From the NCBI GenBank assembly GCA_022925895.1, contig JAKSYS010000032.1, positions 1 through 64,000 of the forward strand: a DNA stretch of 64,000 nt, written 5' to 3'. The notes under the pieces were generated by a model. It had not been told where the DNA came from. It saw only the letters and a program-made list of their open reading frames with translations, and searched no databases. This document shows positions 1-64,000 of this stretch, piece after piece. Each line of letters starts with the position of its first letter. Position 1 is the first letter of the stretch. This DNA is from Fragilaria crotonensis. Taxonomy: Eukaryota; Bacillariophyta; Fragilariophyceae; Fragilariales; Fragilariaceae. A program made the translations under genes and the position numbers.

Positions 1-4
1 ATAC

Positions 5-3000
5 ATAACTGAGGAACGTATGCACTTTAGTACAGGGATTTACCAGGAGGTATACACTATCTGTATACTTTCCGGCAGTCCTAAAATCCGTTTTGTGTAG
101 ACTCTAGTATATATGGAAGGTAACCGCTAGGCCTGTCCCAAAGTCATACACCTTAGCGTATGACTTTCAGGGTAACCCTAAAACTGATGCAGGTCCGTGC
201 CTGACTCAGTACTTACGGTTAAATAGTGGTTTTACGAATAAATATATACTTAGACAATTTGAATTCCCACATTTAGAGCACTGACAAGTAACACATGTTC
301 ATACGATATTGTTCATCGGTCAAAAATACATCTCAAGTGGGAATGCTCAACACTCCTGACAATTTGCTGATAATTCATATTTAGCAGCATGCCAAGACAA
401 AGAGCTAATCGTACTGGTGGAGGCAGGCTTCGTGTCACTGATGATGCTGCCATTACCGTTGGAGCTGAGGTTGAAGTACGGCCTGAGCATTTAAGGGCTC
501 TAAATGTAACAAAGACCAAAGAAAATGCAGAGGAGACACGAAAGACACATCGTCGTCGCATCAAAAACCTTATCAAGTGGTGGATGACCGAGTACCCTGA
601 CTACTTTGAAGTTGGTACTGCATTTTGTCTGCAGAGGAGAAGGCCGACCCAATGATGTTCTACCATACTTGTGACCGTGACATTATTTATTCTGGACTTG
701 AGTTGACTTGGTCCTTGCCTATATGGCAGCCACTAAATACAAAGCTGGAGACATCATTTACACACACTCGCATATGCGAAAGGTACATGATGCAATTCTC
801 TTTGGTGCACGAACTGTCAAAGAGGTACTGTCCACATCATACTATTCTGAAATGGACAGTTTTCTTACTCATTTCAGAAAGAATGTGCCGATGCTGCCAG
901 TCAGGGCAATGTCGACGCGAAGAGTGCTGATCAATCAGCTTTTCCCTGTTTGATTGATCTTGACATGGGCAATTGAAAAGGAAACATTTATGTCTGGGTT
1001 TGGACGATTCTACAATGGAATCTTATGGCCAGGTCCATATCGATTGACCCACTGGCATTGCATAATATTGCAATTTCTGAAGATCATTTCGTAATTCGTC
1101 ATGATTCAACCAAGTCAGACAAAGAAGGGGTGAAGACACACAACAAAGCTGTCTATTGTAACCCTTTGGACCCTATTTTGTGTCCCGGGGTCAGTCTTGG
1201 AATCTGGTTGTCGTTGAACCAGAACACATTTCATGATAATTCCGAAGCGAATTTTTCTTCGACATGGTGCACGTGTCGGAAGTGCGGCACATCGCTACTG
1301 CGAGCAGCTACAGAAACTTATGAAAGTGTACTGGGGAATTGTCCAGACATACATAACAACTATGTCTGCACATGGCATTAGGAAAGGAAGTGCCACACAT
1401 GTTTCGTGTGCCACAACATGTCCTCCACCAATTGCCTCAATTGCGAATCGGGGCGATTGGTCGATGGGAAAAGTTCTCGACGTGTACTGGCAATTTGCCG
1501 ACGTAGGAGATGCGTACCTCGGACGTTGCCTCTGTGGCCTGGACCCAAACCTCAGTACATTCTCTGTCCTCCCCCCTCATTGGACAGTGGACGATCCAGT
1601 TCATGACCCAGATATTGAAGATGCATTGCAATTAATGTATGGTGTCATTATTGCCCAACATCCCAACAGTATCGCGGTACTGGTTCGACTGTTGGCATCT
1701 GTCACCTATGCCTCCGATTGGTTGCTTGCTTCATCTGCTCAGTATCCTGGACATCCATTGTCCGCTGTTCCTCTCCTTCAAAATCCTGAACTGCTAAATC
1801 GATTGAAAATGAAAGTCACGATTGAGCCTACGAATTCACTGGCTATCTCCACTGGGATTCCACCTCATGTCAAACAGTTGAACCTGATGACATCGCTCCT
1901 TGAGCTTTGTCAAACTACATTGCTACGTGTGAATGAGCAATCTACTATTGTAAGGGAGTCTATTTTTGAGGCTATGGAATTAAGGGCTATCGAAAACGGT
2001 CAAATTACTCGCCACCAGATAGTGGACATTCTAGATGAATTCAGGAATGGCATTCGAGACGACGTGCGGGCACAGATTGAACTCATTCAAGCTGTACCCG
2101 GCATTAACCAGCATCCGGGTGATGGTGCTGGGGATGCAGCAACTCGTATAGGTGGCGGTGGTGAGCAGGGGACATTGTACACTCACTCCGGAAGGTTCTG
2201 GGACGTTCCCCTGGCATTCGCCTTCCCAGTGTCCGTGAAGCGAGACGTGGGTTGGCGCCTGTGGCTGCAAGGAATGCCGGCACATACCACAGTGGGTGAG
2301 AATGGAGAAATGATACAGAACAAGATCAAGGCATTTGCAAATTCTTACCTGCTCGGTTGCCAAGAAAAGTTGCAGAGGACTACAAGTTGCACTGGAGGCC
2401 TCTATTTTCAATGATGGAGAAGGGTTTTGGCGATATTCCTGAAGTGTTGACGCCTGCAATTGTTAACAATTTATACGACCTGGGAACTGAGTATTTGAGA
2501 ACAAGGGTAAGTTACGTGTTCACAAACAAAAATTGCATCACAATGCTTGGGTCATCGCAACTTGGGCGAAGTACCTGAGCAGGAGTATGATTATGAAGAA
2601 GGAACGGACGACGACAAGCAACACTTACCTGCTGCAACCTATTTAAACCGACCTCGAGCTGCAGGTCTGAAGCGCCGTCGAGGCGCAAATGTGGCGGCGA
2701 TCCGTCAGGAACAGCCTGCGGGCGGCAACGCCGTCGTGGTCCTCACACGGCGATTGAACAAGAAGTTGCGCAGGTCACACACCATGCACCAAACGACGAC
2801 TCCAGCAATGACAATGACGGTGGAACAGCAGTAGTAGACTGATTGTTAACTGATACTAGTAACCTGTGAAACGAGGAGCAAAGCAGATGGTTAGAAACGG
2901 ATGGAAAATGAATTGGCAGCTAGATTCATGCAAGCACACGATGCTGCACGACATAGAACCTCTGGGTACGTACCTTATTTTGGTTGAAGGCCGTTGAGGA

Positions 3001-3381
3001 AACCATTGATTTCACTTCTTACGGGATCTTACGGGCATTGTGTATCGAATGGCATGGTGTAGATTGTTCGACACCATGTTTGTCTTGCGACAACATGGTG
3101 TTGACCGACATCGGTCCCTCTGCGGTTTTTGTGGTTCCAGAGTTTTTGTTCTGGAGTGTTTGAAAGAACACACCTGGAGTGGTTAATTTCATGACACTCG
3201 TGATTCTACTTCACAAGTACATACGTACTTGCGGTATTTTTATTCTAAGTATAGACGTAAGACCTATACATGTTAGCATACTTTCATCTTTATGAGCATA
3301 AGAGAACTACGTTGCCCGATAGGATATATACCCTACTCTAGAGGCATACCTTAGGTGTATACTTTTCTCCCTCGCTTATAC
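5..3381 (+). mobile_element. Crypton-like tyrosine-recombinase DNA transposon, copy 1
   Basis: First of two head-to-tail copies of a ~3.38 kb unit. Bases 1-4 (ATAC) match the end of the unit, so a further copy may lie upstream of the window. The unit has a ~380 bp leader, one recombinase gene, and a ~540 bp 3' region with a hairpin near 3069-3103 (complementary ACACCATGTT-type arms). There is no reverse transcriptase, no LTR and no terminal inverted repeat. The lone tyrosine recombinase with a C-terminal GCR1_C-like part is the plan of Crypton DNA transposons. Each unit is bordered by TATAC. Assignment to the Crypton class is by motif recognition and not by a search. Confidence 0.75.
389..2842 (+). 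pseudogene. Crypton tyrosine recombinase, copy 1 (frame-disrupted)
   Basis: Same gene as the second copy at 3768-6228. Against it, this copy has many 1-nt differences that shift frame, mostly missing bases around 700, 870, 930, 950, 980 and 2335 and in the 2700s, plus an extra base near 1246. From about 1255 to 2340 the frame is open and carries the recombinase core: HGIRKGS (HxxR box), RGDWS (His/Trp position) and DVYWQF (probable nucleophile Tyr), followed by the GCR1_C-like region. An intron with donor GTAAGT at 2507 and acceptor CAG at 2582 (76 bp) would join the last two coding parts in frame. The indel-only divergence suggests consensus error in this copy. Confidence 0.7.
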
Positions 3382-6300
3382 ATAACTGAGGAACGTATGC
3401 ACTTTAGTACAGGGATTTACCCGAGAGGTATACACTATCTGTATACTTTCCGGCAGTCCTAAAAATCCGTTTTGTGTAGACTCTAGTATATATGGAAGGT
3501 AACCGCTAGGCCTGTCCCAAAAGTCATACACCTTAGCGTATGACTTTCAGGGTGGCCCTAAAACTGATGCAGGTCCGTGCCTGACTCAGTACTTACGGTT
3601 AAATAGTGGTTTTACGAATAAATATATACTTAGACAATTTGAATTCCACATTTAGAGCACTGACAAGTAACACATGTTCATACGATATTGTTCATCGGTC
3701 AAAAATACATCTCAAGTGGGAATGCTCAACACTCCTGACAATTTGCTGATAATTCATATTTAGCAGCATGCCAAGACAAAGAGCTAATCGTACTGGTGGA
3801 GGCAGGCTTCGTGTCACTGATGATGCTGCCATTACCGTTGGAGCTGAGGTTGAAGTACGGCCTGAGCATTTAAGGGCTCTAAATGTAACAAAGACCAAAG
3901 AAAATGCAGAGGAGACACGAAAGACACATCGTCGTCGCATCAAAAACCTTATCAAGTGGTGGATGACCGAGTACCCTGACTACTTTGAAGTTGGTACTGC
4001 ATTTTGTCTGCAGAGGAGAAGGCCGACCCAATGATGTTCTACCATACTTGTGACCGTGACATTATTTATTCTGGACTTCGAGTTGACTTGGTCCTTGCCT
4101 ATATGGCAGCCACTAAATACAAAGCTGGAGACATCATTTACACACACTCGCATATGCGAAAGGTACATGATGCAATTCTCTTTGGTGCACGAACTGTCAA
4201 AGAGGTACTGTCCACATCATACTATTCTGAAATGGACAGTTTTCTTACTTCATTTCAGAAAGAATGTGCCGATGCTGCCAGTCAGGGCAATGTCGACGCG
4301 AAGAGTGCTGATCCAATCAGCTTTTCCCTGTTTCGATTGATCTTGACATGGGCAATTGAAAAAGGAAACATTTATGTCTGGGTTTGGACGATTCTACAAT
4401 GGAATCTTATGGCCAGGTCCATATCGATTGACCCACTGGCATTGCATAATATTGCAATTTCTGAAGATCATTTCGTAATTCGTCATGATTCAACCAAGTC
4501 AGACAAAGAAGGGGTGAAGACACACAACAAAGCTGTCTATTGTAACCCTTTGGACCCTATTTTGTGTCCCGGGGTCAGTCTTGGAATCTGGTTGTCGTTG
4601 AACCAGAACACATTTCATGATAATTCCGAACGAATTTTTCTTCGACATGGTGCACGTGTCGGAAGTGCGGCACATCGCTACTGCGAGCAGCTACAGAAAC
4701 TTATGAAAGTGTACTGGGGAATTGTCCAGACATACATAACAACTATGTCTGCACATGGCATTAGGAAAGGAAGTGCCACACATGTTTCGTGTGCCACAAC
4801 ATGTCCTCCACCAATTGCCTCAATTGCGAATCGGGGCGATTGGTCGATGGGAAAAGTTCTCGACGTGTACTGGCAATTTGCCGACGTAGGAGATGCGTAC
4901 CTCGGACGTTGCCTCTGTGGCCTGGACCCAAACCTCAGTACATTCTCTGTCCTCCCCCCTCATTGGACAGTGGACGATCCAGTTCATGACCCAGATATTG
5001 AAGATGCATTGCAATTAATGTATGGTGTCATTATTGCCCAACATCCCAACAGTATCGCGGTACTGGTTCGACTGTTGGCATCTGTCACCTATGCCTCCGA
5101 TTGGTTGCTTGCTTCATCTGCTCAGTATCCTGGACATCCATTGTCCGCTGTTCCTCTCCTTCAAAATCCTGAACTGCTAAATCGATTGAAAATGAAAGTC
5201 ACGATTGAGCCTACGAATTCACTGGCTATCTCCACTGGGATTCCACCTCATGTCAAACAGTTGAACCTGATGACATCGCTCCTTGAGCTTTGTCAAACTA
5301 CATTGCTACGTGTGAATGAGCAATCTACTATTGTAAGGAGTCTATTTTTGAGGCTATGGAATTAAGGGCTATCGAAAACGGTCAAATTACTCGCCACCAG
5401 ATAGTGGACATTCTAGATGAATTCAGGAATGGCATTCGAGACGACGTGCGGGCACAGATTGAACTCATTCAAGCTGTACCCGGCATTAACCAGCATCCGG
5501 GTGATGGTGCTGGGGATGCAGCAACTCGTATAGGTGGCGGTGGTGAGCAGGGGACATTGTACACTCACTCCGGAAGGTTCTGGGACGTTCCCCTGGCATT
5601 CGCCTTCCCAGTGTCCGTGAAGCGAGACGTGGGTTGGCGCCTGTGGCTGCAAGGAATGCCGGCACATACCACAGTGGGTGAGAATGGAGAAATGATACAG
5701 AACAAGATCAAGGCATTTCGCAAATTCTTACCTGCTCGGTTGCCAAGAAAAGTTGCAGAGGACTACAAGTTGCACTGGAGGCCTCTATTTTCAATGATGG
5801 AGAAGGGTTTTGGCGATATTCCTGAAGTGTTGACGCCTGCAATTGTTAACAATTTATACGACCTGGGAACTGAGTATTTGAGAACAAGGGTAAGTTACGT
5901 GTTCACAAACAAAAAATTGCATCACAATGCTTGGGTCATCGCAACTTGGGCGAAGTACCTGAGCAGGAGTATGATTATGAAGAAGGGAACGGACGACGAC
6001 AAGCAACACTTACCTGCTGCAACCTATTTAAACCGACCTCGAGCTGCAGGTCTGAAGCGCCGTCGAGGCGCAAATGTGGCGGCGATCCGTCAGGAACAGC
6101 CTGCGGAGCGGCAACGCCGTCGTGGTCCTCACACGGCGATTGAACAAGAAGTTGCGCAGGTCACACACCATGCACCAAACGACGACTCCAGCAATGACAA
6201 TGACGGTGGAACAGCAGTAGTAGACTGATTGTTAACTGATACTAGTAACCTGTGAAACGAGGAGCAAAGCAGATGGTTAGAAACGGATGGAAAATGAATT

Positions 6301-6765
6301 GGCAGCTAGATTCATGCAAGCACACGATGCTGCACGACATAGAACCTCTGGGTACGTACCTTATTTTGGTTGAAGGCCGTTGAGGAAACCATTGATTTCA
6401 CTTCTTACGGATCTTACGGGCATTGTGTATCGAATGGCATGGTGTAGATTGTTCGACACCATGTTTGTCTTGCGACAACATGGTGTTGACCGACATCGGT
6501 CCCTCTGCGGTTTTGTGGTTCCAGAGTTTTTGTTCTGGAGTGTTTGAAAGAACACACCTGGAGTGGTTAATTTCATGACACTCGTGATTCTACTTCACAA
6601 GTACATACGTACTTGCGGTATTTTTATTCTAAGTATAGACGTAAGACCTATACATGTTAGCATACTTTCATCTTTATGAGCATAAGAGAACTACGTTGCC
6701 CGATAGGATATATACCCTACTCTAGAGGCATACCTTAGGTGTATACTTTTCTCCCTCGCTTATAC
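3382..6765 (+). mobile_element. Crypton-like tyrosine-recombinase DNA transposon, copy 2
   Basis: Second head-to-tail copy. It starts directly after the TATAC that ends copy 1 and ends with TATAC at 6761-6765, where unrelated sequence begins. It is nearly identical to copy 1, differing by mostly single-base indels and a few substitutions, with a net length difference of about 7 bp. Two units sharing one short direct repeat at the junction are what site-specific insertion of a circular transposon intermediate would give. Unequal exchange or an assembly duplication could give the same picture. Confidence 0.75.
3768..6228 (+). pseudogene. Crypton tyrosine recombinase, copy 2 (nearly intact)
   Basis: Predicted to cut and rejoin DNA through a Tyr-linked intermediate and so move the element. 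In order: a basic N-terminus from ATG 3768; a helical N-terminal domain; the catalytic core with the first Arg in LMARS, a Lys in HDSTK, the HGIRKGS box, RGDWS and the likely nucleophile in DVYWQF; then a GCR1_C-like region (near GWRLWLQGM) and a basic tail. The frame changes near 4000, shared with copy 1, and near 5335, where one G is missing relative to copy 1. A 77 bp intron (GTAAGT at 5890 to CAG at 5966) is likely. The sequence resembles a multicopy pennate-diatom recombinase family that I recognise from memory. With two frame changes it may be inactive as written. Confidence 0.75.
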
Positions 6766-7265
6766 GTACCACTGTTTCCGTTCGACGGTACTATGGTACT
6801 ACCAGGTAGTACTACTCCGTACACACATCATATTGACTCTGATGTATGGAATACAGTACTAGTACCCAGTATTTGATATTCAGTAAAAGCGGTCTACTCC
6901 GAGCTCCGACAGTACATGTAGATAGTAGATATGCATACATAAATGTCATATATGTCATAAGCAGATAAGCAGTACCAGTACAATTCATAGTACTGTACGC
7001 AGAAAGCGGACCCACGCACGCGGTCCGCGCTTCCACGGATGTACGGACAGTACTCCCACCACCCGACCAGAGTTGTCGGGATAGTGTAGCCGTCGTCTTT
7101 CATGCAATTTTTGGACTCTAGTAGGGTCTGCCATCAATATGAGAACTGGCTGACGATTGAATTGCGACGCATCAATCAACTGCTGATAATTACAACTTGC
7201 AACTTGCAATCCATCATCCTAGCACGTCCTCGTCACTTCGAAACGATTTCATCTAGCAAGTTGCC
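6766..7265. other. Intergenic, no gene seen
   Basis: About 500 bp between the Crypton pair and the plastid protein gene. It is rich in GTAC/TAGTA words, including an inverted GTACTACC-A-GGTAGTAC near 6796-6813. The 3' part should hold the promoter and 5' UTR of the 7266 gene. No RNA gene was recognised. Confidence 0.5.
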
Positions 7266-9588
7266 ATGAGACTATCCATCGCTTTGAACTGTGCGTTCGC
7301 CCTTGGGTTGATGGGACCAAGCGATGCGTTCACTGCTACATCCCCAACTGCGTTCCTTCGCCTACCCGTGAAGCTGAGAGTCGGAAATTTCGGCCCTGGT
7401 GCTGGATGGGATAACGACGACTTTCTTGAATCTCTGTCAAAGCCGAACGAGCAACGTCCTATTGAAGATGAAGTTCCAGTTCAAGAACTAGAAGGTACAT
7501 TACCACCTGTTCAACCGTATCGGGGAGAACACGATGAGAACCAGGGCGGCTCCAGATTCAAAGCGATGATGGAAGCGGCTCAGCGGGCCAAAGCTGCAGG
7601 TCTCCCCACCCGAGGATCGCCGCCCATCAATCCGTACGCTGCGAATCCTTTCGCCCCTCCTGCTGCCTATTCTAACGCACCTCCTCCTCCACTGCTCACC
7701 ATAGATCCGGCCGAGGCCGAGAAACTGTCGGTCGAGCAGCAAGCTGCCTTGTTTCGTCAAATGATGGAGCAGAGACAAAGCCAGGCGGCGACATCGTACA
7801 ACCCACCAACGCCGGGACCTCCCACCATGATTGGCGGTCTCGATGCCAAGGGTCGCAAAATTGGACGGAACCGTGATACGGATACGATTGCCAACACTTC
7901 GGATCTGTACTTTGCGCAGCTCAAGCGTGATTCGTCCGTCCGAAATATGGCTCGTATTCAAGGCGATGAGGAATTTGCTGATAAAGTCTTTGCGGATCCA
8001 AGTGTGAAGCAGTTGGAAGTCGAACTCAAGGAAAACCCGTACTTACAAAAGTAAGGATCCAACGTGGACGTTTTGCACCTAGGTTGTCCTTGACATGCAC
8101 GCACTCACCTTTTTTCTTATTACAGGGAAAAAGACGAAAACAAGGGAATTTTTCAGGCCATGGCAGAGGAAATGAAACAATTTCAAATCAGGCAGGCGGC
8201 GAATCAACCAGATGTCAAGGATACGGGTCCCAAATACAAGGAAATTATGGCAGCCAAGAAAGCCAAGAAGAGCGGTAGTGAAACTCCAACTCCACCCCCG
8301 GCACCAGTCGTTGCAGCAGTTCCAGCGCCAGTACCTGCACCGGTTCCAGCTGTTGCTGAAATCCCAGTGCCAGTTCCACCACCTGTTGTTGTTCAAGTCC
8401 CGGCTCCAGCACCAGAATTGGCTCAAGTCCCCGCTCCAGCACCAGTCGTCGCGCAAGTACCAATCCCAGCACCAGTGCCAGCACCCGTTCCAACACCTAT
8501 TGTCACGATACAAGCGAGCGAGCCAATGGAAGAAACGGAGCTTACAAAGCGCAAGATTCGTGAACTCCAGGGCTTGTTCCTAAAGCACCGAGGAGGCCCT
8601 GGCTTCGGATCTGGTCGTCTTCGTGGCAGCGAGGTGGAGCAGTTTGAGGAAACATTGAAGGCTGTTGGTGCACAACTCAGAGCTGACGCTGGTCTTAGAA
8701 CGGAAGCGGCATCGACGGTTCCTGCTCCGGTAGCCGTGGCGGAGCCGATTGCCGCCGCTGTTCCAGCACCAGCTCCGATCCCCTCGCCGTCGCCTCAGAT
8801 CCGTCCTCCACAGCTTGAGGCTCATGCTCCGCTTATTACTCCTCCGCCTCGTCCAGACACGTCTGCAATGACAACATTCACTACAGGCTCTGTGGATCCA
8901 CGCTTGCAAGGATCGCTGGCCTGCGTTGAGGGTGCTCTTCAAATGTACAAGAACTGCTCTCCTGAAATCCAACAGGGCATGTTGATGGCACTTCGTGCTG
9001 CCTTGTTGTCGGCTGCCAATTCTTGTCAGCAAGTGATTGAAGGTACCGTGGATCAAACATCCTACTCGCCGCCACCACCGCCGCCTGTATTTACTTATAC
9101 AGCTGGTGCTCAAGATGCTACGATTGAAGAATCAGGTGAGGAACCCGTTGTCGACGACGTTGCGACTGTTCAAGGTGCGATGCCTTCCGGTAACGACTCA
9201 AACACCGTTCTTCTGCGCAAGGTCTATGATTCTCTAAGTGCTGCATCCGGTGGGGGGAAGTTTGGGCTTGGTCCCATTAGTGCTGGCGAGGTAAGGCGAT
9301 TTGATGAACGCATTCGTTTTGCTAATCAGTATTGATTTTTGGTCGTTGTAAAAACTCATTCTTTCTTTTGGCGTTTCGTTTCAGGCCAGTGATATTGTCG
9401 ACCTAGTCATGGATATGCGCTCGATTTTGATGGAGGAGCTTGATTCGGGTATTCCAGATGATGATTCTCCTGTCCTGCCTACTCCTACTAGACCTGCAGA
9501 ACCACCTCGTAGTCAGCCATCACAAGGCACATCGTCAACGTACCAAAAAATGCTGGCCAAAGCTCGGGCGGCGAAGAAGCAAAGTTAG
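7266..9588 (+). CDS. Plastid-targeted Pro-rich protein of unknown function (3 exons)
   Basis: Exons 7266-8050, 8126-9290 and 9385-9588, with GTAAGG donors and CAG acceptors, give 717 residues in frame. The N-terminus is a signal peptide followed by SDAF|TATSPTAF, an Ala-Phe cleavage context typical of diatom plastid preproteins. The body is Pro/Ala rich, with a long PVPAP-type tract encoded around 8280-8510. A ~50-residue module occurs twice: around RGGPGFGSGRLRGSEV, and around GKFGLGPISAGE spliced to exon 3. A short motif recurs three times: SRFKAMMEAAQRAK, PKYKEIMAAKKAK and STYQKMLAKARAAK at the C-terminus. I do not recognise a named family. The repeats with low-complexity linkers would suit a scaffold or linker protein, which is inference only. 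Confidence 0.8.
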
Positions 9589-9909
9589 GAATGCATACAG
9601 TTTAGTTTGACGTTAGAAATATCGGCACAGCTGGCGTTATCGACTTTGGTCTCGTTTCTTCAAGGCATAGTGTAGAGCCCATAGTCAAGACTCCCTGCTG
9701 TTTACGAGCATTGCAGCAGGGACAGTGCACGGCGGAAGGCACGAATTGGGCCTTAAATGGCTGTATCGTCCATTCCATCGGCTAGATATTTTGATAGAGG
9801 AAGATCCAGACAATGGAAGTGCTCACATCTAATCATATTCTGGGTAACGCGCCCCCCTCCCAAGCTACTTGCACAATTCTCAAAATCTGAAGCCATAGTA
9901 AGTACAAAG
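9589..9909. other. Convergent intergenic space
   Basis: This 320 bp holds the 3' ends of two convergent genes. No coding or RNA feature was recognised. Confidence 0.5.
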
Positions 9910-11118
9910 CTACGTTTCGAAATCAAAGTGCATTCGCTCGTTTGGATCGTGTGGATTCAGTGACTCCACAGATTCGATTGCTTCCTTGAATTGCTCCAGC
10001 AGGGCAACAACACCAGGACGCGTGTACTCGGAATCAATACCCAATTCGTCATTACCCCTTTCTAGCATAAGCTTCCACGACCGGCCGAGCTGTTCCACCA
10101 TTTTCTCGCCACCCCAACCTACTTCGTGATCGTTCATCCAAAAGTCATGTTCCTTGAGAGTGTCGGTAAACCCCAGTAATAAATCAAACTTTTCTTGCCA
10201 TTCCAACGCTTGTTGAAACCGCACAGTGAATGCATTCCACGCGCTTATAACCCGATTTGAAAATGACGTGTTAAACGTCATGAAATCCTGACCATGCTGT
10301 TCCCCCAGAATCAGTTTACTCATTTCTTCCATCCGATCTTGCCGTTCCTTCGTAATGATAATGACGCGAACGTGATCGACTTGTTCTTGCGAACATTCGG
10401 TGGGATCAAAGTCATCGTCATCGGCTATTTCATCATCGTCGTCATCTTCATCGTCATTCTGCTTGGTTCCTCGCGCGACGCCACGAATAAGCGAATAGCC
10501 AACGCCTGAACAACGATCACAAATCAATTGAAGGTGTTCCATTGCAATATCGTACGGTGATTTATGAGAATTTGCAGGTTTGTGTCGCTTAGAGGAAGGG
10601 AGATCTTCATCGTCACGATGTTCGTGATGAAGATAGTCAAGACTTTCTGGAGAAACAGAAGATGCCTCCATAATGTCGGAGGTCGAGGAAATTGGATTTG
10701 GAACTGTTTGTGACTGCAAAGCAACCATATTCTCCAAGGTGAGATGCTCATTTTCTAACTCATCTTGATGTGCTGGTTCCTTCGTCACTGCCAAGTAGAT
10801 TCTTTCGAATTCCTTCGATAAATAGTATTCTTGTTCTCGATTGGACGGATCGTTTACACGCGCCGATCGACATCGCTGCAGTGCCAACGTGACACTGACT
10901 CCCGTCCCGTGCTTGTTCTTGATACCTGCCTTGGTCAAGATCTCCAAGTCGGGTCGATTGACGTGGGGAAGGATTGCTGCTGTCTTGCCACAAAAAACAT
11001 GCAGAACAATCTCTTCCGGACATTCGTCGTTGGAATGAAAATGACACAAGTGACGCCCGTCGTCTCCGACGCCGCAGATGAGACAGACACCTTCAGCGCT
11101 GAGTTCTTCTGTTGTCAT
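9910..11118 (-). CDS. Acidic protein with an N-terminal Cys/His cluster, unknown function
   Basis: Open frame of 402 residues from ATG 11118. The frame stays open to 11181, where a TAG precedes it. The sequence there (ATTTAG, then GTGAGC) could be a splice acceptor with an upstream exon. Near the N-terminus is CLICGVGDDG...HLCHFH...VLHVFCGK, a CxxC/HxxxxH/HxxC arrangement that looks like a small zinc-binding fold. The middle has a strongly acidic run of Asp/Glu encoded near 10420-10470. The C-terminal ~130 residues are helical and Trp-containing. It is convergent with the plastid protein gene and divergent from the methyltransferase. I do not recognise the family. The gene call is well supported by length and composition, the function is not. 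Confidence 0.7.
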   Translation of the reverse strand: MTTEELSAEGVCLICGVGDDGRHLCHFHSNDECPEEIVLHVFCGKTAAILPHVNRPDLEILTKAGIKNKHGTGVSVTLALQRCRSARVNDPSNREQEYYLSKEFERIYLAVTKEPAHQDELENEHLTLENMVALQSQTVPNPISSTSDIMEASSVSPESLDYLHHEHRDDEDLPSSKRHKPANSHKSPYDIAMEHLQLICDRCSGVGYSLIRGVARGTKQNDDEDDDDDEIADDDDFDPTECSQEQVDHVRVIIITKERQDRMEEMSKLILGEQHGQDFMTFNTSFSNRVISAWNAFTVRFQQALEWQEKFDLLLGFTDTLKEHDFWMNDHEVGWGGEKMVEQLGRSWKLMLERGNDELGIDSEYTRPGVVALLEQFKEAIESVESLNPHDPNERMHFDFET

Positions 11119-11763
11119 TAGGAACAAAGGAACGTGCGTAGGATCTGATTGAGGCAATGGGTCGTTCGATCGCTCGCTCACCTAAATGCGTTTGCCGCAA
11201 TACAGGGAACGGACGAATGAGAAGGTCAGATCTGCACGCGTGCTCTTACTGATTTTGATGCTTCTCTGTATTCCCCGTTTCCATCGGTGATCTCGATTTG
11301 AGGGATCGAGCGGCTAGAAGATTCCGTCTGATTGAAGTTGAACGTCGGGTACCGGATCTCCGATGGTGAATAGAATACAGCATAGGAAACTGACACGAGT
11401 AAGCTCAGTTCGTCCGACCGTCTTCCGTTTAGAAAAGAATCGATCTACTGTACATACAGTACAGTATTCCTCGCTCAGCGAAGCGCTGATCCGGATTCAT
11501 ACTCGAATCAGTACTCGTACCGTGTACGGTAGTAGCAGTAAAATGCACTTGGCACTGACCTTGATTCATGTGATGGCACTCTTGTCCTGATGACTGATGT
11601 TGGTTTGGATTTTGGATGGTTGAGGGTAGGGTGTATGTATGCGCAGAGAACAAACATTGTCGGATGGAGAAAGTGAACTTTTTTTGCGCCATCGAATACA
11701 TTTCTCCATCGACGATCCAAGCGGGTGTCCCACACTCGACATTTTGAGTGAATTGCGTTGAAT
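11119..11763. other. Divergent intergenic/promoter region
   Basis: About 640 bp between divergent genes, with GTAC-rich words such as CTGTACATACAGTACAG near 11448-11465. It probably holds both promoters. No gene was recognised beyond a possible upstream exon of the minus-strand gene. Confidence 0.4.
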
Positions 11764-12795
11764 ATGTTAAGGATCATCCTGATATGCCAAACAATGGCCG
11801 TCGTCACTTCACTGCAGACAGTCACGCCGATCAGATCCAATTCAAAGTCGAGATTTACGTCCTCTGTCATGTTGGCACGAAAGGGAGCCATGAGTCGGAA
11901 CAAGGGATTCGGAAACAAGAAGGACGAACCAGTCATAAATGAACCACTTGTTAAACAAGAAGGCCGCATCTACTCCATGCCGGCACTCTATGATCTCGCT
12001 TTTGGTTATCGCAATTTTGAACACGAAGTTGATTTTTTACTATACGCCCATGAGCAATTCGCCGGCTCACCTGCCACCAGTGTACTGGAATTGGCTGCTG
12101 GACCAGCGCGGCATTCCTTGGGAGCGTTGCTTCTAGACGACGGGTCGATTCGGAGAGCAACTGCACTAGATTCTTCACCAGAAATGGTTCACTATGGAAA
12201 AGACCTGGCGTCACACGAACTCGGAGAGGCGATTGCATCGTTTCAGTACTTAGAAGGTGATATGAGAAACTTTCACTTGACACAAACACACGACACCGCA
12301 TGGATACTATTGGGATCCCTTCAACACATGACTTCTAATGACGATGTACTAGCGTGTTTCCGAAACGTGCACAACGCTCTGAACCAAGGAGGGACTCTCA
12401 TCCTCGAACTCCCTCATCCGCGAGAAACCTTTTCCATGGTCGAATGCACGCGCAACGGTTGGGAGGTTCCACTCGAAGATGACGCGGGCGATGCATACGG
12501 AGAATTGCAAATCATCTGGGGGGACGAGAATGATACGTTCGATCCAATTACCCAAGTTCGTCAGTTCAGCGTCTCCATGGAAATAAAAAGTGATCTACCC
12601 GTCAGTGGCTTAAAATCGGTGAATGAAATTGTCCCGATTCGGTTATTTACATCCCAAGAGATATGTGCCCTGGCGACTTTTTGTGACTTTGAAGTGGTAG
12701 CCATGTTTGGAGCGCTGGATGAAGAAGTCAGCGTTAACGATGAGGAGGCATTTCGCTTGGTCTGTGTCTTGCGAAAGAATACGGGTAAACAATAG
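11764..12795 (+). CDS. Class I SAM-dependent methyltransferase
   Basis: Single-exon, 343 residues from ATG 11764. The SAM-binding motif I is VLELAAGPARHS from residue 107, followed by an acidic strand end in TALDSSPEMV (motif II) and a GDMRNF segment. The motif IV/V region includes WILLGSLQHM and GGTLILELPHP. This is the order of the seven-strand class I (Methyltransf_25-like) fold. The first ~60 residues are hydrophobic then basic (MLRIILICQ... SNSKSRFTSS), suggesting an organelle-targeting extension. The substrate cannot be told from sequence. The reading frame is intact. Confidence 0.8.
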   Translation: MLRIILICQTMAVVTSLQTVTPIRSNSKSRFTSSVMLARKGAMSRNKGFGNKKDEPVINEPLVKQEGRIYSMPALYDLAFGYRNFEHEVDFLLYAHEQFAGSPATSVLELAAGPARHSLGALLLDDGSIRRATALDSSPEMVHYGKDLASHELGEAIASFQYLEGDMRNFHLTQTHDTAWILLGSLQHMTSNDDVLACFRNVHNALNQGGTLILELPHPRETFSMVECTRNGWEVPLEDDAGDAYGELQIIWGDENDTFDPITQVRQFSVSMEIKSDLPVSGLKSVNEIVPIRLFTSQEICALATFCDFEVVAMFGALDEEVSVNDEEAFRLVCVLRKNTGKQ

Positions 12796-15700
12796 AATAA
12801 TTGAGCTCGCGGGCGTGGCGTCAATGGCACAACGCAGTATTATCCTGTATTCTCCAGGTCTCTAATCGAGTTCGATGACAGTGTAGCATTCTCGAGCAAA
12901 GCAGGCAACTTCCCTCGTCACTTTAAATGAGAGTCATGCTTTACATGGATCGTGCCTCTGGTACCACAGCAACTTCAAGGCATTTGCATTCCAGAAAACC
13001 AGATCTTTCTATGGGAACATAGATCACAACATTTGATATTATATCACCAGCACTACTAGCTACTCAAACGCGTATTGCTGTGCACTGCCGCAACTCCGGT
13101 CCAACAAATCAGGCTCTTTATTGAAATTCCAGCATTATGTTCTTGGCACTTCAAACAGATTCCTTTCTCTCGTTATCCTACATTATTTGCCTCTTGGTAG
13201 CCTGTGATTCCTCTGCTTGGTGGTCAGGAAGGATACAAATCTTCAATCAACAAAGCTACTTGCTGCAAGACAAAGGCCATATCACATCCTTGATCATCCT
13301 TTTGAAAGTAAGCTTGAAAGAACATGCCCATCCCAGTTGCCTTGCATTTGCAGAATGCGTTGAACAGTATTTATCTCACCCAGCTGACCAAGGTGAGCAA
13401 CCTCTTCAATTTTTCCACCACGTATACAACCAACCTTTCGATGACGCAATATTGAGACGAACTCTTGTTGGCTGGTTTCCGACTTTGAAAGGATTCTCTC
13501 TAAACAATGGTCTATTCTAGCATCCACACCAGCACTCCTCAACCAAGCCATGACCGATCACTCTTGGACCCACTGTGCAATGGCCTCCTTCTTCCGGCTG
13601 TGTGGAACCCAGGTTGCTGCACTGATGAAATGGCCGAACTGCATCAGCATCACTCCCATCATAACCTTCTCCCCGCATCCGGTGTACATTAACAGCTACA
13701 TCTCTTTCCAGCTTCTCAGCAGTCACCCATCAGTCCAATGATGCTGGTTATGAAGAGTTCAAATTGCTTGCCACTGAGATGGAAATTAACAGTTAAGAAT
13801 CACTTAAAGATGTCCAAAGGAATGCTTGTCCGTGCTCCTGAAGTAAAGGCTGGTGTCCTACGGACACTTCCTACTGCTGCCACGCTTATCACTACCACTG
13901 GTGTTCAACAATGTATTTATATGGCCAGCAGCAATCCTTGACGATGCCGTGGTACTGTAGTTGTCAGCAACCATCGTGCTAAATTGACAAGATGAATTTG
14001 TAAAAGGACTGCAGCAAAGGAATGATCTATGACAACTAATTAGTACAGGGTAGACACCAGCCACCAGCCCCAGCCTCTGGTCAACACCAGAAAACCCCGT
14101 TGCAAAACCTTATCATAGTTCGCAAACAACAAGGTTTATCTATGTAACTCATTTAGCACTGTTGTACCAATGCTCTGCAAGTATGCATCACATACCAAGA
14201 GATGCTTGTTGCCACTCCTTCACTCCCTCCAGCAACAATGAATGCTTCATCATGATCATTGATGTGAGTGAGCTGATGCATGTTACTTTGCCTCAACCAC
14301 AGGCACAACCTTGTTCCAATGGAAATTGAACATCTGTCCATATCAGAACCTGTGCTATTTTTTAGTCCTCATCACAAGTGCTATTTAAATTGCAGGCAAA
14401 GTAATGATGAGGAGTATGGGCTAAACTTGATCAGAGATCTCTTGGTAGGTGCCTATTCTGTTGTTTCTATTTTGCATGGCATGACAGCACTGCTACGCCA
14501 CTACATTGCTTATATACTTATGTACCTATCAGATAGGTCATTGGTTTGTATTGCCGCGGTCGTCCCTGCAGGCATAGTATCTTGTTGTTGGTCACCTTGT
14601 GAATATCAGCACAAACACCCAAGCACCATTCATACCAGAAAGTATTCATCCATTGTGACATGGGTTGATTTGCATAATATACAGTACGGTTCAAACCCAT
14701 ACAGTTCCAATATCATCACACACCTGCAGCCCAATTGGCTGATCTCTGAGCAAAAGATGATCTATGCATTTGATTTAAAAACCGAATTTTGAAGGAACAA
14801 ACATCACCACCAAAACATTTGTTGTTCTAAAATTGCAGCCACCATAACCATCACTGTAAGAATGATGTGATCCATACTTTTGTGTCATCAACCATAATTT
14901 TACAGATGAGATTAAGCAGTTATGAAAAAATGTTTTGATATGCAATTACTGATCAAAGTCATTGTACACCAGCTGTCTTTAACATTCTTTTTGTGGTACA
15001 ACAGGGCATTCTTTTATCAACTTATGATGTTCCGCAACAGAGGACAAAACAAGGTTCTATTGGTATTAGTACTGTAGGGAATTGTATATTGCCATAATTT
15101 TCTGGAAGATTTCCTGATGCCACACCACAATCTCTGATTGTTCTCCCGAAAAGAATGGTCTGTCCCTGATTGCCTGTCAAACAGCTTCGGGATCCTGTTT
15201 CCTCTTTTGATTGCATCTGCATTTTGCTTTGCCACGCTTGGTATTGATACACTGTAGAATCTTAATTATTCACTTGCATGCATTCCCAAACTCTCTTAAG
15301 TCTTTGTGTTCACGCAGGAACTCATACTCCATCACTGCCGTTTTGGGCTAGCATTAAGATGCTGGAAACCTTTTGTTTCCTATTTCCATCAGAAAAATCT
15401 TTGCTCACTCCCCTCTACTAAGGAGGCGTTTGCTTGGGGGTCCGTAGGGTCGCGTCCATTGCACCAACAAGATTGGATTTGATGTTTCTCATCAATGAAT
15501 ACTGAATACTGCTGTTCATTGACATGTGTTAAAATCTCATGACGTTTTGGTGCGATACCAGAATTGTACAGTACTTCGGACTTCGGACGGTTTCAAACGT
15601 CACAATCAATTCCGGACTTTTCCGGATTACTCTACACTGGTAGATTTCTGTGATTATACTCGAGTTCTACTAGTAGATGGCGTACTCGGAGTACTGAGAG

Positions 15701-16275
15701 TACAATTCGAATTTGAGTACTTGTGTGCTTCTACCAGTACCAGGTTTTGCAGTACAAGTACTCCGCACGGTACATTTTTCGCTTTTTAAATTCAATGTGT
15801 GATTCGATGCGACATCCATTGCAAAACCATGTTTCATGATACACATGCACAACTGGAACACGACAACGCGACAACCATATTGCATGCATGTATGTACATA
15901 CATGCACAAACGCATAAAGCAAACAACGCATTACTCCAGTATTCTACTCCGAGTAATTTTTAGCAGGACGCCTTCAATTCCACTCACGCAGCTTTCTTGG
16001 GGCGAAAACCACTCCCACGACAGTGTTCGGTTCGCATTCCACCTCGTTCCCGAACAATGAACCCAGTCAAAGGGAATGCAACGGACTAGATACCACGGTA
16101 TCGTCATGCGTATTGGAATGTGCCATCGCAATTGAGCCGCGGGTCAAAGCACTGACAAGGACCTCACTGAGAGCCTGTTGCAAGTCGTCTCCCTAGACTA
16201 TTTGGTGGTCAGTGCCATCAAAGAAACCGGTTCTAATAAGGGATATCATTCTAGATGTATACTTTAAGTGCTATA
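12796..16275. other. 3.5 kb gene-poor region
   Basis: No host gene was recognised. Short open frames occur on both strands (up to 170 codons near 14280-14792) but none has a recognisable motif. Overlapping frames on both strands are about equally open, as expected by chance in this composition. Some short minus-strand stretches look protein-like (for example near 13300-13540), so decayed mobile-element sequence is possible. I could not name one. No terminal repeats were seen. Confidence 0.4.
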
Positions 16276-16867
16276 ATGGTGGATGACTTCGGCGATCGAG
16301 GGTTGTACACGAGAGACCTTTGCCAAGGCGAGCCACACGGCCTTGGAAAGATGGATGGTATACGATGACGGTCGACTCTATGAAGGATGCTGGGATTATG
16401 GTAGGTATCACGGACATAGTTCTACGTCCTTTCCCACTATAACGATCGCTGCAGAGGTGAATACAACTATGATGCAAATGCACGGTCGAGGGGTATACTG
16501 GTGGGAAGATGGACGAGTACATGTTGGGCACTTCAGGGACAATCAACGCCATGGACAAGGATCATACCTGTTGCCCGATGGTTCGCGGTATACTGGATCA
16601 TTCATCTTTCGAAAGATGCACGGCCATGAGACACACATGTTCCACTGCGGTTCGAGATACGAAGGTGAATATCAGTATGGACAGAGTGATGGGAATGGCA
16701 TTCTTCATTATGCAAGTGGACATCAGTGCGAAGGGCGATTTCTGCTAGGGCATTGGCATGGACGCGGGATCTTTTCAATCCGCGACGGGAGCCTTAAAAG
16801 GAAAGGTCAGTGGATGAGAGGCGAACCGGCTGTTGAATGTTCCAACCAAGACATTCAAAGAGTATAA
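16276..16867 (+). pseudogene. MORN-repeat protein, frame-disrupted
   Basis: About seven MORN units (YxGxxxxxxxHGxG) can be read, but across three frames. The frame from ATG 16276 gives GEPHGLGKM. A second frame gives DDGRLYEGCWDYGRYHGH. A third gives NDRCRGEYNYDA. The second frame then resumes with MHGRGVYWWEDGRVHVGHF and runs through RYTGSF, RYEGEYQYG and QCEGRF to the stop at 16867. The three frame changes (about 16350, 16412 and 16470) each fit a one-base indel. MORN repeats commonly bind membranes or act as scaffolds. Either the gene is decayed or the consensus sequence has indel errors. The C-terminal 130 codons are clean. Confidence 0.75.
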
Positions 16868-17345
16868 TGCTTAGCAAAACCTCGAACAGGTTTGATTCGA
16901 TCTGATCATACAGGTTTGGTAACAACGAAGTAGACAGTATTTCAAACATCACCTCGATTCTCCGACTTGTTCAAGCGAATGAATGCAAGGCTTCCCACCA
17001 TACTCCATAAGGTGCCACAAGCTATTTGCAGCAAGGTACTAGCTTGACCCTTGGACTCCCACGATTAATATACTTAGAATCAAGATGTGACAAAAGCAGA
17101 ATATTCGATCAAGCAGCAGCGTCGTATGCAAATCTTCCTACCAGTGGTTTGCCAAAATATGCAAGAAATCAGCGGAAGATAATCGCTTCCTAGTCAGTTT
17201 CATGTTCTGTCAATCTATCTACCCCCAAGCGTAACAAAGGGAATGCAAGCACATAATGACCGGGAGCTTCCAATCGTTGTCCTCGTTTGTTAATCCATCC
17301 ACTCCGACAAAAGATAAGGGGGCATGAACGCAGACACTGAAAGGC
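16868..17345. other. Convergent intergenic space, nothing recognised
   Basis: About 480 bp between the MORN gene and the convergent gene ending at 17346. No open frame of note, RNA gene or repeat was seen. Confidence 0.45.
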
Positions 17346-18686
17346 CTAACCCACGGAGGTGTCGGGGTGTCGACCTTGATGTTCTCGCTGTTCGCACTGG
17401 ATTGGAGTTTCACTTGGGGGCGCAGCCTGATCTTTCTGCGTTTTAGGAACGAATTGATCCCAAATAGAGCGTTGGCGCTCTTGCAGATTCCTTAAAGCCT
17501 CCTCTCCCTCTAAATTGGCTTGATCCTTGTCATGTCTCGGTGACCGGAAAGACTTGCTTGGAGTCCCCCGTTTGCGCTTCCGACTCAGGGGACGACCGTA
17601 CATGGAAATCTCCACACCGGCATCGAAGAAGCGAATAGGTGGGGCCCTTTTCGGTGTAACTTCATCGCCTGAACTGTCTCCTTCAATCTGCGCAGACGCA
17701 GATTCCTTCCCACCGACATAAATTATATAGTATGGTGCTGAGTCCTCGTTTTCTGTAAGGTAATTGGAACCGTTCTTTTTTCGATCACGTTGTTCGACTC
17801 TACTGTGCGTCGGAAGGGCAAGGCCACTTCGACCAACATCCTTCGATGGGTCCTTTTTCGCTAAACCGGATTTCGCCGCAACTAGCTGGCGGATAAGATC
17901 TGCAGGGGCTGTTGAGCCGCCAACCTCGATATTCTGGACAGGACTGATTAGCTCGGAAACTTCTTCGGAAGCAGACGCACCATCAGACAAGTCGCATTGC
18001 CGTGACGCAAAATAATGATCGCCTGGAAGATCAGATCCTTCTTGGAGCATTAGGCGGAGAAGCCCTCCATTACTCGATGATGGCTCCATGCCGTATGCTC
18101 CCAAGTCGGTTCCTATAGATAACCCGGGCGGACCAAAATCACGGCTGAGGGCATCAACTACACCACGTCGATGATCCGAAGGTACCCATGCATGTCGTGG
18201 CGTCCCTATGCGGTGGGAAAGGAACGGATTTTCAAGACAATCCAAGGACAGATCATATCTTCTTATAGAATCACGGGTCAACTGTAAATGCTCTCCATCG
18301 GCGAATGCTGAAGCATCGCTCAGAAGCGACACGTTTGACCCGGCAGGAAGTGTGCCTTCGGCGTGACTGTAAGAGTTCCTCGCGTGAGACATCAACGCAT
18401 TCCCAAATACGCCCGCCGAATGTGCAGGAGGAACACATCCTCCATCTACCATCAATTGTTGCCGAGGTTGAACACCGCAAGGTAGCTCTCGAATACGTCG
18501 GTTTCCTCTTTCGCCATGGAGATGCACACTTTTTCGTGTGATGTTGTTATGGGCAGGGTCTTCAGCATTGTACTCGTGATCATATGGATCGTAGGTAATT
18601 TGAGACACTGCAGTCTCGCCAACTACATGGAAAGAGGGTGCAAGAAGAGAGTCAGTTGGATGCTGATGACTGGGAACGCGATCCAT
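17346..18686 (-). CDS. Hypothetical disordered protein, possibly nuclear
   Basis: Open frame of 446 codons from ATG 18686. There is no recognised domain. The C-terminal third has basic clusters (RKRKRGTPSK, followed by SPRHDKD) that look like a nuclear localisation signal. It is also rich in Pro, Ser and charged residues. A segment near FFDAGVEISMYGRPLSRKRKR is the most structured-looking part. The first exon may be misplaced: a CATGTAG acceptor-like site lies inside the N-terminal 25 codons. Length and lack of stops support a real gene. No function is proposed. Confidence 0.55.
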   Translation of the reverse strand: MDRVPSHQHPTDSLLAPSFHVVGETAVSQITYDPYDHEYNAEDPAHNNITRKSVHLHGERGNRRIRELPCGVQPRQQLMVDGGCVPPAHSAGVFGNALMSHARNSYSHAEGTLPAGSNVSLLSDASAFADGEHLQLTRDSIRRYDLSLDCLENPFLSHRIGTPRHAWVPSDHRRGVVDALSRDFGPPGLSIGTDLGAYGMEPSSSNGGLLRLMLQEGSDLPGDHYFASRQCDLSDGASASEEVSELISPVQNIEVGGSTAPADLIRQLVAAKSGLAKKDPSKDVGRSGLALPTHSRVEQRDRKKNGSNYLTENEDSAPYYIIYVGGKESASAQIEGDSSGDEVTPKRAPPIRFFDAGVEISMYGRPLSRKRKRGTPSKSFRSPRHDKDQANLEGEEALRNLQERQRSIWDQFVPKTQKDQAAPPSETPIQCEQREHQGRHPDTSVG

Positions 18687-21600
18687 TTAACAGCATTCCG
18701 AACGCCGGTCAATGCAACGTGTTAGCGCAATCATGTCTTCGATGTCAATGAACACAAGCTATCTCAGCATCTGCACAAGCATCTAGCACCATTGCCAACC
18801 TTCTCACAAAATATTCAGCAGGTAGCAATGCACACGGAATCAACAATTTCAATTTCACTGCCACCTTTGCAAAACAACGCACCCACGATTTTCGGCCTCT
18901 TTGAAGGCTGACAGTGACTCCTTCCACCACCTTCTCGCTTTTTATACATGATATTCGTTGCCATACTCGAAGCCTTCTGTTTCGCTCGAAAGGTGAAACC
19001 TCTATTCTGCATTGCCTTGAGTCTGGACGCTCCTGAAGTGATCCACTTCTCCTGGCTTGACATCTCAGAATTTTTCAGTGATACAACTCTGGATTCGAGG
19101 TTCATAATTGGTTCCATCGCCCTTGTTCCCAGTTTGCTGGAGTCCCACCCACTTGTTCCCGTCGCCTCAACTTCTTACAGGAGTCCCAAGTCCCAAGTGG
19201 CGGCAAAAGACATACACAGGACACGTGCTATATAACCTACGAACACTTTTTCATGTACGGCTGGTTGAAGTTGAGTCCGATGCGTCTGTCACACAGAAGT
19301 GTCCACAACCTCAAAACTCACTCAATATGTAGTTATATAGAGTCCGTAAAGAACGTTGGTTCCGGGTGCACTACTGATAATGTCCATCGATCACAAGCAG
19401 CTGGGCTGCCTGCTACAGGTACTGTAGCTATTGAAATGATATAAATCCCACTCGAGGAGCGGTGATGAGAGCACCCCCAATCATCACTCTGTCATGTTTG
19501 CTGTGTCCGCGCATCTTAAGAAACCAGATTTAAACAATTGTAAAGACAGTATCGTTTTCGAGCTGGTGGCGGGCCATGTTTTGTGGAACACCTGGATTTG
19601 GCTGGGATGCGCCCCAGGTACCATGAGTTGTTGAAAGATTACTCCCTCAGTGCTGCAGTTGATCACAGCAATCCGGAGAAGAGCCGCCCAGCAGTTGTTG
19701 TCGTCCGGCAGGCAACCGATGATGACATTTGGGGGATCTGTTTGTGATAGGTGAAGTGGAATCTTGAACAAGCACTGCATCCGGCGAGTAATTGGCAGCC
19801 AGCAGCTGATGGGCAAGGTTATTTACATGCCATGGATGTGTTCTTGGGAAGGGAGGGCAGCTGGACTGCAGGAGAATACTAGCCATTGGACCAGCAATGG
19901 CACACAAGTTACCAACCCATGATGTATTGCCTCAACTTTAATGAGGATTCCTCATAGCTGACCCGTCACTTTTGTCAGGAGGATGTACTTTGCCAGTGGG
20001 CTCTTGAAGCTCTTTCCATGTAGAGTGTTAACATCAAAGACTCCGCATCTTGTGATGGGCCTAAAACCTTGTTGACCATTGTTTTGTCATACAATTTGCC
20101 CATTAGCTCCACCAAAGGAAGCACTTCTCTTGTACTACAGTAGCCCTTGAGATTGTTATTAATGCCCCTGTTGTTGGCAGGAAGTGCAACTCCACTCTAC
20201 TAAACTCTTGATGCCTGCAGTATGGGCACCAGCCAACCAGCAAGCATGATGAAGATGCAGCATATTCTTGACTTGGCAGTTCACCATTCTCTAGTATTCT
20301 GCTTTTTCTGGATTCAGACACTCATTGTGAACTTCTTGCAGTAACCAATTCATGAGGCAGCCACTCATTATGATTGGCATGTAAACACAAACTGGTGACT
20401 GTGACATCATCAGGCACTGTACATCGCCAAAGTATGGGTAAGAGTGAGTGCCTGTAACTCAAGTACGTTGTCAACAGCAAATGCTTGAACACAGCATGGC
20501 CACGCAGCTTCCACAGCCAGTACAGTTCCACTTACCAAGCAATTCCGCCATGCACATGGAGCACAAAAGAATACCTCCTTGAATGGTATGCATCCTCAGC
20601 CACCGAATACTACGTACTGTTTCGATTGTGGGTCATGCTTCAATGCATAGACTTGTTCAGGGGTTCCTGCTCATTCCATCTCAAGAGATGACAACTAGAC
20701 CGAAGGATGCACAAAATCACATGTCAGATGTATTACTGTTGACATCCACCTGGAAAAGCGCAACCTCACTGAAACTGCAGCACCATCCCATGCTTACCTT
20801 GTGGATGCCTTCATTTGGAAAAATAACCTCCAGAACAGGTGGGCATCTCACCCCAAGGCCTCCATATTGAACAACATTGGGCCTGTTCTGGATGAGCTGA
20901 ATCAGCTGTGGAATAACAATAAGGTGCAGGAACTGAACTAGCAGCAACACTGGGATAAATGGATTTGAGAGCCATTGGAGGTAAAGAAAGTGCAACAGAG
21001 GATGTAACCGAAGCCTTGAATCCTCTGAGCGTCAAGTGACCTGGTACGTGAAAGAATTGGTGGACTCGTCCATTTTCTGTATGTTGCTGCTTTCCTTACA
21101 AGACAAGCAGCCATGCCTCAAATATCATCATGCTGGGAAGGGCTGTGCACTCTTTTATTGGAACCAACCCTCATCGTCCAGCAAGCTCGAGGTCATGGCA
21201 AGTACATGTAGTGTTGCTCAGACAGTTTTGGAAAGCAAATGCTGGTGTACTGGTAGCTAGGATGTCCAACTTTGTTTCCATCACCGCAAACGGAACATCG
21301 TTTTTTTGGAGGCGACACTGACAAGGAAAGCTTCAACTAAAAATGCGCACTCAGAACACCCCCATCAAGGTTTCACTTTTGTCAGACAGGAAGTGGATTG
21401 GCAGCGTGTTTTGACAAGCATTGTATAGCAGGTTCTTTTTTTGCTTTTGACTTGAGTCTGAAAATTCTTTTGCACATCTGAATGTTCTTGTTCTGTGCGC
21501 AAGTGCATAGTAGTCTGCATAGTATATTTTACTAGAAGCGAAGATCAGAAGAAAGTACTTTAAAGCTCGTATGCAGACTGATGCATAGACCCTGTCAACC

Positions 21601-22505
21601 TTCAAAATCCTTTGAAAGTTTTCCAAGGTTGGAGTTAAACTGACTTTGTCCCATAAAACAACGAGAAACATATCCCAGGTAGGCAAATGAACGGGATTCC
21701 CGTTCAGGTGGCTAAGGTAGACACTTCCGGTAGAGTATGTAGCATGGAGCATGGTGGTAGTATGGATTATGCAGGCAGTTTTGCCATGCTTATTGCATAA
21801 GGGCAGTATGGCAGTGGTCGTGTTGTTGGTGAACAAATAACAGTCAACAGTAAACTTAAGTTTAGTAGTAGAACCTAGAAGTCAACTGTCGGACTTGACA
21901 GGAGAGGAAGTGAACCTGACAACTCGTCCAGCCTTGGGCAAAGAAGTCTTGAAGAGATAGACCATGGCAGTAGATTTGATGCAACAAATACTTAGATAAT
22001 GCTGATGCTAAGAAGTAAAGGCCTTTACTGTTTTGGATGGGAATCATTATGAGCTTAGACGACAATGAAAAATGAACAAGGTAAGATATACAACATTAGT
22101 TGGAGTCTCACAAAAGGGACTGTTGTCCATAATAAAAAAGAGTGTTGATGTAGTTATCAACAACACTCATGATTTGAATTACTTAGAGCAGCAAATTCAA
22201 ATTGTGACTATGGCCGCGGGCCTTTAGTTCTCATTCTCGGATCATACCGGTAGTGAAACGGGTCACGGACAGACTAAGCAAATATAGGACTGTCTACTGT
22301 ATTACCGTGTGGTATTCCAACTTACAGTAATTATGTTTGACAGTGTGACAGATTGACAGTACGTCTCTTACACGGTACGAGTAGAGTACCATACGGTAGA
22401 ATACTGTTGAGCGTTGAGCTGACTGAAGAAGCGAGACTGACAAAATTGGAATGGAGTTATGATTTATGATGTTGGCAAGGGCTTATTCACGTTCCCAGCA
22501 GCGAC
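18687..22505. other. 3.8 kb gene-poor region
   Basis: No gene was recognised. Many short open frames on both strands (largest 161 codons on minus near 21351-21836) lack motifs and have scattered stops. GTAC/TACGGTA-rich sequence near 22300-22400 probably belongs to the promoter of the ATPase gene at 22506. Like 12796-16275, this could be old decayed mobile DNA, but no family signature was found. Confidence 0.4.
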
Positions 22506-25166
22506 ATGGCGAAGAAGAAAAAGAAGGCTGATGCCACAGAAGCACCGAAAGAAGTAAAGGAGCCAACCCCGGAGGTCCCAATCTTGGATTGGATGGACCT
22601 TACCCTGCTAAATGTGCCCAAAGGGAAAGCAATCGACAGTCAGCAAATCATTTTGACCAAGCAAGACGCTTACAGCCTCGACATCTTAAATGGCGATGAC
22701 GTGATCGTATTGGTTCACACGAATGGTATCCCGGAGAAAGCAGCAATCTGCTCAGCTCGAGTTGTCTCCAATCAGGAGACGCCGAGAAAATCTCCGACAG
22801 CAACTGCGAAGCCGTTTTCGAAAGGATCGTGTCACGTGGTGCCACCATTCCTCTTGGAGAGACTCTGTCGCGCAGAGAGCGATGAAGTCGCTGCAATACA
22901 GGAGGAGCCCGCAACCCCAGCTTCGAAAAATAAGGGTTTCTCTTTCGCCAAGGGAGGCGGTGGCGATGCTTTCATCAGTCCCTCCAAGGCAGTTGAAACG
23001 TTACGGAAACCACCGACCTTAATGAAGAAAAACGTGTGGATTGTCCCCCTCTTCAATCCGTTGGGTGCCCGATTGACTGCATCTCTGTGTAAGCCTTGCA
23101 GTTCCCTTACTTTGCTACCAACTGCCTCTATACCTGCGAATGCTCTTCGAGTCGTACAAAAGATGGTCGCATTGAGAACTGTCAACAAATACGTCGTCGA
23201 GGGAGAATCAATCGGCATTTCGTTCCAAGGAAAGTTACTACAGCTGACGATCAAAGAGGCTACCAGCAGAGAAACTTCAGGACTTGTGGAACTGGAAAGA
23301 GCGGTGGACGAGCTAAAACTTGACAGCATTGAGTTAGATGCTGGGGAGCATATCGCTGCGGCAGTGAAATCATCCGTCACGGATCCAACGACGGCCTTAA
23401 ATCTGCAACTCTTCCAAGTGCTTCCAGACACAAAGATTCTTATTGAGTGTGAAAATGCAGTCGAGGAAAGTAGCATGCAAGGTCCCTTTGTTGCTGGCTT
23501 GGATGATGCAATCAGCCAGGTCATGACAACGATGGTGCCAGCGCTACTCCGACCCGAAGCCTACGGAGGCCTAGCGCCACCGCGTGGTTGTCTGCTGTTT
23601 GGACCCAGCGGTGTCGGCAAGAGCGCTTTGGCTAGACAGATTGCTTGGGATGTGCGGATACAGTACCCTCAGATTGATGTGGATCTGGTTCATTGTTCCT
23701 CTATTCAATCTCACGCAGCGATTGTTGGCGAGGGTGAACGAATGTTGACTAAATTGTTTACTCGTTCGCGCAAGACCCTAGTAATTCTCGATGATGTACA
23801 TTTCATCTGCCCTAAACGTGGTAGCGACCCCAGCGTGGATCGACTTGCGTCAACTTTGCTTGCACTTATGGATGGGGTGGAACGAAACAACAACGTCTTC
23901 GTGCTGGGCACGACGGCGGATCCCGCGCAACTAGATCCCGCGTTGAGGCGTCCGGGAAGGTTGGACGATGAAGTGGAAGTTCCCATTCCTGACGAGAAAA
24001 CTAGGGCAAAGATTTGGAAGTTTCACATTGGTAGACTGAGAGATGAAGACGTCTGTCTCGATCTTTTCTCTGAGGAGGATCTGAGCAATCTGGCAAGCTT
24101 GGCAAAGGGTTTCACTGGTGCCGATTGCCTTTTGGCAATAAAAGAAGCCACCCGAATTGCCTTGAAGGATGAATCTAAAGCCCCACAAGTGGTCACAATG
24201 GAAGTACTCAAAGCCGCAATTGGTACGACCAAACCCTCGACTATCAGCTCCATCACTGTGGAGGTGCCGAAAGTTTATTGGAATTCCATCGGAGGGATGA
24301 TCGACGTGAAGCAGAAGCTTCGAGAAGCCATTGAGTTGCCATTAACGCATGCTGACCTCTTCGCCAAATACAACATACCTCCACCACGTGGCGTTCTGCT
24401 GTATGGTCCCCCAGGCTGCTCCAAGACTCTCATGGCCAGAGCATTGGCAACGGAAGGGAAATTGAACTTCCTCGCCGTCAAAGGGCCAGAACTGCTTAGC
24501 AAATGGCTCGGTGAAAGTGAACGTGCATTGGCATCTCTTTCGTCGCGCGCGGATGGCGAGCCCCTGCATCATATTCTTTGATGAGATTGATGCCATTGCT
24601 GCCAAGCGCGGTGGCAGCGATGGGAATGCGGGTGGAGAACGACTGTTGTCGCAGCTTCTGACAGAACTGGACGGTGTGGGCACTAGACAGCAGAGCCACG
24701 TCATCGTGGTTGCCGCAACCAATCGACCAGATTTGCTTGATCATGCGCTGACGAGGCCAGGACGAATAGATCGAAAAATATACGTTGGGCTACCGGATAG
24801 GCTGAGTCGTGAGCAGATCTTTGAGATCGCTTTGATGAACAAGGCTCACGCCGATGATGTTGACGTAAGTACTTGAATAATTGTCAGCAATGGCCTATCT
24901 GTGATGGGTGGTTTCTTACAACTCCTATTGCGTAGTGTCGCCAACTTGCTGCAGACGACGTCAGTGGAGGATTTTCGGGTGCCGAGATAATCTCCATTTG
25001 TCGAGACGCTGCATTGCTTGCCATCGAAGAAGATGACGAGGAAATGAACGCTGACAATACATTGATGATACAAATGAGACATCTGACCAAAGCAATGAAG
25101 GCAACACCTCGGCAAATCACCCGGGCAATGCTTGATTTTTATGAATCGTATACAAACTCAATATAA
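22506..25166 (+). CDS. AFG2/SPATA5-like tandem AAA+ ATPase (one apparent frameshift)
   Basis: Two-ring AAA+ ATPase of the AFG2/Drg1/SPATA5 group. Known members release Rlp24 from pre-60S particles. In order: a Lys-rich start and N-domain (to ~320); D1 with Walker A GPSGVGKS (residues 366-373), Walker B VILDD (426-430) and an Arg-finger-type RRPGR; D2 with GPPGCSKT (634-641), the Cys-Ser-Lys-Thr form typical of SPATA5, then WLGESER, IIFFDEIDA and TRPGRIDR. The frame shifts once near 24535-24545, between ALASL and FRRARMASP, so a dinucleotide is missing or one base is extra. An intron at 24865-24935 (71 bp) leads to the last exon 24936-25166. D1 Walker B ends Asp-Asp rather than Asp-Glu, so D1 may hydrolyse ATP poorly. 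Confidence 0.85.
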
Positions 25167-25903
25167 CTACGGTTGACGCGCTCCAGACTCCAGAGTGAAC
25201 CGGTAGGATTTTAATCCTGGCAGTGCTTTGGTCTGCGCTTTCGGTGGGGGTCAATAGAGTTCGACAATTATGCTGGAATGCTGCTTGAGCATTTGCGACC
25301 TTATCGTTTCACCTCATGTACTCGAGAACTCCGAGTAGACTATATGCATCACCAAGACCTGTCCGTTATATTGATCAGTGCTGCCCCAACGTAGCACTCT
25401 GGAGTATCAGTTAGTAAAGTTCTCCCTCCTCCCCCTTTCAACTCCGAGCTACACACCAGTATTTCCACAGCTCCGGGCTGCAATGTAAGATGAAACATGA
25501 ATTATGAATACCGTCGACTAAACTAGTACCGGTAAATTGTAGAACTGGACTGCTGTACGAGAGCGTAGCGCGATCGGCATTATGCGTACGAGTACTCCTA
25601 CCGTAATAACACGTATAAGAACTACTGCAGTACTGGTAGGAACCAAGCGCAAGTCATCATCAATACCTTGTGCTTCGTCCGAACTTCGAAAGTTGCCAGG
25701 AAATATTGATGAGTGAACATGTCGTGAAGTACTCATGCAATCCTGTCGAGTAAGATGGTGTTTGTTTTGGCCTTCGCTTTTGTTGTGTACCTTGTGCGGA
25801 AGGTAGACTTTAGGAACTGCATCGAGGATGGTGAGCATGAAGAGTAATGGAGCTCATTCGCGGGAGTGTGTGCCGGATTCCCAACGTTAACATGATTGAT
25901 ATA
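25167..25903. other. Intergenic, no gene seen
   Basis: About 740 bp after the ATPase gene. It is rich in GTAC/CGAGTA words, with TAGTACCGGTA near 25525. No convincing open frame was seen. Confidence 0.4.
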
Positions 25904-26233
25904 TCACCACCTTTTTTGGTGCAGTTCATGTAGCATCACATGCAAGTCCAACCATGAGGAGAATGAGGAAAGCCACTCGCGTGAGCTGGTGGTGTTCTCT
26001 TTGTACTGTGAGCCAACATCTTTCGAGTTCGCTCTCGATTCGTAGGGATTTGCATCTTGTTCCGCTGCAGTTAAAGTTGAAATTAACGTTGGTGATACGC
26101 TGCTTCCTATGTCTTTAGTCGCGGCCTTCTTTTTCAATTGGTCGCAGTATCTGTTAGTTTGTCTCTCGCTGGTGGGAGGAAACGCCGACTGCGCTAGGTA
26201 GATGATGTTAGTGATCCCTTGTGCATAAACCAT
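25904..26233 (-). CDS. Possible small protein, 109 aa
   Basis: ATG-started open frame of 109 codons, divergent from the small frame at 26294 and only ~60 bp from it. The composition is plausible for protein (SFSSWLDLHVMLHELHQKRW at the C-terminus), but no domain, signal peptide or family is recognised. It may be chance. Confidence 0.25.
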   Translation of the reverse strand: MVYAQGITNIIYLAQSAFPPTSERQTNRYCDQLKKKAATKDIGSSVSPTLISTLTAAEQDANPYESRANSKDVGSQYKENTTSSREWLSSFSSWLDLHVMLHELHQKRW

Positions 26234-26293
26234 ATAAGCTTCAAATATAACGCTATCGTCTTATAGACTGCTCACTAATCAAATCTAGAAAGC

Positions 26294-26524
26294 ATGGACC
26301 ACAACGATGTGATGATAATGAAGGAGATGATGAAACGAAGCGGAAATCCCAGTCGCGCCCCCCCGTACGATAAACTCTCCCATGGTCCGAGCCTCAAGAT
26401 TGCCGTACAATCGGTGAGTTCGATCGTCCCACAAGTGAGACCTACATCCTTAATAGAGGATCCTATCTGGCCTCAAATTGAATCACTGCAAAAGGAATTA
26501 AAATCCAATGAGTACGATTGGTGA
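26294..26524 (+). CDS. Possible small protein, 76 aa, antisense to the RPB12 3' end
   Basis: ATG-started 76-codon frame, Met-rich at the start (MDHNDVMIMKEMMKRSG). Its 3' part overlaps the last RPB12 exon (26463-26485) on the other strand. No family is recognised. It could be a real small gene in a tail-to-tail overlap or a chance frame. Confidence 0.3.
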   Translation: MDHNDVMIMKEMMKRSGNPSRAPPYDKLSHGPSLKIAVQSVSSIVPQVRPTSLIEDPIWPQIESLQKELKSNEYDW

Positions 26525-26776
26525 TATTTGATACATATGGGAGGAGCTTGAATGACGCCTTCATGAAGTGGTGTGAGGACTTTACTTACATCGTTTGGTG
26601 CGTGTCTTGTACAGAATTCGGAAACCGCATTGGCGGCAGCGAACGGGGTCGCCTCCTTTGATAACATTCTTTGACCCACAGTCACCGCATCGATATTCGA
26701 CCCCCTGTCTCATTATTGGAATTCCCGCCGGAGTGGCGGCAGGGCCAGACCCAACGGCACCACCTGCAGTAGACAT
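26463..26776 (-). CDS. RPB12: RNA polymerase I/II/III common subunit RPB12 (RPABC4)
   Basis: Small zinc-ribbon subunit shared by the three nuclear RNA polymerases. Exon 1 (26776-26590) encodes a short Gly/Ala-rich lead, then [20 protein letters not shown] and [17 protein letters not shown], with the four zinc Cys in CxxC...CxxC. A GTAAGT donor at 26589 and TTGCAG acceptor at 26486 remove 104 bp. Exon 2 (26485-26463) adds only LIQFEAR and a stop, matching the conserved end of the family. The total is 69 residues, near the usual length. The start at 26776 is chosen to fit family length; the frame is open to 26887 with another ATG. Reading through the intron would replace the conserved tail by CK and a stop. 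Confidence 0.93.
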
Positions 26777-27135
26777 GATAACGACGACGACAATAACTGG
26801 AACAACGGGGCAGTCGGCAGTGGAAGGGAGTTGCGACAACTTGTCATGAAGTTGGGAGTTGGGATCCTTTCCAGTTATCTTGTTCACGGTGATTGGCGGC
26901 AGATGATATGTCTGATGGACGGCAAGACGAGAGTCGAACCGTCACACATGATTTAGTATGCCAGTACTCTTCAACGGTAGGGTGTAGTACCAGCAGCTCG
27001 AGACCGAAGAGCTGATAAATACCAAGACTTGACCGGCAGACCATCACAACTTAATGTGTACTGAACAAGCACCCTACTGTTTGCAAGGGAGTTCACATGA
27101 AGCACCTGCTGAACCAACTCGTTCAACACTTGAAA
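26777..27135. other. Intergenic, nothing recognised
   Basis: About 360 bp holding the RPB12 promoter side and the 3' end of the NFACT-R gene. No other feature was seen. Confidence 0.4.
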
Positions 27136-28182
27136 CTAGTTTATCAGGCACGTATCGTCTAGCCGCGCCAGTCGTGCTTCTGCCTCTTTCATGTTGACGG
27201 TCACAGTTCGAACATTGCCCGTCAATTGCACCAGCCCTGCCTTGGCCCCCGGCGGTTTCTTCACATCTCGACATCTAGTTAGGGATACTTTTATGACGGA
27301 TCCAGCGCATTTGGATTGCCGCGCCGCCAAGGCTGCCGCGTCCTGCACGACGTCCTCCTTAAGAATGTCGTCGTGACAGCGGATTACAATATGACTGCCG
27401 GGACATCCGGCTGCGTGCATCCACCAATCTGCTCCATCCCGATGCTGCGGCGAACAAGATAGCTGATCATTGTCTTCTGCTTTCTTTCCGACCTGCTCAG
27501 TATTATTGAGCCGGTTAGCAATGAATACGTTGATGTGCTAGAGTCCACATAAAAAACAACCACTTACTCGTATCTCGGTTTTGTCAATACAAAAATATCG
27601 TCGATAGGGCAATCGCTTGGCTGTTGACTCTCGAGGACCTTTTTGTTTTCCTGGACCACGTTGCGGCGGGCGCGGCGGTTCGTCACTAACACCGAGTTCA
27701 ACCGCCAAATCGACCACTTGCACAGGCAGAAGGCCTGAACGTTTCTTTTCCGAATGTAGGAGTCCTTCCAGCTGAATAAGTTTCTGGTGCCGTTCTTGTA
27801 ACTCTCGAAGTTCGAGCTCAACTGCCTCGATGTTTGGGCACTGCTCCAGATTTTCCAGCGTCGTGCTTGGGTCTGTCATCAATCTCTCCACGACTTCTCT
27901 GGCTTGTGTCAGTTTGGTGTTGGCCTTGCCCAGTTTCTTGAGCGATCGCAGTGTAAGACGAGATACTTCCTTCTTGAGACAAGCAATATCCCAGGTGCTG
28001 TCAGGGCCTTTGGCAATCGTATCGACCGCCTCGTCTTCGTCAACAGTCGTCATCATGACAAAGGACGATGGACGGCTTTGAAAAGCAGAAGACTTCCTGA
28101 ATTGCACCATTTGAGGTAGCCGCCGCGATAGTACTGGAGATAGAAAGGCGGAAGTGCAGACTACTCTGCGACTGACGAGCAT
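27136..28182 (-). CDS. NFACT-R (DUF814) RNA-binding domain protein, probably organellar
   Basis: Exon 1 is 28182-27568 and exon 2 is 27492-27136. The 75 bp intron (GTAAGT donor, GAGCAG acceptor) joins KTEIR to VGKKAEDND in frame, giving 323 residues. The C-terminal part is the NFACT-R domain: RRYFCIDKTEIRVGKKAEDN, DWWMHAAGCPGSHIVIR, DAAALAARQSKC and DVKKPPGAKAGLVQ. NFACT-R occurs in NEMF/Rqc2/RqcH, which bind 60S or 50S ribosomes in quality control. The N-terminal NFACT-N domain and the usual coiled-coil length are absent, so this is the short stand-alone type. Arg-rich MLVSRRVVCTSAFLSPVLSRR suggests plastid or mitochondrial import. A helical region (residues ~60-140) precedes the domain. Confidence 0.85.
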
Positions 28183-28710
28183 TATGAGCTCAACATGACG
28201 ATTGAATAGATGCCATTCATCGTCGTCGGTGTGATGCGGATGATCGATGATAACGAACCGAGCGAACAAGAAATGAGACGTCAGTATATACTGTGATACG
28301 AGCAGCGCTACGTGCTGAACATGCGTTGTGCGTCACACACGTCATACGCCATCACAGGAGTACCAGCACTGCTGATTCAGAAGTGCAAGTACTGAAGGTG
28401 AGTTCCGGACTTGTACTGTATCATGTATCATATCAGGTATATGCATACCTGTACAGGGTACAGTACAAGTGCTCGAGTACAGGCGCAGGTCTACTTGCTC
28501 TACCTTTTCAGCCTCGTTCCTCCGTTGTTCCACGCTCCATCCATGGCGTACACAAGAATAATGAGAATTATGGGACTCCTTTCGAAGGCACAGTAGCGTA
28601 TACCTTGCGCTCAAAAGGCATACTTTATCAAGGGCGTAGAACGACGACTGCTGTGGTGGAGACTACCTTGTTGGTAAAGCCTTATTGGTAGCATCATATA
28701 CCGATCGAAA
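28183..28710. other. Divergent intergenic region
   Basis: About 530 bp between divergent genes, probably with both promoters. GTAC-rich (GTACAGGGTACAGTAC near 28450). No gene was recognised. Confidence 0.4.
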
Positions 28711-29882
28711 ATGAATGGCCGTTTGTTTGCACGTTTTCTTATCTGCTGCTCGGTTTCGTCCGTAGGCCTGGGCAGGACTGTTCCCGACGCCTCTTCGACA
28801 CTTCTCAGAATGCATAAGCTCTACCAGCAACATCCCCCTCATGACACCACTCTTTACGACGCTTTAGAGGTTGCCCCTAACGCTACAAGTGCTCAAATTT
28901 CACGGTCCTACCGTGTCTTGAGTCGACGATATCATCCGGACAAATCATCTGGACGAGAAGAAAAGCTACGAGCTGTACAGCATGCGTACAACATCCTCAA
29001 GGAGGACTCTTCTCGATTGCCTTATCATCAGTACGGGCTGACCGAAGTCAGCGATGCAGCATTTTTGCTTACGGGGGCGCGATCGCCAAAACAGATGAGC
29101 GCCAATCAAGAAAAACTCTTGAGGCTAATGGGTTATCTTCCTGACAAGAAACTCGCGTATGATGAACGGATCCTTTTTCTTGCAGCAAATCTTGTCGAAC
29201 GAATGCGGCCATTGGTCGAAGATACTATTTCACCCTCCGCTATGACCGATAGCATAGCGCAAGAGTGTGCTATTTTGAAAAAGTTGCCACTTGGAGCCCA
29301 AATACTTCGTTGCATTGGTCGGGCCTATCGGCGTGCCGGGCAGCAAGTATTGAGACAAGAGCGATTTAAGCTGGCAGGAGAGATTACAAATGCCCTGCAA
29401 AGTTATAAACACAAGACACTACACTTTTTAGAGGCCGTCGTCGTTGGGGGGAGGCTCATAATGACTGAGAAGAAGCTAGAGGGTCGAAAACCCACTCCTA
29501 TCAATGCTGTCGATGCTCAAGCGCGACTCAATTTCCACTTTCTTGAGGATGAGGACATTGATGACAATGCAATTGAAGAAGAAGAATTCGAGAGGCCAGG
29601 AAAGCGCAGCTTGAATCGCTCCAGATCGAGGCGCTGTGGAAGGTCAGTAAGATCCATCTTGACCGCGCCATTAGCGATGCTTGTCATCACATTTTGGATG
29701 GAAAATACTTCTTCTTTCCAAGCCATGCCTCCTCAAATGGGTTGGCTTGGTCTGAAGGAGGAGATGGTTGGGTATCTTCCGGAGGGCGGGCAATCAGTTC
29801 TTCAGCTGGCCGCCTTAGAGCTGCATTAGCACTAGTATTGATCGGGGAAACACTCGTAAAGTGCGCAAAAGACACGTCATGA
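28711..29882 (+). CDS. ER-type J-domain protein with DnaJ-X region (one apparent frameshift)
   Basis: Hsp70 co-chaperone. An N-terminal hydrophobic stretch (LFARFLICCSVSSVGLG) suggests entry to the secretory pathway. The J domain starts at about residue 48 (TLYDALEVAPNATSAQISRS), with HPD at 75-77. It is followed by a DnaJ-X-like helical region ending in an acidic stretch. The first frame continues past ~29590 into a basic, unlike-protein sequence and stops at 29829. The other frame from there reads EARKAQLESLQIEALWKVSK, then an ISDACHHILDGKYFFFP segment and KCAKDTS to a stop at 29882, the expected DnaJ-X end. One A missing from the short A run at GAAGAATTC would explain it. The call treats this as one gene. 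Confidence 0.8.
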
Positions 29883-30642
29883 GCGTGGGCAACTGATCCC
29901 TCGTTGGTGCTGTCGAACACACTTTCACCCACAGTTGCATTGGCGAGAGGAGGGCAGACCTCAAATTCGTTATATGGAACCTACCACCAAACTGGGTTGC
30001 GAAGATGCTTACCTTCTAAGTTTCCTCATGGTAGCACGGAGTGCTAACTAGCTATGTAGATCGAAGACCTGTGAAGGCGCAACCAAATAATACTTTTTTG
30101 GCGGCGCTGTCAGCTCCTGGCGCCAGAAATTTCCCGCTCGATTCGCTTGGAAGATCTGTGCGACTGGCAACCGTGACTTCATAACGCATAGGGCATACAA
30201 TGAGTGAATCGATACGACCCCCCCCCCCCTTCGTAAGCGTCCTCAGTCGTAAGGTGTGTTTCGAGTTATCTATGTGCAGAGCCTGGCGCTCTTCAATCCT
30301 CTAATAAATCAAGAAATGCACTATACTGGAGTACTACCGGTAGTAACTTGCTAGAGTGGCTATGAGGTTTGACAGCGAGTGCATACGTGCATACATATAC
30401 AGGTTCTACTACGACTCGTGTACCCAAGGTTGAAGGGCCGACGGATGAAGCGAACCCGCAAGACTACTACCGGTAGACCCGCGAGCGCGACTCGATGAGG
30501 AATGGGTATTGGCATGTCACGATTGACAGAACGGGAAAGTGTGACTGCAGTGACTTCCTTTTCTTAATTTTTGCGTATCGTCTCAGTCTCACAAATTTGC
30601 ACACAGGTCAACCCCCATTTCATTTGCTTAAACGTAAGCATC
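29883..30642. other. Intergenic with palindromic TACTACCGGTAGTA
   Basis: About 760 bp. It has a C-homopolymer near 30220, a perfect 14-bp palindrome at 30332-30345 and the core CTACCGGTAG again at 30467-30476. The 3' end should hold the mannanase promoter. No gene was recognised. Confidence 0.5.
30332..30345. repeat. Palindrome TACTACCGGTAGTA
   Basis: Perfect 14-bp palindrome, identical to the one at 53508-53521. Its core CTACCGGTAG recurs at 30467, 32374 and 53753. All copies are intergenic or inside a MITE. It may be a binding site or a preferred repeat word. Function unknown. Confidence 0.7.
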
Positions 30643-31986
30643 ATGGTGATGAATGTATTTTTTCGCTCTGTGGTCTTAACAGCACTTCTGCAGTTCGCAT
30701 GTGCCACCAAATGGAAGACACTCGACTACTTGTACAAAATGACTGAACAGGGAACGGCCGTGGCCGGAGTTCACAACAAGCTAAGTCAAACGCCAGCTTC
30801 GTTCACCAACGAAGTAACTGGAATCGCCGGCAAAGCCCCAGGTCTATGGAGCGGTGATTTTCTGTTCGACTACAACATTCTGCATCGATGGGCAATGGTC
30901 CATGAAGCTAAAAGCAAATTTCAATCTGGAGCGATCGTCAACATCATGTGACACGCGTGTAGCCCCACAGCATCCGAGCCCTGCGATTGGAACCAGGCAG
31001 TTTGTAAGAAGGATGCCCTACGTGCTTCGCAGTGGAATGAACTGATCATTGATGGAACGCCCATCAACAAGGTCTGGAAGCAAAGGATGGACGATATCGC
31101 TAAATACCTTGTATTTCTTCGAGATGAAGGTGTTGAAGTCATGTTTCGGCCTTTCCATGAGATGAACCACCCGTCGTGCTTCTGGTGGGCCGGTCGCAAG
31201 GGGTCTAATGGCTCAAAGAGACTCTATCAAATCACTCATGACTACCTCACAAACACCAAAGGCCTCTCCAACCTGATTTGGAACTGGAATGTTCAGGATT
31301 TCGGTAGCCTCGCAACAGATGTCGTTGACTTCAATCCAGGAAGCCAATACTGGGACGTTGTCAGCCTTGATGTCTACGGATCCGACGGATCCAGGTACTC
31401 ACAAGCGAAGTATGACATCATGAAAAACGTCGCTGGTAGCAAGCCCATGGCCATCGGTGAATGCGACGTCCTTCCGAAACTTTCCGACCTTGCCAGTCAA
31501 CCAAAATGGGTATTCTTCATGAGCTGGTCCGAGCTAACAACTCAATCTAATTCGAATCAAGCTATTCAAGCACTCTACAACGGTACCCAGGTGATCACTT
31601 TGAATGAGATGCCAGGCTGGAAAACGACGACGCCACCTGGCACTAAGAAATTCTATCGTTCTTTCCACGGCACGTACCTCTCTGCTTGGAATGATCGGAC
31701 TATCAAGTTACAGGCTAAGCCTCAAGGCTGGGAGGAGTGGACGACTGTTCCCGCAGGAAACGGGAAAGTGCTCCTTCGTTCTTTTCATGGCAACTACTTG
31801 TCAGCTTGGCCAGATGCCCACGTCGAGCTCATTGCCCAGGCTCAGGCATGGGAAATGTGGACAGTCGTCCAGAACACCGACGGAAGTGTTTCTTTCCTCT
31901 CCCATCATGGAACATACCTCTCTGCATGGCCGGACGGCCGCGTTCGATTGATGCCACACAACCAGGGGTGGGAGCACTGGTTTTAG
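30643..31986 (+). pseudogene. GH26 beta-mannanase-like enzyme with fascin-like repeats (in-frame TGA)
   Basis: A secreted glycoside hydrolase expected to cut beta-1,4-mannan. From ATG 30643 a signal peptide (MVMNVFFRSVVLTALLQFACA) leads to the GH26 domain. The acid/base Glu is in RPFHEMN (codon 173) and the nucleophile Glu in IGECD (codon 273). The C-terminal ~110 residues are three fascin-like units, each with FHGTYLSAW or a close variant and a GWEEW-type end. A single in-frame TGA at 30949-30951 (codon 103) lies between GAIVNIM and HACSP, where the family has Trp-His. The frame is otherwise open on both sides. This is a one-base nonsense change (TGG to TGA), a sequencing error, or read-through. 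Earlier in-frame ATG at 30571 is possible. Confidence 0.85.
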
Positions 31987-32651
31987 GTGTGTTTGGAAAT
32001 GGTAACTGTCCATTTGTTTCCAGCTCAAATCCATAACAATTGCTTACTCGTCGATAGTGCCGCGCACTACCAAATTAATGCATTTTAAAAAAGTTGTTCC
32101 AGTAAGCATCTGATTAGGTATCATCGGGCTACGAGTGCGTCAGGCACACGTTCAAGTTGTGTAACTCACGGAGATAGGCAACGATTCTGGGTTCTGGCAT
32201 CTCGAACTCCTTGTTCATATACTGGATTAGGACGGTGCTCCGAGTTCTAGAGTACATGGTACCAGAAGGCAGAACTCAGTACACGGCAATACTTTACATG
32301 CAATCGGGATTTGTGATGGATACACCATAAACTACTCCTATAAACTATAAACTATAAAACCACATTCTCAACGCTACCGGTAGGTCTAGTAGTGGAGGTA
32401 ATCTTCAATCTATACCCTACTACCGGTATCGTAGTAGTAGTACTTCCTACTGTATCATGACTGCAATGCGATGACCTAATCGAAGTAATCGTGTATTGTG
32501 GGTGGAAGCGAGTCGGACAAGAAGAGGAGATGGATTTGGGCAATTCGTGTCAACGACAGCTTGACATGGTTGAAGACGGAACGGAAGTTGAAAATTGGAA
32601 ACATCGCTCAACATCGTATATCATTGAAATTTGAGACGACGTCTTGACACC
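31987..32651. other. Intergenic, short A/T tandem repeat and palindromes
   Basis: About 665 bp. It has repeats of ACTATAA around 32329-32359, CTACCGGTAG at 32374-32383 and TACTACCGGTA at 32418-32428. No gene was recognised. Confidence 0.45.
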
Positions 32652-33358
32652 ATGTCGGAAACGGTCGGGAAGAAGCGTCTTCGCCATACAACGCATGAAG
32701 ATGTGTCTTCCGATAAGAAACTCAAAGTGTAACAACAACAACCGCAAACACCACAACAGATAGACCAACACCAGTGAGCGATCCGGTGACAGGAACACAG
32801 GATGCGACGCACGCAGCGGTCAAGAAGAAAGTGTCAACATCAACAATCCGTAAGGCTGCGTTTGGGTCGCCTATCCCATCGAATAAACATCAGAAGCATT
32901 CAAAGGAACCGACCCCATTTTCTTCGAAATCTGCAGAAAACGTATCGAAACTGCCGGCCGGCAACGCCTCTCTGCCAGCCAAAGGGGAATTGAAGGCGGA
33001 AACCATCACAGGAGGCGAAAATCCTGTTCTTTCGTTACAGGAGAAACCTGTTGCCAAGATTGTCTACAGAGTGTCTTGGGTTTGGACCACACTTCTCCTA
33101 TTTCTATGGATTGGATCCAGTGCCGTGTTGGGAGGCCTGTATCTTCAGGAGAAGCTCAATCATGAAATGCATGTCTTTCAATTAGAACAAGAAATTCTGG
33201 ATTCTGTTTCCCCTACCTCGGAAGTGAGTAAGAAGGATGAAAAAGATTTATTGGATTTGATGGAAGTGTATAAAGCAAAGGCAATGGAATCGGAAGCGAA
33301 GCTGCAAGGTTGCAAGCGGGAATTTCAAGATTTGCTGACGAAGTTGGAACAAAAATGA
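32652..33358 (+). CDS. Single-pass membrane protein with C-terminal coiled coil
   Basis: Codons from about 32729 to 33358 form an open frame with a Lys/Ser-rich N-terminal part and one strong membrane segment (WVWTTLLLFLWIGSSAVLGGLYL). A charged helical C-terminus follows, with heptad-like Leu/Lys/Glu spacing (DLLDLMEVYKAKAMESEAKL). There is no ATG in that frame before the domain. A separate frame from ATG 32652 encodes MSETVGKKRLRHTTHEDVSS, then DKKLKV and a stop close to 32729. The two parts join naturally if one base is wrong or a tiny intron exists near 32728. The N-terminal basic patch and lack of a signal peptide suggest a cytosolic N-terminus. Family unknown. Confidence 0.55.
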
Positions 33359-34871
33359 ATGGCGCGATGTCCTTGGCCACCGCACCACTTTGTGCTAATC
33401 CTTCTACTATGGACGATGCTTATCACTCGCATTTTCAAAATCCCCAAGCCTGGGAATGGGGAACGAATACTAGTAGATGTAATCACGTTTGGTAGTTAAT
33501 GGGGATTTGAAAACGCACCTCTATTTCTTGTTTCAATCGCAAATTGGGATAGTTTTGTCACGTACTAGGTCTCAGCACAAGAGGCGCGGCACACCACTGG
33601 CTTACTAGCTAGTAGTTACCAGTGAGTGGAACTATGGTAGGAGACATGACACTAAGCAAATTGAACAAGATATTCGAGACACCTCCCAGCTCCCAACACC
33701 CTGGGTTTATAACGTATAACAGCTGAGACGTATGAAAAGGTGAATAGTTGAATGCCGAGCTTGAACGAGTGCCTGGTGCTTCCATTGGCTGTTTGAACTC
33801 GAACATGGTCCAAAACGCAAGAGCGTCATTTCTTGCTTTTCGTGATACTACTCTACTCTAGTAGATCTACAGTACTGGTAGAAGGTGCAATAATATGATA
33901 TAGTAGAATGTGAAATGTGCCGAAATAAACATTTAGTACTGTTCCAGAATCACACTATGCGTCGATGGTCGAACAGAGTCGAATCCGAATGGAATAGCCT
34001 GTTACCTACAACATGATCTCTGTTTCGAGTGGAGTAGTAGTACTCGTTAGCACTATATGGACTCTATGGACTAAGCGTTCACTACTGGTACCTGCCATTG
34101 GATTGGGCAAGAGTTGATGAGCTTCGTTCTTACGTGTTCGCAATGCTTATCATGTTATCAAATGTTTGGATATATATATTAAATGTCATGGTTCGCGTTC
34201 GCGCCGAAAACCGCGGCAGGAGCCTGCCGGAGAGTGCCTCGAAATCAACGAGATACACTGTATGCCGAAAATGACACTGGTGCTTGGGTTGTGTGTGTGA
34301 ATTACGAGCAGTCCCTACGATAGTAGCACCTCCACAGTAGAATAAAAAGTGAGGTGAATGGCGCCTGTTGCCCATACAGCACCGCCTTAAGCGATCCGGC
34401 GCGCACCGTCATCCGTTGTGTCGAATATCTTGAAACACATGTTCTGCGATTTTTTTCCGTGGTCTTGGATTTCAGATCAATTGACCTCCAGTATCCCTAA
34501 GTGGTCACGTCGGCGCACCTCCCCGTACTGGAATATCGACAAAGGGCGATGAGAATTTGGCAAGATCGGATAGGGATCAGGACTGCTTGTCCAGTCAACG
34601 CCTGCCCGTGTTCTCGTTCTGTAAACACCTTGAACCTTGAAGTGTTTTTTGCTAATGCAGCAGCACCAACGGGATTAATAACCGAATTCGGTTGGCTCGG
34701 GTAGGTCGATAATCTCATGAACGCCTGTCACCAAATCTCCGAATTTCGAGCTAGGGCTTGCAGGGTGACAACGCCTTCGCATCTACTCTAGAGAGAGTAC
34801 ACTTACTACAAGCTGTTACATACGCTTTCAATAGAGAGCCAGTACAACGACGAAGACAAGGATTTCCCGAC
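33359..34871. other. 1.5 kb intergenic region
   Basis: No gene was recognised. An imperfect palindrome near 33593-33622 (CACTGG... ACTAGCTAGT ...CCAGTG) and several TAGTA/GTAC words occur. The frame of the next gene stays open upstream of its ATG to 34758, so its 5' end may be longer through splicing. Confidence 0.4.
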
Positions 34872-36062
34872 ATGGATCTTCCTCCACTTCCATCTGTTGA
34901 AAATTCGTCGGACGCGCAACAGCCTCAGCTCGTCCCATCGCTCCCAATGGGAAAGGTCAGCAGCACTGGCCCACTTCTTGGCGATTATTCAGGAGCGTTC
35001 AATAGCGTAGTCGATGCATTTTTCAAGCTTGCAGAGGATGAATGCGGCTCAGGTTCAGAATCTTCGCTGACTGTACCAGAGACTGTAGGAACGAATGACT
35101 TAGATACCCCAACTTCGTTTCAACTTTGCGGCGGTTACAGCGATGAGGTACAAGAAGAAGAGCCTGTGTTCTGGAAACGAAACGAGGAAGACGGAGAACG
35201 TGATAATGCTGACGAAACTGATGAAGACGACGACATCTCAGCTTCCTCTGATTGTGTTCCGCTTGGAATGACTGACGACGATGCCATTGATGAGATAGAA
35301 TTTACTCGCGAGCTCATGGGCTACGTTGAGGGCTTTGATGACTTCAATCTCAACGTGAGACGTATTTTGGAAGAAGAGGAAGAAGATGATGATGACCAAC
35401 TCGAGAATCAGAGGCTGAAATTCACCCCGAAACAACACTCGACTCAGCCGAACACCAATGCGAATGCGATGGGAATCAATCACCGTCCACCCCTACCAGT
35501 CGTAAAGCATCTTTCCCACGAAATTCCCCCACCCCTGAAGCTAGGCCACCGGCGAACGCAATCGGGGGGCAGCACACCACTGGCGAAACTCCTATCCCAC
35601 ACCATTCCAATTGCAATGCCCCTCCAGCGGAGGTCGAGTTCGGGGGACAATCCACGCACTGTCGCCAAAGTCTCTCCCCCACCTCTTCAGAACGCGAAGC
35701 CGTCCCACCGACGAGCGCATTCGGGTGACAGCGCACACTTCATGAAAGTGAATTCTCCTCCAGTGCCCTGTGCCAAGACACTTCATCGACAAGCCCATTC
35801 TACTACTAGTAGAGACAATGCACCTGTTTTCAGATTGATATCGCACGCAATTCATAGCACGAAACCTGACCACTTACGAGTACAGTCGGGAGGCAGCACA
35901 ATGCCTGTGGACGTTGCACCCGAGAAGAAACGAAGCTTGTTGGTGAGACAGGCGGGTCATCGATCTTTAACGGGGCGCCGAAGTGGGGTCATCACATGCA
36001 CGATATGTGGCCGGCATTTCCTGGATGGTACCGAATGCTCGTGTGGAATGAGGGAAGTTTAA
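34872..36062 (+). CDS. Repeat protein with RRxxSG motifs and C-terminal zinc knuckle
   Basis: 396 residues from ATG 34872. The N-terminal half is Pro/Ser rich then very acidic (EEEEEDDDDQ near residue 175). The second half has about five ~27-residue repeats, each starting with a basic-Ser motif: HRRTQSGGS, QRRSSSGD, HRRAHSGDS, HRQAHSTTS and HLRVQSGGS, followed by a LLSHTIP- or SPPP-type segment. RRxxS sites are typical targets of basophilic kinases and of 14-3-3 binding, so a phospho-regulated scaffold is an inference. The C-terminus has CTICGRHFLDGTECSC, a CxxC...CxC cluster that likely binds zinc. I do not recognise the family. Its 3' end is copied downstream. Confidence 0.7.
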   Translation: MDLPPLPSVENSSDAQQPQLVPSLPMGKVSSTGPLLGDYSGAFNSVVDAFFKLAEDECGSGSESSLTVPETVGTNDLDTPTSFQLCGGYSDEVQEEEPVFWKRNEEDGERDNADETDEDDDISASSDCVPLGMTDDDAIDEIEFTRELMGYVEGFDDFNLNVRRILEEEEEDDDDQLENQRLKFTPKQHSTQPNTNANAMGINHRPPLPVVKHLSHEIPPPLKLGHRRTQSGGSTPLAKLLSHTIPIAMPLQRRSSSGDNPRTVAKVSPPPLQNAKPSHRRAHSGDSAHFMKVNSPPVPCAKTLHRQAHSTTSRDNAPVFRLISHAIHSTKPDHLRVQSGGSTMPVDVAPEKKRSLLVRQAGHRSLTGRRSGVITCTICGRHFLDGTECSCGMREV

Positions 36063-36620
36063 CCATTGCGTCAATGGTTGTAGGAGGAAGTTTGTGTTTG
36101 CATATGTCGAATTGGTGATTAATGATTTGTTTTATTAGTTTTAGTTCCCCAGCCTTCGAACTCAAGCCCATCCATGAAATCTAGTCTACACTCTTAGAGT
36201 AGACTTGGATCTTTCAAATGAGACGATATGATTGCCATTATTCTATACTCGATGTCGACGCTCCAAATTCTTTCCATATACGCCTGATTCCAAGTACAAA
36301 TCATTTCTCCAACATAACTGACATTCCTGGATGACGCCCAACACTCGATTGGAATAAGGGAAGTTGACCATGGTGACAATGCTTGTCTAGCAAGTTCGTG
36401 TGTACATTCGTCGTATTGAGCATTGGTGATAAATGATAGATTATCTTATTTTTGGTTTTGTTCCACGGTCTTCGAACATAAGCCGATTGATGAAAACTAA
36501 CTTAGTAGACTTCGATCTTCCACTGAGACGATTTGGTTGTTTTTATTCTATGCTCCAAATTTTCGCCATTTGGGTCCGATGCCAATGCAACGTATTTCCT
36601 CCATCCCTACCTGATTTCCT
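36000..36620 (+). repeat. Degenerate tandem duplication of the 3' end of the preceding gene
   Basis: Sequence from about 36020 (the last codons, through GGAATGAGGGAAGTTTAACC) to about 36290 recurs from about 36328 (GGAATAAGGGAAGTTGACC) to about 36580. Shared landmarks in order are ATTGGTGATTAATGAT / ATTGGTGATAAATGAT, TTCGAACTCAAGCC / TTCGAACATAAGCC, AGTAGACTTGGATCTT / AGTAGACTTCGATCTT, GAGACGAT, and CTCCAAATTCTTTCC / CTCCAAATTTTCGCC. The copies are clearly diverged, so the duplication is old. The second copy does not encode a usable gene end. Confidence 0.75.
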
Positions 36621-36624
36621 CTCG

Positions 36625-38089
36625 TCACGACGAGGCAGACGCGGCATGTTTCTGACGTTCAATTTCACTCACCAAGAAATGTCGCGGATTCGGAATGAAA
36701 TCCAGCTCCTTTTCACCATGATCATTCATGGTTCCTAAATCACAAAAGGCATACGAGATCCGTCCTCCCTGCTTCAGCCACGTTTCTAAATCAGCATCTC
36801 GCGCCATGGCATCCCGAAACATGTCATTGCTCAAAACATGACCACTGCCACTTACGCCATTCGCATCTGCTTGGCGGAACCGATAGTGTTCTCGACGGGC
36901 AATGGTCAGAGCGTAGGCATCATCATCATCGCGGGGTGGTGCCGCCACCAAGAGACCTCGGGCTTTAAAATCGGACAAGACTTCCAACTTGTCAGTCATC
37001 ATCAAGGCATTGTCTGGACAGTTATGACAGTTGCGAAATCAGTGAGCATTTTTGTTCAAAGCATCCTGCACCCACAAGAGCAACAGCACACATCACAAAC
37101 ATCATCGACAACGCATTCGCACACCAATGCAACGTACCCGAACTTGTGTCTCCAGCTCGCGGCTTGAGTCGGAACCATGGGGCTGGCAAGACGATCAGGA
37201 CGCGAATGCCAGATTGCAAAAAATAATTGGCGGCGACTTGGAGTCCGCGGCAGTCAGGTTCCGGCTTGTTGTTGGTCGTACCAGCCGACGCCATGGCATC
37301 GGCATACGCGTAGGCTACATTGGCACCATCCATGACTACCAAAGGCTCCTTGGCATCCAAGGAAATGACTCCCTCCATGCGTTCCGCCAGATTTTGAAAA
37401 TCTTCATCTGATGTTGGGTGAAAGACGCCATCTTCAATCTCCATGTGATGGTTGGATGCAGTGTGTTCGTTCGACGCATAGTCTTTTTCTGTGTCGTTCG
37501 AATCTCCTCCAATGACAAAGCGACTCTGAACGAGACCCTGGCTCTTGGGGTTCTTGACAACTCGTTTTAAGGAGGTGTTGTGGGTGACGCCTCCAACGTC
37601 ATGCGCGTAATGATTATTGTCGTAGTAGGTTCTAGTGTTGTTGCTGTGTGTGTGCAAGTGTCGGTCGTATCCTCCGTCGTGGGAGTGGTCATTGTATTCA
37701 TAATGAGAACCACGGCCTCGGCCTCGTCCTCCTGGATGGTGATAATCAGTCAAACGATTAAACCCTCTTCCATAGTCACCACGGCCGCCACGATAGTTGC
37801 CGCCGACATTGTTGTATCCGGGCTTTACCGAGTAATGGTATTGATCGGGATCATCGGGAAGTTCGGCATCGTCCGTTTCGCCACCAATAACCATGCGAAA
37901 CTTGGATTTTCCTGGAGCAGTATGATGGTTTGCTTTCGAAGATAACAATAGTGATGATGTCCCCGGCGTGACGTGTTCAGACAATGAGGGTCCTCGCAGA
38001 CGTTGTGGGTGGTGGTGCTTATTGTCATAGTTACCATCTTGCATCAAGGGCGAGCCTTCTTGAACCAATTTGGGACGAGCTGCCGACAT
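36625..38089 (-). CDS. NYN-domain (Zc3h12a/Regnase-like) ribonuclease with RGG-rich N-terminus
   Basis: Exon 1 is 38089-37138 and exon 2 is 37013-36625. A 124 bp intron with donor GTACGT and acceptor TCCAG gives 446 residues in frame. The N-terminal ~230 residues are disordered, rich in His/Asn, with RGG-type RNA-binding stretches (GGNYRGGRGDYGRGF, GGRGRGRG). FRMVIGGETDD and SRFVIGGDSND are a two-copy motif. The C-terminal NYN/PIN-like nuclease domain begins PLVVMDGANVAYAYADA with the first catalytic Asp, then IRVLIVLPAPWFRL, DDDDAYALTIAR, and GHVLSNDMFRDAM with later acidic residues. Such proteins cleave mRNA stem-loops. No CCCH zinc finger is visible, unlike animal Regnase. Confidence 0.85.
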
Positions 38090-38512
38090 GTTGTGATATA
38101 CTACTACCTTGAGGGTATGTGATTGTTCGATTAGCACAACAATGCGTCGGTTGATGAAGTTGATACTTTCGAGGGGAACAATGCTGACAAAACAGTCAGA
38201 TTCAAGAGTCAGACCGTCACAGAATATTCATGGTTGTTGAGCTATATCTATAAATCCCTATTATCACTGGGCCTGGTTCGAGATGCTGGTAGCCTCGGCT
38301 GCACGCAAGGCAGTCCCGCCGGCCTTGCCATGATTCAATAAGACTCTCAGCTTTACAGTCCGCCAACTCCGAGTCACGGATCAAGGACTACGTCATACCC
38401 GGACTATACAGTAGAAGCAGGATGACGTATTGGACACGAAAAGTTTCCCAAAATCGTACCGTCTTCGTAGGAACAAATTTCAATATCTGAATAGGCCATT
38501 CGAAAGATCTTA
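38090..38512. other. Intergenic between NYN gene and MITE
   Basis: About 420 bp, upstream of the minus-strand nuclease gene, so it should contain its promoter. No other feature was recognised. It ends with the TTA target duplication at 38510-38512. Confidence 0.4.
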
Positions 38513-38572
38513 GGCCCACCCTTACGGTAGTGAAAAGTTGAGATGAAAAACTGACCCCCCAACTTTTTTTTT
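38513..38572 (+). repeat. Left 60-bp TIR of the Harbinger-type element
   Basis: Exact reverse complement of 39660-39719. It begins GGCCCACCC and ends in a run of nine T. Confidence 0.9.
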
Positions 38573-38624
38573 CGTGTTGACCGGCCTTATGGATGAAAAG
38601 TTGCATGAAAAACCAAGTTGGTCC

Positions 38625-38707
38625 GATCTCAACTTTTCATCGAAAAGTTGCTTGTAAAAGTTGGGGCCCAACTTTTAACAGCAACTTTTCGATGAAAAGT
38701 TGAGATC
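38625..38707. repeat. 83-bp fold-back inside the TIR element
   Basis: Two perfect 27-bp arms (38625-38651 and 38681-38707, starting GATCTCAACTTTTC) flank a 29-bp centre. The centre is itself nearly palindromic (AAAAGTTGGGGCCCAACTTTT). It shares the AAAAGTTGAGAT word with the outer TIR. Confidence 0.9.
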
Positions 38708-38815
38708 TTCGAGTCGATTGAATCATCGCTGCGTGAAACGAGATCTTGTCGCCAAGTGTCAAGTTGTCACACCATTCGAGTAAACGTATGTAGGTGTCAT
38801 GTCAAGCGTTGTCGT

Positions 38816-38848
38816 TGTCTACGACGACAACGGCGACACTTTAACCTC

Positions 38849-38880
<32 letters not shown>

Positions 38881-39412
38881 ACTAGTGACGGCAACACTAG
38901 ACATCTTCGATGACAACGACGACACTAGCGACAACGAAGTCGACGGCGACTAGAGATGCGACACTTGATGTCGTCGGCGACGACAACACTAGCGACCATG
39001 ACGACGACGGTGTCACTATAATTCGCGACGATGACGACAAGCGACGACAACGGCGACTAGAGACGACGACGGCGACGAGAGGCGCTAGCAACGACAACGA
39101 GCGATCTTAGCGATGACGAAGACGACTGCGACTAGAGTAGCAGCCATGACAGCGACGACTACAACAACCGGTAGACCTTGCAACGACGAAGACGACGGCG
39201 GCACTTGGCGTTGTCGACGACAACGACGCTAGCGACGACGGCGACATTAGACGTCGTCAACGACGACGACGCAAGCGACACTAGACGCTAACGACGACAA
39301 GACGACGGCAACACTAATGACACTAGACCTCGCGACGACGACAACACCAGCGACAACGGCGACACTAGACGGTAGCAACGACGACGATGCTAGCAACCAT
39401 GATGGCGACACT
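38816..39412. repeat. GAC/ACG-rich minisatellite-like tract
   Basis: About 600 bp built from GACGACGAC, GACACTAG and CAACGAC words in irregular order, with no fixed period. Open frames across it are low complexity on both strands. Strong strand asymmetry, with C and G spaced every three bases. Confidence 0.8.
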
Positions 39413-39659
39413 CCTGAAAAATTAAATGCTACTTGTGTATTGTTTTCCACTACAGTACCTTGTTGTAATCACTCGCCTTCAACGATGATGTTGGCAGTAT
39501 CGCTATGGTCACCAGCAATGACGGCTTGTAGTGGAATTGCCTCTAATAATAGTACTGGAGTTCTTAGTATGGAATAAAATGCGACAGTAAGGACAAAAAA
39601 TACCCGGAAAACACAACTTTTTCTGCGTTCACGATAAGGCCGGGGAAGCAGTATATTCT

Positions 39660-39719
39660 AAAAAAAAAGTTGGGGGGTCAGTTTTTCATCTCAACTTTTC
39701 ACTACCGTAAGGGTGGGCC
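39660..39719 (-). repeat. Right 60-bp TIR of the Harbinger-type element
   Basis: Exact reverse complement of the left arm at 38513-38572, followed by TTA. Confidence 0.9.
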
Positions 39720-41632
39720 TTATTGAGTTCTGTCGAAATACGTTTCGAGTTTTATAATTTGAATCGACAGTTGTCTCAGAATTTTGAGTCGTATTTTTTT
39801 GGGATTCTCGGCCCGAATTCACTAAGCTGACTTGGTTGGACACGTGGTGATTCGCCTAGTTAAATTATCGACGCCAGCCCGTGGTCACCCTATCCCCTAA
39901 GTTCATGATATTATTGCTGATTTGGAGACAAGAGATCATGGCCTTGAATATTGCCAGTGAACAAAACAAAAATTAAGCTACCCTTAATGGTGTAATTTGA
40001 TGAAAACTAACCAAAGTATTCTCGTCTAGTATTGATGAAGTAGTCTAGTACTATACCAATAGCACGTACTAGGCTAACGAGCTGCTGGATCATCTCTTAA
40101 AGCAATCAATTGATTTGTTATATCAATGACAAGGTCTGTCTTCTTCATTGTCAACATGTCTTTAATTCTGACACCAAAATACAATTTGAGAATGTCTTTG
40201 AGCATAGTCCTCCGTCAAAGTTGTCCCCAACAGCCGCAATCTTGAAGCGCCCCATCAATTCCGTAAGGTACGGCATCATCTCACATTGTTGTACTTCTTC
40301 TGTTGATTCTGTTTCTTTTTGCTTTTCTACCTTCTTCAATGCTTTCTGATACCATCTGATCTGTTGATATTGTCCATTTGTTTCGTTGCGTGTTCGATCA
40401 CAATAAGTCTAGACCTACTGTGGTATGTACTAGTAGTACGTAGCCTCTACCGTGCAGGTACGGAACTATGGGAGCAACACGGAATGCGTAGGTGCGCATG
40501 CACGAGCACACCTGAATGTCGATTTTTATTGCATAAATGAAGAGATCATGGCAAGGGGATTCCAGAGCCGCCAATATTTTTGTTTTTGATTAAAAACTGA
40601 AAGAGTAAAAAAATAATCAAATCCTACGGCAGTTTCTACGCAACGTATACCACAGCCATTTGTCCAGAAGTGTCAGCTGTCCATCCAAGTCATCCTGCTT
40701 CTACTGTGCACGTATCCGGTTTTTAGGCAACCCTGAAGGCAACCCTGTAGCGCTAGTATTGAGAAGCACGTAGACGTAGTTGTTGTACCAAGTGCTACAA
40801 GTAGTGGCGCACCATCATGTTTGCCAGTACGAAAGATTGCTTTGGGGTCTCTGTGCATTTATTTGTTTTGCGTCCTATGTCTCGTCGTACGGAGAAACGT
40901 GGACCCTTTATCGTGGATTCCAAGTAGCCTCCAGTACACGCGAGTACTAATCCGACCAGCGCATCAATAAAATAAAAATCAATTACATTCGACGATCCAA
41001 CGTGCGGCGTTGCAGAATTCTGGATGTTGTTCTTCACACTGGCAACCGGTTGATGCGAAAGTCAACATTCCCATTGTGTGCATTGGCTCTCTCTCTCCCT
41101 AGCACTTTCTTCGTCACCACCACAAGTCTTATTGCTGATTACCTTTGTGAGCTCAGTCATTTTGCCTCTTGGCCTCAAAGCAGGGAGGAGACTCTGTTCC
41201 TCCGGGGACTCAGCAATGCCAGTGAAACAACTTTGCTTGATTGCCTACTACACATTGGACATTTTTCAAGTTATCCTCCCACCGACAGACTGTTTGGTGG
41301 GTCTCTGGGTTGTTGGGATACTGCAATGCAATTTTGGCTGCAAGGCGTTCCCTGCTGATGAAATAACACAACCCTCCGAAGATTTTTAAACTTATGGCAA
41401 GAAGAAGTGTGCCATGGTACAGATGGTATTAAGTGCACATTTATTCAGGATGGTGGTGAGTTGTTGTTTTGACGTCAATCTGTTGTTCGTGTGTTTATGC
41501 TTAACGTGCGATACCATTCTTGTTGCTTCAGGTATGGATGATTCGGTGGATGCATGGAATAAAACCAGTCTAGTTATTACTTGTACTGAAAATACCAATG
41601 AAGATCAATATTGTGTTGCGAATACCCTCTAG
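39720..41632. other. 1.9 kb without a recognised gene
   Basis: Short open frames only (up to 126 codons), with no motifs. The right part lies directly downstream of the minus-strand Crypton-like gene and may include the end of that element, but no terminal repeat could be found. A direct repeat GGCAACCCTG occurs twice near 40727-40747. Confidence 0.4.
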
Positions 41633-43603
41633 CTACAAAACCCGCAAATATGGGTGACCGCCACCTGCGGCATTGTCACGTCTCATCAATTTGATGATCT
41701 CTGTGACACTTGTTCCAGCACCGTAGGCATGGTAAATCATGTCAATTGCCACTTGTGCTGAATGACCAGCACGAATCATCTCTGCTATTTTGTCCCAGAC
41801 AACCTTGCGTTTGCAGTACACACACTTGACTCGCCCTCTTTCAATAGATGTGAATTCTCGTGCTGCCTTTCTGCCACCTATGCCCATTTCATATTCACAC
41901 CACAGGACATGAAGAGACCTTGGTGTTCGACTCAGAGTTGCATTTGCCAGAGGCAGCCCAGCCCTTGGTTCTATTTCTCCTGCTCCTCGAGCATTTCCAT
42001 TATCATTATCACGGGGGCGCTGGACAGGTTGTTGTGCAACTCGACGTATGTTCCGCCTTAAATGATCCAGCTTTTCATTGATGTCGCGAAATCGCTGATC
42101 TTGCCCTTCACCAATTTGTTCAAGACCCAAGTGAATCTCGCGTCTCAGAACGTTAAGTTGGGAGTAAATCGCTCTCAATTGATAGTCCTGACCAGCAAGA
42201 AGAACACCGTTGTTTTGCACATTCACATCATAACCACCTTCTCCATTTACAGTCCCGTTCTCGTCTGCAAAAACCTCATTGATGTGAACTTCATCGTCTT
42301 GACCAGTCACAACAATTAGGATTTTACGAACCGGATTTTCGCCATCTGGCAGCCGAGTCTCAAGTTTTTCATAGGCAGCACGAATCCGACTGCGAAGCGA
42401 TGCAGGCATGAAATGTTCCATGTCGGGATCAAATGCTGCCCAGAGAAGCGGGAAGGCAAGGACAAGTGACACTTGCTGGTGCAGATTCCTAGATGCAAAC
42501 ATGTTCGGTACCACATTGTCAAGTAGCCATGCCTCAGTCACACCGCTTTGATTCTTCAAGGAATACTTTATTGGACCTCCCATGGCAAGCACAGATGCAA
42601 CCCTAGCATCTGGATACGGTAGATTGACATCAATGTACCTATCAACTACTTGATGCTTCCTCCAACGCCCTGCCTCGTGACGAGACATCGTCTTTAGGAC
42701 AACCATTTCGTCGTGCAAATGAAGTTGCAAACTTACGTATACTGTGAGTGCCCAGGTTTCCAGCTCCTTCTCTTACAACATCACCAGTCTTGCCCCATAT
42801 ATCTCTTGCTAGAGTAGCCGAAACAAATCCCTTAGTTGTTTCTGGATCACCGTGTCCAAACAGGTAAGGGTTGCTTAGTCCATCTTCAACCTCACACGAG
42901 ACTTCGAGGTAAATTCCTAGAGCAACTAGAATGCAGTACCTTGAGTCCATACTTCCGAATATAATTTGATCAGGGGCATCCCTTTCTTCCATCACATTTT
43001 TTGACCAGCAAATGCGAGACAACAGTGTATACGAAGGAAATTGTGGGTTGGGCTTCAAGTCAATCAATTTGAAGTTGCTTGCATCATCAATCCGAGCAAT
43101 CAGACAGAATTGAAATTTGCAGGAAGTCGGGATCATGTATCTCCTGTTGAAGTCCTCGAATGTGTTCAATTTTAACAAAGTAAGCTCAAACTCATGCTTG
43201 GTGATAGCACGTCTTGCCTGACTCGGTGCCCCCAATCGGCGAACCTCTTGCCGTTTGACATGCCTAATCAGTCTGTTAACTTCAATTGACCGTGTGGGGT
43301 TACCCTCATTGCAACTTCATCCCAAACCACACCTTTGTTTGGCATGAAGAAAGAAATTGACTTCTTGTAGGTTGAAATTGAGTTTGCTCTGCCCGTCATG
43401 GGCCTCGCATCACGACCAGGATTATCAGTCCCATATGCAAACACCTTCATCCACCTTACAAGATCATTCGGAATCACAGCCACAAGTTGCTCTTGTGTAA
43501 AAATGGTCTGATCTGTGTAGTTTGCATCATCCCTGAATGACATGAACCTAGCAAGAATGCCATGATATATCTCTTCAAGGGTTTTCTTGTTCTTGCGAGC
43601 CAT
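41633..43603 (-). pseudogene. Second Crypton-like tyrosine recombinase, divergent family
   Basis: Minus-strand recombinase gene from ATG 43603 (MARKNKKTLEEIYHG). In order: N-terminal helical domain; linker with VKRQEVRRLGAPSQARR; catalytic core with ARIDDAS (first Arg), THSIRKFATS (HxxR box), GRW at the His/Trp position and VVDRYI (likely nucleophile Tyr); then a coiled linker and a clear GCR1_C-like end (LHVLWCEYEMGIGG, KCVYCKRKVVWDKI, HPYLRVL). The frame changes twice, near 43265 (after GQLKLT) and near 42690 (between SSRGR and WRKHQ), each a small indel. Low sequence likeness to the 389-6228 genes marks a different lineage. Element ends were not found. Confidence 0.75.
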
Positions 43604-43965
43604 GGTGAATTCCACTATACATTCATTCGGAGTAATGTTAGTACTCGTATGGCGTAGTATGCGCGAGGACCCAGCAGTGAATTATTTTGGAGTTCAGAAA
43701 GCAAGTTCGACACCCCCAAATCCCCCAACTTCCGATTCATTCGAGTTGCTTTTTGACGATCTGGGTTGCTTTTGTACATGAACGTGACGTAGAAAATTTG
43801 TCAGAAAAGGCAACCCTGGGGGAAACCCTGGTTTCCTTTGTTCTGTGCTTTTTGCCCCAAAATCCGCTATTTCGCGTGAGTGGACTGAAAAGTTCCTACA
43901 GGCCCGCAGTGGAGAGATACCAGGAAAATCCACTTCGGTTGCTTTTCCTGAGTTATGTACAGGTA
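43604..43965. other. Spacer between Crypton-like gene and copia LTR
   Basis: About 360 bp. Possibly the 5' region of the Crypton-like element. No gene was recognised. It ends in CAGGTA (43960-43965), also found after the far LTR. Confidence 0.4.
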
Positions 43966-44468
43966 TGTTGAGAATCCCAGATATCGTGAGCGCGGTACCA
44001 CAGTACTTGCTCTGGTTATGGGGTGATAACTGCGGTTGTCAGGCCTTGACAAAATCTGTAAAGTAAAAGTTATGAGTTTAGGTTCTAACTAAACTCCTCT
44101 TCCAGGTTCCCTTCTCTGTCTCTCCAGAACCTTCTCCTGTCTTCTTCCTTCCTTGTGTCTCCTTCTTGTTCTTCCCAGTTCTTTTATAGTAGACTTCTGT
44201 CCAATCTCCTACATGTTTAATGATTTCCTTTGACTTTCCATAGTTTTCGTCCTCCGATGGAATCTTGGTTTGTTGGACTCTTTGGAAATCCGTAGATCGA
44301 TTAATTTCGAATTCTTTATCCCAGTTCAGTCGTGCGTTCAATTCCGAGTTCACGTCTGACTCGAATCTGACATTCCGTCCAAACGTCGAATCTCTCTCAG
44401 CTTCGCCAACGACAGTATTCACTGTCCCACCGGTACTGGACTTATCCAGTAGCCTACTATCCTCGACA
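43966..44468 (-). repeat. LTR (3' LTR in element sense)
   Basis: 503 bp, bounded TGTTGAG...CTCGACA on the plus strand (TG...CA). It matches 49511-50013 with only one difference noticed by eye. Confidence 0.92.
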
Positions 44469-47400
44469 TCCTCCCTCCAACAATCCAGGGTTCCATCTCG
44501 TATGTTCTTCGCGTGTTTCGTATGTAATTTCTCAGGACAGTTCTTGTTCAATATGTCCGCTGCATTCTCTTCCGATCGAATAAACTGCACGTTCAAATAA
44601 CCGTTATCTTCCAGTTCACGGATAAAATGAGCACGTACATCGATATGCTTCGTTCTGGCTCCGACATGTTGATTCTTGACCAAATAAATCGCTCCAAGAT
44701 TATCCTCGTACACTTTTCCCATATGACGTTTCTCATCCGGTCTTCGTATGCCTTCGTCGAGTAACATCATGATAAACTTGTTCTCGCATGCACCTCTCGC
44801 CAAACTGATATATTCCGCTTCGGTACTCGATAGTGTAACGACGTGTTGGGTCTTTGATTCCCAATGTACCAACGTTCCACCTAGCGTATGCAGTCCCGAA
44901 GATATACTCTTGCGATTGTCCGTATTCTTGGCATAGTCGGAATCCACCATAGAAATAGGTCGTAGTTCCTTGGGTCTCCTGTACGTAAGCCCCTCGTATG
45001 GTCGTAACTTGATATGACCGACCATTCTGTCCAATGCCTTCCAGTGATCCTCACCTGGGTTTGATAGGTGCTGTGCCAGTTCTCGAGCTGCGTTGGCCAA
45101 ATCCGGTGCCAGTTTCGTCGTTAAATACATGATCTTTCCAACCATTGACCTGTAGTCCGTCATATTAACCGTAGGTCCTTCGTTTTTACTTAGGTACTTG
45201 TTCGGGTATCCGGGCGTGTCGTAGGTCTTGACTTCCTTACCAGTAATCTTCTCGTAGGTTTCCACGATTTCATCTTCAAGTTTGTTCATCTTCGCAGTGA
45301 TAATGACATTTCCGTTTTCGTCCACGCTCCAATCGTACCATACTCCTAAGTGCTTCTTCAACTTTCCGAGATCAGATATATTGAATCGTTCCTTAAGCTT
45401 CGTCTTGAATTCCTCAATCGCCTTCTTCGATCCAACCAAAATTACGTCATCCACATGCACAACTGCCATCAGGGTCATATGCCCTTTCGTGTCTTTCCAG
45501 TAGTACATGCACGGATCAACCAGACTTTGAATCATATTCATGTACTTCGTCAAGTACTTACGTAGTGTCTTCATAAAAAGTCTTGGGACATCCACTCCTC
45601 CATACATCGGACGAGTCAACATAATACAATAACGTCTCAATTCGTCTTCCGTTATATATCCCAATTCAACAATACCTTCCGGCCACTCTGCAAATACTGG
45701 CTTGTCGTCTTCAAGTTCCGCGTTTAAGAACGCTGCTTCGATGTCAATCATCTCAATCGTCCAACCTTCGTCTTGCCTGTACAGCGCGATAGTAATCGCG
45801 AGTCTGACCGTAGTATCCGTTGCAACTGGTGAAAATGACTCTGTATAGTCCACACCAGGTACCATCACGTAGCCCTTCAGTACGATTCTGCTCTTGTACC
45901 GTAGTGTGCCGTCCTGTTCCTCCTTGATCTTGAAAATCCACTTAACAGGTATCGGTTTTCGTCCGTTCAACTTGTCCCTTGGGAATTTCTTCCATGCGTC
46001 CCGTGATATGAAGTTATTAATTTCGGACTTAGCAGACGGTATCCACTCTTGCTTCTTCGGTCCGGTCACAGCTGCACGAAATGTCTTAGGTTCGCCTGGG
46101 TCCGACGTAAGCATGGTATTAAATACCAGATGCGCAATTCGAGTTCTGCTTCTTGTACGCGTCCCGGGCTCGTCGTTTTCGATCACAACTGGACTCTCAA
46201 TTCCAAGTTTTTTCAATTCTCTTTCCAATGGTGTTGTCCTCTGTTTTTGCTGTTCCTCGACCATTTCTTCGGCATTCTCGATGATTGTTTGTTCTGTAGG
46301 CAACTCCACGATTCGCTCTTCAACGCTGTCGCCTTCCTTCGCAATATGATGACGTCTTCGTCGTCATCGGAGTCGGAATCGAAAAGAATTGAATCGGAGG
46401 CACGTCCATTTTCGTTTCGTTCTCGTCGTGTACCTCGTCTTCTTTCGTTCTCTCTGCTCAATCATCGACTCTATCCTCCCTGCTGAAGACATGGGAGTTT
46501 CAGCCGGTTGCAATGCAGTTATGGTCGCGATTTCCTCATCATACTCTGGAATGAGATGAATTTGGGGAGTCAATTCCTCTTCATCTGCCGCCAATTCAGC
46601 TTCCACCTCTTCCAGATCTTCACCTAGGACCATCTGACGGTCAAAGGCATCGTCCATTGTCAGTCTGATGTCATTTTCAGCCTGTGTCAAGTCAGCCCAT
46701 GCATGAATATCTCTTGTTTCAACAATTTTTCCACTGTAGGGATTGTACATCCTGTACACATCTCTTGCATGGTTCTCAGCATAACCAACCATGATCATCT
46801 TGGTGGCTTTCTCCTTGAACTTCCCCCTCATTGTCCCTCTGTTTGTAACATAGCCAATTCGGCCATATTCCACTGTGCTACCGTATATGGTGCACGGGGT
46901 ACCGTAGAACAGTTCGTCTGGGGGTACTGTACTGCGGGTATTGGGTAGTGTATTCCCGAGTACCGCCGCAGTCTTCGTCGCTTCCGCCCACAGTTTTCCT
47001 GTAGAAATTTGGTCCATCCTGCAGACAGCATCATAGCCAGTGCTCTGTTGGCGTCTCGTGCAAACATGCGTTCAACAACCCGTTATGCTGTGGTGTGTGC
47101 GGTGCCGTATACTCCATCTTGATATTGTACTGTCCTTCGCACATCTTTAAATCCGAAATGTGTTCTCCGGCATTGTCGCATCGGACGTACTTCACTTCAA
47201 TACCAGCCGCCTTCAATTTGTCCAGAAGTTCTTGAAGGTGCGCTTTATCCCACTCTTCTTAGCGCCGTAAAGTCCCACGACTTCCTCGTTTTGTCGTCGA
47301 CAATCTTGAACCAGTATCGTGATCCCGCAACCGTCTCGTTGTATGGACCACTCGTATCCATATATAGGCGTTCGCCACGTTCTTCAGCCTCGGTCGTCGT

Positions 47401-49510
47401 GATCTTATTGGTTCGTTTCTGCGTAGCGCACGTGCACATCCATCGCACACAGCCCACTCTCCCGTAGGTTTGATACCAAGCGTTTTAAGCAAGCTCCGAA
47501 CCACTTTTTCCGTCGCATGTCCAAATTTTCGATGCGCCTCATTGATGTCCATGGCTTCATTCTTCTGTTCTCGATGGTTTCGTCGCCTCGTTTCGCAATT
47601 CCTTCGGCATTAAAAGCTTCTCTTTCAAACGAAACTCGTCGCGCTTTCAGATAAGTCATCCCGTCTGTTTCCTTTTCAAATTTCATCGTGTCACCAGATG
47701 GGTTCTTGAGCTCAGATTCGTCTTTCCTGCTCACAAACTCGTTCCCATTCTCATTCAAACGTCCCACACTGATGAGGTTTCGAGCGAAGTCGGGGATAAC
47801 CATCACTTCTCGCAAAATCATCCGCTTATTGGTGTGTTTTTGCTCCAAACACAGATCTCCAATAGCTGTAGCTTTTAGGGTCTCATTGCTCCCAACTCTG
47901 ACATGCTCTCCATCCAAAGTAGCCTTCAAATTAAACATGTTGTTGGTGGTCTTAGCAACATGAGTAGTGGCGCCCGAATCCATCAACCAGTTCTCAAAAC
48001 CATCTTCATCATGGTCAGCAACAAACTTAGTTTTGCTGGAATTCGCCATGAAAACTTCTTCGTCCCACTTCCAATTACTTAGGCCTCGCGGGGTGTCCAT
48101 GCGGTATTCAGTCGTGTCGGATTCCTTTTTCTTGTCTTTTCGTCGTCGTTCCAGAAATCGTCTTCGTCATCGTCGTCATTGTCTTCGTGATTGCTTTCGT
48201 CATCGCTCGTTTCACACATATCAGCCCAACTCACGGGCTTTTGATCCTTCGGAGATCTTCTTCGAGTTCGGCGTCGTTCTTTCAATCCCATCGTAGTATT
48301 GACCAATTAATTCTTCTTCCGGTTCCGATACGTCGAGGGCAGTAATCGTCTCGGCAAATTTCTTGTACTTGCGATCCAACTCCGTATCAGGTTTACGTTT
48401 CCTGTTATCGTTCGCGATGTCGTTGAGAATCTCCAGGGCAAGCTTGTCCAGATCGATGTCGTTTTGTACCATTGGTTCCTCCCTGTTTCTCGTTTCGTGA
48501 ATAGCCATTCCGACAAACATTCCCGAGTCGTTTCCTTGAGTTTTGCAGTGCTGCGCTCGGTGCCCAACTTGGCCACATTTGTAACATTTTCCCGAAAACG
48601 AATTTTGCACTCCATTGCCATTCTTGACATTGCCTCCATTTCTCTCTTCATTGCTCTTGCAGTCTCGTGCCTTGTGCCCTTGTTTTCCACACTTATTACA
48701 CTTCCCTTTAAATTGCCTCCAGCTGTTTCGTCCGCCGGTCGTCGTGAGCGCCAAATGCTTCTGATTTCGTTCGCCTCCTTTTTCGTCTCTCTTTTCTTGA
48801 ATTCGTCCCTTAAACGGCTCAATGAACATTTGGTAGTGCCCTGTGATCTCCTCAACGAAGTCTTGATGGTCCATACCTCACGCCCAATCTTGCCGTTCAA
48901 CGAAGTGATGACGGCCTCGTAGTCGTTTTGGCAAACGTGCCAAAATTGTTGCTTGCATCTGTTCTTGGCTTCTCATGGTTCCATTTTCACACTTACCAAC
49001 CTCTCTGTTCAACCTTTCGAGCTCCAATATCCACATGTGCGGGTCCTCCATGTCATTCTTCATGTAACACTTCTCCAATTGCGTAGTCGCCTTCACAAGG
49101 TCTTTCGTCTTCTTCGAATCGTACCGACTTTTCAACGCTTTCCACATGTCGTTCGCCGTCTCTTCGGCCTCAATAATCGCAAATGCGTCGCCCTGGCATG
49201 ACATAATCAAAAAATTGCGAGCATCGTTGTTCCACTTCTGCGCTTGTTCTTCCTCTCTTGTCAACTCCACAGCCCCTGGGCTTGGCAGCTTCAACTTCCA
49301 GCAGGCCCCTCTCAAAGCCTTTGGACGCAGCAAACACTTCTGCCTTCTTGAAGAACTCTCGCGGTTCCATACCGCCCTTCGTCTTGTCATTTCCCCAAAA
49401 GGGAATGACCTTGATCGTCTCGAGCGGACTCGACTTCATCGTCGCTTCGCTCGCCATCGTCGTCGTCGTCGTTAGATCTTAACTCTCAAAAGCAATCGTT
49501 TTATAAAACG

Positions 49511-50013
49511 TGTTGAGAATCCCAGATATCGTGAGCGCGGTACCACAGTACTTGCTCTGGTTATGGGGTGATAACTGCGGTTGTCAGGCCTTGACAAAAT
49601 CTGTAAAGTAAAAGTTATGAGTTTAGGTTCTAACTAAACTCCTCTTCCAGGTTCCCTTCTCTGTCTCTCCAGAACCTTCTCCTGTCTTCTTCCTTCCTTG
49701 TGTCTCCTTCTTGTTCTTCCCAGTTCTTTTATAGTGGACTTCTGTCCAATCTCCTACATGTTTAATGATTTCCTTTGACTTTCCATAGTTTTCGTCCTCC
49801 GATGGAATCTTGGTTTGTTGGACTCTTTGGAAATCCGTAGATCGATTAATTTCGAATTCTTTATCCCAGTTCAGTCGTGCGTTCAATTCCGAGTTCACGT
49901 CTGACTCGAATCTGACATTCCGTCCAAACGTCGAATCTCTCTCAGCTTCGCCAACGACAGTATTCACTGTCCCACCGGTACTGGACTTATCCAGTAGCCT
50001 ACTATCCTCGACA
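49511..50013 (-). repeat. LTR (5' LTR in element sense)
   Basis: 503 bp, same limits and sequence as 43966-44468. Followed by CAGGTA at 50014-50019. Confidence 0.92.
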
Positions 50014-50279
50014 CAGGTACTGTATCAATCTTCAGACTCTGTGCCAGTGAAATATTACTTCACACTTCACACTTCACAATCTTACGGTACTTGTACCTTG
50101 TAGTAGGCACTAGTAGTACAGTAGTACTGTAGTTCTCATTAAGGGTGGCGAGTGGCGAATGGCATATGGCATGCTACCAGTACCAGGTAGTGGCATCCAA
50201 TATCCAATGGCAACCTGTCATGTCATCGCATGGATTCTCGTTGCTTTGGTCACATAAATCATTATCAGCGCAGAACATT

Positions 50280-51737
50280 ATGATGTTCTCATGGTGGGGT
50301 GCTTTTCCATTTCTCCTTTCACTTTGGCTATCGCTTTTGACCTCGAAATTCGCTGTGAATGTCAATGGCTTCCTAATTGTCTCATCAAGTCCTCCGATGC
50401 GGCATGTAAATGATGTTCCACCGTCGTTCAGATCAATTGCCTGCTCATTGTCCAAAAATCAGTTCGAGAGCGAAGACGACATGAAACGGAGGATGGAATT
50501 GGTTAGGAATCTTCAAGAAACATATTACAAATCCGAAAATGGCAATTTACCGACCTTGGACCCGTCCACCGGCATTATTCACCACTTGCCGCTGTGGCGT
50601 GTCTCGTGGACCGAACTTCCGGGACGATCCAATGTGCTGAACGTTCATGAACCCACCTACACGGACATGTTCGAGACCATCCTCAATCGACCCAAACCGT
50701 GGTATTTCGGACATTTATATCTGCCGGGGGGCTCTCAGAGTTTGCGATCTGGGGAACCTCAGTATCAACTCAGATCCTGGCGAGACTGTGATAGTGGCAG
50801 AGATGACGCGGACACAGTAATGTCACTGGAACCCAACTGTCGGACTGCGGTGGTGGGAACTCTCATGAAAATTGTAGACTTTCGACGACTTGAAGACGGC
50901 CGTTTGTGTTTACTGGTACATGCCATGGAGCGATTCGTGGTCCACGACGCCATTCAAAATTTACCCTATTCGATAGCTCATGTGCAGATTCTACCCGACT
51001 ATGAGCAATTAGCCACTCTCGACACGTTGGAAGAGCATGCTTTATTGGAAAGAGCCAGAGCTGTTCAAGAATCCTTCCGATATCATGACTACGAATACAA
51101 AGAAACTCCGCTGCCGCTGTCCCGCGACAAGTACATGTCGTTGGGAGACGTGTATGGCTCGTGGCTTTCAGACCTGTTGCCGTTCGCCCCCTACCATCTA
51201 GACACCACTCTGCTTATGACAGAGCCAGACGCTGTGACGATAATGCCGCCGCCAAACGATTCGGATGTACTTACATGCGGAGTCGAACTCTCAGTGGAAA
51301 CGAGACTCTTGAACAAAGCCATTGTGAAAGGTCCTGCATTCGGCGGCAATGGGAGTCGACGTATGGAGCGACGACGGCAACAATTAGCATTATCGAACGA
51401 CCAACTAGAAGCCCAACTTTGGAATGCTTTGGAGGATTATTGTTGCGCCAAGGGCATTCGGCTTCCTGACCAGGTACTTTGTTTGTTGCCCCAGGGACGA
51501 TCGTGGATGCGCGTACCCGACGTTTGGTACCGCAGAGTGTCAAATTCGCACTATCCCGCATGTCGACGGCAGACCCGACTCAGCTATGCTGTCGCATATT
51601 GGTTGGAACGAACCGGTCGTGATAAGGAGAATTTACGACAAGCGTGGTTGGAAACGCCCACAACCAAGGCGCGATTGATTGATCTGATCGAACGATTGGC
51701 AATGGCAAATGACGAACCGTTGCTAGATTTTCAATAG
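50280..51737 (+). CDS. LON substrate-binding (PUA-like) domain protein, signal-bearing
   Basis: 485 residues from ATG 50280. The frame is open further upstream but the hydrophobic start MMFSWWGAFPFLLSLWLSLL fits a signal peptide. SKFAVN behind it could be an ASAFAP-like plastid context. From about residue 103 (LPLWRVSWTELPG) to 225 (CLLVHAMERFVV) the LON N-terminal domain is recognisable: EPTYTDMFETIL, a glycine-rich turn, AVVGTLMKIVDFRRLEDGR. A helical C-terminal part follows, ending WLERTGRDKENLRQAW. There is no AAA+ or protease domain, so it is a LON-domain-only protein, possibly binding substrate or organelle targets. The copia element ends ~265 bp upstream and may affect its promoter. 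Confidence 0.8.
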   Translation: MMFSWWGAFPFLLSLWLSLLTSKFAVNVNGFLIVSSSPPMRHVNDVPPSFRSIACSLSKNQFESEDDMKRRMELVRNLQETYYKSENGNLPTLDPSTGIIHHLPLWRVSWTELPGRSNVLNVHEPTYTDMFETILNRPKPWYFGHLYLPGGSQSLRSGEPQYQLRSWRDCDSGRDDADTVMSLEPNCRTAVVGTLMKIVDFRRLEDGRLCLLVHAMERFVVHDAIQNLPYSIAHVQILPDYEQLATLDTLEEHALLERARAVQESFRYHDYEYKETPLPLSRDKYMSLGDVYGSWLSDLLPFAPYHLDTTLLMTEPDAVTIMPPPNDSDVLTCGVELSVETRLLNKAIVKGPAFGGNGSRRMERRRQQLALSNDQLEAQLWNALEDYCCAKGIRLPDQVLCLLPQGRSWMRVPDVWYRRVSNSHYPACRRQTRLSYAVAYWLERTGRDKENLRQAWLETPTTKARLIDLIERLAMANDEPLLDFQ

Positions 51738-52002
51738 GAAAGAATTGGGATGTATCGGCGAAGATAACTGTTGGCGTGTGCTGCAGATTTTGTTCATGGG
51801 AGGCGGTTAAACCCAAGGCGGAGGAATATTGTTGGTGCATTAGATGCAAACCCATTCCTTCCGTGCGCATAGCTTGTTGTTGTTTTAAAGTAACAATATT
51901 TTACACATCAAAATTGGGAATTAAACTCTGCTGAATGACTCGGAGTGCGGAACGCATTGGAGAACGAACACCAGACTCGGAGCGCGGAACGCAGTGTAGT
52001 AT

Positions 52003-53220
52003 TTAAACCAGGTCGGAATCACCCGTCAAGGATCGCTGGTCATTTCTACGGTATCCATTGTCGTACTCATCGTCGTCGCTGTAGCTATCGTCGTCGTCGT
52101 CGTCGTGGACATCATCACGACTGACCTCATTCGGACCGGACTGAATACTATGAGGTGATGCCCTCGCATCCACAGCACGGAAATGAGATAACTGTGGGAG
52201 ACCGGCATCGCCCGATTCATTTTGTGGCAATTCCTCGTCGGAATACTGTGATCGCCCTTCAGAATGTTCGTCGTCAAATTGCTCCTGTTGGCGTGGATCG
52301 GAATGTCGTCGATTGCCATTTTCCATTCGGAATGGTCCCGACTCTTCGCCGCCATCTTCTTCTTCGACCAAGGAAAGTCGCTGCTGCTGTGTATTAATGG
52401 AAGCAAAACCTGGGTTGGGTCCATCGCCATCGTCAAGTTCCCCCATCAACTTTCGATACCGCTCTTCGTTTTCTGCCTGACGTTGACGGTGGAGTCGATT
52501 TGCCTCAGCATCGCCATCACCGTCCATGCCATCGTTGTCTTCACCATATCCGCCGTCTTTGTGCAATCCACGATATGCTCCAGGTTCGCGACTGCTTACT
52601 CCCAAAGGCGACCTGATGCATATTACTCCAACAAGGATCCACACGACCCCGGCCAGAATGGAAAATGTGGAACCTAAACCGACACCGCAGGATGATTTGG
52701 TTATGTTCTTCAACAGCGGCCTGTCCTCATCAAGTGAATACTGAAAGAAGCCAGGGGCACATACGTTGCTGCCAGTGATGGCCAATGTTGAAAACGACAA
52801 AATACTCATTATGCATGACGCATACCCCAAATATTGGTAGTGCTTGGGCACTACAGGAAAGACAGTCCCCAACATGAGACACACAACAATAATTCCACCA
52901 AATAGCACTGTCAATGTCGAAAGTGTCGAAGTCGCTTGAAAGGCTGTATCCATCGATGGTGATCGACCGTTAATTGTATAGGAGTAACACGTCCCCTCAC
53001 TTTGCCATGCCCAGTATCCAATTCCTTGATTCTTAAGCAATTGCACATTTAATCCCTCAATGCTTGTGTTTTCCGAGTCGCCTTCCTTCATGTCCTCCAC
53101 GAGGGTCACGGTCCGATTAACAAAGGAACAGACGCAGGTGGAAGACAAACTAAACATCCATGCCATGGCGGCCAGGAGGGCAGGGAAAGAGGACCAAATC
53201 CCATTCGGAGCCTTATCCAT
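52003..53220 (-). CDS. Four-TM membrane protein with acidic cytosolic tail
   Basis: 405 residues from ATG 53220. Four membrane segments at about residues 11-33, 100-122, 130-150 and 181-203. The first loop has NRT and NTS glycosylation sites and GYWAWQSEGTCYSY, with Cys residues also in the second loop (NVCAPGFF, KSSCG), so disulfides are likely. The topology resembles the claudin/PMP22-type tetraspan fold, but no family signature is certain. The ~200-residue tail is rich in Asp/Glu/Ser/Gln, with an Asp run (DDDDDDSYSDDDEYD), and likely cytosolic. The frame is intact. The function is unknown. Confidence 0.7.
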   Translation of the reverse strand: MDKAPNGIWSSFPALLAAMAWMFSLSSTCVCSFVNRTVTLVEDMKEGDSENTSIEGLNVQLLKNQGIGYWAWQSEGTCYSYTINGRSPSMDTAFQATSTLSTLTVLFGGIIVVCLMLGTVFPVVPKHYQYLGYASCIMSILSFSTLAITGSNVCAPGFFQYSLDEDRPLLKNITKSSCGVGLGSTFSILAGVVWILVGVICIRSPLGVSSREPGAYRGLHKDGGYGEDNDGMDGDGDAEANRLHRQRQAENEERYRKLMGELDDGDGPNPGFASINTQQQRLSLVEEEDGGEESGPFRMENGNRRHSDPRQQEQFDDEHSEGRSQYSDEELPQNESGDAGLPQLSHFRAVDARASPHSIQSGPNEVSRDDVHDDDDDDSYSDDDEYDNGYRRNDQRSLTGDSDLV

Positions 53221-53603
53221 GCGACGCGTCGTTCGTTGGCTGCAGATAACAAGTAAGGTGCACGATATACGTGTGAGGTAATGCACATTTGATGATCCTT
53301 GTCAGTTGCATCAGTCAACGACAAGGACGTACATGGTTTCATTTCGTCGAATTCTCAGACAAAATCGACTGTTCACACAGTTTGTCAGGAATCCCATTAT
53401 TTCAATGGAAACTAATGAGTGACGTCTATTGAACTGAGAGCCGGGATGAGGTACTTAGTCGATTGACAGGTCTACAAAGGTGGTGTTGATGAGATAAAGG
53501 ATGTGCCTACTACCGGTAGTACGTACAATGGAGGCGCTTCACATTTCACACTCATCCCTGTCAGCCAAAAATTTGAAAAGGTGAGACATTTGTCGATGGT
53601 CAG
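53221..53603. other. Intergenic upstream of the four-TM gene
   Basis: About 380 bp, probably its promoter and 5' UTR. It includes the palindrome at 53508-53521 and ends with the hAT target duplication ATGGTCAG (53596-53603). Confidence 0.45.
53508..53521. repeat. Palindrome TACTACCGGTAGTA
   Basis: Second perfect copy of the 14-bp palindrome at 30332-30345, ~700 bp before the M3-like gene start and ~290 bp upstream of the minus-strand gene at 53220. Confidence 0.7.
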
Positions 53604-53924
53604 CAGAGACGGGAATTTCAAACCCAGCCCACCCAAACCCACGGCCCACCCAAACCCATTGGGTTAAGGGTGGGTTTTGGGTGAGCTCAGGATTTCATGG
53701 GTGGGTCTGGGTGGGCCGGCAAATCATAGCAAAAAATGACAGTAGATGTTTGCTACCGGTAGTAGTAGAACCATCTACTCCAGTACTAACTACTGGGTTT
53801 GGGTGGGTTTGGGTAGGTCTTGGTAGATCGTATGGGTTCTGGGTGGGTTTGGGCTGGTACTTCCGTGAGCGTAGCTTTACGTGGGTACCCATGGGTTTGA
53901 TATTTTCAGAATTTCCCGTCTCTG
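53604..53924. mobile_element. hAT-type MITE, 321 bp
   Basis: Ends are inverted CAGAGACGGGAA / TTCCCGTCTCTG, flanked by an exact 8-bp duplication ATGGTCAG (53596-53603 and 53925-53932). An 8-bp duplication and a CAG-type terminus are hAT hallmarks. The interior is built from GGGTTTGGGTGGG words and their complement, forming a second inverted symmetry (CCCACCCAAACCC on the left, GGGTTTGGGTGGG on the right). It has no coding capacity. A CTACCGGTAG palindrome lies inside at 53753-53762. Confidence 0.88.
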
Positions 53925-54390
53925 ATGGTCAGTCACCGGTCATCGGACATCGGACACACTATGCTCGAGTAGTGGTACCTGGTACTGTAGTCGTTGTACG
54001 TTATTGTACAATGGAGCGTAAACAGTATGCTGCCGTAGGTGCCTCAGTATTCAGTCTGCGATGTGTTGTACGTTACCGTTGTACTACGTAATTGCTCAAA
54101 TCGATACGCGGGTACTCGAGTACTAGTACCTGGTACGCTGGTGCAGTGCGATGCATGCACTCATTCTGGTGCCGGTACAGTAATCTGCTTGTAGTACTCC
54201 GGTACAGTAGTGTTTGGCCAAATGCCAAAGTATGCATACACATGAGCGAGCAAGGTTTGTGAGTCAGTTCTAAAGATTTGTCTACCTTTTGTAGTGGAAC
54301 TTGGTATCATGCAATGACAAAGGAAAACGATACAAGCTGTGCATTTCTCTGAGGGACGCGCTGCAACACTCATCGTTGTAGGGCGGCAAC
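53925..54390. other. GTAC-rich intergenic region
   Basis: About 460 bp upstream of the first M3-like gene, very rich in GTAC, TAGTAC and TTGTAC words. No gene was recognised. Promoter function is presumed. Confidence 0.45.
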
Positions 54391-56421
54391 ATGATAAGGT
54401 CCTTCAAACAACTAGAGCGTTTCAGTCGCTGCCTCGCTCGAAAGGCGATACAATCGTCTCCTTCGGCATCGATCAAATCCAACTTTCCTTTGCTTCCCGT
54501 GAACAGATACGATGCTCTCACTGATCAACGTCGTGATTTCTTTTGGTTCAATTCAACCAATCCGATTCTCGAGTTGGCTAAGAAGAATGAATCTCAAATC
54601 GACTTTTCCCATGTCACGCCGAGGCAGTTGTTGAAAGCCTCGTCAGAAATATGCACCGAATACCAGAACTTATTGCCATCTCTTGAGTATGACAAATTCA
54701 AAAATTTGACAGATTTGGTCGATTTTGTGGAATCCAAAATTACAGAGCTGAAAGCGTCGTCGGAATCGATTGAGGGAATCGCCACTCTCATGTTCAATAT
54801 GAATACTCTGGACTCAGGTTGGTCGAAAGCCTACATGAAAGTTTACCGCGAACAGCGTGACGCGTTTCGAAACTCAAAACGAACTGTAGCGACTGCAGCA
54901 CAACGCTACATGGCATCCACAACGGATGGCGCGAATGAACTGAAACAATTGAATCAACTCATTCAGCTCAGCACAGAAAAAGGAGCTAAGCTTTCCGAGC
55001 AGGACATTATGAATGTTCTACACGGTGCGGAGCAAGAGCTAGGAGCCGAGGATATCACGAAGGTGCTGAATGTTGACGAACAAGGGCGAGAAGAACAAGA
55101 CACATGGTCCATTCTGAGGAAAGCCGACCAACAGCTAGGAGATCACGTAGTGGACCAGGACTCATTGAATGTTCTGAACGATGCTGAACAACAGCTTGCT
55201 GATATCTTTTTACATGTAGACGGCAATCGAAAGGCGACGTCAGCTACCAAGGAGACGCTTCAAAACATTTACACCTACATAGCCATCAAGCAGAAACAGG
55301 CGAACTTGCTGGGGTATGATACCCATGTGGACCGTGCCTTTCATGGACGCATGCTACCAAGGGAGAAAGTCGAGGCCTTGCTGGTTGAGGTAAGCGAAAG
55401 GACCCAACAGGCTTTGAGTAAATCTTTGGCGTCTTCAAAACAAGAAGACGACGTGACTCTGTCGGATTACCTCACTCTTGATGGAACTCTCCAAGGTCTC
55501 TATGCTTTGAGTAGAGCCATGTTTGGAATTGTAATTTCAGAAGATAGCACGCCACGAGGATGGCACATGGATGTGCGATTGTTCCATGCGACAAATGACA
55601 ATGGAGAGAAATTGGGGTCTTTCTATTTGGATCCGTACCGGCGACCAGACAAGAAGCGCGGTGCATTCATGGGCCCCCTCACTTCTGACAGTGTGTATCT
55701 CAGTACCGATGTCGAGCCTCCGCTGTGGGATCATTTACCAATAAAGATTGAAATCCGCAATGCCATGAGCATCTTTCATGAGTTTGGTCACGTCTTGCAG
55801 TATCTCCTGGCGGATGCCGATAAACGAAAATGGCTGGGAACTTCTTATTCGACAATGGAGATTGTGGAAGCCGTTCCGCAGTTCATGCAGCACTGGGTAT
55901 TGAACGATTCAGTGCTCCAAACGCTTGCTCATTTGTCGTCGGAAACAAAAATCCCCGAGGAGCTCATTCGACGAGTCCAAGAACAATATCGTCGCGACAA
56001 GATAGAAGGTATTCTTTTCAGTGTCTTTATGGGCCATCTCGAGTTGGAGATGTTCTCGAATCGTAGTGATGGCGAATCGTTGGTTGCATTGCAACGCCGC
56101 CTTGCCGATCGCTTCATTCCGCACCGTGGGCTTCCACAATCAGATCTCTCTCCTATGACGCGTCTAGTCGAAGACAATGCTCGTGGAACAACACTGGCAG
56201 CGTATCGTTATTTGATGACCGAAGTTATTAGCACGGATATCTTTCAGTCATTCAATCAAGGCAACATCCCCAGCGAGGAGGAAATGAGAAGACTTGGTGG
56301 AAAGTTTAAGGATGTCTTGTTGAAACCAGGTTTCTACGTGGATGGTAAAAAGGTGTTGCAAGAGTTTTGCGGACGTGACAGCTTATCCACGGAGGGCTTC
56401 TTTAGGATGTACAAGTTATAA
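54391..56421 (+). CDS. M3-like (thimet oligopeptidase family) metallopeptidase, copy 1
   Basis: 676 residues, single exon. The basic start MIRSFKQLERFSRCLARK suggests mitochondrial or plastid import. NPILELAKKNESQIDFSHVTP opens the M3 helical domain. The zinc site is FHEFGHVLQ, with His463, Glu464 and His467. A downstream Glu in MEIVEAVPQF is the likely third ligand. The late substrate-binding Gly-Tyr motif of classic M3 enzymes is poorly conserved (TLAAYRYLMTEV). An insertion around residues 204-275 holds about four short repeats of the type DIMNVLHGAEQELG, absent as an array in copy 2. Expected role: breakdown of short peptides such as cleaved targeting peptides (inference). It is followed in tandem by a paralogue. 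Confidence 0.82.
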   Translation: MIRSFKQLERFSRCLARKAIQSSPSASIKSNFPLLPVNRYDALTDQRRDFFWFNSTNPILELAKKNESQIDFSHVTPRQLLKASSEICTEYQNLLPSLEYDKFKNLTDLVDFVESKITELKASSESIEGIATLMFNMNTLDSGWSKAYMKVYREQRDAFRNSKRTVATAAQRYMASTTDGANELKQLNQLIQLSTEKGAKLSEQDIMNVLHGAEQELGAEDITKVLNVDEQGREEQDTWSILRKADQQLGDHVVDQDSLNVLNDAEQQLADIFLHVDGNRKATSATKETLQNIYTYIAIKQKQANLLGYDTHVDRAFHGRMLPREKVEALLVEVSERTQQALSKSLASSKQEDDVTLSDYLTLDGTLQGLYALSRAMFGIVISEDSTPRGWHMDVRLFHATNDNGEKLGSFYLDPYRRPDKKRGAFMGPLTSDSVYLSTDVEPPLWDHLPIKIEIRNAMSIFHEFGHVLQYLLADADKRKWLGTSYSTMEIVEAVPQFMQHWVLNDSVLQTLAHLSSETKIPEELIRRVQEQYRRDKIEGILFSVFMGHLELEMFSNRSDGESLVALQRRLADRFIPHRGLPQSDLSPMTRLVEDNARGTTLAAYRYLMTEVISTDIFQSFNQGNIPSEEEMRRLGGKFKDVLLKPGFYVDGKKVLQEFCGRDSLSTEGFFRMYKL

Positions 56422-56834
56422 CGTCTCCACTTCTTTAGTTGCTTTCGCTGTGTGTGATTATTAGTGCCTGGTAAATGCTGCGATTTTAAACAAGAACTGG
56501 AATGCTAAACCCAAACTGAAAAGCTCAACTATATAAACATGCAAGTCGTAGTTCGCCACCTAACTACTCCGAGCTATGATATTGGTATTAGTAAAGGCGT
56601 ACAGGGTGCAACAGGTGTGCTGATTGTCGCGGGTTGTTGGTCGGTTGTTGAGTATCGTACTGTACTGGTCTGGCAGTGGATTATTCTCATACCCTCCGTA
56701 CAATCGTACCTGTGCATGGGACTGTCTTACAGCATCAATGATCAGTACAGTATCAACATGCAGAATGCGGTCCCCTCGATCTTCCATCACACGTATCACA
56801 TAATTCATTCGTCACCTTGCCTGCGCCGAAAAAA
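56422..56834. other. Spacer between the tandem M3-like genes
   Basis: About 410 bp holding the 3' UTR of copy 1 and the promoter of copy 2. Nothing else was recognised. Confidence 0.45.
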
Positions 56835-58802
56835 ATGATGAGATCTTCGAGGCACCTAGGGCGTTGCAGTCGGACCCTCGTTCGAAAGACCCTGCGATCG
56901 CTTCCGTTGGCAACAATTTCAAGCGGCGTCGAGGTAGTCAATGCGCCATTAGTAGCAAAAGGCCAATATAATGCCTGTTTTACACATCGGCGTTACCTCC
57001 GCACTTCCAGTCCGAAAAATCCAATTCTCGAATTAGCTACGAATCGGCAGGCGAGTATTAACTTATCCTCGGTAGTACCTTATCACTTGACTAATGCAGC
57101 CTCGGAAGTGCACGCTGAGTATGACCTGAAATTGTCACAGTTGTTGGAAAAACTCAAGGATGAGCCGTACTTGAGTGAATTATTTGACGCTCTAACAAGT
57201 CTCGAAGGGCCTCCCAGCACGATTCTTAACGTTGCTGATATCATGTCTACCATGTTCATGGATGAACCGCTCTGGAATCAAGCGGTGCGACGAGCATCAT
57301 CTCACCCGCAATCCTATAAAGACCACGCTACCGTCACATCTGCATTGCAAACTTTAGAAGATCGGATTGAAAATGGTACAGACCTGTGGAAACTTGTAAG
57401 GGGTCGCATTCAAACCTACGTAAAACGAGGTGTGCTTGTTACGGATCGACACATGTGGGACTATTTGACGAGTTCCGAGCAATATTTGTCGGCGGTCTTT
57501 ACCACCACGGTCGAGGGGCATCCTGAGGCACTCGGGTCCGAAAGCGAGCAAATCGCAAAGTTAGACTCCTTGATATCCGTGAAACAGAAACAGGCAGAAT
57601 TGTTGGGATACGAATCGTACGTCAAACAAGCATTGTGTGAGCGCATGATTTCCCGTGATTCGATAGAGGCCTTGCTGTTGGAGGTTAGCGAACGCGCTCT
57701 GAAGTCCAAGGCCGCTGCTGAGGCGGCGTCAAAAAGCGAACGTCACTTTCTCCCCCTCCTCAAATCACTTCAGAGTTACTTTCGCTCGGAATCTGTTTTG
57801 AATCCGAGTACTGGAATGTTTGAAGTAAGCTTGGCAAGTTATATTTCTTTAGACGGTGCACTCGGTGGTCTCTTTGCGCTAAGCCAATCGCTTTTTGGGA
57901 TTATCATCTCAGAGGACAAGAATCCACGAGGTTGGCATTCAGATGTTCGATTGTTTCACGTAACGAATGAAAAGGAGGAAAATTTGGGTTCATTTTATTT
58001 GGACCCGTATCGGCGAGAAGGCAAGAAGCAAGTATCATTCACGCGGCCCCTCACATTGGATATTGTTTGCATTAGCGTGAATGTCAAGCGCAGTATGTGG
58101 GAAGATCTGAAAGCGCCCTTGGAAATGCAAGATATTGAAGCTCTTGTTCTCGAGTTTGGCCATGCTCTACGATACCTCATGGCGGATGCCAATAAAAGGG
58201 CAGGGTTAGGTAGGAGCGATTCGAACTTGGACGTGGAGGAAGTTGTCCCACGATTCTTGGAGACCTGGGTGTGCCAGGATTTCTTCCTTCAAAGCATTGC
58301 GATCAACTCGGCAAATCTGAGAATTCCTGATGAGCTGCTTAGTCGAATTCTGGAACAACGTCGTGTCAGAAAACTAGAAGAGTGTCTTCGGCAAGCCTTT
58401 TTGGGACAGCTCGAACTTGATATGTTCGATGACCGCAAAGGAGGCGAATCCTTAGTTGAACTACAACGCCGTTTGGCCGGACGATTCATGCCGCATACAA
58501 TATCTCCAGAGACAGATCTACAACCGATGATTCAATTAGCTGAAGCCAACGGTCTAAGGCCTGTGGCGCAGTATCGGCATCTCCTGTCCGAAGTACTCAG
58601 TGCAAATATCTTTCAGTCTTTGCACGAGGCGAATATTACTACCGAGGAAGAAATGAGGAGTTTCGGTGCGAAGATCATGGATGTGTTGCTGAAACCAGGT
58701 GTCTTGGTGGACGGCAACAGAGCGATGCTGGAGTTGTGCGGACGCAAGATCGACCAGGCCACCGTGTCTGCCGAAGCGTACTATAATATGTACAAGCTAT
58801 AA
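56835..58802 (+). CDS. M3-like metallopeptidase paralogue, probable pseudoenzyme
   Basis: 655 residues from ATG 56835, in the same orientation as copy 1 and ending with the same YNMYKL-type tail. The basic N-terminus (MMRSSRHLGRCSRTLVRKTLR) again suggests organelle import. It aligns through NPILELATNRQASINLSSVVP, KQKQAELLGYESYV and GWHSDVRLFHVTNEKEENLG. At the zinc site the sequence is LVLEFGHALR: codon 439 is CTC (Leu) where copy 1 has His463, while Glu440 and His443 remain. One of the two His ligands of HExxH is therefore lost and peptidase activity is unlikely. The frame is intact over the full length, so the protein has probably been kept for another role. Confidence 0.82.
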   Translation: MMRSSRHLGRCSRTLVRKTLRSLPLATISSGVEVVNAPLVAKGQYNACFTHRRYLRTSSPKNPILELATNRQASINLSSVVPYHLTNAASEVHAEYDLKLSQLLEKLKDEPYLSELFDALTSLEGPPSTILNVADIMSTMFMDEPLWNQAVRRASSHPQSYKDHATVTSALQTLEDRIENGTDLWKLVRGRIQTYVKRGVLVTDRHMWDYLTSSEQYLSAVFTTTVEGHPEALGSESEQIAKLDSLISVKQKQAELLGYESYVKQALCERMISRDSIEALLLEVSERALKSKAAAEAASKSERHFLPLLKSLQSYFRSESVLNPSTGMFEVSLASYISLDGALGGLFALSQSLFGIIISEDKNPRGWHSDVRLFHVTNEKEENLGSFYLDPYRREGKKQVSFTRPLTLDIVCISVNVKRSMWEDLKAPLEMQDIEALVLEFGHALRYLMADANKRAGLGRSDSNLDVEEVVPRFLETWVCQDFFLQSIAINSANLRIPDELLSRILEQRRVRKLEECLRQAFLGQLELDMFDDRKGGESLVELQRRLAGRFMPHTISPETDLQPMIQLAEANGLRPVAQYRHLLSEVLSANIFQSLHEANITTEEEMRSFGAKIMDVLLKPGVLVDGNRAMLELCGRKIDQATVSAEAYYNMYKL

Positions 58803-58814
58803 TGGATACTTTGT

Positions 58815-60784
58815 CTAAACTTCCACTTCACAGGGTGGCATGCCACTCAAAACAGCCAAGTGGTACAAACCGCCGCAAAATCGCTCCGAAACATCCGTCT
58901 TCGCAGATCGCCGCTTAGTTGCGCACTCGTGGGAGCTGACTATCGATGCCTCAGGTACATCAGAGATCACTTTGGACGGCATGCTGAAGGAGCAATCCGA
59001 AACAACAGATGGCTCGGAGAACGACCACCCTGTAGCAGAGTTATCGTCAGAAGGGAGCATCCTACCCTTTCGCAGCTTCAGCTCGGCCCCAATGGGAATC
59101 GTGAGTCCGTCTTTTGCGAGTTTCGCGGCCATCTGATTCATCTCCTTCACGATATCATCATACGTGAATTGGACTCTGGACTCGTTCAAAGGGTCACGGC
59201 TGCCATTGTGCTGGCCCATGATTGGTTCGCAAGGGTCTGATGACATGGCACTGGTGGAGGCTGAAGTCACTTGACTGCCGCGCCGAACATCACCTTCCGT
59301 GTTTATTCTGTTCTGCGTCGGATGCATATCGTTGTCTCGGTCAGTCTGAGCATACATGGGCATCATTTTCGGTGGTGGTTTACTCTTCTTCGACGATGTG
59401 CGTCGAGATTGCCGCCTGGTGCTTCGTTCCTTGCTTGGGGTCGAAACTCTCGACCGCCGTGGATCGGGTTTGGAAGGCAGTTCCAGCAGCTGACCTTGCG
59501 ATTGGTCCGGAGTTACCAGTAAGCTTTCATCATCATCTGATGCAGCTGGAGACTCCAGAAGGCTTACCTCCGAGTCTGATTCCAAGGATGGCAAGAGTTT
59601 GATTGTGTCACGGGTTAGTGCATGGTGTGCATGATTCGCTTTCGCAAACGTCATCTTCTTGGCATCGTCCTTGACAGTGCTGGTGTCAAGTACGTAATGA
59701 GAAGCGATTGAGCTATTCGAGCTCTTCTTCGTTCTTCTATGAGTTTGCAGTGTAGGTTGGGTGAGTGAATTGTGTTTCGAGGGTGTTGGCAAACTCGAAT
59801 AAGAAGCAGCTTTGTCTCGGATGCTGGCGTCGATGACTTTGTTGCTACGGGAGCAGACCCCTCTGATGAGTCATCTTGTCGAGGCCGGCGACGAGGGCGT
59901 TGAGGAGAATACGACCTCGTTTGTTCTAAACGATGATTAAACTCGCTTACTTCTTTCATTTCCAAGATGGTGTCTAACATGCTTTGCAACTTGGCCCTCC
60001 TCGATCGCAACAGGTTGATGTCTATCGGGAGGGGTGCGGTAGATCCACTAGTAGAGGCACTTGAATTGTCTTGCCTTCTTCTATCCGATATTTTGGTTCG
60101 TCGCTTCTTCTTCTCGGCACGGTTGTGCTTAATACTTTCCTCATGGTACAAGTTTCTCGCGCTTGATTGTGTTCGAAAGGTCCACGAAGTGGTCGTCGTA
60201 GTCTTTTTCGACGCTTCGGAGAGGACACTGCTAGTGCTGCTTGTCTTCTGAATAGCCATGAGGACCTTAGGGACAACTTCATTGCAAACCGCTGCAACAG
60301 CCTGTCTGACTTCTTCTCGCGTTGAGACAGAGTTGAGATCCGATTCTTCAGTATCAATGATGAACTCAATACTGCTCTCTCGTCTGGATTCGCGTGACGT
60401 CTCGGAATAGCAAATGCTGTCATCGTCGTCAGCGATGGAGGATAACCAACTTCGCGTCGACGCCGCCGTTGGGGCTGTGGAGAGTCCAATCGATCGGTCT
60501 CGTTTCTTTCCCGGCGAGTCGGTTGATTTGCAAGCTTCCAAAACTGCGGTGAGCGATGCTCTTTTCTGCTTCATGTCGCCAAGGATCTCTTGCGCCCTCG
60601 TGGATCCAGTGGAAGAGCAGGAGGGTACGACGCCTTTTGCTTTAGGTACCGTCGGTGGCTTGTTGAGTGCATTCCGTTGCAGTGAAGGGTTGCTTGAAAC
60701 TAACAATTCCCGTTTCTGTCGCAGGTCCTTGAGGATATCTTGGGCCCTCGTTGTCGGCGGAGGAGCGGCTATCATGGTGGCCAT
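58815..60784 (-). CDS. Disordered protein with duplicated TRAQxILxDxxQKR motif (one apparent frameshift)
   Basis: From ATG 60784 the frame reads two similar helices, TRAQDILKDLRQKRELL and TRAQEILGDMKQKRASL. Ser-rich disordered sequence and a predicted coiled-coil follow (LLRSRRAKLQSMLDTILEMK). Near 59858-59861 (a run of four C on the plus strand) the protein-like sequence moves to another frame, reading CSRSNKVIDASIRDKAASYS and on to the stop at 58815. One missing G on the coding strand explains this. The C-terminal part holds FTYDDIVKEMNQMAAKLAKD, a conserved-looking helix. The 3' end comes within 13 bp of the convergent M3-like gene. Family unknown. Confidence 0.6.
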
Positions 60785-61220
60785 TGGTCAACTATGATTG
60801 AATGGGAGGTGCAGCAGCTCGCTCAAGCTAAGGCCTGCAACGAAACGAGGAGAAGATAGACCCAACTGTTTCAAGCACATGTATAATGCGCTACACTCTC
60901 TGATGGGTTGCCGGATCTCGCATTTCCCAGGACTGCACGAATGCACCTCCTCGCCAGACAGGGGTCAGGTGACGTCGGTGCGCAGTAGAAATTCAACACT
61001 TCCTCTATATGGGATATCTCAAGAGTCGTGCATAAAAATGAGGATTATAATTAGGTATGCAAGATACGTGTACGTATATGTAATTTTTCGGCCTCGCAAT
61101 GGTGACACGGTGGGCAAAGTGTAAAAAACGCAAGATTCAATCGGACAGTACTACTATCTACTACTACTACTACTTCCTACACTCATCACAGGAACGAAGG
61201 CCGATGAGTCCCCTCCAAAG
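60785..61220. other. Divergent intergenic region with CTA microsatellite
   Basis: About 435 bp between divergent genes, with (CTA)n at about 61150-61172. It is presumed to contain both promoters. No gene was recognised. Confidence 0.45.
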
Positions 61221-61904
61221 ATGAGGTTCCCCTACACTGCTTTCCAGGTGCTAACTTCTCTAAATCTTCTCACTGCATACCCCATAAGTCCTCCCAGACT
61301 CGTCTTCTTGGATCGTGACGGAGTCATAAATCATGACGTTGGTCCTCCTGGAGTCTTGTCCATTTCTCAGTTTGACCTCATCGATCATGCAGCCACGGCC
61401 ATTGGCGCCCTGAAGCGACTTGGATGCACCGTCGTGATGGTGACAAATCAATCGTGTGTGGGAAAAGGGATCATTTCGAGGCGGCAGCTCGATGACATTC
61501 ATGACCACATGATCCATCAATTGCACAAGGGCGATCCCGACGCTGTTTTGGATAAGCTGTTCGTTTGCACTTGTACGCCGGAGGATGACGCTCGTTGCAA
61601 ACCCAATCCTGGCATGATTTTTGAGGCTCTACAGGAGTTTCAAATAGATCCTGCTGACTGTGTTCTGGTTGGAGATACGGTCACCGACTTGCAGGCTGCA
61701 GAGTCGCTGCCGATGCGCATCCTTGTTGCTACAGGCTACGGCACGAGAATAATGGGGCGAGACGCCGGCGAAGAGCCTGAATGCATAACGACATGCCCTT
61801 CTTTACCAGAGTCTATTCTGCCCTTCTATTTCGCGCGGAATCTTGGTGCCGCTGTTGATTTCATCCGGAGACGCTCGCGCCCGGACAAGGCGTCCGACAA
61901 TTAA
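61221..61904 (+). CDS. HAD phosphatase, GmhB / histidinol-phosphatase type
   Basis: 227 residues, single exon. HAD motif I is FLDRDGVIN (nucleophile Asp31, acid/base Asp33). Motif II is in MVTNQS, motif III Lys127 in CKPNPGM, and motif IV VGDTVTD (Asp152, Asp156). This order and the CTCTPEDDARC Cys cluster just before motif III match the GmhB family (D-glycero-D-manno-heptose 1,7-bisphosphate 7-phosphatase), where Cys/His bind zinc. The N-terminal ~28 residues are hydrophobic (AFQVLTSLNLLTAYPIS), suggesting a signal peptide. The substrate is uncertain; a sugar bisphosphate or histidinol phosphate is most likely from the family. Confidence 0.85.
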   Translation: MRFPYTAFQVLTSLNLLTAYPISPPRLVFLDRDGVINHDVGPPGVLSISQFDLIDHAATAIGALKRLGCTVVMVTNQSCVGKGIISRRQLDDIHDHMIHQLHKGDPDAVLDKLFVCTCTPEDDARCKPNPGMIFEALQEFQIDPADCVLVGDTVTDLQAAESLPMRILVATGYGTRIMGRDAGEEPECITTCPSLPESILPFYFARNLGAAVDFIRRRSRPDKASDN

Positions 61905-61965
61905 TACTGGAGTTTTCCAAATAAGGTTCACGGAGTAGTCACAAAACGAAACTTGTCCCTATGGC

Positions 61966-63582
61966 TTATTCCGCTTTCGCCGCTGCCACAATTTTGAGCG
62001 TATGCATGCAGTTGTACCACTTTCCCTCAGTTTTGTCGTACAGCTTCAAATTTGGCACATCGAGGGTGCCTTCACGCAAGGGAACGAAGCGCAGTTCGGC
62101 ATCGACTGAGTGCTGTGCTTTGACTTCGCCCAGAAGCAATGCCGCATCGACGGCCAGCAATTCATGATCTCGGTTATGACGAATAGTTCCATCGTCATCG
62201 CTGCTGAGACCCCAAACTCCAAAGGTGTAGCCATTAACTTCCGAAACAATAGCAGTGTTGACAGACCCATGTTTAGGAGTCGCGACGGAGGCATTTGACT
62301 TCTCGTCATCCTTGGCCATGAGCAACATTAAATCGCGAGTTTCTGTGGACAAATTCAGGACGCGAAGGGCCACAACCAGGGGCGCGCCGACGTAACAGGC
62401 GCTGGACTGTTGCAAGCTCAAATCAATGCGAAACGCATCCGCAGGTTCGACCGCCACTCGACCAGTTGTCCATTGTGCATCCGCCGATTCGACCACCGAA
62501 CTGCCAGAATCTACGACGGCAGTGACAGAAATTGGACTGAAGAAAGTGCGACTCCTCAAGTCTTCGCCGGCGTCGATAGTGAGGACGGTTGAATATGCCT
62601 CGTGCCGTTTGATTGTGAGCGGCAAATTGGGCTCCGTGCCTCCACCAAAACCCCATTTGACATACTTGCTCATATCGATCACCACATTTTGACCTCCGGG
62701 CATGGATTGATCCATCTTTTCGTTAGCGTTCTTGAAGCGAGAGTGCCCTGGATGGAACGCGATATTGGAAATGGTGACTGATTCGTCGTGGGTATTTGAA
62801 TGCATCATGGTCAACGACACCAAGGTCTTGCCGGAACTGGACCCAGCGACAGACTTAACAGAGATATGCAATGCTCGCGTCAACGACAGTTGCAGTGAAA
62901 ATGGCGCTAGTTGAGTTTGATGCGCCAAAGATTGTTTGGTCAGAGGAACGACACCTCCACATAGCTGCATCGCCTCGAGACCAGACGGGATATCACACGA
63001 AGGGTTAGGGACGACTCGAGTGGGACGTTGCGTGACCAAGACAGCTGTCACTTCGAGCTGCGTGGTTGCATCGTGATCACTTTCATCCGAAGGCATAAGC
63101 TCGCTTTCAATTGCTGAAATTATGGACCTGTGAAAGGCAGCTTTTGTGGCTTGAACATTGGCCACCGTATGGGCCGCTCGGACTACCAATTCTGCTTCCA
63201 AGACAATCGAATGTCCCTTCGGAACACAAGAAATAATTCGAATATCTTCTACTGTCACCACCTTATCTGTATGAGTAGCCGGAGCGTGACTTGTGACTTG
63301 AAGCCTCAGTGCTCCAGAAACATCGTCATCATCGTCACCGTCGTCGCCTTGACCCATCGGTAAACAACCAGACTCTATTAAATAGTCAACGTCTTCCTTG
63401 GTGGGACAAACGATTTGGAACGGCAGAATGAACTTCGAGCGACCTGAAGAATCCATGAGAAAGGAATTCGTAGCAAAACCTTCACCGCCTGACACAATGC
63501 GAGATGATTCCGAACGATCGGTGGTAATGGGGACACATGTACACGTTGCAAAGCGTTTCGATAGTTCGCTGTCGACCCTCAT
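61966..63582 (-). CDS. Beta-rich protein, possible TRAPP Trs65/TRAPPC13-type subunit
   Basis: 538 residues from ATG 63582. A CTATTCCAG acceptor-like site lies just upstream, so earlier exons may exist. The sequence alternates short beta-strand-like segments typical of stacked Ig-like domains (for example [34 protein letters not shown]). It ends with [32 protein letters not shown], then [10 protein letters not shown]. That closing pattern recalls the last Ig-like domain of TRAPP II subunits (Trs65/TRAPPC13 type), which act in Golgi traffic. The likeness is weak by eye and the name is tentative. The frame is intact. Confidence 0.55.
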
Positions 63583-64000
63583 TTTTATTGCTGGAATAGA
63601 GACTAATCAATGCAAAACAAGCGAACGGATATGGCCGCGACTTGGTGAATGCGTTGCGTAGCACCGTGAATGGATTCCACCGACAGACAAGGAAGGACTC
63701 GCCAGTGTTCAGCTGCGATGTTTTTCCCGTATCCCTGCTTGTCTCATGGCTCAGACTCATGGCTCATGGGTTTCCTGCGGGCACAGGCGTGTCGGTATAT
63801 ATTTGTACCTTGGAGATTGGAATAGGACACTATGATAGTAGTTGTAGCTATTAGCTGCAATCTCCCGTACGCCCGATGCAAGACCACGAAAAACGCAAAC
63901 ATGAGCTACGGTCGCCACTCGCTAGAGCTCGCAATACGCAAGACACGCCGACTCGCTACAAGTCTACTGTAGTACTCGTACTCGCTACTCACTCCCACTG
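63583..64000. other. Window edge, no gene assigned
   Basis: About 420 bp. It may include an upstream exon of the minus-strand gene: a minus-strand open stretch near 63600-63700 reads LVCRWNPFTVLRNAF. GTAC/CTCGCTAC words fill the last 100 bp. Confidence 0.35.

Follow-up and report, generated by a model that had tools for sequence, protein, structure and literature searches.

Two nearly identical units of about 3.38 kb were found in direct, head-to-tail tandem at the beginning of the window, by which we mean the whole stretch of 64,000 nucleotides analysed from Fragilaria crotonensis (contig JAKSYS010000032.1). The best explanation, to which we give an even chance, is a young Crypton-like tyrosine-recombinase DNA transposon that is released as a circle and reinserts by site-specific recombination.

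Structure of the tandem and of its ends

The tandem is genuine in the sequence as given. Copy 1 occupies positions 5-3381 (3377 bp) and copy 2 positions 3382-6765 (3384 bp), both on the plus strand, and the two share 99.41% BLAST identity, which bears out the arrangement described in the original prediction. Their alignment of 3389 columns contains 20 differences, comprising 12 bases absent from copy 1, 5 absent from copy 2 and 3 substitutions, two of which are adjacent; one-base indels account for 17 of the 20. The end of copy 1 is joined exactly to the start of copy 2 with a single TATAC (3377-3381), and the right boundary is sharp at 6765|6766, where an unrelated flank replaces the sequence with which a unit begins. 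Elsewhere in the window, BLAST detected no additional copy of the unit, giving only short matches with E values of 2.2 or worse.

The TATAC at the joint, the one closing copy 2 at 6761-6765 and the ATAC at the window edge (1-4) are all located as had been claimed. Their interpretation as independent short direct repeats was not confirmed, because the last bases of a unit recur at every joint of any tandem, and the two full TATACs are thus a single observation of one unit end, viewed twice. The left flank within the window amounts to four bases, and a third unit lying to the left would give an identical ATAC. Since such a unit forces the ATAC, positions 1-4 are informative only together with a unique left flank, and a flanking repeat is here indistinguishable from the end of another unit. 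TATAC occurs 91 times in the window against 60.4 expected, 28 of these matches lying inside the two units. The proposal that TATAC serves as the crossover core is weakened, as the pentamer is one instance of the YATAC motif, of which many cluster at the ends, and it would be read equally well as a recombinase binding half-site.

Other kinds of terminal structure were considered and rejected. A classical recombination core would show an inverted repeat around the joint, but the one present there does not stand out from many other places in the unit: the best 9-base arms match at 7 positions, which is equalled by 78 of 23520 placements across the element, and 14 of 200 shuffled sequences fold as well as the joint. 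Terminal inverted repeats fared no better, the best one between the 150-bp ends being reached by 528 of 1000 shuffles. As direct repeats, the two ends match each other modestly, at a level reached by 15 of 1000 shuffles and by 9 of about 1000 pairs drawn at random from the window.

The putative recombinase gene and its comparison with known elements

In copy 2, the gene is divided over three overlapping reading frames on the plus strand, namely an N-terminal frame (3768-4031), a catalytic frame (4004-5362) and a C-terminal frame without Pfam match (5356-6225). In copy 1 (389-2839, plus strand) it is broken further, into several frames, and neither copy carries one uninterrupted gene. The first frame change is common to both copies, and the second occurs in copy 2 alone. 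The shared change is spanned by a 20-base stretch with GT at its start and AG at its end (3994-4013 in copy 2, and likewise in copy 1), which is probably due to chance; introns as short as 20 bases are very rare.

The residues H-x-x-R, W and Y are catalytic-type residues of tyrosine recombinases, and similar spacing is seen in Cre and Xer proteins. The catalytic frame has H-x-x-R-N25-W-N8-Y, running from HGIR to the catalytic-type Tyr at 4754-4870 (plus strand; residue roles taken from general knowledge of the family), a pattern which in its broad form is also present in 67 of 5000 shuffled proteins. In the same frame, an R and a K lying upstream were chosen by eye as candidates. Four gene pieces (copy 2 in three, and part of copy 1) were submitted to Pfam, and three of them gave no family up to an E value of 5, while the N-terminal piece matched RasGEF_N alone (E 0.098), under its cut-off. 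Among the reading frames of the unit, the submission covered these four pieces, and none of them gave a Pfam match to a reverse transcriptase or a DDE transposase. For the catalytic and C-terminal pieces, the PDB sequence search gave no match and PHROGs nothing below an E value of 0.15; single-sequence structure prediction was uninformative (mean pLDDT 36.9) and was used for no fold search. Of the claimed single tyrosine recombinase gene, the H-x-x-R...W...Y pattern was found, and a convincing Pfam family and an intact gene were not. The GCR1_C-like end attributed to this gene was not recovered, there being no GCR1_C match up to E 5 in the four pieces at the profile level, at which a domain diverged beyond profile detection could be missed. 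A Crypton-like element with a tyrosine recombinase as its only gene fits the spacing of the motif, the presence of one long gene and the lack of terminal inverted repeats.

Among the groups described by Kojima and Jurka 2011 (PMC3212892), CryptonS is found in oomycetes and one diatom, has no GCR1_C and has terminal repeats of 5 or 6 bp, with TATGG ends in the majority of its members. The tandem element resembles this group, as there described, in being apparently recombinase-only, in having no GCR1_C match, in a right-end pentamer that starts with TAT and in a host that is probably an alga, whereas it ends in TATAC and not in the commonest CryptonS end TATGG, which is a majority feature and not a strict requirement. 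Assignment to CryptonS, which was compared by description, would be compatible with these characters. CryptonF, reported from fungi and oomycetes in the same text, shares with the tandem element a tyrosine-recombinase-type gene and possibly short terminal direct repeats, but it encodes GCR1_C; no such match was found at the profile level in the tandem gene, which on this character would fall outside CryptonF. Outside the eukaryotes, the Salmonella element SGI1 has tandem arrays documented by Southern blot and PCR (PMC2297512). SGI1 is likewise an integrase-borne element whose copies can stand head to tail at the site of attachment, whereas it is bacterial and that site measures 18 bp. No report of tandem Cryptons was found in a partial search of the literature, and we do not claim that none exists.

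Protein scans with the tandem gene in viral_contigs and genome_contigs, which bring only close relatives within reach, gave no relative, and neither did a phage search with the catalytic frame. Mobility and ends therefore rest on one locus.

A second, decayed recombinase-like element with an H-x-x-R motif lies on the minus strand at 41636-43681 in three frames. Its C-terminal part matches GCR1_C with an E value of 0.0001 and 22.9 bits, just below the cut-off of 23, and a protein scan of viral_contigs with this element gave no relative. Homology between it and the tandem gene was considered and is unsupported, the best BLASTP E values being 0.088 and 0.096; the weak alignment at 0.088 spans the H-x-x-R region.

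Paired motifs in the noncoding ends

The TATAC pentamer belongs to a YATAC motif which is concentrated in the noncoding ends of the unit. Counted on both strands of copy 2, the 386-bp left noncoding end has 10 YATAC motifs against 3.1 expected (reached in 0 of 500 shuffles) and the 540-bp right noncoding end has 9 against 3.2 (2 of 500), whereas the 2458 coding bases have 8 against 6.0 (136 of 500). Several of these motifs are arranged as inverted pairs. On the plus strand of copy 1, YATAC-N7-GTATR is present at 51-67 in the left end and at 3345-3361 in the right end, and YATAC-N8-GTATR at 145-162 in the left end; the corresponding pairs of copy 2 are at 3429-3445, 6729-6745 and 3525-3542, respectively. 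The last of these sits within a longer inverted repeat, whose 23-nt arms (3507-3529 and 3538-3560) are 74% complementary. Each unit thus has three pairs of the form YATAC-N6-8-GTATR, against zero in the remaining 57,235 bases of the window.

Three pairs in the two ends were reached in 0 of 2000 shuffles. The paired pattern had been defined after viewing the sequence, and the test was therefore rerun over every 5-mer having no more than one degenerate position, where three pairs were reached in 0 of 300 shuffles, and in 1 of 100 when the spacer choices were widened. Among pairs of random window segments of equal sizes, 6 of 200 also hold a motif paired at least three times. After this correction, with support that is modest, the YATAC-N7/8-GTATR pairs look like candidate recombinase binding sites. 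Tyrosine recombinase sites are described in PMC3212892 as inverted repeats of 11-13 bp separated by a spacer of 6-8 bp; the geometry of the pairs is alike, but the shared arm core is here five bases.

Searches of viral_contigs with the DNA patterns of the joint and of the right end gave no match. The paired-site pattern matched three viral contigs, and tblastn of three gene pieces against the three matched loci gave nothing at E values up to 1. The window also gave nothing in Rfam (at gathering scores) or in a tRNA scan.

Origin of the end-to-start joint

In the mechanism which we prefer, the recombinase would most likely bind the YATAC/GTATR half-sites, which cluster in the two noncoding ends, and would join the ends of the unit, so releasing a circle which may then reinsert through site-specific recombination. 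One terminal pentamer at an end-to-start joint would be expected from such a circle or from one that has integrated next to a copy already in place. That Cryptons move as circles was itself proposed on the analogy of prokaryotic elements (PMC3212892). Insertion of a second circle at the edge of an existing copy would be plausible, tandem arrays being documented for SGI1.

A serious rival, which the original prediction had left unconsidered, is that the assembly contributed to the copy number: the genome would hold single dispersed units, and the contig would have been led through its terminal repeat a second time. We consider this possible, although clearly the lesser chance. It is favoured by the predominance of one-base indels among the copy differences and by their distribution within the gene, where copy 1 is broken by 10 of the 11 indels and copy 2 by the remaining one (binomial p 0.012), the broken copy being judged by which of the two keeps the long frame. 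The first base of the window also lies four bases ahead of the unit boundary. Further, a conserved host AAA gene is split over two frames at about 24.5 kb, a frame switch that is a sign of either a consensus indel or a broken gene, so that consensus indels would not be limited to the window edge. A report on diatom long-read assemblies (PMC8147415) describes raw assemblies as indel-prone and an assembler as having collapsed rRNA repeats. Against such an origin, a perfect end-to-start joint is unexpected unless some molecule carries it, and the three substitutions, two of them adjacent, distinguish the copies; moreover, the 503-bp LTR pair of a copia-type element on the same contig has one substitution and zero indels.

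The start position, the indel-rich differences and the excess of breaks in copy 1 together suggest that the window probably starts where the contig itself ends, at the boundary of the repeat. On this view the joint between unit end and unit start is probably physical, in the form of either a chromosomal tandem or excised circles. For the chromosome, two units, a larger number, or one unit accompanied by free circles would each be compatible with the sequence.

An improbable alternative is an array of more than two units, which unequal crossing-over would have produced or enlarged after a first duplication. The ATAC at 1-4 equals a unit end, as a third unit would give, and the assembly of arrays is hard; a random contig break would fall within four bases of a boundary only about once in 375 (9 of 3380 positions, a hand estimate), however, and crossing-over requires a first duplicate to act upon. 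That the tandem is an ordinary duplicated gene and not a recombinase element is hardly credible, as the H-x-x-R...W...Y geometry, the motif-rich ends, the sharp right boundary and the exact joint all speak against it, in spite of there being no convincing family match in Pfam (four pieces), PHROGs (two) and PDB (two).

A fuller form of the circle reading is rather doubtful and is offered tentatively. In it, the joint would have been left by a Crypton that actively forms circles, and the YATAC-N7/8-GTATR pairs at both ends would be the binding sites of its recombinase. If it is true, the attachment-site anatomy of a protist Crypton would be readable directly from sequence and open to test. A young copy in which such a joint is combined with well-defined candidate binding sites would provide a concrete system for seeking the circle and for mapping the recombination site.

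Some other features of the window were also recorded. The AAA ATPase gene mentioned above occupies 22506-24873, its second AAA domain continuing in another frame. The copia-type LTR retrotransposon lies at 43966-50013 and has an RVT_2 match, although several frames are needed to read its coding region. The protein of the gene at 7266 gave no Pfam match and has what is presumably a plastid-type signal, which points to an algal, perhaps diatom, host. At 38512-39720, a perfect 61-bp inverted repeat lies on either side of about 1.1 kb with CGACGACGG-type repeats.
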